Shown one piece after another: positions 1-44,503 of a stretch of 44,503 nucleotides of DNA (position 1 is its first letter; every line of letters starts with the position of its first letter). Source of the stretch: a virus. The stretch lies in the IMG/VR virus record IMGVR_UViG_3300024323_000012, positions 1 through 44,503 of that record, one strand, 5' to 3'. A model generated the notes under the pieces. It was given only the letters and a program-made list of their open reading frames with translations, did no database searches and had not been told where the DNA came from. A program made the translations under genes and the position numbers.

Positions 1-2
1 CG

Positions 3-62
3 CCGCTGCCAAAGGAAATCGTGGCGATGGAGATGGAGGCGCTGAAGCAGGTGAAGCAGTAG
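3..62 (+). CDS. 3' end of a coding frame, probably a host gene (partial)
   Basis: A frame is open from the first bases of the window and closes with TAG at 60-62; the last residues read EALKQVKQ. Only 19 codons are visible, so no function can be given. The palindromic repeat that follows is of a chromosomal type, which suggests this is host sequence next to the left phage end. It could also be a random open stretch. Confidence 0.4.
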   Translation, partial: PLPKEIVAMEMEALKQVKQ

Positions 63-73
63 GGTCCCAAACC

Positions 74-130
<57 letters not shown>

Positions 131-205
131 TGCTGACGCGGATGTTGCTCGGTTTTGACACGGAATCTGGCATGCATAATAACGAAGTGCCGGTCGGACC
201 TAACG

Positions 206-634
206 TTAGCGGGTTGGCATGCCGCAAATGGCGGGCTTTTCGGCCTCTTCGACTTTGGCATTCGCGAAGGCCATCCTGTGCTGGACGACATCCTCGAAGA
301 TCACGCCACGGAACCCGTGTTTGATCGCGAACTGTCGTACACCGCCCGGCGTGACTTCGTAGCGCGGATGCGTATCCCCTCCTTTAGCTCCGTAGTAGAA
401 CGCCTCTGCGCCATCGTCACCGAGCACTCCATCCACGTGCACCAGTAGGACCGAGCAGCGTTCTGATATCGCGAATGCCTGGATGTTCCATCGGTCGAGA
501 CGGGAGTGGGCGAAAATCTCAGTCAGCGTCTCGGCGGCAAGCATGCGGCTCGCAGCATCGGCTGGTGGAGTAGTAGGGCGATGGCAGGCGAGGGAAACAA
601 GCGTAACGACCATCACCAGAATCGTTCTTTTCAT
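206..634 (-). CDS. Putative lipoprotein at the distal end of the late region
   Basis: 142 residues from ATG at 634. The frame continues upstream to a TTG, but an AAGGAG sequence lies 6 bases before the 634 ATG and fixes the start. The N-terminus MKRTILVMVVTLVSLAC is a lipoprotein signal with lipobox SLAC, so Cys17 would be acylated and the protein anchored in the envelope. The rest (for example VHVDGVLGDDGAEAFYYG) is not a family I recognise. It is the last gene of the leftward transcription unit and could be a phage conversion gene or the first host gene. Confidence 0.7.
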   Translation of the reverse strand: MKRTILVMVVTLVSLACHRPTTPPADAASRMLAAETLTEIFAHSRLDRWNIQAFAISERCSVLLVHVDGVLGDDGAEAFYYGAKGGDTHPRYEVTPGGVRQFAIKHGFRGVIFEDVVQHRMAFANAKVEEAEKPAICGMPTR

Positions 635-691
635 TGGGATTCTCCTTCCCAATAAAAGACACTACGTCGCGCAGACTGTGGTGTGGCGTGG

Positions 692-714
692 AAAGCCCCT
701 CACGGCCGGGCTTT
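692..714 (-). terminator. Weak inverted repeat at the end of a late gene
   Basis: AAAGCCC (692-698) and GGGCTTT (708-714) form a 7-bp stem with a 9-base loop spanning the stop codon of the 700-999 gene. There is no T-tract after the stem on the minus strand, so a terminator role is only possible. It may be chance. Confidence 0.25.
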
Positions 715-999
715 GCCGGTCTCGCGGACATTTCGCTCCTGGGCGGCGCGAAAGTCGCGGTCGACGGCGGCGTTGAGCGAGCTGGCAAGGGCTTTGACCT
801 TAGCGAAGGGAGTCATCTCGAACTCGGCTGGATGGGTGAGAAGGAAGACGACCTCCGACAGCTCGGACAGTGGCACACGGCCGCCTTCGGGGAGCAACTG
901 TGTGACCAGCTTCCTGTCGGTGAGTGGATGATCGATGCCGATGATCTCTTTGTCAGAGATCACCACCCTCGGCGATTTGTTGCTCTTTCTCTTCTTCAC
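700..999 (-). CDS. Small late protein of unknown function
   Basis: 99 residues from GTG at 999, with a GGAGGGCGGAG purine-rich ribosome site just upstream. The N-terminus is very basic (MKKRKSNKSPR), followed by a mixed region with no recognisable motif. It follows the fibre-like gene in the leftward late operon, the place where many phages keep fibre-assembly or accessory proteins. That role is inferred from position only. Confidence 0.6.
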   Translation of the reverse strand: MKKRKSNKSPRVVISDKEIIGIDHPLTDRKLVTQLLPEGGRVPLSELSEVVFLLTHPAEFEMTPFAKVKALASSLNAAVDRDFRAAQERNVRETGKARP

Positions 1000-1026
1000 G
1001 CTCCGCCCTCCTCTCCCAAAAACCCC

Positions 1027-1836
1027 TTACGCTGGCGCGATCGTCGTTACGGTTCCGCTCGATCCCCTGTATTTTAGCGCGCCGGCAGCGACGTACAGCA
1101 CGCCCCCGCCCACTGGATTCGAGCCGGGTGCGGTGCCGTTCGCGATGAATACGCCACACACTGCGCCGCCGAACGATGATCCACCAACACCGAGATTACC
1201 AGCCACTCCGAGGCAGAAGAGAGCATTCCCGTTGCCGTAGAGCTCGTGACGCGAAGCCGAGGCTGTGTTCGTGACCTGCAAAGCCCAGTTTGTGTCGACT
1301 CCTGGCACGATGGCCATCCCAAACCCTGAAGCATTGCTCTGTTGAAAGTAGAAGCCGATGCTCGCATTGTTTGCGGCTACTTGGAGAGGAAACGACGGAG
1401 TTGTCCCGATGCCGACCAGCCCAGTGGAGGTAATCCGCATTCGCTCCGTCATCGTGGTCGAGTTGTCCGGCCTGGTCAGGAAGCGGAGCTGGCCGCCGCG
1501 TTTGTTCGCGGTGGTGCCGTCCGTGAAGGCTTCGATCGTCGCGAGCGCTTTGTAGCTGGCGCTGTTGATGTTGGCGAAAAAGGTGAAGGCGGCCGCGCGG
1601 GTTGCGTCGGCGTCGGCGCGATTGGATCCCACCTCGAGCGTTTCATAGTTGGTCGATCCGAGCGAGGAGTAGAGCGTGAAGATCGTCGCCGTGGATGCAC
1701 CGTAGCCGGAGAGATTCTGGCCGCCCCACACGTCGGAGTCACCCTGAACGATCGCCCGGAAGTTCTCGCGGAGCTCCGCGTCGTACACCGCCCACGTTGT
1801 TTCGTTGCCGTCAGGAAGTGCGAGGTTGAAGGCCAT
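1027..1836 (-). CDS. Tail fibre-like / receptor-region protein
   Basis: 269 residues from ATG at 1836 with an AGGAGA site. The middle carries MRITSTGLVGIGTTPSFPLQ, which matches the 'GxVGIGTT.P...L.V' motif typical of phage tail-fibre proteins and bacterial endosialidase-type tail spikes. The C-terminus is Gly/Ala/Ser-rich with short beta-prone repeats and no obvious chaperone domain. It lies directly downstream of the large tip protein (14-base gap), as expected for a host-recognition protein of a siphophage tail. The receptor is unknown. Confidence 0.75.
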   Translation of the reverse strand: MAFNLALPDGNETTWAVYDAELRENFRAIVQGDSDVWGGQNLSGYGASTATIFTLYSSLGSTNYETLEVGSNRADADATRAAAFTFFANINSASYKALATIEAFTDGTTANKRGGQLRFLTRPDNSTTMTERMRITSTGLVGIGTTPSFPLQVAANNASIGFYFQQSNASGFGMAIVPGVDTNWALQVTNTASASRHELYGNGNALFCLGVAGNLGVGGSSFGGAVCGVFIANGTAPGSNPVGGGVLYVAAGALKYRGSSGTVTTIAPA

Positions 1837-1850
1837 GGGGTTCTCCTATG

Positions 1851-4703
1851 CTACCAAGTGAAGTTGGCGGTCGTGCCGGTGTTGTCGATCAGTTGATACG
1901 CAAACGTGACCGACGCGGCGGCCGCTCCGGAATCGTCGTAAGACTTGAACCGCACGGTCGTTGCGGCCACGTTGATGTTGTCCACGATGACTACACGGTT
2001 CACGGAGCCGGCGACGATCACGGTTGCTGAAAGCCAGCGCGAGCCGCCTGCCCCGCCTGCAGGTGCGTAGCCGTGCGTGATTGTCACCAGGCCACTCCCG
2101 TCCGTCGTCGCAGTCCCTTTGGCAAAGGTATAGGGCTTCGTCTCAACCGAGTCGCCGATCAGATTGCCCGACCCGTCATCCGAAACGATCTGCTGATAGT
2201 AGGGACTGTTCGACGAAAGTCTGAGTCCCGCGTAGTAGACGGCGTTGTCGGGAGGGGTCAGAAAGACGTTCCCGTAGTTCTTCGCGGTGAGGCTCAACCC
2301 GAACCAAGGCTGGGCAATGGCCACGTTTTGCGGCGTGTCAAGCCCGGCATGTTTGACCGAAAGAAGCCGGATGCGGTGTTCAGCCAGCCGCTGCATGCCA
2401 AAAAAGGCGTGGCCGTAGATCTCGCCCTGCGCGTTCGCAGGTAGAGGAGCCCAGAGGGGCGCACCACCGCGTCTGGGATCATCGATCAGAGTTCTCCACT
2501 GTGCGAGCGTGTAGCCGGCCGCCGCTCGCTCAGCTTCTGCGGCCACGCGGCCGACGTCGGTGCGGCACAGCCAAGCTCGAACGATCGCAATACCGTCGAT
2601 CCTGCGCGTTTCGGAGACAAAGAGGTTCCCCGATCCGCGCCACAGGCCACCAATCGACGACGCGCCAGGCGGAACGAGAATGCGTGTGAAATCGGCGGCT
2701 GAAAACCCCCCGAGGTATGACGATGTCTCGCTTACCAGCGCGCCGACCGCATTCATGACGATGTCGAACGTGGCCGCGTTGGCTGAGTAACGGCCGCTTG
2801 AGTCGATCGCCTTCACGAAGTAGCGGTACTGCGTTCCGTAGGGAGGCGCGTCGGTCCAGTGAAGAACCTTGGTCTGTCCGGCATAAACAGCCGTCGACCA
2901 GGTGTCGGACGGAAGCCCGCGCCGGATCTCGTAGAAAACGATGTCGCGATCCGATGAGGACTGCCACCAGAGAAACGCCTGCGAGCCGTTCGCACCTCCC
3001 GTCAGTCCAGGCACATCCGCCGGCGGCGCCGTCTTCCCTGTGATCGTGCGCGTGATCGTCGTACCTGCCGAGCGCGCACCACCCGAGCTCCGGACGACCA
3101 GCGTGATCGCGTAGGAGGCGCCCACTTCCATTGCGTCATTGATCAACGCCGGCGAGACGATGTCGCCGGGCAGTGATCGACGGGTGCCTCCGTTGATGGC
3201 GACATATGCCTCGACACCGTCGAGAAACCCGTAGGTGGGGTTCGTCCAGGAGAGCAGGATTCGTGGCCGCAGCACGCCGCTCTGATCGACGAACAGATCC
3301 TCCACCCAGGTGATCGTACCGAGCGCGATGTCGGGCGGCGAATAGGGATCCTGAAGCGTCGATCCGATCCTGCTCGCCGGCGTCGACGTCGCGCCTGCCC
3401 ACTTGCGCGCATCGATCAGCTGCAGCTCGACGTCGAAGGTACCATTCGGTTGCTTGTCGCGGATGGCGACACGGAAGTTGTCCGAGATGCCGCGTGCCGG
3501 GACTGATTGTGTGACCACGTCGCCGATCAGGCGCGGACCGCCGGCGTTGGCCAGCCAGTTGCCTTTGAGCCTCGTCTCCTGGTAGCTGTAGAGGAGGTAG
3601 CCAAGCATCAACTGCACCGCGCTCAGCGCATGAAGCTGGGGAAACTTAAACGTGGCCGGCACCTCCGTCTCCGTTCCCGCCAAAAGGCCCGCGGTCGAAA
3701 GAGATACCGTGATCAGCTTCCAGATGTCGGTGGACGCGTCGGTGTACTCGATCGACACCTTGTTGACCATCTGATCCGGATCCGCGCTCGGACCGATCTC
3801 GATTGTCTTTGCTTTCGAGAAATGCGTGTCGTCATATGTGGCAACGACCGGATCCGTTCCACGGTCGGCGATCGCGGTGAGCTGATTGCCGCCGGCGTAG
3901 ACCAACCATCCGGCGCCGAGAAGTGCGAACTGTTTGCGGCAGTCGCGGGTGTTGCCGGTCAGGAGCATGTGCGATTCGTAGCTGCCGCTCGGCGAGCTCG
4001 CCGCGGCCGCCTGGAACGATGCTTCGTTGATGCGGGACGGCTTGAGCAGCATGCCGGCCGGATCGAGAGCCCAATAGCGCGCCTGCCACCATGGGTTCAC
4101 CGTGTACGCGGTGACGCCCGTGGTCGTGTTCTTCACGCGCGATCCGCGGAAGCGGTACCTGATCTTTAGAATCCCGCTCGCCCACAGCTTGGCCACATTG
4201 CTCCAACACTCCACTGCGTAGCAGATCCCGCGGTGCTTACCGGTCTTGTCGGTGATGACCAGCGTCTCATGCCAAGAACCATCCACCGCGGCCAGCTGGG
4301 TGTTGACTGTCTGCGAGAGCGAGCCGCTGTACCACCAGCTCTGAAAGTTGACATAGGGAAAGGCGCCCACGTCGGTGTAGATCCCGACGAGGCCGTCGCA
4401 CTCGCCGGCCTGCTCGCCTCCGTAGATCGTCGCCTCGCGTTCCCCAAGCGCCAGGGCTCGGACGATCCAGAGGTCAGTGCTCGTCTGGAACGCGTAGCGG
4501 ATCGATCCCTCAGTCTCGACCAGGCCAAAGGCGTAGGGAGGATTCTTGAGATCGTCGGCCGCGCCGCCCTGCAGGGAGATCGACGCGTCGGCGATCCTCG
4601 CGGCAGACGCCGGTTGCGGCGTGTCGAGCTTGGGTGATTTATGCGAGAGATCTGGCTGGCCACCGCCGCCGGGGCTGCCATCACGGTTCATCCGGTTGCT
4701 CAT
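1851..4703 (-). CDS. Tail tip / central fibre protein with fibronectin-like domains
   Basis: 950 residues. The start is ATG at 4703, which overlaps the previous stop (ATGA, 4700-4703); the open frame extends further upstream but that would sit inside the neighbour. Two fibronectin type III-like segments are visible, at roughly residues 455-555 (ILLSWTNPTYG) and 565-655 (YEIRRGLPSDTWS, then YRYFVKAIDSSGRYS). The C-terminal ~100 residues form a beta-rich, Gly/Ala-rich domain. Large FnIII-bearing proteins after two distal-tail genes are typical of the gpJ-like tip that forms the end of the siphovirus tail and contacts the host. The exact family was not verified. Confidence 0.75.
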   Translation of the reverse strand: MSNRMNRDGSPGGGGQPDLSHKSPKLDTPQPASAARIADASISLQGGAADDLKNPPYAFGLVETEGSIRYAFQTSTDLWIVRALALGEREATIYGGEQAGECDGLVGIYTDVGAFPYVNFQSWWYSGSLSQTVNTQLAAVDGSWHETLVITDKTGKHRGICYAVECWSNVAKLWASGILKIRYRFRGSRVKNTTTGVTAYTVNPWWQARYWALDPAGMLLKPSRINEASFQAAAASSPSGSYESHMLLTGNTRDCRKQFALLGAGWLVYAGGNQLTAIADRGTDPVVATYDDTHFSKAKTIEIGPSADPDQMVNKVSIEYTDASTDIWKLITVSLSTAGLLAGTETEVPATFKFPQLHALSAVQLMLGYLLYSYQETRLKGNWLANAGGPRLIGDVVTQSVPARGISDNFRVAIRDKQPNGTFDVELQLIDARKWAGATSTPASRIGSTLQDPYSPPDIALGTITWVEDLFVDQSGVLRPRILLSWTNPTYGFLDGVEAYVAINGGTRRSLPGDIVSPALINDAMEVGASYAITLVVRSSGGARSAGTTITRTITGKTAPPADVPGLTGGANGSQAFLWWQSSSDRDIVFYEIRRGLPSDTWSTAVYAGQTKVLHWTDAPPYGTQYRYFVKAIDSSGRYSANAATFDIVMNAVGALVSETSSYLGGFSAADFTRILVPPGASSIGGLWRGSGNLFVSETRRIDGIAIVRAWLCRTDVGRVAAEAERAAAGYTLAQWRTLIDDPRRGGAPLWAPLPANAQGEIYGHAFFGMQRLAEHRIRLLSVKHAGLDTPQNVAIAQPWFGLSLTAKNYGNVFLTPPDNAVYYAGLRLSSNSPYYQQIVSDDGSGNLIGDSVETKPYTFAKGTATTDGSGLVTITHGYAPAGGAGGSRWLSATVIVAGSVNRVVIVDNINVAATTVRFKSYDDSGAAAASVTFAYQLIDNTGTTANFTW

Positions 4704-5356
4704 GTCAGAGTCACCGATGTGATCAGACGCAGCGGCGCGGCCAGCGTCCAGACATCCCCTTCCTCCCACGCTTCCGGGAACTCCTGCGGATACTCATAGA
4801 AGACGACGAACGCGCGGCGGCCGCCGTTCGCGGAAAAGGAGAGCGTCGGCCCGACCGGCTGATTCGCGAGCGACGTGAAGGTGACGTTGTCGCGTCCCTC
4901 ACTGCCGGCGCCGGCGTTGACGTTGTATCGGGCGGCCGAGATCACCGTATCGACGCCGGCGATCTTCTCGTACAGCACCGGCGTGTCGACGGCCTTCGCC
5001 GGCAGCGTGTAGACGAGCTGATTCAGCACGACGTCGGCAACCTTGACCTTCGGAATGTTGCGCTTGTGCGTGAGGTCCGTGTCCACCGGCCCCTGCGATC
5101 CCCAGAAACAGAAGAAGGTGAAATACGTCGCTGCGTTGGCGGCGAAGTGATCGCGCAACGTGTCGAGGTCCGCACCGCTCAGAACGTCCGAGGAGTAGGT
5201 GATCTTGTATTGCTGATAGGGATGCGGGACGTTGATCTGCGGATCCCCGAACTCCGCTTCGATGCGCTCCTGGGCGATGGAGAGATTCCGGGTGTACGCA
5301 GCGCCAGGCGTGCGCGAGCTCGGAGCGATGTCAGGGAAGGCCGTGCCGCGGATCAC
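4700..5356 (-). CDS. Distal tail protein (DUF2460-like)
   Basis: 218 residues from GTG at 5356, overlapping the upstream stop as GTGA (5353-5356). The pattern RNLSIAQERIEAEFGDP, then a central region like 'HFAANAATYFTFFCFWGSQG', and a C-terminal 'DVWTLAAPLRLITSVTLT' resembles the DUF2460/gene-transfer-agent distal tail family. It sits between the tape measure side and the tip protein, which fits a hub component. Assignment is by pattern and gene order, not by search. Confidence 0.6.
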   Translation of the reverse strand: MIRGTAFPDIAPSSRTPGAAYTRNLSIAQERIEAEFGDPQINVPHPYQQYKITYSSDVLSGADLDTLRDHFAANAATYFTFFCFWGSQGPVDTDLTHKRNIPKVKVADVVLNQLVYTLPAKAVDTPVLYEKIAGVDTVISAARYNVNAGAGSEGRDNVTFTSLANQPVGPTLSFSANGGRRAFVVFYEYPQEFPEAWEEGDVWTLAAPLRLITSVTLT

Positions 5357-5859
5357 GCCAGGCCTCCGCTGAAGAGGAACTGATTATTCGACGCCGGCGC
5401 CGAATGGGCGGTGAGGACGTCAGCGAAGGTGATGTCCGGCGACGGACCTTCGCGTCCGGAATCATCGCGACAGACGATCTCCACCTGCGCGCCGATGATC
5501 CGCGGCTTTGCCGTGACGCCCTCCAGCCACGATTCCGTACCCGCCACGGTCCAGTCCCCATTGAAGTGCAGCTTGGTGATGACCACATCCTTGCGCCGCT
5601 GCGCGGGATCGATCACCAGGTCCGAGATGAGGTTGTCGGCGTTGTCGAACGTCAACGTCACCTTCACCGCGGATCCGTCCGAGCTCTCGATCACATTCGA
5701 GCATTTGAACGAGCGATAGATGTACGTCTGCCCGCCCGTGACGATGCCGCCCGGAAAGTTGGTATAGCGGCGCACGGGGGTCGCGCTGATCGTGACCAGC
5801 AGAGTCGTCTGCTGTTGACGGTCGGCGTAGCGCGTGAGTACTGCGGGATCGAGCGGCAT
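5353..5859 (-). CDS. Distal tail / hub protein (DUF2163-like)
   Basis: 168 residues from ATG at 5859, starting 6 bases after the tape measure stop. The sequence is beta-rich (VTLTFDNADNLISDLVID, then a 'GDWTVAGTESWLEGVTAKPRI' stretch) and resembles the N-terminal part of DUF2163/hub-like distal tail proteins. Its place immediately after the tape measure supports a role in the tail baseplate hub. The ribosome site is weak, so it may be translationally coupled to the tape measure gene. Confidence 0.55.
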   Translation of the reverse strand: MPLDPAVLTRYADRQQQTTLLVTISATPVRRYTNFPGGIVTGGQTYIYRSFKCSNVIESSDGSAVKVTLTFDNADNLISDLVIDPAQRRKDVVITKLHFNGDWTVAGTESWLEGVTAKPRIIGAQVEIVCRDDSGREGPSPDITFADVLTAHSAPASNNQFLFSGGLA

Positions 5860-5865
5860 GGTCTA

Positions 5866-8800
5866 TCAGTCCCACACGTTCTTGAGAAGATCGGGGTGCG
5901 CGCGAAGCTCGTCGATCGTCGCTTCCCTGAAATCGAATCCCACCGAGCGAAGGAATTCCGCTCCATCGCCGGTGATGACGAGAGGCGCCCTCGAGGCGAC
6001 GGCAATGCGGAGCTGGCGGATCTCCTCGAGTAGCGCAGTGTTGACGGCCGGCGATCCTCCGCCGCCGCCCGTGGTATCGGTCGAGGTCCACGGCGCTGGC
6101 TTGCTCGATTGCGTGAGCATGTCCAGCAGCCCCCGATAGTGGTCACGCATCGTAATGACGTCATCGGCGATCGGCAGGTCGTGGACACCGCCGTCGCCGA
6201 TCGCCGAGGTGACGCGGTCGATCGCGTCGACGAGCACTGCCACGCCGTTGTCGGCCGCGATCGCCAACGGCTTCGAATCGAGGGCCGTCGAGAATGCCGT
6301 GCTCAGCGAGTCAAGCGTGATCGTGTCGTTAGCCGGCTTCGTGATCGGACCCTTCGGATCCCCATCCCCTCCGGGTCCTCCGCCAGGAGGAGCCGCCGGG
6401 TCGCGGCCCGTGCCTCCGCCGCGGCCGGTCAGATCGCCCGATGCCTTGAGCAGCGTATTGGCCGCGGTGTTGAGCAGCTCGAAGGCCGACTTTTGCACCG
6501 CCACGAGATCCTGCTGCGCTTTGCCGAAACCCTCGCCGGCGAGATTGCGCACCTCGTCGCTGATCTTTTTGAGCTCGTCGCGGTTGGCTGCATTGTCCGG
6601 AGCGAGGCCGAGGGCGGCTTGGCCGTATTGCTCGATCTGATTCACCAGGTCCGCGACCTTCTGCGGATCCTTCTCGGTCGTGAGCTGGGTCTCGAGCGTC
6701 CCCATCTGTTTATAGTAGTAGTCCATCTTCTGCTGGTCGCTCATGCCGGCCAGGTCGATGGACTCATTGAACTTGTCGAGTGAGGAGTTGGCGCCCTTCT
6801 GCAGGTCGTCGATTTTCTGGAACGCCGACACGAGTCCGGAGAAGAAGCTGTCCGACATCGTGTTGAGCTGCTGCATCGCTGCGAGCTGGTCGGAGACGTC
6901 GGTGAGTTTCGGCAGCGAGGCGACGGTCAGCGCCATCTGGCTGTTGGCGTCGACGAGTTGCGACAGCGGCGTGGCGTTCTCGTTTTTGCGCGCCTCGGTC
7001 TGCGCGGATCCGAGGTTCATGCCGGCGCCGAGATCTCCCAGCTTGGTGCGGTTGGCGGCGAACGTGACCAGGGCCGTGACGTAGGCCAGCACCGCGTCGT
7101 GGAGCTCGGTGCCCTGCATCGTGCCCCAGTAGGTCATCAGCTCAGCGATGCGCCCCTGGCCCTCGCCCATCGCCACGAGGCCCGCTTTGAGCGCAGGCTC
7201 ATAAGCGGCAAAGGTCGCCTTTGGCAGCTTGTTGGAGAGGAAGTCGTTGATCGAGGTGAGAGCACCTTCGTCGGTGATGTTGCCGGTTGCTCCGGTACCG
7301 CCCGTGATGTCGAGGGTCGGGTGGAAGTTTGCGAGCTTGGCTTTCACGTCGTCGGGGAAGAGATCGATGATCTGCTGGTAGCTCTTCATCGTCTCGGTGA
7401 CTTTGCGCTTGACCTGGATCATCAGATCGTTGCGCGCCTCGGGGCTGATACCTTTCTCGTCGATGTCGATCGACCCGCCGTTGCCGAGATTGAGCAGCGT
7501 GCCGTTGTCGCGCTGCGTCGACGCGCCGGGCGTGCGCAGGTTGTCGAGGTTCAGGTTGCGGAGAGCGACCGTGATGTGGTCGCTGGTCTTCATCGTCGAG
7601 CCGATCGCCGCACCGATCGCGGATCCGATCACCGATCCGATCTCGGCGCCGATCGCGGTGCCCAATCCGGGGATTACGGATCCGATGATTCCGCCGGCAA
7701 CACCACCGACACCGCCGCCGATCGCGCCGCCCGCTTGCGCCTTGTTGCCGGGCCCGAAGAATCCTCCGACGAAGGAACCGATGCCGGCGCCGGCGAGGAA
7801 CTGATCGAGCGTGCCTCCCTTGAATGCGCCTTGAATCTGTTTGAGCGAATCGATCGCGGATCCGCCGTGGAGCGGCGCGCTGAGCGCGTCGGCGAACACC
7901 TTCGACCAGCCCCGTGCCAGGTCTTTGACGAGAGCGTCGGCGCTCTTGCCCAAGTTGGCGTTGCCGTCTGCAATATCCGCGAAGTACTTCTCGATCGCCG
8001 TCTGCGTCGACGTCAGCGCACCGATGACGGTGTCCTGTAGCGTCAGCCCGATCTTAGGAATGACCTCGTCGCGGCGCTTCTCGAGGTTGTTCATCCACTC
8101 GTCGGTGCCGGCGATCATCGCCTGGCGTGCACGGTTGGCTGCGTCTTCCGCCTGGCGGTTCTTGGCCGTGCGGGCATCCTCGATCGCCGCCAGGCGCTGC
8201 TCCCGCAGGCCTTTCATCGTGTCGCCGGCCAGCTCGAGCTGCGTGCGCTTGTCTTCCTCGGCCGCCCACTTGTCGTTGGCCGCGATGCGCGCCGCGAGCT
8301 CGCGGTCGATCGGGTTAATGATCAGCTCGATGCGCCGGTTCTGCGTCTCGGTCTCGGCGTCGATCCGGATCTGCCCTTCCAGCTCGGTGGTCTTCTTCAC
8401 CGCGGACAGCGTCTTGTCGTTGATCGTCTTCAGACTGGCGTTGGCATCGTCGACGAGCTTCGTTTTGTAGAAGGCGGTGACCTGCGCCTCGAGAGCGCTC
8501 CAATCAGCGGCGATGCCGGGGAACTTGCGCTTGACGTCGTCGATCTCGCTAAGCGCGGATTGCTTCGCGTCGACGTTCGTCGCTTCGTAATCGCCCTGTT
8601 TGGCTGGGGCGTATTTCGAAGCGACCTTCTCCCTCGCGCTCTGAAACTCAGCGACGTACTTGTCGGTGGCCTCGGTGGCGCGGTTAGCGAACGTGGCCTC
8701 GATGTCGGCCTTGTCCCGGTTCCAGTTCTCGGCAGAATCCTTGAGCTGTTTGTGAACCTCGTCGACCTTCTTCAGCGCCTGCTCGCGCTGCACGGCCATC

Positions 8801-10623
8801 TGCTGCAGCGTCTTCGACAGGGGGTCGTCGACGACGCCGGCGGCCGCGCCGGTGTGGAACTCCTCCATCCAGCGCTGAAAGTCGGCCAGCTTGTGCTCGG
8901 CTGCGGTGTCCTCTTCGTCGCCGCCACCCTTGGGCACCTTGATTTTTACCCCGGTTTGGTTCCAGCCGCCGCCGAGGAGGGCCGCCATGCCGCTATCGAC
9001 GTCCTGTTTGTTGAACGGAGATTTCGGATCGTTGAGCGGACCAAGGAACCCTGCAGGTGCAGGTCCCGTATGACTGCTTTGATAATTGAGTACCCGTCCC
9101 CAATTCTCCGCATTCACCGTGCCCAGGCTCTTCCCGGACATCGCGAACCAATCCCGAGGATTAAAATCTGGATGAGTAAGGGACCATGCCGCTTCAGTCG
9201 TGCGGACCTTTGTGGCTTCATCGGCGGCAGAGAACACCCGCTTGAGAAGCCCGGGCTCGCTTAAGCCGACTGTGGCGGCCGCGGTAGCTCCACGGAGAAT
9301 CGCACCACCGATACCCCTGCTGTTCTCCTCACGCCACGCCCGGAGCGTATCGAGAATGCCACCTTCTTTCGTGAGCTCGGATGCCGCGTGAACGCCGGCC
9401 GTTGCCAGGCCAGCCATTGCGCCGGCAACGCCGTTGATCATGTCGATGAGGTTCTGATTGAAAGTAGCGTGCCCCTGCGTGTCAACGGTGACGAGCGCAT
9501 CGCGAAGAGCGAGCATGTCGCTCGTCATCGTCTTGGTCGCCCCCTCGGTACCTTCACCGAGTAGCTGCTGCCAGGCGTCTTTCAGATTCGAGAGCGCACC
9601 GCTGTAGGTGTTCATGGCGTCCTGGCCGGCTTGCTTGAAGGCGGCCAGTTTTTCCATCAGCTTGTCGAAGAGGACGCCCTGCGCCTCCCACTGCTGCATC
9701 TGCTCTTTCGCCGCTGCCTGAGTCGGCGCGATGGTGCCGAGAAGCATCGCGGCGAAGCGTGCGTGCCGTGGATCCGCGGTCCCTTCGAGGAAGCGCTGGA
9801 TGTTGACGCCAACCTCATTCGCTTCGAGCCCGGCGGTCTTTGCGCCCTGGGCGAACGTTGCCGCAAAGTCGACGAGTTTGGAGCTATCGACGACGAACCC
9901 GTTCGCATCCGTCAGATGCTTCATCATCTGCGGCATGCCGCGCTGCATGACTTCGAGGAGGTCCGAAAACTGGAGTGTGGTGCTGAGGGCGCGGACCTTC
10001 ATCAACTGCTGCAGGTCCGCTCCAACCCGCATCGACGCGTTGTACGCTTCGTTCCCCTTCAGCACGCGTCCGGTGGCGTCGTAAATCGTTCCGAACGTCA
10101 TCGTCAGCGCGCCCATACCGAGCCGGGATTGCTCGAGCTGCGCGTTGAAGTTGATGCCTTCGAAGGTCAGCTCTTTGAGCTCGCTGATGATCTGACGCAC
10201 GGCCCATGCACCGATGAAGGCTTTGACCGCCTGCGTGGCACCGGTGAGGCTGGACTCGATCGAGCCGATGCCGGCGGCCGCCTCTTCGGACGCGGCCGTG
10301 TTGCGGCGAATGGTGTCCTGGAGCTGTGCCTCCGCCCTCGCGGTCGCCGCCGCCTGCTCCGCGAGTTTCGCTTTGGCGGTGGCTAGTCTTAGCGTGGCCG
10401 CGTCGTTCGCGTATGCGGCCTGTGTTTCGGCAATCGTCGCGCGAGAGACCGCGGCGGAAGCGTCGGCCTGGCGTTTTTTTGCCTGGCTGAGTTGATCGGA
10501 CGCGGGCGCACTTTTCTTGACCTCATCGGCGAGCTGGCGCGTGGCTTCTACGTCGCGCTGCATGCCGCTGATCAGGCCTGCGTCGTCGTAGTTGAACTTC
10601 GCCGAGATGACGTGCTCGCTCAT
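5866..10623 (-). CDS. Tail tape measure protein
   Basis: 1585 residues from ATG at 10623, which follows the stop of the frameshifted chaperone without a gap. The N-terminal ~130 residues are Ala/Gln/Lys-rich and coiled-coil prone (KKRQADASAAVSRATIAETQ). A tape-measure-like region follows (AMNTYSGALSNLKDAWQQLL). A long glycine/alanine hydrophobic stretch of the type GGFFGPGNK...GSAIGAAIGS lies in the middle, as is usual for segments that enter the membrane during DNA ejection. From the ~0.15 nm per residue seen in lambda, the tail would be about 240 nm, long for a transposable phage. It sets tail length and is threaded inside the tube. Confidence 0.95.
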   Translation of the reverse strand: MSEHVISAKFNYDDAGLISGMQRDVEATRQLADEVKKSAPASDQLSQAKKRQADASAAVSRATIAETQAAYANDAATLRLATAKAKLAEQAAATARAEAQLQDTIRRNTAASEEAAAGIGSIESSLTGATQAVKAFIGAWAVRQIISELKELTFEGINFNAQLEQSRLGMGALTMTFGTIYDATGRVLKGNEAYNASMRVGADLQQLMKVRALSTTLQFSDLLEVMQRGMPQMMKHLTDANGFVVDSSKLVDFAATFAQGAKTAGLEANEVGVNIQRFLEGTADPRHARFAAMLLGTIAPTQAAAKEQMQQWEAQGVLFDKLMEKLAAFKQAGQDAMNTYSGALSNLKDAWQQLLGEGTEGATKTMTSDMLALRDALVTVDTQGHATFNQNLIDMINGVAGAMAGLATAGVHAASELTKEGGILDTLRAWREENSRGIGGAILRGATAAATVGLSEPGLLKRVFSAADEATKVRTTEAAWSLTHPDFNPRDWFAMSGKSLGTVNAENWGRVLNYQSSHTGPAPAGFLGPLNDPKSPFNKQDVDSGMAALLGGGWNQTGVKIKVPKGGGDEEDTAAEHKLADFQRWMEEFHTGAAAGVVDDPLSKTLQQMAVQREQALKKVDEVHKQLKDSAENWNRDKADIEATFANRATEATDKYVAEFQSAREKVASKYAPAKQGDYEATNVDAKQSALSEIDDVKRKFPGIAADWSALEAQVTAFYKTKLVDDANASLKTINDKTLSAVKKTTELEGQIRIDAETETQNRRIELIINPIDRELAARIAANDKWAAEEDKRTQLELAGDTMKGLREQRLAAIEDARTAKNRQAEDAANRARQAMIAGTDEWMNNLEKRRDEVIPKIGLTLQDTVIGALTSTQTAIEKYFADIADGNANLGKSADALVKDLARGWSKVFADALSAPLHGGSAIDSLKQIQGAFKGGTLDQFLAGAGIGSFVGGFFGPGNKAQAGGAIGGGVGGVAGGIIGSVIPGLGTAIGAEIGSVIGSAIGAAIGSTMKTSDHITVALRNLNLDNLRTPGASTQRDNGTLLNLGNGGSIDIDEKGISPEARNDLMIQVKRKVTETMKSYQQIIDLFPDDVKAKLANFHPTLDITGGTGATGNITDEGALTSINDFLSNKLPKATFAAYEPALKAGLVAMGEGQGRIAELMTYWGTMQGTELHDAVLAYVTALVTFAANRTKLGDLGAGMNLGSAQTEARKNENATPLSQLVDANSQMALTVASLPKLTDVSDQLAAMQQLNTMSDSFFSGLVSAFQKIDDLQKGANSSLDKFNESIDLAGMSDQQKMDYYYKQMGTLETQLTTEKDPQKVADLVNQIEQYGQAALGLAPDNAANRDELKKISDEVRNLAGEGFGKAQQDLVAVQKSAFELLNTAANTLLKASGDLTGRGGGTGRDPAAPPGGGPGGDGDPKGPITKPANDTITLDSLSTAFSTALDSKPLAIAADNGVAVLVDAIDRVTSAIGDGGVHDLPIADDVITMRDHYRGLLDMLTQSSKPAPWTSTDTTGGGGGSPAVNTALLEEIRQLRIAVASRAPLVITGDGAEFLRSVGFDFREATIDELRAHPDLLKNVWD

Positions 10624-11025
10624 TTACTTCCCGCCCCGCCCCTTCGATCCTGCCGCCTCTTTCATCCGCTCGTTGATCTCTGCCGTCCACCAACGTTCGA
10701 ATGCTTTGACCTTCCGATAAACGTCTTCCCGTTCATCGCGGCCGACGTCGTTCATCTCTTCGGCCCGGTCCAGTTCCCGCCCCAGCTTGAACCCGACCAC
10801 GCCGCCCATCCCCGCCACCTCGGTCTGTGTCAACAGATCGAGGCAGACTGCCCACGCCTTCCGGTTCTGCGGCCAGAGGAAGCTCTCCGCGCCTCCGTCC
10901 ATCGACGCCGGCGGCGGCAGCTTTCCGGTGCGGCGGAACTCCTCAGCGCGCCGCTTCGATTCAGCGACGCGCGCTTTAGGAGTGCCGACCGCTACGCCGA
11001 AGAACCGGCCGGCGTGGGCGATGAG
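10624..11025 (-). CDS. -1 frame extension of the tail assembly chaperone (gpT-like part)
   Basis: 133 residues read after a -1 shift at 11,025-11,031; the TAA stop abuts the tape measure ATG. The segment WPQNRKAWAVCLDLLTQTEV followed by GMGGVVGFKLG fits the DUF1799-like tail protein pattern ('W..N..A...FL...TQWR.GMGG..GLDY'). Fused to the upstream frame it would give a 354-residue product. In siphophages the long form recruits tail tube subunits to the tape measure. Internal ATG/GTG codons exist, so independent translation cannot be excluded, but none has a convincing ribosome site. Confidence 0.75.
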   Translation of the reverse strand, partial: LIAHAGRFFGVAVGTPKARVAESKRRAEEFRRTGKLPPPASMDGGAESFLWPQNRKAWAVCLDLLTQTEVAGMGGVVGFKLGRELDRAEEMNDVGRDEREDVYRKVKAFERWWTAEINERMKEAAGSKGRGGK

Positions 11026-11687
11026 TTTTTTACTTCCGCCTCCGACGACGAGACGAGCTCGCGCGCGCGGTCGAACACCCAGTCGTGCATCGGCTGATTC
11101 GCCGGGACCATGCGCTTCTCCATCTTCGCCTTGCCGTTCTCGATCACCGGCTCGCTGAAAAGCTCCATGCGCGTTTCGATGATGCGCGACGACTCGCCGC
11201 CATCCGCCGATGGAATCACGGTCTCCTTTTTCACCTCGCGCTCGAGCCACTCGATAACCGCCACTTCACGCTCGACCTGGTGATTCGAAGTCTCGCCGAG
11301 GAAGTCGTTGAGCGCGGCGGGCTCGGCGACGGTGAGGAGCTTGAAGATCTTGTCGCCGTTGGCGTCGATCTTCGGTTGTCCGGCGTCGTCAAGCTCGAAC
11401 GGATCATCGACGTCGACTACATTGGTGAGCTTCGCGACCAGGTGCTCACGGATCACGTTGATCCGTCCCTTGGTCACCTGCTCAGTCGTGAGCTCGCGCT
11501 CGACCGGCTTGCCGTCCTTGAGCACGAGCGCGCCGCCTTCGCCGGTTTCATAGCGCAGTTGGTTGAACCCGTCCTGCACCGCAGCGTTACGCTGCGCGTC
11601 GAAGGGATAGATGTGAAGAGTGCCGCCGTCCGGATGATCGACCGGAACGGCGGCTTCGTGTTTGCGGATGCTGCGAATCTTGGCCAT
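10992..11687 (-). CDS. Tail assembly chaperone, short form (gpG-like)
   Basis: 231 residues from ATG at 11687, with an AGAGAGGA site 8 bases upstream. It lies between the tail tube and the tape measure, the conserved place of tail chaperones, and its end overlaps a second frame in the way G/GT genes do. A slippery A AAA AAC occurs 11 codons before its TAG stop, so most ribosomes would make this form and some the extended one. It is acidic and has no other recognisable domain. It should act in the cytoplasm and be absent from the mature tail. Confidence 0.8.
   Translation of the reverse strand: MAKIRSIRKHEAAVPVDHPDGGTLHIYPFDAQRNAAVQDGFNQLRYETGEGGALVLKDGKPVERELTTEQVTKGRINVIREHLVAKLTNVVDVDDPFELDDAGQPKIDANGDKIFKLLTVAEPAALNDFLGETSNHQVEREVAVIEWLEREVKKETVIPSADGGESSRIIETRMELFSEPVIENGKAKMEKRMVPANQPMHDWVFDRARELVSSSEAEVKNSSPTPAGSSA
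11025..11031 (-). other. Programmed -1 frameshift slippery site A AAA AAC
   Basis: On the coding strand the heptamer A AAA AAC falls exactly in the X XXY YYZ phase of the upstream frame (...GAA GTA AAA AAC TCA...). After a -1 slip both tRNAs re-pair on AAA AAA and reading continues with CTC in the 10,624 frame, which is open to the tape measure. Both the phase and the open frame are read directly from the bases. Confidence 0.85.
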
Positions 11688-11732
11688 TGGGATGGGTCCT
11701 CTCTTTAATGAATGGTTGTGGGCGATTCGGGG

Positions 11733-12683
11733 TTAGTCGACCGTCGCGGTCGCACAGACCGTCGTGAACTTGATGGGCGTGTTCGTGAGGTCCGCTTTGC
11801 GGATGGCGTTGTAGGTGTATTCCACCGTCACCCCGTCTTTATCGGTGATCTTCGGACCAACCGATTCGAGCTCGACCTCGGCCATCGACGCCTCGACCGA
11901 GTTCCCATCGACATCGATGACGGTCCCTTTGAGCGTGGTCAGTGTGCCGGCGCGAACACGCGCCGCGCGCGTATCGCTTTCAAACCAGAACTTGACCTTG
12001 CCACTGACGGTCTTCCCGCCCTGGCGAATCTCCTTGGCGATCGCGCCCGCGCCGGTGGGCCGTTTCTGCGTGGAGTTAGTGACACAGTCGATTGACAGCG
12101 AGACCGTGTCGCCGGCGTCGACTGCGTTCTCGAGGATCGTCAACGCCGTCATGTCGACGGTCGCGCCGGTCAGCTCGGTCGGCGTCGAGTCGAGGCTCGT
12201 GGATCCCGGATCCGGGACTTTGCCAGAACCAACGAGCTTCTGCGTCACTTCGAAGATGCCCTCGGTCTGGAGTTGGAAATGCAGCTCTGTCGTGACCTGG
12301 TCGTAGAGCTTGTAGAACAACGCAAGCGGGATAAGCCCCAGCTCATAGAGGTAGTAAAGCGTGGTGCGGTTTGGTTTGGCGATGTGTGTGTATGGACCGG
12401 TTCCCGTGATCGCGTTTTGGCCACACCATTGCTTGATCAGATACGGCAGGAAGTTCAGGTTGGCAACGACCTTTCCTCCTCCGCCCTCGGCCGTCCTGTT
12501 GCCTTTGCCCGACTGACGTTGGAAACCGTCCGCCTGCACCTGCTCGTTCTTGATGAGCTTCTGCATGAACGGCAATTCGAAATCCGATCCTCGCGGAACG
12601 AGGATGCCATTCGGTGTTCCGGGATCGGTGCCGACCGCCGACTGCCGGAAGAATTGCACTTGTACGTCTTCGTTGAGAATCAT
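11733..12683 (-). CDS. Major tail tube protein
   Basis: 316 residues from ATG at 12683, with GGGAGG 6 bases upstream. The N-terminus MILNEDVQVQFFRQSAVGTD and the early 'G.P.GILVPRGSDFELPFMQ' region resemble siphophage tail tube proteins. The C-terminal part carries an Ig-like 'VTVEYTYNAIRKADLTNTPI'. It sits before the chaperone pair and the tape measure, in the standard tail order, with stand-alone ribosome signals as suits a highly expressed structural gene. It polymerises into the tail tube. Confidence 0.8.
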   Translation of the reverse strand: MILNEDVQVQFFRQSAVGTDPGTPNGILVPRGSDFELPFMQKLIKNEQVQADGFQRQSGKGNRTAEGGGGKVVANLNFLPYLIKQWCGQNAITGTGPYTHIAKPNRTTLYYLYELGLIPLALFYKLYDQVTTELHFQLQTEGIFEVTQKLVGSGKVPDPGSTSLDSTPTELTGATVDMTALTILENAVDAGDTVSLSIDCVTNSTQKRPTGAGAIAKEIRQGGKTVSGKVKFWFESDTRAARVRAGTLTTLKGTVIDVDGNSVEASMAEVELESVGPKITDKDGVTVEYTYNAIRKADLTNTPIKFTTVCATATVD

Positions 12684-12767
12684 TCTGGCCTCCCTCGCTT
12701 CACTCCCACCGGCCGCGCCCGCGGCCGCCAGGTGATTGGGTTGATGTTCCGGGTTGTTATCCGGTAT

Positions 12768-13259
12768 TTATCCCTTCGCCAACGTCGTCCCCTGTCTCGG
12801 TTTACGTTCGGTCTTCGCCGCGGCGTCCGGATTCGGATCGTCCGGGCCCGTCGAACTGGTCGTCGCCGGCGCGTCGTCCGTCTTCTCCGTCGACGGCTGC
12901 TGCGTGGTGCCGGCAGACGTCGTCGTCGCGGCACTGGAACCGACTTCGTCGCCGGCGAGGAAGCGGGCGATCGTGCTGATGTCGATGCCGCTCGATTCTC
13001 CCGCCGCTTTTACGTCGGCTTCGGTGGCGATCCGGATCTTTGGCGGCTTCTTGCGATCGGTGACGACGCCGGCGACCGTGGCCGTTACGGGCCCGGTCAG
13101 TGCGCCGCGGCGGAAGAAGAGATTCACGCCGTGCATCACGAACGTGCCCGGTCCGGGATTCTCTTCGCCGTCCGGATAGAAGAGCAGCACGTTTTCTTTT
13201 TCCGGCTCCGGAGCTGCTGCCGGTGTTTCGTTGGACGTCTCTGCGATCGGCGTTTCCAT
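12768..13259 (-). CDS. Unknown late protein with a Thr/Ala/Pro-rich tail
   Basis: 163 residues from ATG at 13259 (GGAGGA 6 bases upstream). Residues ~20-90 look globular (NVLLFYPDGEENPGPGTFVM, then ATVAGVVTDRKKPPKIRIAT). Residues ~105-163 are low-complexity Thr/Ser/Pro/Ala (STEKTDDAPATTSSTGPDD), probably disordered. It lies between the tail terminator-like gene and the tail tube. Mu has small unassigned genes at the same place, but I do not recognise a family here. Confidence 0.65.
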   Translation of the reverse strand: METPIAETSNETPAAAPEPEKENVLLFYPDGEENPGPGTFVMHGVNLFFRRGALTGPVTATVAGVVTDRKKPPKIRIATEADVKAAGESSGIDISTIARFLAGDEVGSSAATTTSAGTTQQPSTEKTDDAPATTSSTGPDDPNPDAAAKTERKPRQGTTLAKG

Positions 13260-13286
13260 ATGTTCCTCCGTCTCAAGAATTGGTTG

Positions 13287-13778
13287 TCATGGCGCGACCA
13301 GCGCCGGGCCGTTGAAGAGCTCCACTTCGCCCTCGAGCACGATCTGATGCTGCACGCGCGTGAGGTCGGCATTGCGGATGACGAACGACTGATCGATGAC
13401 GTTGAACGCCTGGATCATCCCGGGCGCACGCCAGCCGTCGAAGATGTTGGCGAGCTGCTGCATCAGCTTCCATCCGCCCGAACGGCTATCCTCTCTGGAA
13501 TTGGACGCGTAGCTCTCGGTGATCACGGCGAAGACCGGCATAAACCGGTAGATCTTCTTGCGGTTGGTTCCGGAGACGAGTCGCCTGCGGCCGTCGACGG
13601 TCTTGTTCGGCATACGGCCGTGGATCCCGAAAAGGCCAGGCACGGCCGAAGCGCTGTCCATTGCGTCGGGCAGCGTGTCGGCCGTCGCAATGAGCGGAAG
13701 ATCCGTCTCGCTGAGAAACGCGCGAACGCGCGCCGGCGCGTCGACGAGGAAGAACTGCTCGAGGTCGAACTCAGCCAC
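13287..13778 (-). CDS. Tail terminator-like / DUF1834-like protein
   Basis: 163 residues. The frame is open further upstream, but GTG at 13778 has a strong GGAGGT five bases before it, so I start there (VAEFDLEQFFLVD). The region around RFMPVFAVITESYASNSRED and the C-terminal 'HQIVLEGEVELFNGPALVAP' suggest a small alpha/beta protein of the Mu gp37/tail terminator class. The position between head-joining genes and the tail tube fits. Its ribosome site overlaps the TATAAT box of the divergent small-gene island. Confidence 0.5.
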   Translation of the reverse strand: MAEFDLEQFFLVDAPARVRAFLSETDLPLIATADTLPDAMDSASAVPGLFGIHGRMPNKTVDGRRRLVSGTNRKKIYRFMPVFAVITESYASNSREDSRSGGWKLMQQLANIFDGWRAPGMIQAFNVIDQSFVIRNADLTRVQHQIVLEGEVELFNGPALVAP

Positions 13779-13790
13779 GCGCGACCTCCG

Positions 13791-13796
13791 TATAAT
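13791..13796 (+). promoter_or_regulatory. TATAAT -10 box of a counter-oriented, probably leaderless promoter
   Basis: A perfect TATAAT lies 8 bases before the ATG at 13805, with no ribosome site between them. Transcription would start at or next to the ATG. No good -35 hexamer is seen 17 bases upstream (AACTCA). The box stands between two divergent genes. Confidence 0.5.
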
Positions 13797-13804
13797 GAGC
13801 AGCG

Positions 13805-14044
13805 ATGGCAAAGACCGACGGCGAGCGATTCATCCGCGAGCAGCGGCTTTTGGAACTGGACTTGATGTTCACCGTTTTCGCTGACACGTTCGCGCGAACG
13901 TCGTTTGCCGCGCAGGGCGCGTACCTCGCAATGGAGCGCGCCGCAGCGGCTCTTTTTTTGGCGGCATCAGAATTGGAGAGACGGGACAACGGTGATTCAG
14001 GAGAGGACGCCAAAGTATTACTCGACATGGGGATCGCGCCATGA
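13805..14044 (+). CDS. Small counter-oriented protein 1
   Basis: 79 residues, no recognised family. It is helix-prone, with an Ala/Phe-rich middle (FARTSFAAQGAYLAMERAAA) that could be amphipathic rather than truly membrane-spanning. It lies on the plus strand inside the minus-strand late operon and ends in an ATGA overlap with the next small gene, which supports real coding. Codon use looks more natural than in the antisense frame, which is Ser/Arg-rich. Confidence 0.55.
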   Translation: MAKTDGERFIREQRLLELDLMFTVFADTFARTSFAAQGAYLAMERAAAALFLAASELERRDNGDSGEDAKVLLDMGIAP

Positions 14045-14262
14045 GCAACGACGTCTTTCAGCGATCCCTGGCTATCGGCGGCGCGTTGCAAGATGAAATT
14101 CGGCGGATTGAACAGATGCACCTCGGCCACGCCGTCCTCTCGCAGATATGTCCGCGCGATCCGCAAAGCGGTGAGATTCGAGCCCTCTACGAGCATCACT
14201 GCACGGACTGCAGGAGCAACGAATCCATCGCACTGCGAACAGATCTGTTGACCGGCGGATAA
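14041..14262 (+). CDS. Small counter-oriented protein 2
   Basis: 73 residues from ATG at 14041, overlapping the previous stop by 4 bases, with GGGGA about 8 bases upstream. It contains the tight motif HHCTDC near the C-terminus and a further Cys at SQICPRD, so metal binding is possible. No family is recognised. It is the second gene of the three-gene plus-strand island. Confidence 0.55.
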   Translation: MSNDVFQRSLAIGGALQDEIRRIEQMHLGHAVLSQICPRDPQSGEIRALYEHHCTDCRSNESIALRTDLLTGG

Positions 14263-14268
14263 AGCATC

Positions 14269-14478
14269 ATGAGCAACTCGCCCCGACGCAAAGCGATCAA
14301 GTCCCGGCAACTGCGGAGAAAGCAGGCGCGCGCCGACGTGCAGGCGATGATTCGATTCGCAGACAGCCTTGGCCCGCCCAATCATCCCTCGGCCCTCATC
14401 TTCCGACGAGAGGACTGGGATATTTACGCCTACCAGTCGCCGGTCTTTCACTTCGATCCCCCCGACGCCGGCTGCTGA
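14269..14478 (+). CDS. Small counter-oriented basic protein 3
   Basis: 69 residues from ATG at 14269, six bases after the previous stop. The N-terminal half is strongly basic (MSNSPRRKAIKSRQLRRKQA), which suggests nucleic-acid binding. The C-terminal half is aromatic and acidic (REDWDIYAYQSPVFHFD). The last 31 bases overlap the 3' end of the oppositely oriented endolysin gene, so the two transcripts are complementary there. Confidence 0.5.
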   Translation: MSNSPRRKAIKSRQLRRKQARADVQAMIRFADSLGPPNHPSALIFRREDWDIYAYQSPVFHFDPPDAGC

Positions 14479-15179
14479 ACAGCAGCCGTTTGGCCGCCAA
14501 TTGGCAGATCGACCAGGTGCTGATCGATCATCCGGCGCAGCAGCACGGCCGCGCCGATCTGCTGCGAGACCGCGTTCGGATCGAAGTGACCGTCGCTCAC
14601 AAACTTCCCCCTCGAGTAGATCGATGACGATCCCCAGAGGTACGGTGAAGGGATGCTCTTCATCTGATATCCCCAGCCGTTGTAGACCTCGATCTTGAAG
14701 AGCGCGCCGGAGACCGTCTCCCAGTCGTGCCAGACGTCGAAGCCGTCATACAGCAGCGCATCGTCCGCGCTCTCTTCCCACGTGCCGTTCGCGCTCCATC
14801 GCAGCGGCCGGCCTTTCGGCTCATTGACGGTGCGAGCGTGCAGCGGATCGCCGTTATGGAGGTGGCAATTGAAATTGCCGTCGCACTCCATGTTGTGCAG
14901 CAGGGCGATGATGAACCACGGCACGCTTGTGCGCGCCTCGACGTTCTCGTAACGCCCGCGGTTCTTCATGATCCGCGTGATGATCTGCTCCACTTCATCC
15001 TTCTTTTCCGGAGCGACAACGCACGCTTTGAAACGCGCGTCGTATTGATCGCGAAGCTCTTTGGTCAGCAGCACGTTCTCACCCTCCCAACAACACAACC
15101 ACAGCGTTCCCGGCTGCGGATCGACGGCGGCCGCCGAGGCGACGACTGTCGCAACTGCATGCAGGAGCACGATGGACAT
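14448..15179 (-). CDS. Endolysin-like lysozyme-fold protein with an N-terminal export segment
   Basis: 243 residues from ATG at 15179, one base after the previous stop. I recognise a lysozyme-superfamily pattern seen in 'peptidoglycan-binding/lysozyme' proteins: IALLHNMECDGNFNCHLHNG, then DPLHARTVNEPKGRP, then YNGWGY, SPYLWG, and KFVSDGHFDPNAV. Glu98 in HNMECD is the likely catalytic acid. The first ~18 residues (MSIVLLHAVATVVASAAA) are hydrophobic and could be a signal or signal-arrest-release segment. It would cut peptidoglycan at lysis. It is unusually placed among head-tail joining genes, away from the membrane protein cluster near 25-27 kb. Confidence 0.75.
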   Translation of the reverse strand: MSIVLLHAVATVVASAAAVDPQPGTLWLCCWEGENVLLTKELRDQYDARFKACVVAPEKKDEVEQIITRIMKNRGRYENVEARTSVPWFIIALLHNMECDGNFNCHLHNGDPLHARTVNEPKGRPLRWSANGTWEESADDALLYDGFDVWHDWETVSGALFKIEVYNGWGYQMKSIPSPYLWGSSSIYSRGKFVSDGHFDPNAVSQQIGAAVLLRRMIDQHLVDLPIGGQTAAVQQPASGGSK

Positions 15180-15180
15180 C

Positions 15181-15816
15181 TCACGCCTCGCCTCCACTAC
15201 CGAACATTCCGTAGTGCTGCACGACGCGCCCTTCGAAATAGACGATGTCGTCGGGCGACAACCCCAGCCACCAACGCTCGGGCTCATGAACCGAAGGCAC
15301 GAGCATGAACAGAAACTCGATCTCGTAGCCCCCCGACTTTGGCCGCTGCACGAGGAAGGCGTTGCCAGCCTCCGAGACCAGGAGAAACGCGTCCGGCCAC
15401 TGCTCTCGGATTGAGACGCCGGCCTGGTACTGATTGGCGACCTCTTCGCTCATCGGGATGGCCAGAGCCTTCTTCCCGGCTGTCGGATAGATCGTCTTGC
15501 CTTCCTGGTGAACGGCCGCACGGATGTCGTCCGAAAAGAGTGCGAACGTGCGGCCGTCGAATTCGTAGGATGCCGAGGCGAGCAGACGTCCGGTCTTGTC
15601 GAGCGTTTGACCACTAACGCCCGCGGCGCGCGCGGAGACCGGCCATGCGGATCCATCCGGAGCGATGCCGCCGGCGGCGCGCAGATGCGTCTGAAGGATC
15701 GCTTCTTCGCCGAAGTCGTTCCATACGGGCGAGAGATCCTGCGACTTGCCGATCGCGCGATCGAGGATACCCTGCAGCCCGTCGAGCCCCGTGATTTCGA
15801 TTCCCATGGCGCACAT
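15181..15816 (-). CDS. Virion morphogenesis protein (Mu gpG-like)
   Basis: 211 residues from ATG at 15816, in a TGATG overlap with the previous gene and with GGAGGA 8 bases upstream. The pattern MGIEITGLDGLQGILDRAIG, then 'TGRLLASASYEFDGRTFALF' and 'IHQEG'-like AAVHQEGKTIYPTAGKKALA matches the phage virion morphogenesis (gpG/tail completion) family, here with a longer C-terminus than Mu gpG. It probably acts at the head-tail joint. Confidence 0.75.
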   Translation of the reverse strand: MCAMGIEITGLDGLQGILDRAIGKSQDLSPVWNDFGEEAILQTHLRAAGGIAPDGSAWPVSARAAGVSGQTLDKTGRLLASASYEFDGRTFALFSDDIRAAVHQEGKTIYPTAGKKALAIPMSEEVANQYQAGVSIREQWPDAFLLVSEAGNAFLVQRPKSGGYEIEFLFMLVPSVHEPERWWLGLSPDDIVYFEGRVVQHYGMFGSGGEA

Positions 15817-16322
15817 CAGACGAATCCTCCAGTTCGGAGCGTTGTCCGTGTTGCTTCGCTCTCCGCCCAGGCGCCGGCGCTCGAGGTGATCTGCACCGTG
15901 CGCTCGCGCGCCACGCCGATCGTCTTCCGCTCGGCCGCCGCATCGCCGGCGATCTGCTCGAGCCATTTATCGATCGCCTTCTTCACTCCGGAGTAGTAGG
16001 TCGACCTATCACCGGCGTTGAGCAGCGAGGGACGCCGCTGCAGGAGTTTGTACATCGTGATGTCGAGGACCTTGCCGACGATGAACGCTTTGAGCTCGTC
16101 GGCTTCGACCGTCGTGGCATCGTCGCGCGGCGCGATCGGGGTCGCGTAGTAGGACGATGCCGCCACGTGCACATCGGCCTCCGCCTCGGCGATCTTCGCG
16201 TCGACGACCGTCCAGTCCGGATCCCCGGAGTAAGGAGGTGCGTCGAGAGTGATCTTCTTCAACTGCTCGAGCTCGAGCCGCTGTAGAAGATCCTGCGCGG
16301 TGATTCCGTAGGCGGAGGCCAT
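15816..16322 (-). CDS. DUF1320 head-tail joining protein (Mu gp36-like)
   Basis: 168 residues from ATG at 16322. It shows the DUF1320 layout: an N-terminal 'YGITAQDLLQRLELEQLKKI', central alternation of helices with 'DVHVAASSYYATPIAP', then IVGKVLDITMYKLLQRRP. It follows the capsid and the small protein at 16,342 as in Mu (gp34-gp36). It is likely an adaptor/connector protein below the portal. The GGAGGA site is 13 bases away, rather far, so translation may be coupled. Confidence 0.8.
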   Translation of the reverse strand: MASAYGITAQDLLQRLELEQLKKITLDAPPYSGDPDWTVVDAKIAEAEADVHVAASSYYATPIAPRDDATTVEADELKAFIVGKVLDITMYKLLQRRPSLLNAGDRSTYYSGVKKAIDKWLEQIAGDAAAERKTIGVARERTVQITSSAGAWAESEATRTTLRTGGFV

Positions 16323-16341
16323 GTGCGATTTGCGTCCTCCG

Positions 16342-16758
16342 TTACTTACCGAGTTGCTTTGCGGCCGCGAGCTGCTCGGTGAGTTCGCCGATCGCTGCGC
16401 TCTTCGATGCGTATGCCTTCACGAATGCGGCCTTGAGCTCGGTGAGGAGAACTTCCTGCCGGAGTTGCTCGCGGCCCTTGAAGTCGCGGCCTTCGAACGA
16501 AAACACGCCGCTCTTGTTCGTGATCAGACCAATGCTCTCGGCCACTTCAATGAAGTGATCACCAACGTGCGAGTTGACTGTGGACGCAGTCAGCGGCGCA
16601 TCGGCGTCGATGACGAGTTGCTCGCGAATGAGCATTTCCAGACTTGCATCCGAGATCTCGCCTTTCGTGATTGTCTGGCCTGGGATACGCACCTCGTTTC
16701 CCACGCGGATCTGGCCGTGTCGGATTTCGTATTTCTTCGCCTTCTTATCGGTCGCCAT
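16342..16758 (-). CDS. Mu gp35-like small head protein
   Basis: 138 residues from ATG at 16758, with AAGGAGA 6 bases upstream; earlier in-frame starts would lie in the hairpin after the capsid gene. The N-terminus is basic (MATDKKAKKYEIRHGQIRVG) and the C-terminus helical (LTEQLAAAKQLGK). By place between the major capsid and the DUF1320 gene it matches Mu gp35, whose role is not settled. No catalytic motif is visible. Confidence 0.65.
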   Translation of the reverse strand: MATDKKAKKYEIRHGQIRVGNEVRIPGQTITKGEISDASLEMLIREQLVIDADAPLTASTVNSHVGDHFIEVAESIGLITNKSGVFSFEGRDFKGREQLRQEVLLTELKAAFVKAYASKSAAIGELTEQLAAAKQLGK

Positions 16759-16791
16759 CGCAGTTCTCCTTTTTCGGTTTTGAGCTCGAAA

Positions 16792-16819
16792 GAGGGCGCG
16801 AACAGAAGTTCGCGCCCTC
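16792..16819 (-). terminator. Perfect 12-bp hairpin directly after the major capsid gene
   Basis: GAGGGCGCGAAC (16792-16803) and GTTCGCGCCCTC (16808-16819) pair without mismatch around a 4-base loop. On the transcribed strand the stem is followed by only a short TTT, so it may be a leaky terminator or an mRNA 3' stabiliser that raises capsid expression over the next genes. Confidence 0.6.
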
Positions 16820-16840
16820 GCGGCAAGCACAAGAGCGAGA

Positions 16841-17866
16841 TCAGAGCGAGACGGTCTTGCCAGAGATGTTCTTGCCCATGAACACCCGGCAGATCTTTCC
16901 GTCCTTGTCGCCCATCCGGACTAAGCCCCACGCGTCGTGCGCGACCTTGATGAGCGCGTCGCCGGCGACAGTCTTGTCGGCGTATTCGTCGACGAACGGC
17001 TGCCCCTCGAGACGCGCGATCGCGCCGGGGAGAGGATCGCCGGGATTCGGCTTCGGCACGGGAAGGTAGATCAGCACGACGTCGCCCCAGAGGTCCGCCG
17101 TAACGATGCTGTTGGGATCCGCGGCGTCGACGTCGACGGAGTAGGAACCCGAAAGCGTTTCGACAGACGCCACGCCGAGGATCTCGGCGAGACGGGCGTT
17201 GTTCGGCTCTTTGCCGGTCGTACCGACCGCGCGGCCGAGCACCTTCGGGTGATCGACGAGCGCTTCGATCGTCAGCGGTCCGAAAGCAACGGCGAGACGA
17301 TCCTTCTTCACATTCAGCTTCCGGCGCGCGATGTTGATCCATCCGCGCAGGTCACCGATGGGATCGGAGTTCACCGTGTCCATCCACTGCTTTGTGGACG
17401 TCGCCTCGACGTGGACCATCGACGTTGCGTACTCGGTCGCGGTCTGGAAGATCGTCGAAACGGCGACCTCCATGCCGAGCATCGTGACGTCTGCGCCGCG
17501 CTTGGTCTTGTTCTCGACGAAGGTGTCGAGGTTGGCAGCGATGATTTCGCTGAGCTCCCATCCGTAGATCGGAACCTCGACTTCATACCGCGCGATCTGA
17601 TACCGGCCGGCATCGGTCGACAGATCGAGCCGCACGCGCTTGGATCCCATCGACACGCGCAGTTTGTCGATCGGGATAAACGACGACGGCCGCCAGACCG
17701 GATACACACCGGCTTCCTTCGGCGTCGGCACGATCGGACAGATCTGCGAGACTCCTACGAAGTCGTCGTTGCGGTAGCCGCTGACGAGATTCGAATTGTG
17801 CGTGTCAACCTCGCGGAGATCCGCGAGCTTGTCCGCGATCAGTTGCCTGAGATTCTTGTCGCTCAT
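16841..17866 (-). CDS. Major capsid protein
   Basis: 341 residues. ATG at 17866 lies 8 bases after GGGAGG, while the GTG two codons earlier is too close to it. Size, position after protease/scaffold and decoration genes, and the pattern 'RVRLDLSTDAGRYQIARYEV' followed by 'VPIYGWE' (like '..TDtYyc.eyaL...ip' of phage capsid subunits) support the major head protein, presumably HK97-fold. A perfect hairpin follows the gene, in keeping with high expression. It forms the icosahedral shell. Confidence 0.8.
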   Translation of the reverse strand: MSDKNLRQLIADKLADLREVDTHNSNLVSGYRNDDFVGVSQICPIVPTPKEAGVYPVWRPSSFIPIDKLRVSMGSKRVRLDLSTDAGRYQIARYEVEVPIYGWELSEIIAANLDTFVENKTKRGADVTMLGMEVAVSTIFQTATEYATSMVHVEATSTKQWMDTVNSDPIGDLRGWINIARRKLNVKKDRLAVAFGPLTIEALVDHPKVLGRAVGTTGKEPNNARLAEILGVASVETLSGSYSVDVDAADPNSIVTADLWGDVVLIYLPVPKPNPGDPLPGAIARLEGQPFVDEYADKTVAGDALIKVAHDAWGLVRMGDKDGKICRVFMGKNISGKTVSL

Positions 17867-17932
17867 CTTCACACCCTCCCTGCCACCCTTGATGGCGATG
17901 TTGTTGGACTTGTTCTTGTCGGTACTGACGGC

Positions 17933-18424
17933 TTACGGAGCGAGCAGACCCTGAGCGCGCAGGACCGCTTTGATCGCGTTGACGGTCGTCTCGAGTTGCC
18001 CGAGCGTCGCGCCGGCCGTGTCGGCGATCGCAGCGCTGGCCACTGGTGCCACTTCCTGAATTACGAGGGCGAGAATCTGGCCGCCGGCGCCAGTCGTACA
18101 CGCTTCGAGAGCGATGGCATTGCCGACCTGGCCGACGCCGCGAGTGATCGCGCGTCCCTGGTTGTCGCTCGTCAGCACGTCCTTGACAGCGACGTTTCCC
18201 CCGGTCTCGATCGTCGCGAGCCCGAGCGTAATAACCGTTACCGTCTTGTTGAGTGCAACGTCCGCGGTGTTCAGCCACGTGCGCGCGACTCCACGAGCGC
18301 GCACGCCGGCCGCGGCGACTTGATTGCCTGCGTCATCGACGAATCGCCCAACAGCAACCGCCGCAGTCGGCACGAACGTTTCCGTCAGAATCTCGATCCA
18401 GAATGCTTTTGCGTAGTTGAACAT
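17933..18424 (-). CDS. Head decoration protein (DUF2190-like)
   Basis: 163 residues from ATG at 18424 (GGAGGG 9 bases upstream). Ala/Val/Gly-rich; the segment RAITRGVGQVGNAIALEACT matches the DUF2190 signature '...G.a.G.AleaA..G....V'. It lies between protease/scaffold and capsid. DUF2190 proteins are known to decorate or stabilise capsids. The last ~60 residues add a helical tail (VNAIKAVLRAQGLLAP). Confidence 0.7.
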   Translation of the reverse strand: MFNYAKAFWIEILTETFVPTAAVAVGRFVDDAGNQVAAAGVRARGVARTWLNTADVALNKTVTVITLGLATIETGGNVAVKDVLTSDNQGRAITRGVGQVGNAIALEACTTGAGGQILALVIQEVAPVASAAIADTAGATLGQLETTVNAIKAVLRAQGLLAP

Positions 18425-18466
18425 CTGAGTAGCCCTCCGTCCTCGTGTGTGTGTTGGTCTGTTTCG

Positions 18467-19273
18467 TTAGGCCGTCGCGACGGCATCTGCCGTGGAAGAC
18501 CGCTCTTTGCGAATTGCGTTTGCCTCTGCGTACTTGTCCATGCCCCAGCCCTTCTCGGCCAGGATGGCGCGCACCTCACTCTCGATGTCGACGCTCGATG
18601 CGCTGACGACGCGCTGCTCGCCGGCGACAGCACGCTTCTGCGTTGTTGCAGAAGCGAGCTTCGGCTCCTTCGGCGCGGTGTCTTTGCTGGCCGGCTTCTG
18701 GACGATCGGCTGGCGTTGCGAGAGGTTGGTCTCGACCGCGGCGAGGTTCTCCGGACTCGACGACGCGATGCTCCGCAGCTCCGGTTCCTCGGCCGCGTTG
18801 TAGCGGTCGGCGAACTTGCGGAACATGGCGTCGATCTTTGCCTTCTCGCCGGTCTCACGCGCCGCCGCCAGTTGCTCCTCGAGCGTCGCAACCTCGCTGC
18901 GAGGCACACGCTCGGTCACGAGGCTGACCAGGTGCGCGGCGAAGGCCGTGCGCTTGGTCTCGGCTGGCAGACTTACGATCTGCAGGAGGTTCGCTGGAAC
19001 GTCGTCCGACTCGGCGGCGAGCTTCGCGGCCGCGAGCTGCACGACGCCATCCGGGATCTTCAATCCGCCGGCGATGAGCGCTTGCAGAATCGTCGCGTTC
19101 TTCGGCAGCGACTTCGCGAACTCGGACGAGGCCACTGCCGCGGGCTCTCCCGCTTCGCTCATGACCTGCACGAATTTTTCGCGCGCCGTGTCGATATGTG
19201 CGAGCAGCTCATCGGGGCTGTAGCACCACAGACTGTTCAAGAAGTTAATGAGAATGTCCACCCACTTTTCCAT
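18467..19273 (-). CDS. Nested in-frame scaffold protein (Mu gpZ-like)
   Basis: 268 residues starting at an internal ATG (codon 201 of the protease gene, MEKWVDILINFLNSLWC). GGAGG lies about 5 bases before this ATG, an unusually good ribosome site inside a coding region. The product is the helical C-terminal scaffold (for example LEEQLAAARETGEKAKIDAM) without the protease. In Mu and lambda, nested scaffold genes (Z; Nu3) are established. The internal start here is inferred from sequence. Confidence 0.65.
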   Translation of the reverse strand: MEKWVDILINFLNSLWCYSPDELLAHIDTAREKFVQVMSEAGEPAAVASSEFAKSLPKNATILQALIAGGLKIPDGVVQLAAAKLAAESDDVPANLLQIVSLPAETKRTAFAAHLVSLVTERVPRSEVATLEEQLAAARETGEKAKIDAMFRKFADRYNAAEEPELRSIASSSPENLAAVETNLSQRQPIVQKPASKDTAPKEPKLASATTQKRAVAGEQRVVSASSVDIESEVRAILAEKGWGMDKYAEANAIRKERSSTADAVATA

Positions 19274-19873
19274 TCCTGCCTCCATTGATGCCGCGATGCG
19301 GCGTGTATGAAAACGAGCTGCGGCCATGGCCGCAGTCAGCGGCGGCTGGTCGTTAGTACGCGGTGTGTTGGTCAGCGCCCAGGAGTCCAGCGAGGTAACG
19401 GTGAGCGTCTTGTCCTCGAAGTAGACGACGGGCGAGAAGTAGCGGTATTCGCCGTTGCGCAAGTACGCATCGGCGGCCGCGGTCCAGCGGATCGAGGTCG
19501 CCCACAGACCACGAGCGTCAACCCGGAACCCCGAGAATGCCGCCCAGCCTGCAGCGGGCGCCTGGATGCCGGTCTTGGCGGCGTAGAGGCTCTGATGGTG
19601 ATAGTCGCAATGAATGTCGATGCCGCGCGCCTTGATCTCCGCGACGACCTCCTCGAGCGCAGCACGCGGCGTCTTCAGCGTGATGTCCTCGAGCACCCAT
19701 TCCGGGGATGGGATGAGCAGCAGATCGGTCGGTGGTTCGCCTCCCAGCGCGTCGGCCGCGAGACGCCGATCGGCGGCGATGACCTGCCACGGACCGACAG
19801 CGATCGAAAGCCCCCCGCCAACACTGGCGATCACGGCCTTTCCTTTGTCGGGCTTCCTCAATTGGGTAGTCAT
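18467..19873 (-). CDS. Prohead protease-scaffold polyprotein (Mu gpI-like)
   Basis: 468 residues from ATG at 19873, ATGA overlap with the head morphogenesis gene. The N-terminal ~190 residues match the Mu I protease domain: an early 'LLLIPSPEWVL', then IDIHCDYHHQSLYAAKTGIQ with the conserved D-Y-H-H, and a serine-protease region ending in VTSLDSWALTNTPRTNDQPP. The C-terminal part is long, helical and charged, as in scaffolds. It should cleave scaffold and capsid during maturation. An internal translation start yields the scaffold alone. Confidence 0.85.
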   Translation of the reverse strand: MTTQLRKPDKGKAVIASVGGGLSIAVGPWQVIAADRRLAADALGGEPPTDLLLIPSPEWVLEDITLKTPRAALEEVVAEIKARGIDIHCDYHHQSLYAAKTGIQAPAAGWAAFSGFRVDARGLWATSIRWTAAADAYLRNGEYRYFSPVVYFEDKTLTVTSLDSWALTNTPRTNDQPPLTAAMAAARFHTRRIAASMEAGMEKWVDILINFLNSLWCYSPDELLAHIDTAREKFVQVMSEAGEPAAVASSEFAKSLPKNATILQALIAGGLKIPDGVVQLAAAKLAAESDDVPANLLQIVSLPAETKRTAFAAHLVSLVTERVPRSEVATLEEQLAAARETGEKAKIDAMFRKFADRYNAAEEPELRSIASSSPENLAAVETNLSQRQPIVQKPASKDTAPKEPKLASATTQKRAVAGEQRVVSASSVDIESEVRAILAEKGWGMDKYAEANAIRKERSSTADAVATA

Positions 19874-21189
19874 CGCTCAAACCCCGGCCAAAACCCGGCC
19901 AAACGCTCGCCTGAGGCGAGATCTCGCGTTTCACGTGGTGCACGGCCTGAAATCGCCACAGGCCGTTTTTGTGCGTTTCGCGCGGTATTCGCCTTCCGCG
20001 GCACTTTGCTCATCACCAGGTACCCCTTCCGGAGGGCATCCAGACCCGCCGCGTCGGTCACCCCGCCCCGCGCAATCCAGCCGCTCGGCGCCTGGTCGGC
20101 CCACATCCACACCGTCTCGCCGTCGACGTCGAATGCGCCGAAGAATCGCTTGACGACTGTCACTCCCTCGTCCGTCGCAAACGGCACGAACCACACCTCG
20201 GCCGGATCGGTCAGCAGCTCCGGAAGGAGAGGGGCGACCTCCGGATCGCGATCGCCGAACATCGCGTCGTAGCTGCCGCGGTTCACGATCGCGCCGTCGC
20301 CGAAGAGGTCGGGGACGATCGTCTCCTCGAGATCGTCGGGAACCCCGGCGGCCTCGCGCAACGCCGCCCATCCCTCCTCGGCGTCGCCCGCGGCCACCAG
20401 GTCCGGCCAGGCGATGACGTCTTCCTCTGCCAGCTCGGCGATCGGCGAGAGGCTGTACGTTTCCGCATCGCCGGCCGGGAGCTCGCCGGCGATCTTGCTG
20501 AATTCCTCCAGGAGCGACTTCGCGTCGCTGGCCAGCAGGCGCGGCGCCATGTCGAAGCCTGGCGCCGGATGAATCTCCTGGCCGTCAATCACGGCGAACT
20601 CGCCGTCGTCTTCCTTCCACAGCACTTTGCCGCCCTTGTCGGCGAAGGCCTGCGCCTGCTCGCGCGTCATCGAGACGAGCGCCAGGTGTCGTTCTCTGAA
20701 GTGGTTCGGCGGAGCGATGCGCTGCCAGCCCGGCCAGTCCGCCGGCGCCATGAAGCCCTGAAGCTGGAAGCAGATCACCGTGGTGTGGTCATCGCTCGGG
20801 CCGAGCGGGTACATCCAGATGGGCCGCGTGTCTTTCACCGCGAGCATCTTCTCGATGCGTCCGGAGCTGTAGGCCAGGCCCGTTGCCTGGCGAATCACGA
20901 GGTTCTGCCTGTCGACGGACAACAGTGACCCGCCATTCGCCGCCGTGAGTTGCGCATAGCCGGCGCGGAAGGTCGCGTCAGTCGTTCCGTTGCGCAGTGC
21001 CTCGTCGACCAGGCGATGTGTCGCCACGGCCTCCGCCTGGCGCGCCAGGCCAGTGACCCAGAACGCGCGCATCCGCGCATCGCTCGCGATCTTCGCGACT
21101 GCGCTGTCCGCCATCGGCACGCGTCCGCGATGAAAGGCGATCGCCTCGGAGAAGAAGCCGGTCGTCTTCTGCAGGCTAGGAGTTGGCAC
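19870..21189 (-). CDS. Head morphogenesis protein (Mu gpF/gp30-like) with possible C-terminal nuclease-like domain
   Basis: 439 residues from GTG at 21189, which has GGAGGT about 7 bases upstream; an ATG at 21216 without a site would lengthen it by 9 residues. It overlaps the portal gene end. The N-terminal part shows the gp30 pattern (RAFWVTGLARQAEAVATHR; 'YPLGPSDDHTTVICFQLQGF'). The last ~100 residues (AEVWFVPFATDEGVTVVKRF, then ETVWMWADQ) look like the PBECR-type nuclease-like domain that often ends these proteins. It is a minor head protein needed for assembly. Confidence 0.8.
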   Translation of the reverse strand: MPTPSLQKTTGFFSEAIAFHRGRVPMADSAVAKIASDARMRAFWVTGLARQAEAVATHRLVDEALRNGTTDATFRAGYAQLTAANGGSLLSVDRQNLVIRQATGLAYSSGRIEKMLAVKDTRPIWMYPLGPSDDHTTVICFQLQGFMAPADWPGWQRIAPPNHFRERHLALVSMTREQAQAFADKGGKVLWKEDDGEFAVIDGQEIHPAPGFDMAPRLLASDAKSLLEEFSKIAGELPAGDAETYSLSPIAELAEEDVIAWPDLVAAGDAEEGWAALREAAGVPDDLEETIVPDLFGDGAIVNRGSYDAMFGDRDPEVAPLLPELLTDPAEVWFVPFATDEGVTVVKRFFGAFDVDGETVWMWADQAPSGWIARGGVTDAAGLDALRKGYLVMSKVPRKANTARNAQKRPVAISGRAPRETRDLASGERLAGFWPGFER

Positions 21190-22807
21190 TGGCCACCTCC
21201 ACACCGACGTCCGCATTGCCGATCACAGCGGCAGTCGTCATCGAATCGCGAGCGAGCGAAGCGAACTTGCGCGGCTCACCGAGGTCCGGGTACGACTCCC
21301 AGAGCGCCGCGGCCAGCTCCTCGAGCGGAGTGCTGTCGACGAGCGCGTGAATGTCGGCGCCGATCGCCGCGAACTGCCGCTGCGCGAGCGCGCCGGCGAC
21401 GCGCTCGAGATCGTCGTGCGTGCGCACCGGATGATCCTTTGGCGCGTTGGCCGCGGCCGCACGACGGCGGCTGGGACGGCGCGACGCGTCGATCTCGTCG
21501 TTCGTCAGGTCTGCGTTGTCGTTCTGCGTGTTGTCAGCAACCGGCGCGGAGTCGTCCACTTTGATGTCGACGACCTCGGCGATCGAGAACTCCTCGAGGA
21601 TCTGCTGCTCACCAATCGCTTTGCCGAGCGGCTTGAGAATTTGATTGACCATCACGAACGAACGTCCGCGGGCCAGCACGTCGATCGGCGGCTCGTACTT
21701 GAGCTTCCAAGTCGGACAGAACGCCATGGCCACGTCGTAGCCGAACTTCAGCGTCGCGCGCACCTTGGACACGTCGCGGCGGACGGTGCTCATCACGCCA
21801 CGCGAGCCCAGCTTGATGAGCTTCTCGGCCACGCGTTGCGCACCTTTGTTGGCGAGCGTACCGGTACCGGACTTCGATCCAGCGGTCAGATCGTGACCCG
21901 TGAACATGATCGAAGCGTTGTCGTCGCAGCGTGAGGCCATCTTTTCGAAGATGTCGACCGATCCGGATCCACTGCCACTGGTGATCGTGACCTCGGTGCC
22001 TTTCGGGAACGCGCCGCGACCCTTGCGCGACATCGTCGCCACGGCCTTGATCACCGCGTCTTTGTCCTTCGGATCTTCGATGAAGGCCAGCACCCACGGC
22101 AGACCCCAGATATCGGAGAGCTCCATCCAGTCGGCGATCGAATAGTGCTTGAGGGCGTAGTCCCACAGGATCGACTTCCAGTAGCCGCCCTGGCGCGGAC
22201 CTCCTGGCTTGATGCTCGATGTGTGGATCGCCCACATGTTTGCGGCGAGATCGACACCGAACGACTGCGCATCCTTTGTGAGCAGCCGCAGCGTCGAATG
22301 CATCGGATCCCAGTACTGGCGCGTGACGTCGGGGAACTCCCATCCGAGGAGATCTTTGGTCTGCAGATCCCAAACGTTCTCCGCCCACCCGAATGGCGCG
22401 AAGTCGCCCCACACGACGTTGCCGACGAGCTTCTCGACGGGCAGTTCCGTGAGTTGCTCTTCGAGATCCTCTGCAACTTTCTTCGCCAGCCGCTTATCGG
22501 CACGCGTGGCTTTCTCGCGCGGGATTACTTCCCAATCGAGGCCAGCGATCGCATCTCTGTAGTCGCGCCAGAACCCGGCGAAACGCGTGTCGTTATCGAG
22601 CACGCGTTTGCAGAGCATTTGCGTCTGTGCGAGCGAAAGCTGATCGGCGATCGCGCGAGCGATCATCTCCGGAGGGATCTCGTCGCGGCCGAGCGTGCGG
22701 TACGCAAACGGATCCCACGTCTGGCCGATCGGCGAAACCGGCTCCTGCGGCGCGGCGTTGTAATCGAATGGCCGGCCGTAAGCGTCGACGACGAGAGAAG
22801 TCGGCAT
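21176..22807 (-). CDS. Portal protein (DUF935, Mu gp29-like)
   Basis: 543 residues from ATG at 22807 (TGATG with the terminase stop). The DUF935 landmarks are clear: 'DTRFAGFWRDYRDAIAGLDW', KVAEDLEEQLTEL, FGWAENVWDL, LLGWEFPDVTRQYWDP, and 'IEDPKDKDAVIKAVATMSRK'. Length fits Mu gp29 (~510). It forms the dodecameric ring at one capsid vertex through which DNA passes. The C-terminus is longer, with an Arg/Ala-rich linker (SRRPSRRRAAAANAPKDHP) and a helical end. Confidence 0.92.
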   Translation of the reverse strand: MPTSLVVDAYGRPFDYNAAPQEPVSPIGQTWDPFAYRTLGRDEIPPEMIARAIADQLSLAQTQMLCKRVLDNDTRFAGFWRDYRDAIAGLDWEVIPREKATRADKRLAKKVAEDLEEQLTELPVEKLVGNVVWGDFAPFGWAENVWDLQTKDLLGWEFPDVTRQYWDPMHSTLRLLTKDAQSFGVDLAANMWAIHTSSIKPGGPRQGGYWKSILWDYALKHYSIADWMELSDIWGLPWVLAFIEDPKDKDAVIKAVATMSRKGRGAFPKGTEVTITSGSGSGSVDIFEKMASRCDDNASIMFTGHDLTAGSKSGTGTLANKGAQRVAEKLIKLGSRGVMSTVRRDVSKVRATLKFGYDVAMAFCPTWKLKYEPPIDVLARGRSFVMVNQILKPLGKAIGEQQILEEFSIAEVVDIKVDDSAPVADNTQNDNADLTNDEIDASRRPSRRRAAAANAPKDHPVRTHDDLERVAGALAQRQFAAIGADIHALVDSTPLEELAAALWESYPDLGEPRKFASLARDSMTTAAVIGNADVGVEVASANS

Positions 22808-24558
22808 CAGACGAACCCTCCGCGGCCAAGGTCTCGGAAGTCGTCATCGCCGGCGATGTCGATGGCGTCGTCGATAGGAAAGAACGCGAAAGGCTGGATC
22901 GACGGCGCGACCAGGCGCGCCAGGACGGCCGACATGCCGGCCATGCCGAAGTGATTCTCGACGCCGTCGATGAAACGGTGGAGCTCATTGCCGGCCGCGC
23001 TCTTCTTGGGAACCTTGCGCAGGTTCTTGAGGTGATCGCCGACGAGCTGCATCGTGCGCGAGCGCTCGTTCGGCAGCAGTAGACCGTGATCCGGATGCGT
23101 CGACTCCGCGCAGAACTTGGCCAACGCCGCGTCGCGATCGAACTTCACACAGAGGTATTTCGGGCCGCGCGGATTCTGCGCGCCGCCGATCGTGTCTTCC
23201 TCGACGAGCTGCTCTTCGACCATCGTCAGTTCGTGGTTGTTGGCGAAGTCGAGCAGCGCAACGTTCTTCGGAAAGCGGTACGCGAGCTTGCGCGAATCAG
23301 TGAGCAGCGGCTTCTTATCGATGACGCCGAACCGCGGCTGCAGCTTCTCGATCAAAGTCGTGACGCGTTCCACCCACGAATCCGAATTCATCTTCTCGGC
23401 CCACACCAGGCGGCGCGTTCCGTCCGGCAGAAACTCCTCGGCCCAGAACCAGCAGGCGTTGCCGGCGTCGACGCCGAAGAAGATCGGATGCGACGTGCGG
23501 GCGAGCTTGAGCACGTAGTCGCGCTCCATCCTGCGCAGCTCGACGTCGCCGATCGGCTGCATCGCGCCGGCGTTCGGAAAGGCGCGCTTCGAGCGATCAA
23601 AGATCGCCATCTCATCCGGATCCCCGCTCTCGACTGCGCCGAGGTAATCCTTCATGATGAGATTCGCATCGATCGCACCGAGCGAGATCGCGGAAATGCG
23701 GAACGAGTACAGCCCGTCTTTCTCACGCTCCGGATGCGTGGCCACCCACTCACCCTTGCCGACGATGTCGAGCTTCTTGTGGCACTCCGGGCAGACCCGC
23801 ACCCACGTCCCGTTGAACACCTGCATGCAGTCGGGGAACGACTCCTCGAGGCAGATGTCCGCGCGGCCGCAGGCCATGCACTTGACGAGGAATCGCCGCT
23901 GCGATCCGTCGTCGAAACTCTTGTGGATGCCGGCGCCGTCCGCATACGGCGCGGAGAAACGAATTGCCAGGCGCAGCTTCGAGTGCGTCATGCGGCCCTT
24001 CGTCCAGCGCGCCACGTTGGCCGGAATCTTGTCGAACTCGTCGAGGAGCTGCAGATCCTGCGGATTGGCGATCGCGCCCTTGAGCGTGTTGAGTCCCTTG
24101 AGGTAGAGATACTTCCCATCGCCCAGCTCTTTGAGCACGCCGCGGTCGACGCCGGCGTCTTTCATCCGGCCGGCCAGAAAGAGCGACCGCTCGATGGTCG
24201 GGTTGAAGCGAGCGGCGCCGAACTCCGAGGCCATCTTGTCGTCGGGGAAGAAGTAGCCGACGTTGTAGCCGAGCTCCGCGACCGCCCACAGCGCTACGCC
24301 GATCGCCAGGGTCGAGAAGCCGATCTGCTCGGCCTTGGCGATCGCCACACGCGCATCACAAACGCGATCGACGATGAGACGCTCGATCAGCCGCACGATG
24401 AAGAGCAGCGGCTCATGACCCTTGAACGAGAAGAGGCCGGAGTCCGTATGGATCTCCTCCTCGAGGAAGCGCTCGAGCGAGCGGCGCGGCTTCTTCCTTT
24501 CCTTTGCGGCCGGCCGTTGCGGACGGTCGATGATCTGGTCGAGCACGGGCGTTTTCAT
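22807..24558 (-). CDS. Terminase large subunit (GpA-like / Mu gp28 position)
   Basis: 583 residues from ATG at 24558 (ATGA overlap). The ATPase centre has a deviant Walker A region KAEQIGFST (residues 75-83), resembling the 'K.aQvG.T' of GpA-type terminases, and a Walker B LLDE at 171-174. A four-cysteine zinc site follows (C227-C230, C256-C259), also a GpA feature. The nuclease part includes FFGVDAGN and FGVIDKKP. It packages DNA by the headful mechanism expected for transposable phages. GpA-like motifs combined with a Mu-type portal are notable. Confidence 0.85.
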   Translation of the reverse strand: MKTPVLDQIIDRPQRPAAKERKKPRRSLERFLEEEIHTDSGLFSFKGHEPLLFIVRLIERLIVDRVCDARVAIAKAEQIGFSTLAIGVALWAVAELGYNVGYFFPDDKMASEFGAARFNPTIERSLFLAGRMKDAGVDRGVLKELGDGKYLYLKGLNTLKGAIANPQDLQLLDEFDKIPANVARWTKGRMTHSKLRLAIRFSAPYADGAGIHKSFDDGSQRRFLVKCMACGRADICLEESFPDCMQVFNGTWVRVCPECHKKLDIVGKGEWVATHPEREKDGLYSFRISAISLGAIDANLIMKDYLGAVESGDPDEMAIFDRSKRAFPNAGAMQPIGDVELRRMERDYVLKLARTSHPIFFGVDAGNACWFWAEEFLPDGTRRLVWAEKMNSDSWVERVTTLIEKLQPRFGVIDKKPLLTDSRKLAYRFPKNVALLDFANNHELTMVEEQLVEEDTIGGAQNPRGPKYLCVKFDRDAALAKFCAESTHPDHGLLLPNERSRTMQLVGDHLKNLRKVPKKSAAGNELHRFIDGVENHFGMAGMSAVLARLVAPSIQPFAFFPIDDAIDIAGDDDFRDLGRGGFV

Positions 24559-25202
24559 CGCCGCACCGCCTCCTCGGCCAGTTGATCGGTGCGTGCGTCG
24601 ATGATCTTTGCCAGCTTCTCAGCCAGCTCCGGATGATGCTTCAGCTCTTTGCGAAGATCTTCTTTCATTCGCTCGGCGCCGCGGCGGATGTCTTTCTCTA
24701 CCGAGCGGCGCGCTCTCTCGCGCGAGGCCGCCGATGAGTTGAGGCGGGATTGAAGATTGACCTTGACCTGATCCTCTTTGCTCAGGATCTGGCCGGAGAG
24801 CAGCGACTTGAAGACCATCGACTGCGCGAGCTCGCCGGCGACGCTCGTCAGCATCAATCCGTCCTCTTCAATGTTGGCCTTGAGCGCTCGGGCGAGACTG
24901 AGCATCGTCTCCTGCTCGATCAGCTCCTGCTCGAACTTGTCGTACCAGCGCTGCAGAGCGGACCAGGACAACGACGTGCGGAATGCTTCGTGTTGATCAT
25001 GGATCCAGTCGAGCTTTTCTTCGATCGACCACTCCGGATGCGCGAAGTAGACGTCTTTGACGACCTTCGCCAGATCGGGATTCGAGTCGATCGTGCCGTG
25101 ACCCTTGACGCCGCGCACAGGAGGGCCGTCCGGATTGCCGCGGGGCTTCCGTTTCGCGCGCGGCTTCGCCGCCGGCGTCTTGCGTTTGCGGCTAGTGGCC
25201 AT
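24555..25202 (-). CDS. Terminase small subunit (DUF3486 / Mu gp27-like)
   Basis: 215 residues from ATG at 25202. A basic, Pro/Lys/Arg-rich start (MATSRKRKTPAAKPRAKRKP) is followed by an HTH-like segment ('HPEWSIEEKLDWIHDQHEAF', 'TSLSWSALQRWYDKFEQEL') and a charged coiled-coil C-terminus. The layout fits DUF3486 small terminases of Mu-like phages, which recognise DNA and regulate the large subunit. The ribosome site is weak (GAGG 13 bases upstream). Confidence 0.75.
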   Translation of the reverse strand: MATSRKRKTPAAKPRAKRKPRGNPDGPPVRGVKGHGTIDSNPDLAKVVKDVYFAHPEWSIEEKLDWIHDQHEAFRTSLSWSALQRWYDKFEQELIEQETMLSLARALKANIEEDGLMLTSVAGELAQSMVFKSLLSGQILSKEDQVKVNLQSRLNSSAASRERARRSVEKDIRRGAERMKEDLRKELKHHPELAEKLAKIIDARTDQLAEEAVRR

Positions 25203-25217
25203 TGCTCGCGCGATGCC

Positions 25218-25634
25218 TCACCGTGAACCGTCCGTGAATTCGCCCGCGAACTTTCGAGCATCGGCCCGAGTGAAGCCGGCGGCACGCGCGTATTTGTACG
25301 CAAGGTCATAGAGCATGCTGCTCGCCTTGAGTCTGTCCGCCGTCGAGGAGCCGATGTCGTTTTGCACCTGGCGCGCAAGTTCGGCCGCCAACAAGAGATT
25401 CAGCGGGTTGGCGTTCTCCTGGACGACGTTGTATCGGGCGATGGCGGCGTTCTGTTTGGCCAGCGCGGCATTTGCGGCGTCCTGCTCTGCCTGCGCGGTG
25501 GCCGCCTGTTGCTTGTCCCACGCGGCGTTCGCCGCGTTCTGTTTGCTCCAGGCATAAGGCCAGTTACTGGAAGCGCAGCCAAACAGCGCGGCGCAGAAAA
25601 CGACGATGACCAGCGACTTCCCGAGTTTTCTCAT
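25218..25634 (-). CDS. Ala/Gln-rich coiled-coil lipoprotein (possible outer-membrane spanin)
   Basis: 138 residues from ATG at 25634 (AAAGGAG 6 bases upstream). The lipobox ALFGC places the acylated Cys at residue 20. The mature part is an Ala/Gln/Asn helix (AANAAWDKQQAATAQAEQDA) likely to form a coiled coil. It starts 10 bases after the gene for a small single-TM coiled-coil protein, the arrangement expected of a two-component spanin (inner plus outer membrane). Phage o-spanins are usually shorter, so this remains a suggestion. Confidence 0.65.
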   Translation of the reverse strand: MRKLGKSLVIVVFCAALFGCASSNWPYAWSKQNAANAAWDKQQAATAQAEQDAANAALAKQNAAIARYNVVQENANPLNLLLAAELARQVQNDIGSSTADRLKASSMLYDLAYKYARAAGFTRADARKFAGEFTDGSR

Positions 25635-25644
25635 TTGGACTCCT

Positions 25645-25929
25645 TTAATCCCCGTCATGTCCAGCCTCCTGATCGAACTCACTCGCGGGGTTTGGCACCG
25701 CGGTGAATGGCGTGAATTTGAAGTGCCGCGCGAGGTGCAGCTGCAGGTGATTCATCATCGCCATCGCGTTTTGAATATCGATGCGCAGACTGCGGAGTTG
25801 CCGGTGCGTGACGTAGTTCTTTGCCATGTCGAGCTTGATGGCGTCGACGTCGTTGCGCAGACCTCGGAGGAACCATGCGGCCACAGCCATCGCAGAACCC
25901 AGAAGCGTTTGAATCAGCCATTCCGGCAC
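25645..25929 (-). CDS. Single-TM coiled-coil protein (possible inner-membrane spanin or DUF2730-like)
   Basis: 94 residues from GTG at 25929 (GGGAGAG 8 bases upstream). Residues 4-21 are a membrane helix (WLIQTLLGSAMAVAAWFL), followed by a helical charged stretch (LRNDVDAIKLDMAKNYVTHR) and an acidic tail. The topology of an N-terminal anchor with a coiled coil suits i-spanins and also the small Mu proteins before the terminase genes. The neighbouring lipoprotein favours the spanin reading. Confidence 0.6.
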   Translation of the reverse strand: MPEWLIQTLLGSAMAVAAWFLRGLRNDVDAIKLDMAKNYVTHRQLRSLRIDIQNAMAMMNHLQLHLARHFKFTPFTAVPNPASEFDQEAGHDGD

Positions 25930-25945
25930 GATCGATCTCTCCCTC

Positions 25946-26056
25946 TCAGCATTTGCGAAGCAAAATCACAACTGCACCAGCCGGAAACGCGAGTGCCGCA
26001 AGAGCGCAGCGAATGAAGTGGCGGACGACCGCGTCGGAGTTTTGGTAGGCCGTCAT
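25946..26056 (-). CDS. Possible 36-residue membrane peptide
   Basis: A short frame from ATG at 26056 to TGA at 25946 encodes a peptide with a hydrophobic segment, CALAALAFPAGAVVILLRKC. It fills part of a gap between membrane protein genes. No clear ribosome site is seen, so this is tentative. A small holin-like role is conceivable but unsupported. Confidence 0.3.
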   Translation of the reverse strand: MTAYQNSDAVVRHFIRCALAALAFPAGAVVILLRKC

Positions 26057-26142
26057 CAAGCTGCTGATGGACCGCGCCCCTCTTCCTGTGTGTTTGCGTC
26101 CCAAAGCCACATCACCGTGTTGCGCTCATGCCGCACGCGCGG

Positions 26143-26355
26143 TTACCGAAAAATCGCAATCCACAGCCCCAGCAGGAGCGGCTGTTTGAAACACCACCAC
26201 GCCTCGAATGCCGCGATGATTCGACGAGTCAAAGCCTTCACGCCGCGCTGCTGCGCGTGCCTCGACATCCCGCATGCGTTCCCATCCACTCGCCCACGCG
26301 TGACGCGCGCGAGACGGAGAGACGCAGCAGCAACGGCGCGAAGAGGGTTGACCAT
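26143..26355 (-). CDS. Small basic protein with a C-terminal hydrophobic segment
   Basis: 70 residues from ATG at 26355, 12 bases after the stop of the lipoprotein gene. The body is basic (RRIIAAFEAWWCFKQ) and it ends with a hydrophobic stretch, PLLLGLWIAIFR. There is no good ribosome site. Apart from this frame and the 36-codon one, 25,930-26,367 holds nothing I can identify. Confidence 0.4.
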   Translation of the reverse strand: MVNPLRAVAAASLRLARVTRGRVDGNACGMSRHAQQRGVKALTRRIIAAFEAWWCFKQPLLLGLWIAIFR

Positions 26356-26367
26356 TTTTCGCAGGGG

Positions 26368-26874
26368 TTATCGATCGCCGGATGAGGACGTGGCCGCGGG
26401 TGGTGCGGTCGTAGGCGGCGCGGCCGGCTCGTTTGCGTAGGTGTTCTCGACCTGAGCGACTCCGTCGACGAGCTTCGTCACGAGCAGCTCCGCATCGGCC
26501 TGGTCGACGAGAGGACTGCCGTCTTTCTTTTTGACGCCGGCCAGTTTGGTTGTGCCGTCGCTGATCAGCTTTGCTCGGATGGGCCTCCACTGCTCGGGAT
26601 CGACGGCGGCCCTAAACGCTCCGCCCTTTAGAGCCGGATCGATTACCGATGTATCAATGATGCTGAACGCCGCATCGGTGAGAGTGATCGGGATCTTGTA
26701 CTGGCTCTGCAGATAGAGCTCGGCGAACGTGCGCGCGGCATCACGCGCAATCTGGATTGCCTGGTCGCGGTTCATCGGCGTGACGGCCGGATGGTTGCTG
26801 CCGGCGTTACCGGAACAACCGGTGAAGCTCGCCAACAGTGCGAGCACTGAGATCATGAGAATGAGTCTTTTCAT
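26368..26874 (-). CDS. Lipoprotein of unknown function
   Basis: 168 residues from ATG at 26874 (GGGAGG 7 bases upstream). The signal peptide ends in the lipobox FTGC (Cys20). The mature protein has an ordered core (RDQAIQIARDAARTFAELYL, then SDGTTKLAGVKKKDG) and a Pro/Ala/Thr tail. It lies in the membrane protein cluster before the terminase genes. It may act in lysis or superinfection exclusion, roles known for other phage lipoproteins, but nothing here decides it. Confidence 0.65.
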   Translation of the reverse strand: MKRLILMISVLALLASFTGCSGNAGSNHPAVTPMNRDQAIQIARDAARTFAELYLQSQYKIPITLTDAAFSIIDTSVIDPALKGGAFRAAVDPEQWRPIRAKLISDGTTKLAGVKKKDGSPLVDQADAELLVTKLVDGVAQVENTYANEPAAPPTTAPPAATSSSGDR

Positions 26875-26934
26875 GGTGTTGCCTCCCGCTCATCCGGTCA
26901 GCGCTCGCTGGCCGGATCCGCGCGAGGAAACGGC

Positions 26935-27246
26935 CTACGTGTATTTGACCGGCGGCCCGGCTGGAGGCGCTGGCTTCGCAGTGGACGATGGTTCGTCGTC
27001 ATCGGGCCATGTGACCCCGGTCAGTTGAACCGGTGTTGCAGCCCTCGCGAACGGCGCGCCGGTAAGTGATGCCGATGTGCGGTAGATGCGGAAAAAGATC
27101 GTGGCCGCAGAGCCCGCGAGCGTTAGCCACGGAGCCAGGGCCTTCAACTGAGGAGGCAGCGTGTCGGCGATCGACGCAAGAGTGATCAGCGCGACAAGGA
27201 TCGCGGTGATGTTGATCTTGCTCAGGGCCCAGTACTTCGAGTTCAT
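26935..27246 (-). CDS. Putative holin (two-TM membrane protein)
   Basis: 103 residues from ATG at 27246 (GGAGG 7 bases upstream). Two membrane helices are seen at about residues 10-29 (KINITAILVALITLASIADT) and 38-53 (APWLTLAGSAATIFFR), separated by LPPQLKAL, then a disordered Pro-rich tail. Small two-TM proteins with a 'LPP' turn are common in phage lysis or structural-accessory positions. The holin role is inferred from topology and neighbours. Confidence 0.5.
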   Translation of the reverse strand: MNSKYWALSKINITAILVALITLASIADTLPPQLKALAPWLTLAGSAATIFFRIYRTSASLTGAPFARAATPVQLTGVTWPDDDEPSSTAKPAPPAGPPVKYT

Positions 27247-27346
27247 GCGATGCCTCCGGATTGCGGTGATGGATCTCCGCGAAACGAGCTGCCCGGCGGG
27301 TGACCGCCGCGCCGGCCAGCTCGCCGTCGCGATGTGTAGGAGGCTC

Positions 27347-28093
27347 TCAGTGAGGGCCCGAATCGCCGAATGGATAGACCCGCGCGTTTCCGTTCGCCGG
27401 CGACGAGTTCACGACCGCGCCGTAGATGGTTGCGCCGAAGCCGGGATAGCCGGAGCTCACGTTGTGCACGACCACGTAGCCGCTCTGGAACTGCGTCTTG
27501 AGGGTCTGCAAGGTGATCGGCGCCGCGCACTCCACGCGTTCAGGTCCACTCTTTGTGAGCAGCTCCCCGTCAGGCCCGTAGACGTCGACGGCGAGCGATC
27601 CTTCGAAGCCGGTAAAGCCGCACAGCACGCGCACCTGTTGCCGCTCGGTGTTCGTCAGCGCCTCGGCCAGGCCGATCGTCGATGGTGACGTTGGCGTGAC
27701 CGCGCCGAGTGCCGGCATCTTGTAACTCGACCGCGACGCGCCGTTGTGGAACGAGAGCATCGTGAAGGCGCGCACGCCAGGCGGTGAGTCGAGCAGGTAG
27801 TAGTCGGGCCGGCCGGGACAGAAGATTGCGTTCGTCACGTCCTCGAGGTAGCTCGAGCCGAGCGGCTTGACGTAGATCACGCCCTGCTGACACGCGTCGA
27901 TCGCCAGCGCCGCGGTCGTCGTCGCGCCGTCGACGGCATTGATGGCGATGTCGGTGGAGTAGAGACTGCCTCCGGCGATGGCCAGCTTCAGCGGAGGAGC
28001 GGCCGGCGTGGCCGCGAACGCGGCATCCGGACACGCGGTGAGAAGAGAAAGATAGAGAAAAAGGCACCCGAGACGACCACCGAATTGCTTCAT
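27347..28093 (-). CDS. Exported protein of unknown function
   Basis: 248 residues from ATG at 28093, with GGAGGG 6 bases upstream (the GTG one codon earlier is less well spaced). A signal peptide runs through LFLYLSLLTACPDAAFAA. The mature part is beta-rich (KLAIAGGSLYSTDIAINAVD, later VVVHNVSSGYPGFGATIYGA), with four cysteines that could form disulphides. It could be a periplasmic or surface protein. The family is not recognised. Confidence 0.6.
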   Translation of the reverse strand: MKQFGGRLGCLFLYLSLLTACPDAAFAATPAAPPLKLAIAGGSLYSTDIAINAVDGATTTAALAIDACQQGVIYVKPLGSSYLEDVTNAIFCPGRPDYYLLDSPPGVRAFTMLSFHNGASRSSYKMPALGAVTPTSPSTIGLAEALTNTERQQVRVLCGFTGFEGSLAVDVYGPDGELLTKSGPERVECAAPITLQTLKTQFQSGYVVVHNVSSGYPGFGATIYGAVVNSSPANGNARVYPFGDSGPH

Positions 28094-28195
28094 CACACGC
28101 CCTCCCGCCCAGCAGATTCGGCGCGCGCCCGCGCGCCTTCTTCACTCTTGGTTGCAGCCGGACCGATCCGTAGCTGCGAATGCGAGGAGAGTAGG

Positions 28196-28209
28196 TCCGC
28201 CAAAGCGGA
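28196..28209. other. Small hairpin in a regulatory gap
   Basis: TCCGC-CAAA-GCGGA is a 5-bp stem with a 4-base loop, upstream of the 28,093 gene start and next to the TTCCAGCGC repeats. No function is assigned. The rest of 28,097-28,195 holds nothing I can identify. Confidence 0.3.
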
Positions 28210-28219
28210 ATGTCTAAAT

Positions 28220-28253
28220 TTCCAGCGCTTCCAGCGCTTCCAGCGCTTCCAGC
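28220..28253. repeat. Tandem TTCCAGCGC repeat array (about 3.8 copies)
   Basis: Three perfect 9-base units begin at 28220, 28229 and 28238, followed by TTCCAGC. The array lies in a non-coding gap between two late-strand genes and runs directly into an 8-bp inverted repeat. The phasing (9 bases, less than one helical turn) differs from classic iterons. A regulatory or protein-binding role is likely but not proven. Confidence 0.75.
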
Positions 28254-28275
28254 TCGAAAAAATTATGCGAGCTGG
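28249..28275. promoter_or_regulatory. Perfect inverted repeat around an A/T-rich core (operator or late promoter)
   Basis: CCAGCTCG (28249-28256) and CGAGCTGG (28268-28275) flank AAAAAATTATG. On the minus strand the core contains CATAAT, and TTGCGG lies 16 bases before it, so a leftward promoter under operator control is possible. The T-run lies in the loop, which argues against a terminator. Confidence 0.45.
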
Positions 28276-28635
28276 TCAGCGACCCGCAATTCTCGATTGT
28301 TGCAGAGCCTCGTCGCGCCGGCGCTTCTCTTCGAAACGCTCGACGTCATCGTCGAGGAATCGAAGCATGCGCCGGCGGCTCTTCTGTCCGGGCTTTGGCT
28401 TTGGACTCATGTCGGCGCCGGCGAGCTCGCCAGAATCGAAGTAGTCATCGACGGTCGACGCCGAAACACCGAGCCGCCGAGCCACCTGTGCGCGAGTGCG
28501 CCAAGGCCCGCGCACCGGCACACCCGCCCGCCCTTCCGGAGATCCCTCCACAGTTGAATTGTACCAACTGCGGCTTCGGAACTGACGGATCGTCCATGGG
28601 GGCTCGCCGCTCAGTCGTTCCGCCGAAACTTCCAT
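28276..28635 (-). CDS. Excisionase/MerR-like helix-turn-helix protein
   Basis: 119 residues if started at ATG 28635. No ribosome site is seen there, whereas GTG at 28521 has GGAAGG 8 bases upstream and would give an ~81-residue protein that begins just before the HTH (VPVRGPWRTRAQ). The core RRLGVSASTVDDYFDSGELA followed by RRRMLRFLDDDVERF is an excisionase-type HTH with its basic wing. It resembles the product of 31,646-31,954 in the same order of elements. It is a probable DNA-binding regulator of late genes or a co-factor of transposition. Confidence 0.6.
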   Translation of the reverse strand: MEVSAERLSGEPPWTIRQFRSRSWYNSTVEGSPEGRAGVPVRGPWRTRAQVARRLGVSASTVDDYFDSGELAGADMSPKPKPGQKSRRRMLRFLDDDVERFEEKRRRDEALQQSRIAGR

Positions 28636-29192
28636 TCCCCAGTCCAGCCTGGGCCGATGGTTCCAACGTCCGTGGAGTAAACGATCACGTGAATGGTGCA
28701 GTGCGTGTCGTGAACGACCTGTCTAACGGCTACGCTGTCCAGGAGCTGCTGCTGCTGATCATGACTCATCGAATTCCAGAGCCGGCCGTTGATATGGAGA
28801 CGGATCGACGCGGGGCCACTCCGATCAAATCCTTCGGTCAGCGGAGAGAGCGTTTTTACGAGTCCAGCGAAGTCGTTCGAGACGGTGCTGCTACTCGGGC
28901 CTCCCGTAGCACTGTGCGTTCTTAACGGTTTTCGACGATCTACTGTGTTCGCCAGTTGCCGGTCTTCTGCGTCGGCCAGTCGTCGGTCAAGGTCGTAGAT
29001 CAAGGTGCCGCTGGCGCCTTCCGCTTCGGCTTTGACAAACGCAGCCCGTGCTTCTCGAATCCTGCCTTGATTCAAAAGCCGTGACGCGCGCGACAGGTCT
29101 CTTTTTGCCGCAGCGAGATCTTCCGCCCTCGCGGGCGTCGACGGCAAGAGAGTTGCGGCCAGAACGAAGATCGCCACGAACGTTCGTTTCAT
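28611..29192 (-). CDS. Exported helical-repeat protein
   Basis: 193 residues from ATG at 29192. The signal peptide MKRTFVAIFVLAATLLPSTP ends near ARA-ED. A helix-rich, TPR-like stretch follows (SRASRLLNQGRIREARAAFV), then a C-terminal region with INGRLWNSMSHDQQQQLLDS. It is divergently oriented from the secreted peptide gene, sharing the gap 29,193-29,330. Function unknown; a periplasmic lysogenic-conversion factor is one option. Confidence 0.6.
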   Translation of the reverse strand: MKRTFVAIFVLAATLLPSTPARAEDLAAAKRDLSRASRLLNQGRIREARAAFVKAEAEGASGTLIYDLDRRLADAEDRQLANTVDRRKPLRTHSATGGPSSSTVSNDFAGLVKTLSPLTEGFDRSGPASIRLHINGRLWNSMSHDQQQQLLDSVAVRQVVHDTHCTIHVIVYSTDVGTIGPGWTGEWKFRRND

Positions 29193-29250
29193 AGTTTTGC
29201 TTGCTCAGCAACTTTGGGGGTAGGGGAACACCCGTCCGAAGACTCTCCTG

Positions 29251-29277
29251 TTGATGAAGGCGCCTTCTCGCTATAAC
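29251..29277 (+). promoter_or_regulatory. Possible promoter for the secreted peptide gene
   Basis: TATAAC at 29272-29277 is preceded by TTGATG at 29251-29256 (15-base spacer; CTGTTG at 29249 would give 17). It lies about 55 bases before the peptide ATG, in a gap between divergent genes. The hexamers are imperfect. No other signal is obvious in 29,193-29,330. Confidence 0.3.
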
Positions 29278-29330
29278 CGCAGTCGCGGATCGGCATACCG
29301 CCGGTTCGACAAACCAGAGGAGACATCTTC

Positions 29331-29507
29331 ATGTTCAAAACCAAGGGAAGTATTTCCGCAATTCTACTCCTGACCGTAGTCCTGTTGTCCACCCCCGTAC
29401 ACGCAGCACCCAGCTCCGGAGATCGCGGCAGCGTGATCGAGCGGATCGTCAAGATCGTGAAACACATCGTTCACTCCCTCGACGAGCCCAGCTGGCCGCG
29501 GCCGTAA
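29331..29507 (+). CDS. 58-residue secreted peptide with amphipathic cationic helix
   Basis: ATG at 29331 has AGAGGAGA 8 bases upstream, a very good ribosome site. Residues 1-25 are a classical signal peptide (basic start MFKTKG, hydrophobic core AILLLTVVLLSTP, cleavage near VHA-A). The mature ~33 residues contain VIERIVKIVKHIVHSLDE, which plots as an amphipathic helix with Lys/His on one face, and a Pro/Trp-rich end. The gene stops 12 bases before the convergent TPR gene ends. It could be a signal peptide precursor for that TPR protein, an antimicrobial-like peptide or an envelope toxin. Confidence 0.65.
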   Translation: MFKTKGSISAILLLTVVLLSTPVHAAPSSGDRGSVIERIVKIVKHIVHSLDEPSWPRP

Positions 29508-29519
29508 CTTTCTCCGTAG

Positions 29520-30647
29520 TTAGTTCAGCGGCGGCTCGAAACGGGCCGTCGCTGAGCTGCTCTTTGCTTGTTTCTCGATGAATGCTCGGACATGAGGAAT
29601 CGTCACACTCCGAATGTCAGATACCTCTGTGGCGTGCCTACTGCTTCTTCTCAACGCATCATGAAGGTAGGCGAGAGCACGAGCCGTCTCTCGGTCCAGC
29701 CCACTTGCATTAAACGCGGCGATGATCGGCGGGCAGATCTTTCGCGCTTCGATCGAACGATCCAATGCCAGGAGCGCGTCGACGCGGTCGAGACCAACGA
29801 GAGCCTCTTCGACGCGCATCGACAATCGCCCAAACTCAACTCCGACAACTGTCAGCGCCGAAACTGCTTCCACTAATCTTCCTTCAGCCAAGAGCACCCT
29901 TGCCACGCTCCAGTCAACCTTCACAGCGTCAGCCGTGCTTCCGGCTGCGATGAAGTTGGCCTTTGCCCTGGCAAAGTACGTCCGAGCGCCTGCGAAGTCG
30001 CCTAGACCTCGAAAGCACAGCGCAATGGTGTGAAACATCATGGCTGAAGCGCTGGCGTCTTTCGATCCACCGCCCAGATCTCGATCAAGATCCCGCCACG
30101 CTGCCAGCGCATCAGCAGGCCTCCCGGCGAGATACAAGATGGTGGATTCGATCAAGCGAGCGTTGACGAACTGGCGCATCTCTCCAATCCGAAGGAACAC
30201 GGCCGCCGCCTCGCGCACTTGGAAGACCGCTTCCAATCCACGATGAACCTGGTGAAGAACGTTGGCTCGCGTCAGCACCAGCCTGGCTCGATCGAAATCC
30301 GGGCTTCCGCCTTTCGCGAGTTCTTCTTCTGCTCTTTCGAGAGCCGCAAATGCCTCCTCGTTCCTACCTACAAACGTTAGCGACTCCGCATGCTCTCTCC
30401 AGGCGTTCGAACGCAACAGGCAGACGCTCGACGACGTATCGTTTTCGAGACGGTCAGCGATCGACGTCGCGAGGGTCGTCAACTTCACCGACATTTCAGG
30501 ATCGCTTCGCGCAACGGAACGCGCGCGTTGGATGCAGGAGGAAACGTTAGAAGCGGTGTCGCTTGCGGCGGGCGGGGTCCAAACCTCGCCCCGGCGAAGC
30601 AAGGCGACCATCTCAGCGTCGCTTTCGTCAAACTCCGGCGAGGTCAC
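29520..30647 (-). CDS. Cytoplasmic TPR protein coupled to the repressor
   Basis: 375 residues from GTG at 30647, with AGGGGGAT 7 bases upstream and 21 bases after the repressor stop. No signal peptide. It consists almost wholly of TPR-type helical pairs (for example RNEEAFAALERAEEELAKGG; AGRPADALAAWRDLDRDLG; LGDFAGARTYFARAKANF; EGRLVEAVSALTVVGVEFG). Length and architecture resemble peptide-binding RRNPP regulators such as Rap (~380 residues), but the HTH is a separate protein here. TPR proteins of similar make-up are also common in Acidobacteriota. It probably modulates the repressor. Confidence 0.7.
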   Translation of the reverse strand: MTSPEFDESDAEMVALLRRGEVWTPPAASDTASNVSSCIQRARSVARSDPEMSVKLTTLATSIADRLENDTSSSVCLLRSNAWREHAESLTFVGRNEEAFAALERAEEELAKGGSPDFDRARLVLTRANVLHQVHRGLEAVFQVREAAAVFLRIGEMRQFVNARLIESTILYLAGRPADALAAWRDLDRDLGGGSKDASASAMMFHTIALCFRGLGDFAGARTYFARAKANFIAAGSTADAVKVDWSVARVLLAEGRLVEAVSALTVVGVEFGRLSMRVEEALVGLDRVDALLALDRSIEARKICPPIIAAFNASGLDRETARALAYLHDALRRSSRHATEVSDIRSVTIPHVRAFIEKQAKSSSATARFEPPLN

Positions 30648-30668
30648 TGGCTTATCCCCCTGGCTTTG

Positions 30669-31238
30669 TCAGCGCCGACGACGTGATATCGCTCGCTCTC
30701 CAGCAGGGCGGGCGGCCTTGCTGCCGATCGTGTCATCGATCGATGAATCCGTCCGCACATGAGCGAACAGATCCCGGAGAAACTCAAACTGCTCGTGTGG
30801 TTGCAAGCTTCCGAATGTTTGGAGAAACTGATCGCCGGCAGGCTCCTTCGATGAACTGCCGCGTGCTGTTTTACGAACTGGCGATCGTTGCTGCGCCTCA
30901 CCTGTCCTTTCACGACAAAACGCATCAAGTATTTCGAGCTGGCGGCTTGCTCCGGCGGCGTAGCGCCGAATCTCTTCAAAATCCGCCGTGCGTGAAGGAC
31001 CAGCCGTTTTCGGCTCGAGCCTACCGCGCACCGGAAAGTCCGTGACGTCGAGCGCAGCGAGGACTGCCAACAGAAGGCTGATGGTCCCGCTCCCGTCCTT
31101 CTCAAGTGAGTAGATCGTTTGCCTTGTTGTTTCTGAACGCTTAGCCAACCGCTCCTGGGACCAACCCTTTGCTTTCCGCGCATCGCGAATGTAGGCAGCG
31201 ATGCGCTGCTCTCGGGCGCCAGACTTCGACCTCGGCAT
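30669..31238 (-). CDS. XRE-family repressor (lysogeny regulator)
   Basis: 189 residues from ATG at 31238. Residues ~14-70 form a classic XRE HTH (ARKAKGWSQERLAKRSETTR, then QTIYSLEKDGSGTISLLLAV). The C-terminal ~120 residues are charged and contain EILDAFCRERTGE and LQPHEQFEFLRDLF; there is no LexA-type peptidase or Mu-type ClpX tag that I can see. It is transcribed leftward, opposite to the early operon, with a palindrome touching its start codon. This is the expected geometry of the lysogeny repressor (functional analogue of Mu c / lambda cI). Confidence 0.8.
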   Translation of the reverse strand: MPRSKSGAREQRIAAYIRDARKAKGWSQERLAKRSETTRQTIYSLEKDGSGTISLLLAVLAALDVTDFPVRGRLEPKTAGPSRTADFEEIRRYAAGASRQLEILDAFCRERTGEAQQRSPVRKTARGSSSKEPAGDQFLQTFGSLQPHEQFEFLRDLFAHVRTDSSIDDTIGSKAARPAGERAISRRRR

Positions 31239-31254
31239 GTAAACAATAGTTTAC
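31239..31254. promoter_or_regulatory. Operator palindrome GTAAAC-AATA-GTTTAC
   Basis: A perfect 6+6 inverted repeat with a 4-base centre abuts the repressor ATG. Its middle provides the TATTGT -10 hexamer of the leftward repressor promoter, so binding here would block repressor transcription (autoregulation). Confidence 0.7.
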
Positions 31255-31273
31255 GCTCAGCAGACTGCGTCAA
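31243..31273 (-). promoter_or_regulatory. Leftward repressor promoter, probably leaderless
   Basis: On the minus strand TTGACG (31273-31268) is separated by 19 bases from TATTGT (31248-31243), which ends 4 bases before the ATG at 31238. No ribosome site is present. The transcript would start at about the A of the ATG, as known for lambda cI from PRM. Confidence 0.5.
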
Positions 31274-31278
31274 GCAAG

Positions 31279-31292
31279 TACGGACTTCCGTA
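31279..31292. promoter_or_regulatory. Second operator palindrome TACGGA-CT-TCCGTA
   Basis: A perfect 6+6 inverted repeat with a 2-base centre, located between the two divergent promoters. Its sequence differs from the first palindrome, so it may be the site of a second regulator, for instance the Cro/Ner-like protein encoded at 31,377. Confidence 0.6.
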
Positions 31293-31339
31293 CCACGGTT
31301 GATTTGCCTCATATAGAGCCTCCGCTTCGATCAAGAGTA

Positions 31340-31369
31340 TTGACAAGATTCCTTTACGTCAACTATTCT
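31340..31369 (+). promoter_or_regulatory. Rightward early promoter, probably leaderless
   Basis: A perfect TTGACA (31340-31345) is followed after 18 bases by TATTCT (31364-31369). The GTG start of the first early gene lies 7 bases further on, where transcription should begin, and there is no ribosome site. This is the best consensus promoter in the window. Confidence 0.7.
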
Positions 31370-31376
31370 TTGCATC

Positions 31377-31649
31377 GTGAAACGGAAACGGCGACTCACC
31401 TCGACGACCCAGCTAAAGCGATTCATCACACGCCACCGGCGCGAGAACGGCCTGACAGTCGTTGCCCTTGCCCGTGAGACCGGGTACACGCGCCCACACA
31501 TCTACAACGTCGCGAATGGCCAGGACCCGACACGGGAATTCATGGACCTGATGCTGGTGGCGTGCGCGAAGCTCATCGGGCGTCACGTCGATCGCGAGGA
31601 GCTTTTTGAGTTCAAGCCGTACCGGGACAAAGCAAGGAAGGCGTCATGA
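31377..31649 (+). CDS. Cro/Ner-like HTH regulator, first early gene
   Basis: 90 residues from GTG at 31377, directly downstream of the early promoter. An XRE-type HTH covers residues ~25-60 (GLTVVALARETGYTRPHIYN, then VANGQDPTREFM). It is preceded by a basic arm (MKRKRRLTSTTQLKRFITRH). By position it matches the early negative regulators Ner (Mu) and Cro (lambda), which switch off repressor and early transcription. It overlaps the next gene as ATGA. Confidence 0.75.
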   Translation: MKRKRRLTSTTQLKRFITRHRRENGLTVVALARETGYTRPHIYNVANGQDPTREFMDLMLVACAKLIGRHVDREELFEFKPYRDKARKAS

Positions 31650-31954
31650 TCCGCCTCCTCGTCGCGCTCTTCGTCAACCAGTTCGCCATCGCGCTGCGCA
31701 CGCATTCGGTTGGGCAGCTTCGGGGGAAGAGGACCTCGAGTGCTGCCAGCGCGGTGGCGGAGAAGAAGTCCCCTTCGCTGACCCCTCGCGATGTTGCCAA
31801 CCGACTTGGTATCTCCGTGCAGACGGTCATTCGTCACTACGACTCTGGCGCGCTCGTTGGTGTCGATCTAACCGCGTCAGCGGGGCGGCGGCGGCGCCTA
31901 CTGCGCTTCGATGACGAAGACGTCGCGCGCTTCGCCGCGGAGGCCGCGCGATGA
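31646..31954 (+). CDS. Excisionase-like HTH protein, early
   Basis: 102 residues from ATG at 31646. The C-terminal half is an HTH_17/excisionase-type domain: SLTPRDVANRLGISVQTVIR, then HYDSGALVG, then a basic wing RRRRLLRFDDEDVARF. It has the same element order as the late-strand protein at 28,276-28,635 (VARRLGVSASTV; DYFDSGELAG; RRRMLRFLDDDVERF), so the two are probably paralogues. The N-terminus is hydrophobic (MIRLLVALFVNQFAIAL) and may not fold with the HTH. Likely role: DNA binding at the switch or at transposition sites. Confidence 0.65.
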   Translation: MIRLLVALFVNQFAIALRTHSVGQLRGKRTSSAASAVAEKKSPSLTPRDVANRLGISVQTVIRHYDSGALVGVDLTASAGRRRRLLRFDDEDVARFAAEAAR

Positions 31955-32187
31955 GCGGCAACGTCGTCGTCGGCCGCGGAGTGATGGAGGCTCGGGCCGA
32001 ACAGATGCGCGAAGGCGGACGGCGCGGCGGCATCAACCGGCACGCGATTGTCCGGCGAGAACGAGCAGCGGCTCAGCTTTTCACCGGCGCGATCGTCGTG
32101 CTCGGCGATCACTCGGAATGCGATCCCACCTCTCCTTTGAGCCTTTGCAATGAATGTCTGCGGCTTTGGGCGGAGGCTGCGCGATGA
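31951..32187 (+). CDS. Small early protein, unknown
   Basis: 78 residues, ATGA overlap on both sides. The N-terminal half is Arg/Gly-rich (GGRRGGINRHAIVRRERAAA); the C-terminal half has CDPTSPLSLCNECLRLW with three Cys, perhaps a metal site. No family is recognised. Its place just before the transposase suggests a regulatory or accessory role. Confidence 0.6.
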   Translation: MSGNVVVGRGVMEARAEQMREGGRRGGINRHAIVRRERAAAQLFTGAIVVLGDHSECDPTSPLSLCNECLRLWAEAAR

Positions 32188-32462
32188 AAACCATCACCGT
32201 CGTTGGCTGCGGATGTGGTGAAGCTCATCCGGACCTCAGTTTTTACGAGTTCGCTCGCCCGTTCACGATCCGGGGACTCCACTACACCCACTGGTCGCAT
32301 TGCCCGACATCAGGCGAACCTCTCTGGATTTCAGTTGATGTCGAAGAGTGGCGGCCGGCACCACGCCAACGACGCTATCCAACAGCTCCACTGATTCCTC
32401 TCGCGTCTCTTCCGATTGACATGCAAGCCCGTTACGCCGCGCGCAAGAGAGGCCCACGATGA
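32184..32462 (+). CDS. Small early protein with C-x-C and CPTSGE motifs (paralogue 1)
   Basis: 92 residues from ATG at 32184. An N-terminal GCGCGEAHPDLSFYEFARPF is followed by HWSHCPTSGEPLWISVD; Cys and His positions suggest zinc binding. The same order of motifs occurs in the 66-residue protein at 32,647. Its C-terminus, SLPIDMQARYAARKRG, resembles HSLPSDAQARYLQGR in the N-terminal region of the transposase encoded next door. Function unknown. Confidence 0.6.
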   Translation: MKTITVVGCGCGEAHPDLSFYEFARPFTIRGLHYTHWSHCPTSGEPLWISVDVEEWRPAPRQRRYPTAPLIPLASLPIDMQARYAARKRGPR

Positions 32463-32650
32463 CCGAGGTCAGAGTGTTGTCGGCCGACCTAACGCAACGG
32501 CTCCTCGCTTCACTTAAGGACGCACATGACGCGCTACTCCTTCACGCGAGCGAGACCAGCAAGGACGCAATTCGCACCGATCTGAACGAACTGTTTAACG
32601 AGATCGCCACGCTCCCGACTTACACCCTGGCGATGAAGGGCGAGCTATGA
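32459..32650 (+). CDS. Small early helical protein
   Basis: 63 residues, ATGA overlaps with both neighbours. It is an acidic helical protein (LTQRLLASLKDAHDALLLHA) without motifs. It lies between the two paralogous CPTxGE proteins. Function unknown. Confidence 0.55.
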   Translation: MTEVRVLSADLTQRLLASLKDAHDALLLHASETSKDAIRTDLNELFNEIATLPTYTLAMKGEL

Positions 32651-32847
32651 CCGCGCGCCCCGATCGGATCGCGGTTGACGTCATCAACTGCGCGCGTTGC
32701 CAGGGGAAGCACGACGCCATCGAATTCATCCGCCGGGCGCGACCTCTCGAAATCGATGGCCGCCTCTTCCCGTGGTGGGCGGCCTGCCCGACAACCGGCG
32801 AAGTGATTAACCTCCGCACCGTCCAGACGGAGGTGGCCAGCTCGTGA
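32647..32847 (+). CDS. Small early protein with CxxC and CPTTGE motifs (paralogue 2)
   Basis: 66 residues from ATG at 32647. INCARCQGKHDAIEFIRRAR is followed by WWAACPTTGEVINLRT. Compared with the 32,184 product it shares the C..C/H start, the 'EF.R..RP..I.G' stretch, the 'W..CPT.GE' box and the spacing, so the two probably arose by duplication. A zinc-ribbon-like fold is likely. It ends in a GTGA overlap with the transposase gene. Confidence 0.6.
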   Translation: MTARPDRIAVDVINCARCQGKHDAIEFIRRARPLEIDGRLFPWWAACPTTGEVINLRTVQTEVASS

Positions 32848-35162
32848 CCGCCTTCCCTCCCATCGAGATCGATCCGCTTCCGGTGTCGGTCGTGGCGTCG
32901 CTGCTGGACGTTACGCCTAGATCCGTTCGCGAGCGCGCCCAACGCGGAACCTCGCTACGCATCGCCGCCCGGCAGACGATCGGATTCAACAGCGACGCCA
33001 TCCTCATCGACTTCCATTCACTCCCATCCGACGCACAAGCACGCTACCTTCAAGGCCGCTCGGACATCGTCGCCTCGATCACCGCGCAGGCAACACAGGA
33101 GAAGCGGCAAGAGCGTTTCGCACGTGCTGATGAACGTGTACGGGCCCGGGCGCTGGCACGCGAGACGGCCGTCATTGCCTGGCGTGCCTTCCTTGCCGGC
33201 GGACGCCGATCGGAGAGCCAGCAGCAGGGATTCGTCGACGGCAACCGCGAGACGTTCCGTGTGGCCGAGCCGGGCGGCGGCGATCACGCGCTGCCGATCT
33301 CGGTACGCTCTCTCAAACGCTGGACGTCCGCGTACAAAGAGCAGGGGCGTGACGGGCTAGTCGACAGCCGCGACGGCTCGCATCTGCGCGGCCGCGTGAG
33401 CTTCGCCGAGGACGTCCGGCTGCGCGCGGAGGCGCTCTATCTGCGTTACCCGCGGCGCACCATCGCGCAGTGCTACCGCCTGCTGACGAAGGAAGCGAAA
33501 GCGCACGGCTGGAAGCTGCCGCACTACAAAGCCATCTACAACTACCTCTCCGGACTGGCGCCGGCGCTTGTGCAGCTTTACCGCTACCCGGAGAAACGCC
33601 ACAAGCAAATCCGCCCCTTCGTCATCGGCGACTACGAGTCGCTGCAGGCGATGGAGATGATCGAGAGCGATCACCACCAATGCGACGTAGCGGTGAACTG
33701 TGAGTCTCCGTTCTGCGAGATCTCGCATTACCCGTGGATCACGATCTGGTACGACCTCCGCTCGCGCAAAGTCCTCGACATCGAGTTGTACGTCGATCCT
33801 CCGAACAGCCGCCACATCCTCGAAGGGTTGTGCCGGGTCTGGATGAAGCACGGGCTGAATCGTTATGGACACGTCGACAACGGCGCCGACTTCATCAAGG
33901 CGCTCGGTAAGTGGGGCTGGAAACACTACGAGGTCGGCCGCCGCAGCGCGAAGCTGCAGGAGTGCGCCGGGTTCGATCCCGAGTCGATGAATCGTGTCGT
34001 CGGTCCATTCGGCACGGAGATGATTTTCTCGATTCCTGGTGAGCCCCAAGGAAAGCCGGTCGAGCGCTTCTTCGGCACTCTGGCCGTACAGGCCTACCGA
34101 GAGTTCGAGTCGTTCCGCGGAGCTCTGGGCGAGCGCAGCGACCGTGCCGAGTACTTGCGTAAGCATCCCGCCGAGCTGCCGACGCTGACCGAGTTCCGCG
34201 CCGCGCTCGAGCGCACGATCGAGGAGTACAACGCGCGTCCGCACCGCGGCGCCGGCATGGACGGGCGATCGCCGAACGAAGTGTTCGAAGACCCGGCCAT
34301 CCGCATGCCGCGGCAGGATCCGGATCCCGCCGCCCTGGCCGTGGCGTTCTGGCATGAGAAGGTCGGCGCGCAGGTCGGACGTAACGGCATCCTGTTTCAC
34401 AAGCGCACCTATCGCCTGCCGGCGGACAAACACGCCACGTACCTCCTGCAGAAAGTCGTCATCCGTTACCACGAGGCCAAGCCCGAGATCATCGTGGTCG
34501 GCGATGCCATGGGGCGCTTCATCGGCGTGGCCGAGGATGTGAGTGTCACCGCGGCGGCTCCGAAGGGACGATCGCCGAAGGTCGCGTCCGCGATCGCCGG
34601 CCGCAATCATTTCTGGCACGAAGTGAGAGGCGCGCTGGAGGCGATGCATCCGAAGATGCGTGGCCGCATCAAAGACGTGGACGCCGAGGAGTATCAGCGC
34701 CTCGTGGCGATGCGCGAGGAGGCTGAGGCCGTGCCGCAGATCGCCGCGGCCTCCGGCGCCGAGGGGGGTGTGGTCACCGTCGTCGACCGGCACCTCTCGC
34801 CCCTTGCCAGGCAAATCGCTGAAGCGGAAGCGCACCTGGCCAACCCATACGGTCTCTCTGCTGCCGACCTGGTACTCGCCAGCGACCCATCCTCTGCACC
34901 CATCCCCATTGAAGCCCTCCGTGAGCGATTTGGACCTATGAGCTACCTGCCCGGCGGCAGCGGAGAGACCGAAGAGGACCAGCGCGCGGTAACCGAGGAG
35001 CTGAGCGCGGCCGCGCTGCGCGAGCTCAAGCGGGAGCGCGACGACGCAGGGATGTGTGTGTACGACCTCGACTGTCCGGACATGGGAGAGATCGCGCTTC
35101 CGGACGATCACAAAAGCCAGATGTGCAGGAAGCACTACGAACGAGTTTTCGGAACGAGCTGA
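32844..35162 (+). CDS. A: MuA-type DDE transposase
   Basis: 772 residues from GTG at 32844. Domain order: an N-terminal winged-helix (SVVASLLDVTPRSVRERAQR, ~10-75); HTH segments for end binding (SVRSLKRWTSAYKEQGRDGL; 'TIAQCYRLLTKEAKAHGWKL'); and the RNase H-like catalytic core with D276 (MIESDHHQCDV), D345 (GHVDNGADF) and E407 (GKPVERFFGTL), spaced as in Mu (D269, D336, E392). A beta-barrel and a helical region follow. The end carries a zinc-knuckle-like CVYDLDC...MCRKHYER, which Mu lacks. It joins phage ends to target DNA for integration and replicative transposition. The clustered overlapping early genes suggest co-translation. Confidence 0.95.
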   Translation: MTAFPPIEIDPLPVSVVASLLDVTPRSVRERAQRGTSLRIAARQTIGFNSDAILIDFHSLPSDAQARYLQGRSDIVASITAQATQEKRQERFARADERVRARALARETAVIAWRAFLAGGRRSESQQQGFVDGNRETFRVAEPGGGDHALPISVRSLKRWTSAYKEQGRDGLVDSRDGSHLRGRVSFAEDVRLRAEALYLRYPRRTIAQCYRLLTKEAKAHGWKLPHYKAIYNYLSGLAPALVQLYRYPEKRHKQIRPFVIGDYESLQAMEMIESDHHQCDVAVNCESPFCEISHYPWITIWYDLRSRKVLDIELYVDPPNSRHILEGLCRVWMKHGLNRYGHVDNGADFIKALGKWGWKHYEVGRRSAKLQECAGFDPESMNRVVGPFGTEMIFSIPGEPQGKPVERFFGTLAVQAYREFESFRGALGERSDRAEYLRKHPAELPTLTEFRAALERTIEEYNARPHRGAGMDGRSPNEVFEDPAIRMPRQDPDPAALAVAFWHEKVGAQVGRNGILFHKRTYRLPADKHATYLLQKVVIRYHEAKPEIIVVGDAMGRFIGVAEDVSVTAAAPKGRSPKVASAIAGRNHFWHEVRGALEAMHPKMRGRIKDVDAEEYQRLVAMREEAEAVPQIAAASGAEGGVVTVVDRHLSPLARQIAEAEAHLANPYGLSAADLVLASDPSSAPIPIEALRERFGPMSYLPGGSGETEEDQRAVTEELSAAALRELKRERDDAGMCVYDLDCPDMGEIALPDDHKSQMCRKHYERVFGTS

Positions 35163-35195
35163 GGCTCGCTTCGGCAAGTGAAAGGAGAGCATTCA

Positions 35196-36206
35196 ATGTC
35201 GTCAGCCCTCGCAGAAGTAAAAAGTCCCACGACGGGGCCAACCGCCGTGGGAGCGCTGGATACGGCGTTCATCGAAGAAGCGCGCCGCAACCTTCAACAG
35301 CACAAGGATAAACGAGAACTGTCGGAAACGGATCTGGCGGCTCGGATTTCCAAGTGCACCAACGTGCAGTGGAGTGGAAGCGCGGTGGGCGGGTTTCTGC
35401 GCTCGAAGTACGGTGCGGATGAGAGCTCGCTCGCACGCTGTGCCGCTGCGTATCTCGAAGTCGAGGACCAGCGCCTTTCCGTGGGCGGCGAGCTCGCCTA
35501 CGTGCGGACGACGGTCGCGCGCGACATCGAGCGGGCCGTGATGATCGCCGAGAAGCTGCGCATGATCGCGATCATCTCGACGAGTGCGGGATGCGGCAAG
35601 AGCCGGATCATCGCGGAGCTCCGCTCGCAGCGAAACTCGATCGGCATCTCCTGCAGCGACGACCTCAACACGCGCTGGGCCCTTGCCGCCGAACTGCTCT
35701 ACAAGCTGACCCGCGACGACCGCCGCGGGCGATCGTCATCACTGGCCCGCCGGCGCATCGAGGAGATGCTCATCCGCAACGGCCATCCGACGATCTTCGT
35801 CGACGAGGCGCAGAAGATCGGAATCGCCTGCGTCGACTATCTCCGGCAGATCGCCGATCAGTCACGTTGCCCTCTCATCATCTTCGGTAACGAGCAGGTC
35901 TACGAGCAGAGCGGCGGCAACGCGGCCGCCCACGCCCAGTACAGCTCGCGCGTCGTTGCCAGGGTGCACATCAGCATTGCTGACCTCAAGCGTTCGGACC
36001 TCCGCCTGGTCGCCCAACAACTCTGCTCGAAGACGACGGTCGATCTGTGGATCGACATCGTCGAGGCGGCGGCGAAACAGGAAGGCGGGTTCCGCACGGT
36101 GAAAGCGATCATCGAAGTGGCGAAGATCCTCTTCGACACCGTCGAGCCGACGCGCACGCAGATCATCCACGCAATTCAGTTCGTGAAGGGCGGGGCGTTC
36201 CAATGA
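35196..36206 (+). CDS. B: MuB-type AAA+ target-capture ATPase
   Basis: 336 residues from ATG at 35196, with AAAGGAGAG 6 bases upstream; an upstream GTG (35178) lacks a site. An N-terminal HTH (~25-75, 'LAARISKCTNVQWSGSAVGG') is followed by the ATPase: Walker A TSAGCGKS (K135), Walker B IFVDEAQK (D203) and the C-terminal DNA-binding helices. It binds target DNA, gives target immunity and activates MuA. It lies 33 bases after the transposase. Confidence 0.93.
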   Translation: MSSALAEVKSPTTGPTAVGALDTAFIEEARRNLQQHKDKRELSETDLAARISKCTNVQWSGSAVGGFLRSKYGADESSLARCAAAYLEVEDQRLSVGGELAYVRTTVARDIERAVMIAEKLRMIAIISTSAGCGKSRIIAELRSQRNSIGISCSDDLNTRWALAAELLYKLTRDDRRGRSSSLARRRIEEMLIRNGHPTIFVDEAQKIGIACVDYLRQIADQSRCPLIIFGNEQVYEQSGGNAAAHAQYSSRVVARVHISIADLKRSDLRLVAQQLCSKTTVDLWIDIVEAAAKQEGGFRTVKAIIEVAKILFDTVEPTRTQIIHAIQFVKGGAFQ

Positions 36207-36448
36207 ACCGCGCCGCTAAGTTCGACCCGCAGAGCGTGCGCTCGATCGAGATCGTGATCAGCGGCACGGATCACATGCCGGAGTCGATGACGGCCGTCCA
36301 TGCGTCGGGCGAGCGCTTCGAGGCGGGATCGATCGCCATCAACACGGTCTTCCATGAGGGCGTGGGCGATGTGTTCTGCGCCACCGGCGACTTCGGCAAT
36401 CCGAAGATGAAGGTGGCGGTGCTGGTAGCGAAGGAGGTGATGGGATGA
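36203..36448 (+). CDS. Small early protein, unknown
   Basis: 81 residues, ATGA overlaps on both sides. Predicted beta-rich (RSIEIVISGTDHMPESMTAV; KMKVAVLVAKEVMG) with one Cys. No family is recognised. It is co-transcribed with MuB. Confidence 0.6.
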   Translation: MNRAAKFDPQSVRSIEIVISGTDHMPESMTAVHASGERFEAGSIAINTVFHEGVGDVFCATGDFGNPKMKVAVLVAKEVMG

Positions 36449-37161
36449 AACTTCTCTCCCTCGTCGGCCTCGCTACCGCGGAAGAAGTGACGACGTTGCG
36501 CGCGCAGCTCGCGAAGCAGGTCGAGGCGAACACGAAGCTGGCGATCGCCATCGACCAGCAGCGCACAGTGATCGCGGATCAGGCGCGGCGGCTGGCCGAT
36601 GCCGCCGACGAGATCGACGCCGGCGAGAACCGCAGGTCGCGGATGCAGGCCGAGCTCGATCGCGTCCATCTCGAACATCAGGAGCTGGTGTTGAGCTTCG
36701 ACGAGGCGAATCGTCTGATTCAGCGCCTGCAGAGCGAGCGACCGCAGATGCGACTGGTGCGCAATGAGAAGCCTCTCGCCGGCGAGCGCGACGAGGAGAG
36801 CGCACCGTCCACGGATGACGTGATCGTCCCGGAGCACAAGGTGGAGATGTCGGCTCGGGTGGTGGTCATCGCGTTCGAAGGCCGTGTCCACTGGACTCTG
36901 AGCGCGAACGATCACCTGTTCAAGGTGCCGGTACACGACAAGGATTTCCTCGCCCGCGTGCATGCCGGCGCGCAGCTCTTCGGTCACGGATCGGTCATCC
37001 GCGCCGAGTTCCTCGAGACCACGTATCGCCGCTCGGCCGACGAGCGCGGCGAGCCCTACACGGAGCGGACGCTCGAGCACGTGATCGAGGTGATCCCGCC
37101 GCCATCAACAACCAACACACAACTTGAACTTGCCGGCACGCCGGAAGGAGCTACAGCATGA
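36445..37161 (+). CDS. Coiled-coil early protein, unknown
   Basis: 238 residues. The first ~100 form a long charged helix, likely a coiled coil (EEVTTLRAQLAKQVEANTKL; DRVHLEHQELVLSFDEANRL). The second half is a globular domain (ARVVVIAFEGRVHWTLSAND; HDKDFLARVHAGAQLFGHGS). It ends in an ATGA overlap with an exported protein gene. No family is recognised. Confidence 0.6.
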   Translation: MKLLSLVGLATAEEVTTLRAQLAKQVEANTKLAIAIDQQRTVIADQARRLADAADEIDAGENRRSRMQAELDRVHLEHQELVLSFDEANRLIQRLQSERPQMRLVRNEKPLAGERDEESAPSTDDVIVPEHKVEMSARVVVIAFEGRVHWTLSANDHLFKVPVHDKDFLARVHAGAQLFGHGSVIRAEFLETTYRRSADERGEPYTERTLEHVIEVIPPPSTTNTQLELAGTPEGATA

Positions 37162-37661
37162 AGAGAGCAATCGTCATCCTCTTGGCCGCGATCGCGGCTA
37201 TCAGCGCAACCAACGCGCACGCGCAACTCTGCGCCGTCCCTTACGAGTTTTGTCAGCTCGGATGTCCTGACATCGGCTCCTACTCGATCGCCTCGTTCGG
37301 CTCAATGGCGGAGGCCGCGGCGTTCATCGGCACGCTCAACGGCGTGCAACAGGAAACGGTGCGGATCACGGTCTTCCCGGCCTACTCCGCGCACATCGTG
37401 GTCGCCTACCGCGTGCTGGCGACGGAGAGGCCTCACGACACCGCTCCGATCGGCCTGAGCTGCTCGACGAGCCTCGCCGTGATGCGCGGCTACGTTTCGA
37501 TCGAGACGGCTGAGGTGGAGATAAATCAGCTCCCTCTCGCGCAGCGTGCCTCGGCCGCGATCGTGGCCGCGACTGCCGTTCCGAACGACCCCAACACACG
37601 CGCACTGCTGATTTTCCGAACCGTGGACACGACCGTCGCGGGCGATCAGGGAAGGAGGTAA
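37158..37661 (+). CDS. Exported Cys-containing early protein
   Basis: 167 residues. The signal peptide MKRAIVILLAAIAAISATNA ends near AHA-Q. The mature part has four Cys (LCAVPYEFCQLGCPD; GLSCSTS) that could pair in the periplasm, and a beta-rich body. An exported product in the early operon next to MuB and Gam is unusual; superinfection exclusion or envelope modification soon after infection is a reasonable guess only. Confidence 0.6.
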   Translation: MKRAIVILLAAIAAISATNAHAQLCAVPYEFCQLGCPDIGSYSIASFGSMAEAAAFIGTLNGVQQETVRITVFPAYSAHIVVAYRVLATERPHDTAPIGLSCSTSLAVMRGYVSIETAEVEINQLPLAQRASAAIVAATAVPNDPNTRALLIFRTVDTTVAGDQGRR

Positions 37662-37664
37662 CCA

Positions 37665-37940
37665 ATGGCACCCATGGCAATCACGGATTTTACGAACAGC
37701 GAGCGGAGAACGCTGGCGATCGTGGCGCTGGCTCTCGATGAACTTGCGCCGGAAAAGCTGGAAGCAGCGATGCGTCTCCTGGCGGCCTCTCGCGACCTCG
37801 ACGACCCGTCGATGGACGTCCTGGGCGGTGCGCTCGAAGTGCTGGGCCATGAGCCGCGTACTCACGAGCTGCTCGCGTATCTCTGCGACGAGAGGCCGCT
37901 GGTCGATCTCCAGAGCGAGATCTGGCGCGCGCTGTTCTAA
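37665..37940 (+). CDS. Small helical early protein
   Basis: 91 residues from ATG at 37665 with GGAAGGAGG 6-7 bases upstream, one of the strongest sites in the operon. All-helical and acidic (AIVALALDELAPEKLEAAMR; HEPRTHELLAYLCDERPLVD). No recognised family. It ends just before a structured non-coding spacer. Confidence 0.6.
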   Translation: MAPMAITDFTNSERRTLAIVALALDELAPEKLEAAMRLLAASRDLDDPSMDVLGGALEVLGHEPRTHELLAYLCDERPLVDLQSEIWRALF

Positions 37941-37950
37941 ACGCCTGTGC

Positions 37951-38080
37951 CTGCGCCGCGGCCCGTTCGTCGCGGCGCAGAACAGAGGCGGTTGTCTGCG
38001 CTGTGCTGCGGCGGTTGGGAGGGGCGGCGGGGGGATGCGTGGGAGCAAGCGGGCCACGCAGCACAGCGGAGGCAATTGCC
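37951..38080 (+). ncRNA. Structured spacer before gam (two strong stem-loops)
   Basis: In the 161-base gap 37,941-38,101, CTGCGCCGCG (37951-37960) pairs perfectly with CGCGGCGCAG (37971-37980), and CGCTGTGCTGCG (37999-38010) pairs perfectly with CGCAGCACAGCG (38057-38068). A palindrome GGCAATTGCC (38071-38080) follows, just before the gam ribosome site (GGGAGGGG). Neither stem has a T-tract. It may act as an attenuator, processing site or small RNA. Confidence 0.4.
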
Positions 38081-38101
38081 GCCAGTGAAAGGGAGGGGAC
38101 G

Positions 38102-38638
38102 ATGTCAGCGAAGAAGAAGGCAACACCAGCAACGCCGGCGACGCCGGTAATCAAGATCGCGAACTGCGACGAGGCGGACCGGAAAGGGTTGGAGCTCGGC
38201 CGGGCGCGTCTCGAGCGCGAGGCGCTGCAGAACGAGATCAGCCAGGAGAAGACGGCGATAGACCATAAATTCGCCGCGCGCATCGAGGCACTGGCGAAGA
38301 CCGAGCTCGAGCTGCAACTCGCACTCGACGCGTTCGCCGCGAAGCACGAGAAGGCCGAGAGCCTCAACTACATCGACATCGTGAGCTCCGGTGGAGGCTT
38401 GGCCGTCATCTTCGAGGACGAAGCCGACGTCATCAAGCGGCTGAAACGCTCGGACGTTTGGAAGCACCTCGTGAAAGCGACGGAGTCTGTCTCCAAGCGG
38501 GACCTGGCGAAGATCCCCGCGAAGCTGCACAAGCGGTTCGGCTTCACCTATGGGCCAACCAACGTGACGTACAGCGTCAAGCCAAAGCTCGACCAGGTGC
38601 GCATCTACGCCGAACGCCATCCCACCGCGAAGAGGTAA
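38102..38638 (+). CDS. gam: Gam-like host-nuclease inhibitor (DNA end protection)
   Basis: 178 residues from ATG at 38102 with GGGAGGGG upstream. The Gam pattern is visible: a long N-terminal helix (GRARLEREALQNEISQEKTA, KFAARIEALAKTELELQLAL), then the strand region VSSGGGLAVIFEDEADVIKR and the C-terminal LAKIPAKLHKRFGFTYG. Length matches Mu Gam (174). Mu Gam binds DNA ends as a Ku-like dimer and blocks exonucleases. The usual 'GKTV.F..G' strand is modified here. Confidence 0.8.
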   Translation: MSAKKKATPATPATPVIKIANCDEADRKGLELGRARLEREALQNEISQEKTAIDHKFAARIEALAKTELELQLALDAFAAKHEKAESLNYIDIVSSGGGLAVIFEDEADVIKRLKRSDVWKHLVKATESVSKRDLAKIPAKLHKRFGFTYGPTNVTYSVKPKLDQVRIYAERHPTAKR

Positions 38639-38642
38639 CCCC

Positions 38643-39053
38643 GTGAATCAGCTCATCCGACGTCTCATCGACGTGTATCTCGTTCAACCACTCGCCACCG
38701 CAGTCACACAACACCTTGAAGGAGGACAACAAAAAGTCATGGACGCACTCGACAAGATCAAACAGCAACTCGACGGCGTAAACGCCGCCCTGACCGAGGC
38801 AAAGATCCGCGCGGCCAAGCTCGTCTCCCGCTTCGACGATCTGCAAAAACAGATCGCCGGACACCCGTCGATCGAGGACGACCCGCGCCTGGCCGCGATC
38901 CTGGCGGAAGCCACCGACATGAGCGCCGCCGCGGCCGCGATCGTTCCCGATACGCCGCCGGCTGAGCCAGCACCGGCGACCGCAGCGGCCGTCACCGACG
39001 CGCCGCCGCCTGACCCGAACAGCGACGAGTTCAAGGCCGGGAAGGACACGTAG
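38643..39053 (+). CDS. Coiled-coil early protein with Ala/Pro tail
   Basis: 136 residues from GTG at 38643, 4 bases after gam. A helical N-terminus (NQLIRRLIDVYLVQPLATAV) and coiled coil (MDALDKIKQQLDGVNAALTE) are followed by an Ala/Pro-rich low-complexity end (PAPATAAAVTDAPPPDPNSD). The start region and coupling to gam suggest joint expression. Unknown function. Confidence 0.6.
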   Translation: MNQLIRRLIDVYLVQPLATAVTQHLEGGQQKVMDALDKIKQQLDGVNAALTEAKIRAAKLVSRFDDLQKQIAGHPSIEDDPRLAAILAEATDMSAAAAAIVPDTPPAEPAPATAAAVTDAPPPDPNSDEFKAGKDT

Positions 39054-39061
39054 TCAACCTC

Positions 39062-39084
39062 TCCGGCCGTTCATGCCGGCCGGA
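39062..39084 (+). terminator. Perfect 8-bp hairpin after the gam segment
   Basis: TCCGGCCG (39062-39069) pairs with CGGCCGGA (39077-39084) around a 7-base loop, 8 bases after a stop codon. There is no T-tract, so termination would be weak or factor-dependent. Confidence 0.4.
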
Positions 39085-39155
39085 TTGCTCCAAACACGTT
39101 CGATGAGCCCACGCAGTAGCAACAGAGGAGGTTCGATGAAGACATAGATGCGAAA

Positions 39156-39234
39156 TCCCGGTGCCTGCCGCCCATCACACCAGCAGAGATGCTGCTCTTG
39201 TTCGAAGCCAAGTAACCCGCGGGTGGCACCGGGA
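39156..39234 (+). ncRNA. Candidate structured RNA element in the early operon
   Basis: The 209-base gap 39,054-39,262 interrupts an otherwise tightly packed operon. TCCCGGTGCC (39156-39165) pairs perfectly with GGCACCGGGA (39225-39234), enclosing an inner stem AGCAG/CTGCT (39182-39186/39192-39196). Just upstream, AGAGGAGG is followed by a 3-codon frame ATG AAG ACA TAG (39136-39147), reminiscent of a leader peptide. Riboregulator, attenuator or small RNA are possible. Confidence 0.4.
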
Positions 39235-39262
39235 ATCGTTCGGAGGTGGTGCTCCGAGCCTG

Positions 39263-39643
39263 ATGAGCAGCCAAGAGGAGGAGCCCGACACCGTGACCAT
39301 CATCTGCGAATGCACGCATCCAAAGACCGGCCACCGCGCACAGTACGGCGAGGCCGGCAAAGGCGCTTGCTTCACTTGTCACTGCTCGGGACTGCGCATT
39401 GCGCGCTACGTCCTTTTCCTGGGCGAACGGCGCATCCTGGCGAAGATCGCGGAGTCGAAGACGATTAACGTCTTCGAGCTCGATCGGCAGCTCCACGCGG
39501 AGAGTGATCCAGCCGCTGACGCCGCCGCTGCGATCTGCCGGAACCTCTACGTGGCCGGCTTCGTCTCATATTCGGCCGGAGCCACAGTCTCAGCCACGAG
39601 CTCCGGCCGGCAGTACCTCCAGGAGACGCCGCCCCGTGGCTGA
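39263..39643 (+). CDS. Zinc-binding small early protein
   Basis: 126 residues from ATG at 39263 (a GTG at 39293, just before CECTH, is an alternative start). A four-Cys cluster, ICECTHPKTG...CFTCHCSG, suggests a zinc ribbon in the first third; the rest is helical (ILAKIAESKTINVFELDRQL). The end has a Ser/Gly-rich strand. It overlaps the next gene by 8 bases. Unknown; zinc-ribbon proteins of this type often bind DNA. Confidence 0.55.
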   Translation: MSSQEEEPDTVTIICECTHPKTGHRAQYGEAGKGACFTCHCSGLRIARYVLFLGERRILAKIAESKTINVFELDRQLHAESDPAADAAAAICRNLYVAGFVSYSAGATVSATSSGRQYLQETPPRG

Positions 39644-39899
39644 GTTCAAGCCCAACGACGAGCAGATCCTGCTGCTCTCGCGGATCGCGGCAAACGTCGC
39701 GATCGAGATCTCGACGCTTGCCACGGGCGATCTCGAGACCGATTTCCTGACGTCGATCAACCTGATTCACCTGGCGCACCAGGGATACATCCACTACCTG
39801 CCCGGCACGCGCGTCGCGATGTGCTCGAAGGCCGGCAGGATCTGGGTGCATGCGTTTGAACGTCCCTCGACGCAGAGCACCATCGGGGTGATGCATTGA
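39636..39899 (+). CDS. Small early protein, unknown
   Basis: 87 residues from GTG at 39636 (VAEFKPNDEQ), with AGGAGA about 9 bases upstream. Helical first half (EQILLLSRIAANVAIEISTL) and a beta-type second half (HYLPGTRVAMCSKAGRIWVH). It ends in a TTGA overlap with the winged-helix gene. No family is recognised. Confidence 0.55.
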   Translation: MAEFKPNDEQILLLSRIAANVAIEISTLATGDLETDFLTSINLIHLAHQGYIHYLPGTRVAMCSKAGRIWVHAFERPSTQSTIGVMH

Positions 39900-40288
39900 T
39901 CGACCTCGCTCATCTCGTCGGCTCCCGCCACAACGAAGCCCGCCGGCGCGTGAACACGATCGTCTCGCGGCTTCGCCCGCTCAAGGGCCGCGCGGCCGCG
40001 ATTTCGATGCACGCGATCGCCGCGGAGACGGAGATCTCCACGCGCGACATCCAGGCGATCGTCAAATACCTGGTCGAGGAGCGGCACTTTCCGATCGGCA
40101 CCGCGATGAGCGAGCCGCGCGGCTATTTCTGGATCGCCTCGGAGGCCGAACGCCGCGCGGTCCGCAATCACTTCATCCGCCGCGGCCGGTCCGTGCTCGA
40201 GCACGCCCGCGCCTACGACAGCGAGGACATCGTCGGCCCGCTGCTCGGTCAACTCGACCTGGTGTTCAAAGAGGAGGAACAACCGTGA
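39896..40288 (+). CDS. Winged-helix-like DNA-binding protein
   Basis: 130 residues from TTG at 39896, coupled to the previous stop. The core KGRAAAISMHAIAAETEIST followed by RDIQAIVKYLVEERHFPIGT and a wing-like EPRGYFWIAS fits a winged helix of the kind seen in phage replication initiators or early regulators. The C-terminus is helical and acidic. It lies upstream of the DnaB-family helicase; a loader or initiator role is speculative. Confidence 0.6.
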   Translation: MIDLAHLVGSRHNEARRRVNTIVSRLRPLKGRAAAISMHAIAAETEISTRDIQAIVKYLVEERHFPIGTAMSEPRGYFWIASEAERRAVRNHFIRRGRSVLEHARAYDSEDIVGPLLGQLDLVFKEEEQP

Positions 40289-40452
40289 GCCCTGCCACTG
40301 AAGTGCTGTTTTCTGACATTGCCGAGAAGGCCATCTCCGACGCCGAGGAGCTCCCGGTGCCGTTCAGCAAATTCGTTGAGGGGCTCCAAGTCATCCGGGA
40401 CAACGTCCACGCACGCTGGCTGAACGCTCGTGAAGAGGAGGGGTCGCTATGA
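40285..40452 (+). CDS. Very small early protein (55 residues)
   Basis: GTG at 40285, with GAGGAGGA about 7 bases upstream, overlaps the previous stop as GTGA; the stop at 40450-40452 overlaps the next ATG. The peptide is acidic and helical (MSPATEVLFSDIAEKAISDA). Overlaps on both sides make it a credible gene despite its size. Unknown function. Confidence 0.55.
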   Translation: MSPATEVLFSDIAEKAISDAEELPVPFSKFVEGLQVIRDNVHARWLNAREEEGSL

Positions 40453-40613
40453 CCAGATGCGTCCGCTGCCTCGCCGAGGTCGACCTCGAGCAGTTCCTTC
40501 GCAACGACCACGTCTGTGATCCCTGCGGTGATCTCCCGATCACCGAGCAATACCGCTTCCGCTCAAACACGCCCGATCAACAGGCGGCGATCGCCGCCAT
40601 GGAGGAGAGATGA
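40449..40613 (+). CDS. Very small zinc-ribbon protein (54 residues)
   Basis: ATG at 40449 with GAGGAGGGG upstream; ATGA overlaps at both ends. RCVRCLAEVDLEQFLRNDHV followed by CDPCGDLP gives a CxxC-x16-CxxC zinc ribbon covering the N-terminal half. The C-terminal half is polar helix. Such mini zinc ribbons are common in phage early regions as DNA- or protein-binding adaptors. Confidence 0.6.
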   Translation: MTRCVRCLAEVDLEQFLRNDHVCDPCGDLPITEQYRFRSNTPDQQAAIAAMEER

Positions 40614-41236
40614 AAAACGAAACCGCAGTTCCTACGCCCGATCCGAGAATGCCCCTCACGCCCGAACAGCTTGCGTTGATTCCTCTGCGTCACGGCTCGC
40701 ATGACAGCCGCGAGGATGGCGTCTGCCTCCTGGAGGCAGAAGCCTGGGCGGCCGGAAAGCCTCACACCGACGCAGACCGCGATGTTTGCCCGGTGCTCGC
40801 TCGCTTCTGCCGTGCCCTCAACGATCGTCTAGCCGACGATGCTGAGCGCGAATTGCTTAAGCCCCTCGTGTTCAAGTTGATCAACACCAGGCGGTCGCGC
40901 GACATCGAAATCCAACGAATCTACGCAATCGGCGACTGGTTTCTGCGTGACTCGGTGCCGGCGTATCTTGATCTCGCAGCCGTCGCCGAGCTGCTGCCGT
41001 TCGCCACCGAACTGCGCGCGCTACCAGCAATTGTCGACCAGGCAACGGCGGAAGCAGCCAGGGAAGTAATAGCCCGCGCCCTCGACCTCGCCATCGCCCT
41101 CGACCTCGCCCTCGCCCTCGCCCTCGCCCTCGACCTCGACCTCGACCTCGACCTTCCTAAAAAAAATCTGCGCATGTGGCGCGATGGTCGCGTGCGGTCG
41201 ATCGTCGTTCTAATCAGCCGTCTTTGTGAGCTTTGA
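40610..41236 (+). CDS. Unknown protein with a hexanucleotide-encoded (AL/DL)n repeat
   Basis: 208 residues from ATG at 40610. The first ~130 residues (DGVCLLEAEAWAAGKPHTDA; PVLARFCRALNDRLADDAER; 'LKPLVFKLINTRRSRDIEIQ'; WFLRDSVPAYLDLA) match a family I know from actinobacterial and other genomes, of unknown function, which characteristically ends in Ala-rich repeats. Here the repeat is ALDLAIALDLALALALALDL and on, coded by GCCCTC/GACCTC units, followed by an A8 run. The tract is prone to slippage. Confidence 0.6.
   Translation: MKNETAVPTPDPRMPLTPEQLALIPLRHGSHDSREDGVCLLEAEAWAAGKPHTDADRDVCPVLARFCRALNDRLADDAERELLKPLVFKLINTRRSRDIEIQRIYAIGDWFLRDSVPAYLDLAAVAELLPFATELRALPAIVDQATAEAAREVIARALDLAIALDLALALALALDLDLDLDLPKKNLRMWRDGRVRSIVVLISRLCEL
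41078..41154 (+). repeat. Imperfect hexanucleotide array (GCCCTC/GACCTC, ~13 units)
   Basis: The in-frame array encodes alternating Ala-Leu and Asp-Leu. Six-base units keep the frame when copies are gained or lost, so protein length would vary without truncation. Confidence 0.85.
41159..41166 (+). repeat. A8 homopolymer inside the coding sequence
   Basis: Eight A residues occur in an otherwise GC-rich gene, five bases after the hexamer array. A change of one A would shift the frame and replace the last ~23 residues. Such tracts can mediate phase variation or transcriptional slippage. Confidence 0.7.
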
Positions 41237-41508
41237 GATCGGACCGGACCGTGCCTCAGCCAGACGCCTTCGCGCCCGATCCTCGATTCGTAGTTCACGA
41301 GTTCCAGCCGGCTGGATGGAACTCGTATTTCTGTAGCTACTGCAGCCTGCCAAAGGCCCTCCACAAGCCCTGCGGCCACGCGTACACCTGTCTCGGGTGC
41401 ACGACCTGCTCGGACGCGATCTTTTCGAAGAGGGCCGCACAGCAGCGCCGTCAACGAAATCTCAATGAGATGCGGCGGCACGGCATCGCGCGGGGAGGCT
41501 CGCAGTGA
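41233..41508 (+). CDS. Cys-rich zinc-finger early protein
   Basis: 91 residues if started at TTG 41233 (TTGA overlap); GTG at 41251 is an alternative. YFCSYCSLPKALHKPCGHAY and TCLGCTTCSD contain seven Cys and two His, probably two zinc sites. A basic tail follows (KRAAQQRRQRNLNEMRRHG), suited to nucleic-acid binding. It overlaps the HNH endonuclease gene as GTGA. Confidence 0.55.
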   Translation: MRSDRTVPQPDAFAPDPRFVVHEFQPAGWNSYFCSYCSLPKALHKPCGHAYTCLGCTTCSDAIFSKRAAQQRRQRNLNEMRRHGIARGGSQ

Positions 41509-42284
41509 ACCGCGTCATCGTGATCGACTGGTGTGCACAGTTCAGCGAGCTAAAGAAACGAGTCGCAGAGCTAGAAAGCCTGCTGGGGCGACCTCCGCTA
41601 CGAGCCTCGCGCGCGGAGAAATGTGGAGATCGTTTTCGCGCTGGAAAACGACTCTGGAATCCCTGTGACGACAAGCTATTGCGAAAGCTCTATCCGCACG
41701 AATCGACTCAGTCCGTGGCCGTGAAACTTCGCCGGACAGTCAGCTCCGTCTATGGCCGGGCGGGGAAGCTCGGTCTCGCGAAAACAGACGAATTTATCGC
41801 CAGTCTTGTCGCTAGTAGCCGATTGGGCGAAGTCGGAGCGCGGTTCCGATTCGGAAAAGGTCACGTGCCGGCGAACAAGGGCCTCCGGCGGCCAGGCTAC
41901 GCCCCCGGACGGATGAGGGAGACGCAGTTCAAGAAAGGCCATCTTCCCTTGAATCACATGCCACTCGGCAGCACCCGGCTCGTCGACGGGTACCTCTACC
42001 GCAAGATCGCTGACACGCGGCATGTCCCGTGGACGCGGAACTGGGTCGTTGAACACGTTCGCGTATGGGAGGAAGCCAACGGCCCGCTGCCCCCAGGGCA
42101 TGCGATCGCGTTCAAGAACGGCGACAGAACGGACATTCGTCTCGGCAACCTCGAATGCATCACGCGCCGCGAGCTGATGGCGCGGAACTCAGTGCACAAC
42201 CTCCCGAAAGAACTCGTGGGCGTGATCCAGCTCATGGGGGTTTTGAATCGGCAAATCAACAAAAGGAGCAAGGCGCAACCATGA
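41505..42284 (+). CDS. HNH endonuclease (homing-type)
   Basis: 259 residues from GTG at 41505. A Myb/SANT-like HTH (DDKLLRKLYPHESTQSVAVK, then LRRTVSSVYGRAGKLGL) and basic repeats of the type RFRFGKGHVPANKG / QFKKGHLPLNHM are followed by the HNH domain: NWVVEHVRVWEEANGPLPPG, HAIAFKNGD and IRLGNLECI at ~178-225. It is typical of free-standing HNH homing endonucleases that move between phage genomes. No intron or inserted gene is seen around it. It might instead be a nicking factor in replication or packaging. Confidence 0.8.
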   Translation: MNRVIVIDWCAQFSELKKRVAELESLLGRPPLRASRAEKCGDRFRAGKRLWNPCDDKLLRKLYPHESTQSVAVKLRRTVSSVYGRAGKLGLAKTDEFIASLVASSRLGEVGARFRFGKGHVPANKGLRRPGYAPGRMRETQFKKGHLPLNHMPLGSTRLVDGYLYRKIADTRHVPWTRNWVVEHVRVWEEANGPLPPGHAIAFKNGDRTDIRLGNLECITRRELMARNSVHNLPKELVGVIQLMGVLNRQINKRSKAQP

Positions 42285-42523
42285 AGAACACTATGGATGA
42301 TCTACGCAATCACCTCTTCGCCACTATCGAGGCTCTCCAAGACGAAGAGAAACCTATGGACCTGGCGCGAGCTCGCGAGATCGCAAACGTCGGCAAAGTG
42401 CTCATTGAATCGGCAAAGGTCGAGGTCGACTTTCTGAAGGTCACAGGTGAGAGGAAGTCCACGAACTTCCTTCCGACCGAGGGCGACGACGAAAAGAAAC
42501 CACTACGCAGAATCGCCTCATGA
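42281..42523 (+). CDS. Small early helical protein
   Basis: 80 residues from ATG at 42281 (AAAGGAG ~11 bases upstream), ATGA overlaps on both sides. It is helical (MDDLRNHLFATIEALQDEEK; LARAREIANVGKVLIESAKV) with a polar tail. Placed between an HNH nuclease and the DnaB helicase; similar short proteins accompany HNH genes in many phages. Unknown function. Confidence 0.6.
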   Translation: MKNTMDDLRNHLFATIEALQDEEKPMDLARAREIANVGKVLIESAKVEVDFLKVTGERKSTNFLPTEGDDEKKPLRRIAS

Positions 42524-43908
42524 CCGTTGCCCAGCTCGACGTAGCTCTCGACCGTCCGATGCCGCAGGCACCGGACGCGGAGCGCGCTGTCCTGGGCTCG
42601 ATCCTCATCAACAACCACGCCTTCTACCGCGTCGTCAGTGTTATCAATACGGACGATTTCTACCGCGACGCGCACCGGACGATCTTCGCGACGATGCGGC
42701 GCCTGGCCGAGCAGTCGCGCGAGATCGATCCGCTCACACTGCGCGAGGAGCTGTCAAAGAATGAGCAGCTCGAACAGGTAGGCGGATCGGCGTATGTGGC
42801 GTCGCTCGTCGACGGCATCCCGGACATTGCCAACGTCGAGCGCTATGCCCGCATCGTTAAAGAGAAGTCGACGTTGAGGCGGCTGATCGTGATGGGCAAC
42901 TCGGTGATGCGCGCCGCGCTCGATGCTCCGAGCGAGCCCGCGGACGTGCTCAACATCGCCGAGAAGTCGATCTATGAGATTGCCGAGGGATCGATCGAGA
43001 AGGGGTTTGTGGCGCTGGATCGGATCACGCGGACGAATATGGCCGCGATCGAGCAGCTCCAGCACGCCGGCCGACTGCTTACCGGTATCCCAACCGGCTA
43101 CGACCGCTTCAACGAATTCACCTCTGGCTTCCAGAATCAGGACCTGATCATCATCGCGGCGCGGCCTTCGATTGGAAAGACAGCGTTTATGATGAACATC
43201 GCTGAGTCGATTGCGATCCCGGAGCGTTCGGGAGGGCCGCGGCCGCCAGCACAACGTCTTTACTCGGTCGGCGTCTTCTCGCTCGAGATGTCGAAAGAGC
43301 AGATCACCCTGCGCATCCTCTCCTCTGAGTCCGGAGTGTCGAATCATCTGATTCGCGCCGGCATGCTCAGCGAGCGCAACTGGCGCGATCTCGCGGAAGC
43401 CTCGGCACGTATGGCGAAAGCGAAGATCTTTATCGACGACACCCCCGGGATCGACGTGATGGAGGTTCGTGCAAAGGCCCGCCGTCTGCGGATGGAGCAC
43501 GGCCTCGACATGATCATGCTCGACTACCTCCAGCTTATGTCTGTGAAAGGGAAGACCGAGTCGCGCAACCAAGAGATCTCTCAGATCTCCCGAGGCCTGA
43601 AAGCGGTAGCTAAGGAGCTCAACGTGCCGCTGATCGCGCTTTCGCAGCTCTCCAGGCGCCCAGAGCAGCGTAGCGGCGATCATCGCCCTCAGCTCTCCGA
43701 TTTGCGCGATTCAGGCTCCATCGAGCAGGACGCTGACGTCGTTTGCTTCATCTACCGCGACGAGGTCTACAACAAGGACACGGAAGAGAAGGGCATCGCC
43801 GAGATCATCATCGGCAAGCAACGTAACGGCCCGATCGGCGACTTTAAGCTCGTCTTCCGAAACGACATCACAAAGTTCTTCAACTACGAGCCGACCCCGG
43901 ACTACTGA
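42520..43908 (+). CDS. dnaB: DnaB-family replicative helicase
   Basis: 462 residues from ATG at 42520, close to the 471 of E. coli DnaB, so full length. The N-terminal domain (PQAPDAERAVLGSILINNHA ... VGGSAYVASLVDGIPDIANV) and the RecA-like core are intact: Walker A ARPSIGKTA (K220), the 'FSLEMSKEQITLRILSSESG' motif, Walker B-like MIMLDYLQLM, then SQLSRRPEQRSGDHRPQLSD and LRDSGSIEQDADVVCFIYRD. It unwinds DNA ahead of the replisome. Mu relies on host DnaB, so this phage brings its own. Confidence 0.95.
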   Translation: MTVAQLDVALDRPMPQAPDAERAVLGSILINNHAFYRVVSVINTDDFYRDAHRTIFATMRRLAEQSREIDPLTLREELSKNEQLEQVGGSAYVASLVDGIPDIANVERYARIVKEKSTLRRLIVMGNSVMRAALDAPSEPADVLNIAEKSIYEIAEGSIEKGFVALDRITRTNMAAIEQLQHAGRLLTGIPTGYDRFNEFTSGFQNQDLIIIAARPSIGKTAFMMNIAESIAIPERSGGPRPPAQRLYSVGVFSLEMSKEQITLRILSSESGVSNHLIRAGMLSERNWRDLAEASARMAKAKIFIDDTPGIDVMEVRAKARRLRMEHGLDMIMLDYLQLMSVKGKTESRNQEISQISRGLKAVAKELNVPLIALSQLSRRPEQRSGDHRPQLSDLRDSGSIEQDADVVCFIYRDEVYNKDTEEKGIAEIIIGKQRNGPIGDFKLVFRNDITKFFNYEPTPDY

Positions 43909-43909
43909 T

Positions 43910-44485
43910 ATGGCCAACCCAGCTCAAATCCGCAAGATCCGCGCGATGGTGTCGACGCTGCACCTGGACGATGACGACTACCGTCAAATGCTTCGCAGCG
44001 TCACCGGAAAGGAGTCCTCGAAGGATCTCTCGAATGAGGAGGTCACTGACGTCGTCACTCATCTCGCTCGCGCCGGCGCGCCAGATACGACAGTGCGCGA
44101 TGAGAAGCGCGCCCGAAAGCCGAAGGCAGGCGGCTCTCGCACCGACGCTCAGATGAGCCGCATCAAGCGCAACTACGCTATCCTCGGCTGGCATTCAGTC
44201 GCTCAGCAGACCGCCTGGAACAAGCACTGCTGCCGTCAATCGTGGCCACAGACAACTCAGCACGCCACGAAGATCATTGTCGGACAGGAGCGCTACGCCG
44301 CCACCGTTTTAGAGAAATGGTCTGGCACGCATCGCGAGGACATTCTTCACCACGCCGACGTCGAGATCACTGCCCACGAAGCCGCCCGGATCGGCGCTGC
44401 CGGTGACGACGACGCCATCTCATCAATCGCGGCCGCCCACCTACTCCTCCTCGGCAAACACGCCGGCTCGAACCTCCGCTGCTAG
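43910..44485 (+). CDS. gemA: GemA / Mu gp16-like protein (DUF1018)
   Basis: 191 residues from ATG at 43910. The DUF1018 pattern is clear: QIRKIRAMVSTLHLDDDDYR, QMLRSVTGKESSKDLSNEEV, 'TDAQMSRIKRNYAILGWHSV', then the two-part zinc-finger-like region (CCRQSWPQTTQHATKIIVG). In Mu, gemA modulates host gene expression and DNA topology. It ends 18 bases before the window edge, so the rest of the early/middle region and the right phage end lie outside. Confidence 0.88.
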   Translation: MANPAQIRKIRAMVSTLHLDDDDYRQMLRSVTGKESSKDLSNEEVTDVVTHLARAGAPDTTVRDEKRARKPKAGGSRTDAQMSRIKRNYAILGWHSVAQQTAWNKHCCRQSWPQTTQHATKIIVGQERYAATVLEKWSGTHREDILHHADVEITAHEAARIGAAGDDDAISSIAAAHLLLLGKHAGSNLRC

Positions 44486-44503
44486 GCGCCTTCTCTCATA
44501 GGC

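Follow-up and report, generated by a model that had tools for sequence, protein, structure and literature searches.

Why does an operon whose genes otherwise follow one another almost without a break leave two long gaps, and why are both of them folded? The question arose from a metagenomic virus record, IMG/VR IMGVR_UViG_3300024323_000012, whose entire 44503 bases are referred to here as the window. A preliminary description of this DNA held that nearly all early genes overlap by 4 bases and that two structured spacers around gam would be attenuators or RNA processing sites that set Gam dosage. Taken as a whole, the evidence presented below is best explained, with a probability of roughly 0.8, by both spacers serving as RNA punctuation marks in the early transcript of a Mu-like phage.

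The phage and its early operon

The window encodes a MuB-like protein (PHROG 296, E 2.7e-28) and a Gam-like protein, and its transposase shares 25–26% identity with those of BalMu-1 and Mu, over part of the length only; it is therefore regarded as a distant Mu-like phage. The Gam-like protein scored 24.2 bits against PF07352, under the cut-off of 28.3 for that family. When compared with named phages, MuA showed 22–26% identity (10 of 152 records), and no near DNA match of the window was found among them. Four relatives in IMG/VR, designated L002 to L005, have transposases 66–75% identical to that of the window, and the gene order around gam is largely common to all five phages. Alignment searches with Gam or the transposase (MuA) returned no relatives beyond these four, and the clade as used here has five known members, the window included. 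A MuB search of genome contigs gave a single weak Lachnospiraceae locus, which was left unused.

Upstream of the transposase gene, approximately 60–70 bases of the window (31634–31704) are 85% identical to the L002 record and 90% identical to the L004 record, and no other match to these two records was found between 30000 and about 32860. This stretch could be a regulatory or end site.

In the ORF list, an overlap of exactly 4 bases is seen at eight junctions between 36445 and 41508; the others differ, with 3–4-base gaps at 37661/37665 and 38638/38643 and an 8-base overlap at 39636/39643. The two long gaps, spacer A and spacer B (39054–39262), enclose gam and one further ORF (Table 1). The inverted repeats reported in them were all found again. 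Spacer A contains perfect repeats of 10 bp (37951–37960/37971–37980) and 12 bp (37999–38010/38057–38068), and spacer B contains a perfect 8-bp hairpin and a 10-bp long-range stem. When fold energies were compared with those of dinucleotide shuffles, spacer A was clearly structured (2 of 200 shuffles as good) and spacer B moderately so (z −2.06, 4 of 200 as good). The opposite strands gave z −3.11 (2/200) and −1.30 (25/200), respectively, so fold energy alone cannot pick the strand. Covariation and fold energy against shuffles, on which the proposal of functional structure had been staked, both came out in its favor for the two spacers as wholes.

Table 1. Positions of spacers, predicted RNA elements and neighboring genes in the window.
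Feature	Position	Strand	Basis or remark
Spacer A, between ORF 37665–37940 and gam	37941–38101	+	z −3.59
Hairpin 1	37943–37990 (core 37951–37962/37969–37980)	+	3/23 pairs changed on both sides
Hairpin 2	37992–38075	+	98.9% of cells paired; 3/18 pairs changed on both sides
G-rich loop of hairpin 2	38017–38043	+	regular-expression scan
"Empty" cassette site GGCAATTGCC	38071–38080	+	window; L005 empty likewise
gam (Mu Gam-like end protection)	38102–38638	+	PHROG 491, E 5.9e-5; Pfam PF07352, E 3.6e-5
ORF of unknown function, with gam between both spacers	38643–39053	+	
8-bp hairpin 3′ of the stop of ORF 38643–39053	39062–39084	+	arms 39062–39069/39077–39084
Predicted type II hammerhead ribozyme	39149–39273	+	core motifs, stems, pseudoknot, Rfam
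Stem II, 3 bp, open	39149–39151/39267–39269	+	UGC with GCA
GAAA core	39152–39155	+	
Stem III, 10 bp, one bulged A (39234 or 39235)	39156–39165/39225–39234	+	
59-nt insert closing stem III	39166–39224	+	
U39236, C39237	39236–39237	+	predicted cleavage after C39237
Stem I, 8 bp	39238–39245/39252–39259	+	
CUGAUGA core	39260–39266	+	
Loop I–tail pseudoknot, 4 bp including one G-U	39247–39250 with 39270–39273	+	tail GCCA
ORF directly 3′ of the hammerhead, GTG start	39293–39643	+	weak PHROG match, transcriptional regulator, E 0.021

The downstream spacer

Judged by anatomy, core bases, conservation, covariation and recurrence, all of them read from sequence, spacer B almost certainly holds a type II hammerhead ribozyme, in the sense of a hammerhead by descent. 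The 10-bp long-range stem is stem III of this element, in which stems I and III are closed and stem II is open, with the order GAAA, cut, CUGAUGA. The spacer was described as ending at 39262, but the hammerhead runs on to 39273. With the predicted cut, 55 nt of leader would precede the GTG start of ORF 39293. A finder run on both strands, with thresholds that had been set with the window copy in view, gave a single occurrence of the full hammerhead pattern in the window and no occurrence in 100 whole-window shuffles. When relaxed, the same finder recovered the L002 copy and both L004 copies and missed those of L003 and L005, whose helices are interrupted. A coding role for the stem III insert was rejected, as its reading frame is not the same across phages (by eye).

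Hairpins comparable to the 8-bp hairpin at the start of spacer B were seen by eye in L004 and L005. The idea that this hairpin is a relic hammerhead was unsupported, Rfam searches at E up to 10 giving only sub-threshold matches at chance level (best E 0.17).

A hammerhead occupies the same place in all four relatives, which makes six copies in five phages, the window included, as L004 has two (L004a and L004b). GAAA, CUGAUGA, A15.1–U16.1 and C17 are present in all six copies, in agreement with the class consensus (CUGANGA, H17), the core motifs having also been used to locate them. Stem III shows standard pairs in 58 of 58 cells, with changes on both sides at seven of 10 positions, and stem I is paired in 45 of 46 cells, with such changes at three of eight positions; for these counts the register was chosen and the bulges were placed by hand (a single unpaired base in the 3′ strand of stem III for the window, L003 and L004a copies, and two such bases in the L005 stem I). 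Stem I of L004a consists of six pairs, and that of L003 contains an A.C mismatch. The loop I–3′ tail pseudoknot, which is usual but not universal in type II hammerheads, has 4 bp at the same loop offset in five copies and only 3 in L004a. Its pairing is preserved through the exchanges UGGC/GCCA, UGCC/GGCA and CGGC/GCCG, which are compensating in L002 and L004b. RNAalifold, run on a MAFFT alignment, found the both-sided changes in stems I and III unaided; stem II was not predicted, and the CUGAUGA stretch was paired with an upstream GAUGAGC instead.

The Rfam model Hammerhead_II (RF02276) gave 60.6 and 41.3 bits for the L004 copies and 41.3 bits for L003, and 34.4 bits (E 1.5e-5) for the window, 33.9 for L005 and 32.3 for L002. 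Three of the six copies pass the 37-bit cut-off, which is the Rfam gathering score and hence a matter of curation rather than a structural feature. In whole records, RF02276 matched once each in G000, G001, G002 and G004 and twice in G003. The RF02276 alignment in the window takes another stem III, which we attribute to the 59-nt insert in the real one; the insert and the bulged A together would explain why the window copy falls below the cut-off. Fold energy by itself, taken over just the hammerhead stretches, would have missed the ribozyme: against 200 shuffles, z was −1.62 for the window (16 as good), −3.73 for L002 (0), −0.30 for L003 (78), −0.59 for L004a (58), −2.18 for L004b (7) and −1.49 for L005 (17).

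The window copy probably self-cleaves. It may also be slow or dead, considering the bulged A beside the cleavage-site pair and the score under the cut-off. The same two features would fit a decayed, inactive hammerhead left behind by lost cargo genes, as would the GGAGG upstream, after which the relatives have a stop and no ORF and the window has just a 3-codon frame. However, the core bases are kept in six of six copies, the changes in the helices are compensatory, and the mean ungapped identity is 0.83 in the 3′ hammerhead part (a 45-column stretch, core included), compared with 0.72 in gam and 0.61 in ORF 39293. We therefore consider such decay improbable and keep to a hammerhead that is probably active. 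As a separate observation, the stretch 39126–39147 just before the hammerhead, where a stop comes soon after GGAGG, holds no ORF in any of the four relatives and only three codons in the window; it has the appearance of a remnant of a gene that was lost.

Attenuation or leader-peptide control of gam, as envisaged in the preliminary description, would give a purpose to the strong stems, to the ribosome site AGGAGG (39126–39131) and to the 3-codon frame ATG AAG ACA TAG (39136–39147), both present in the window as described. Yet the four relatives keep GGAGG without an ATG before the next stop (by eye), which speaks against a conserved leader peptide. Terminator-like sites in 37600–39700 are at chance level on both strands (2 versus 2.1 expected), one of them (39181–39194) being part of the stem III insert; the same region yielded no promoter-like site. 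Spacer B also lies downstream of gam. Control of this kind is thus extremely unlikely. Gam dosage as the target was not supported either: the hammerhead lies 3′ of both gam and ORF 38643–39053, directly before ORF 39293, and in other phages such ribozymes precede many different small genes.

Hammerheads in other phages

Type II hammerheads have been described previously (Perreault et al., 2011; PMC3088659). The present element resembles this class (RF02276) in the order GAAA, stem III, UC, stem I, CUGAUGA and open stem II, in a stem II of 2–3 bp, in the loop I–3′ tail pseudoknot and in its location between phage genes. The window copy differs in the bulged A adjoining the cut. Hammerheads between prophage genes were already known, so spacer B counts as a variant within a known kind.

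A survey covered 115 distinct hammerhead-like sites among the matches listed, at loci mostly fetched by one core motif. The distance from GAAA to U16.1 is 80 nt in the window, 96–109 in four other copies and 20 in L004b, whereas it is 10–39 in 106 of the 115 sites listed; the finder was strict and missed the window and L005 copies, and long stem III sites may be undercounted. What is unusual in spacer B is the long stem III (80–109 nt in five of six copies) together with the bulged A of the window. No description of this operon, or of type II hammerheads with a long insert in stem III, was seen in the open-access PMC material searched, mostly titles and the beginnings of abstracts. Around the surveyed sites, 103 of the 115 listed had an ORF of at least 60 aa starting no more than 90 nt from the CUGAUGAG start (median 27 nt), and 100 had an ORF ending −60 to +25 nt from GAAA, both counts being taken without a shuffle control. 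The order of stop codon, hammerhead and start codon is common.

In PMC3088659, several hammerhead types are reported in groups around single prophage genes, with self-cleavage of three such arrays in vitro and of one in E. coli. L004 is similar in that two hammerheads bracket one small gene of 89 aa (15837–16106), whose product had no Pfam match at E up to 0.1; L004 has no match for ORF 38643. The window differs from these clusters in having only one hammerhead, a second exchangeable site being marked by spacer A, which has a different structure.

The densest array in this analysis was seen in a 57-kb record (L016/L248, IMGVR_UViG_3300017605_000570), with 24 type II hammerheads in approximately 7.6 kb (about 9.9–17.5 kb), many neighboring ones having one small ORF between them. 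At unrelated loci of other phages (L086 and L112), the stem III inserts have a CUGCAUGG.GCAG hairpin in common, a possible side domain. A natural aptazyme built on this hairpin was considered and dropped: a motif scan gave L112 and four loci outside any hammerhead, and Rfam found no match at these four.

The upstream spacer and the exchangeable cassette

Spacer A is composed of two hairpins. When it was trimmed to 37941–38086, z was −3.82 and none of 200 shuffles was as stable, and its orthologues in the four relatives gave z of −5.86 to −7.44 with 0/200 shuffles each. In the alignment, 94.4% of cells form pairs and both-sided changes occur at 6 of 48 pairs, values that none of 500 shuffles reached for either count; the structure was derived from the same alignment of five related sequences. 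The best slid version of the alignment had three both-sided changes. One of five measures, further pair types, was not above the shuffles (113/500). The main helix of hairpin 2 has 18 consensus pairs with up to 3 above (23 in the window's own fold), and a G.G mismatch interrupts it in six of six aligned sequences. Rfam at the gathering score found nothing in the whole window, and among 4227 families at E up to 10 spacer A had only chance-level matches. A coding function of spacer A was rejected: some frames are open, but frame-breaking indels separate the conserved stretches (by eye).

In L002, L003 and L004, hairpin 2 and gam are separated by a cargo gene, which is flanked by a perfect inverted repeat of 20 bp with all six arms identical (cassettes at 14647–15413, 14991–15694 and 14324–15005, respectively). 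The cargo proteins have an apparent signal peptide (by eye), and those of L002 and L003 are 43% identical; neither had a Pfam match at E up to 0.1 or a PHROG match. A distant DNA search with the L002 cassette yielded only pieces of 3–4% of the query, in one phage and eight plasmid records.

A DNA scan found the 20-bp repeat, again perfect, in L254, which is part of a 97-kb phage record (cassette at about 1119–1949, − strand). This record is apparently unrelated to the window phage, as comparison with 30000–40500 of the window revealed no transposase, Gam or DNA similarity; the transposase search was run without a positive control of its own, and the searches with Gam and DNA did recover their targets elsewhere, in other records. 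The order in L254 is hairpin 2, repeat, a gene whose product has similar ends (by eye), inverted repeat and GAAAGGGA. Its cargo protein had a weak PHROG match (phrog_32851, E 0.023); no matches were found for the L002 form of the cargo protein in phages or for the L254 form in plasmids. Hairpin 1 was not seen in L254 (by eye), and the L254 record contained no RF02276 hammerhead.

Model R1, built without L254, finds hairpin 2 there with 57.6 bits (E 4e-11), and its strong matches fell in five of the 50 sources first searched, clade only. Model R2, in which L254 was included, had strong matches in only six of 16 records searched whole, and its next best match (E 0.004) lay antisense to this hairpin; in 100 loci, some of which come from those records, it gave no match below E 0.1. 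A pattern scan for hairpin 2 returned clade records only, among the matches listed. The loop of hairpin 2 contains the only + strand G3+N1-7 quadruplex motif in the window, with two on the − strand elsewhere; a G-quadruplex as an essential part of spacer A was rejected, since it is missing from L254. The similarity between L254 and the clade begins where hairpin 2 starts and reaches to about GAAAGGGA, extending beyond the repeats on both sides. By these comparisons, hairpin 2 would be the constant left part of an exchangeable cassette, of which the window carries the site without cargo.

We tentatively interpret spacer A as a processing site, a reading whose odds fall a little short of even and which is drawn from stem length and from the company of the hammerhead. 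RNase III processing stems occur in T7 early mRNA and pre-rRNA. Spacer A is similar to them in its stem of 18–23 bp, hairpin 2 reaching the approximately 20 bp of double-stranded RNA expected of an RNase III site, and in the perfect 20-bp stem that would close around one gene in L002–L004 and L254; it differs from them in the G.G mismatch and in arms that are conserved in sequence.

Alternatively, spacer A and the inverted repeats could act as DNA, as recombination or transposition sites that swap cargo, with the hairpins as by-products. This explanation is possible, if on balance unlikely. It would suit the perfect 20-bp repeats, identical in both arms in L002, L003, L004 and L254, the presence of cargo in three and its absence from two of the five clade phages, and the occurrence of this module in a 97-kb record for which no similarity was found otherwise; the invariant 20-bp arms themselves cannot tell RNA from DNA. 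On the other hand, hairpins 1 and 2 covary, the orientation of the cargo relative to hairpin 2 is the same in four of four cases, and the similarity between L254 and the clade continues outward from either repeat, a pattern that simple terminal inverted repeats leave unexplained. For this last reason, a simple transposon with terminal inverted repeats was rejected as an account of the cassette.

RAGATH-type structured RNAs are found near hammerheads, and spacer A is like them in that it is conserved, structured and close to a hammerhead, here in a Mu-like phage; it differs in matching no Rfam family above chance. The approach of looking for structured RNAs near hammerheads is described in PMC10085705, which also gives Mu-like phages as the strongest reported ribozyme association in bacteria. 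A location approximately 1 kb from a hammerhead in such a phage and many invariant bases besides the pairing might suggest that spacer A is itself a new self-cleaving ribozyme. Many of the invariant bases, however, lie in stems, the long hairpins have no obvious junction core, and the matches to the 4227 families at E up to 10 were at chance level, which makes a new ribozyme very unlikely and leaves the processing site as our tentative choice.

Processing and gene exchange

If both spacers are RNA punctuation, the hammerhead would cut the polycistronic RNA after C39237. The upstream product, with gam and ORF 38643, would have the long stem III hairpin at its end, together with a 2′,3′-cyclic phosphate, and the downstream product, from ORF 39293, would start with a 5′-hydroxyl and the stem I hairpin. 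We infer that the hairpins at these ends would protect both products and separate their decay. Spacer A, going by its stem length, would most likely be cut by a host double-strand RNase rather than by itself. Of the functions first suggested, RNA processing sites stand for spacer B, a hammerhead by sequence, and for spacer A remain a best guess.

Both spacers sit where gene content varies: spacer A occurs with or without a cassette, and spacer B has one hammerhead or, in L004, two around a gene. For this reason they may be read as processing points that insulate exchangeable genes, a reading that for B draws on a known ribozyme class and for A on stem length and company. It does not extend to every exchange point having an RNA element. 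Gene content also varies at ORF 40610, without a match in L003 and L004, and at ORF 40285, with a match only in L004, points with no known RNA element.

A bolder version would be an RNA-framed cargo cassette that moves horizontally and consists of hairpin 2, a gene in the loop of a long perfect stem and GAAAGGGA; it would be cut out as a monocistronic message, and hammerheads with an enlarged stem III would do the same job nearby. We consider this version rather unlikely. If it were true, spacer A would represent a new class of phage RNA, one that is processed or even catalytic.

PMC6155905 and PMC10085705 treat the role of hammerheads in phages and prokaryotes as an open question. The 24-hammerhead array of L016/L248 would be a good test object. 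A putative hammerhead and an unnamed RNA element at two points of variable gene content lead to a testable proposal, namely that processing sites may mark and insulate exchangeable genes.
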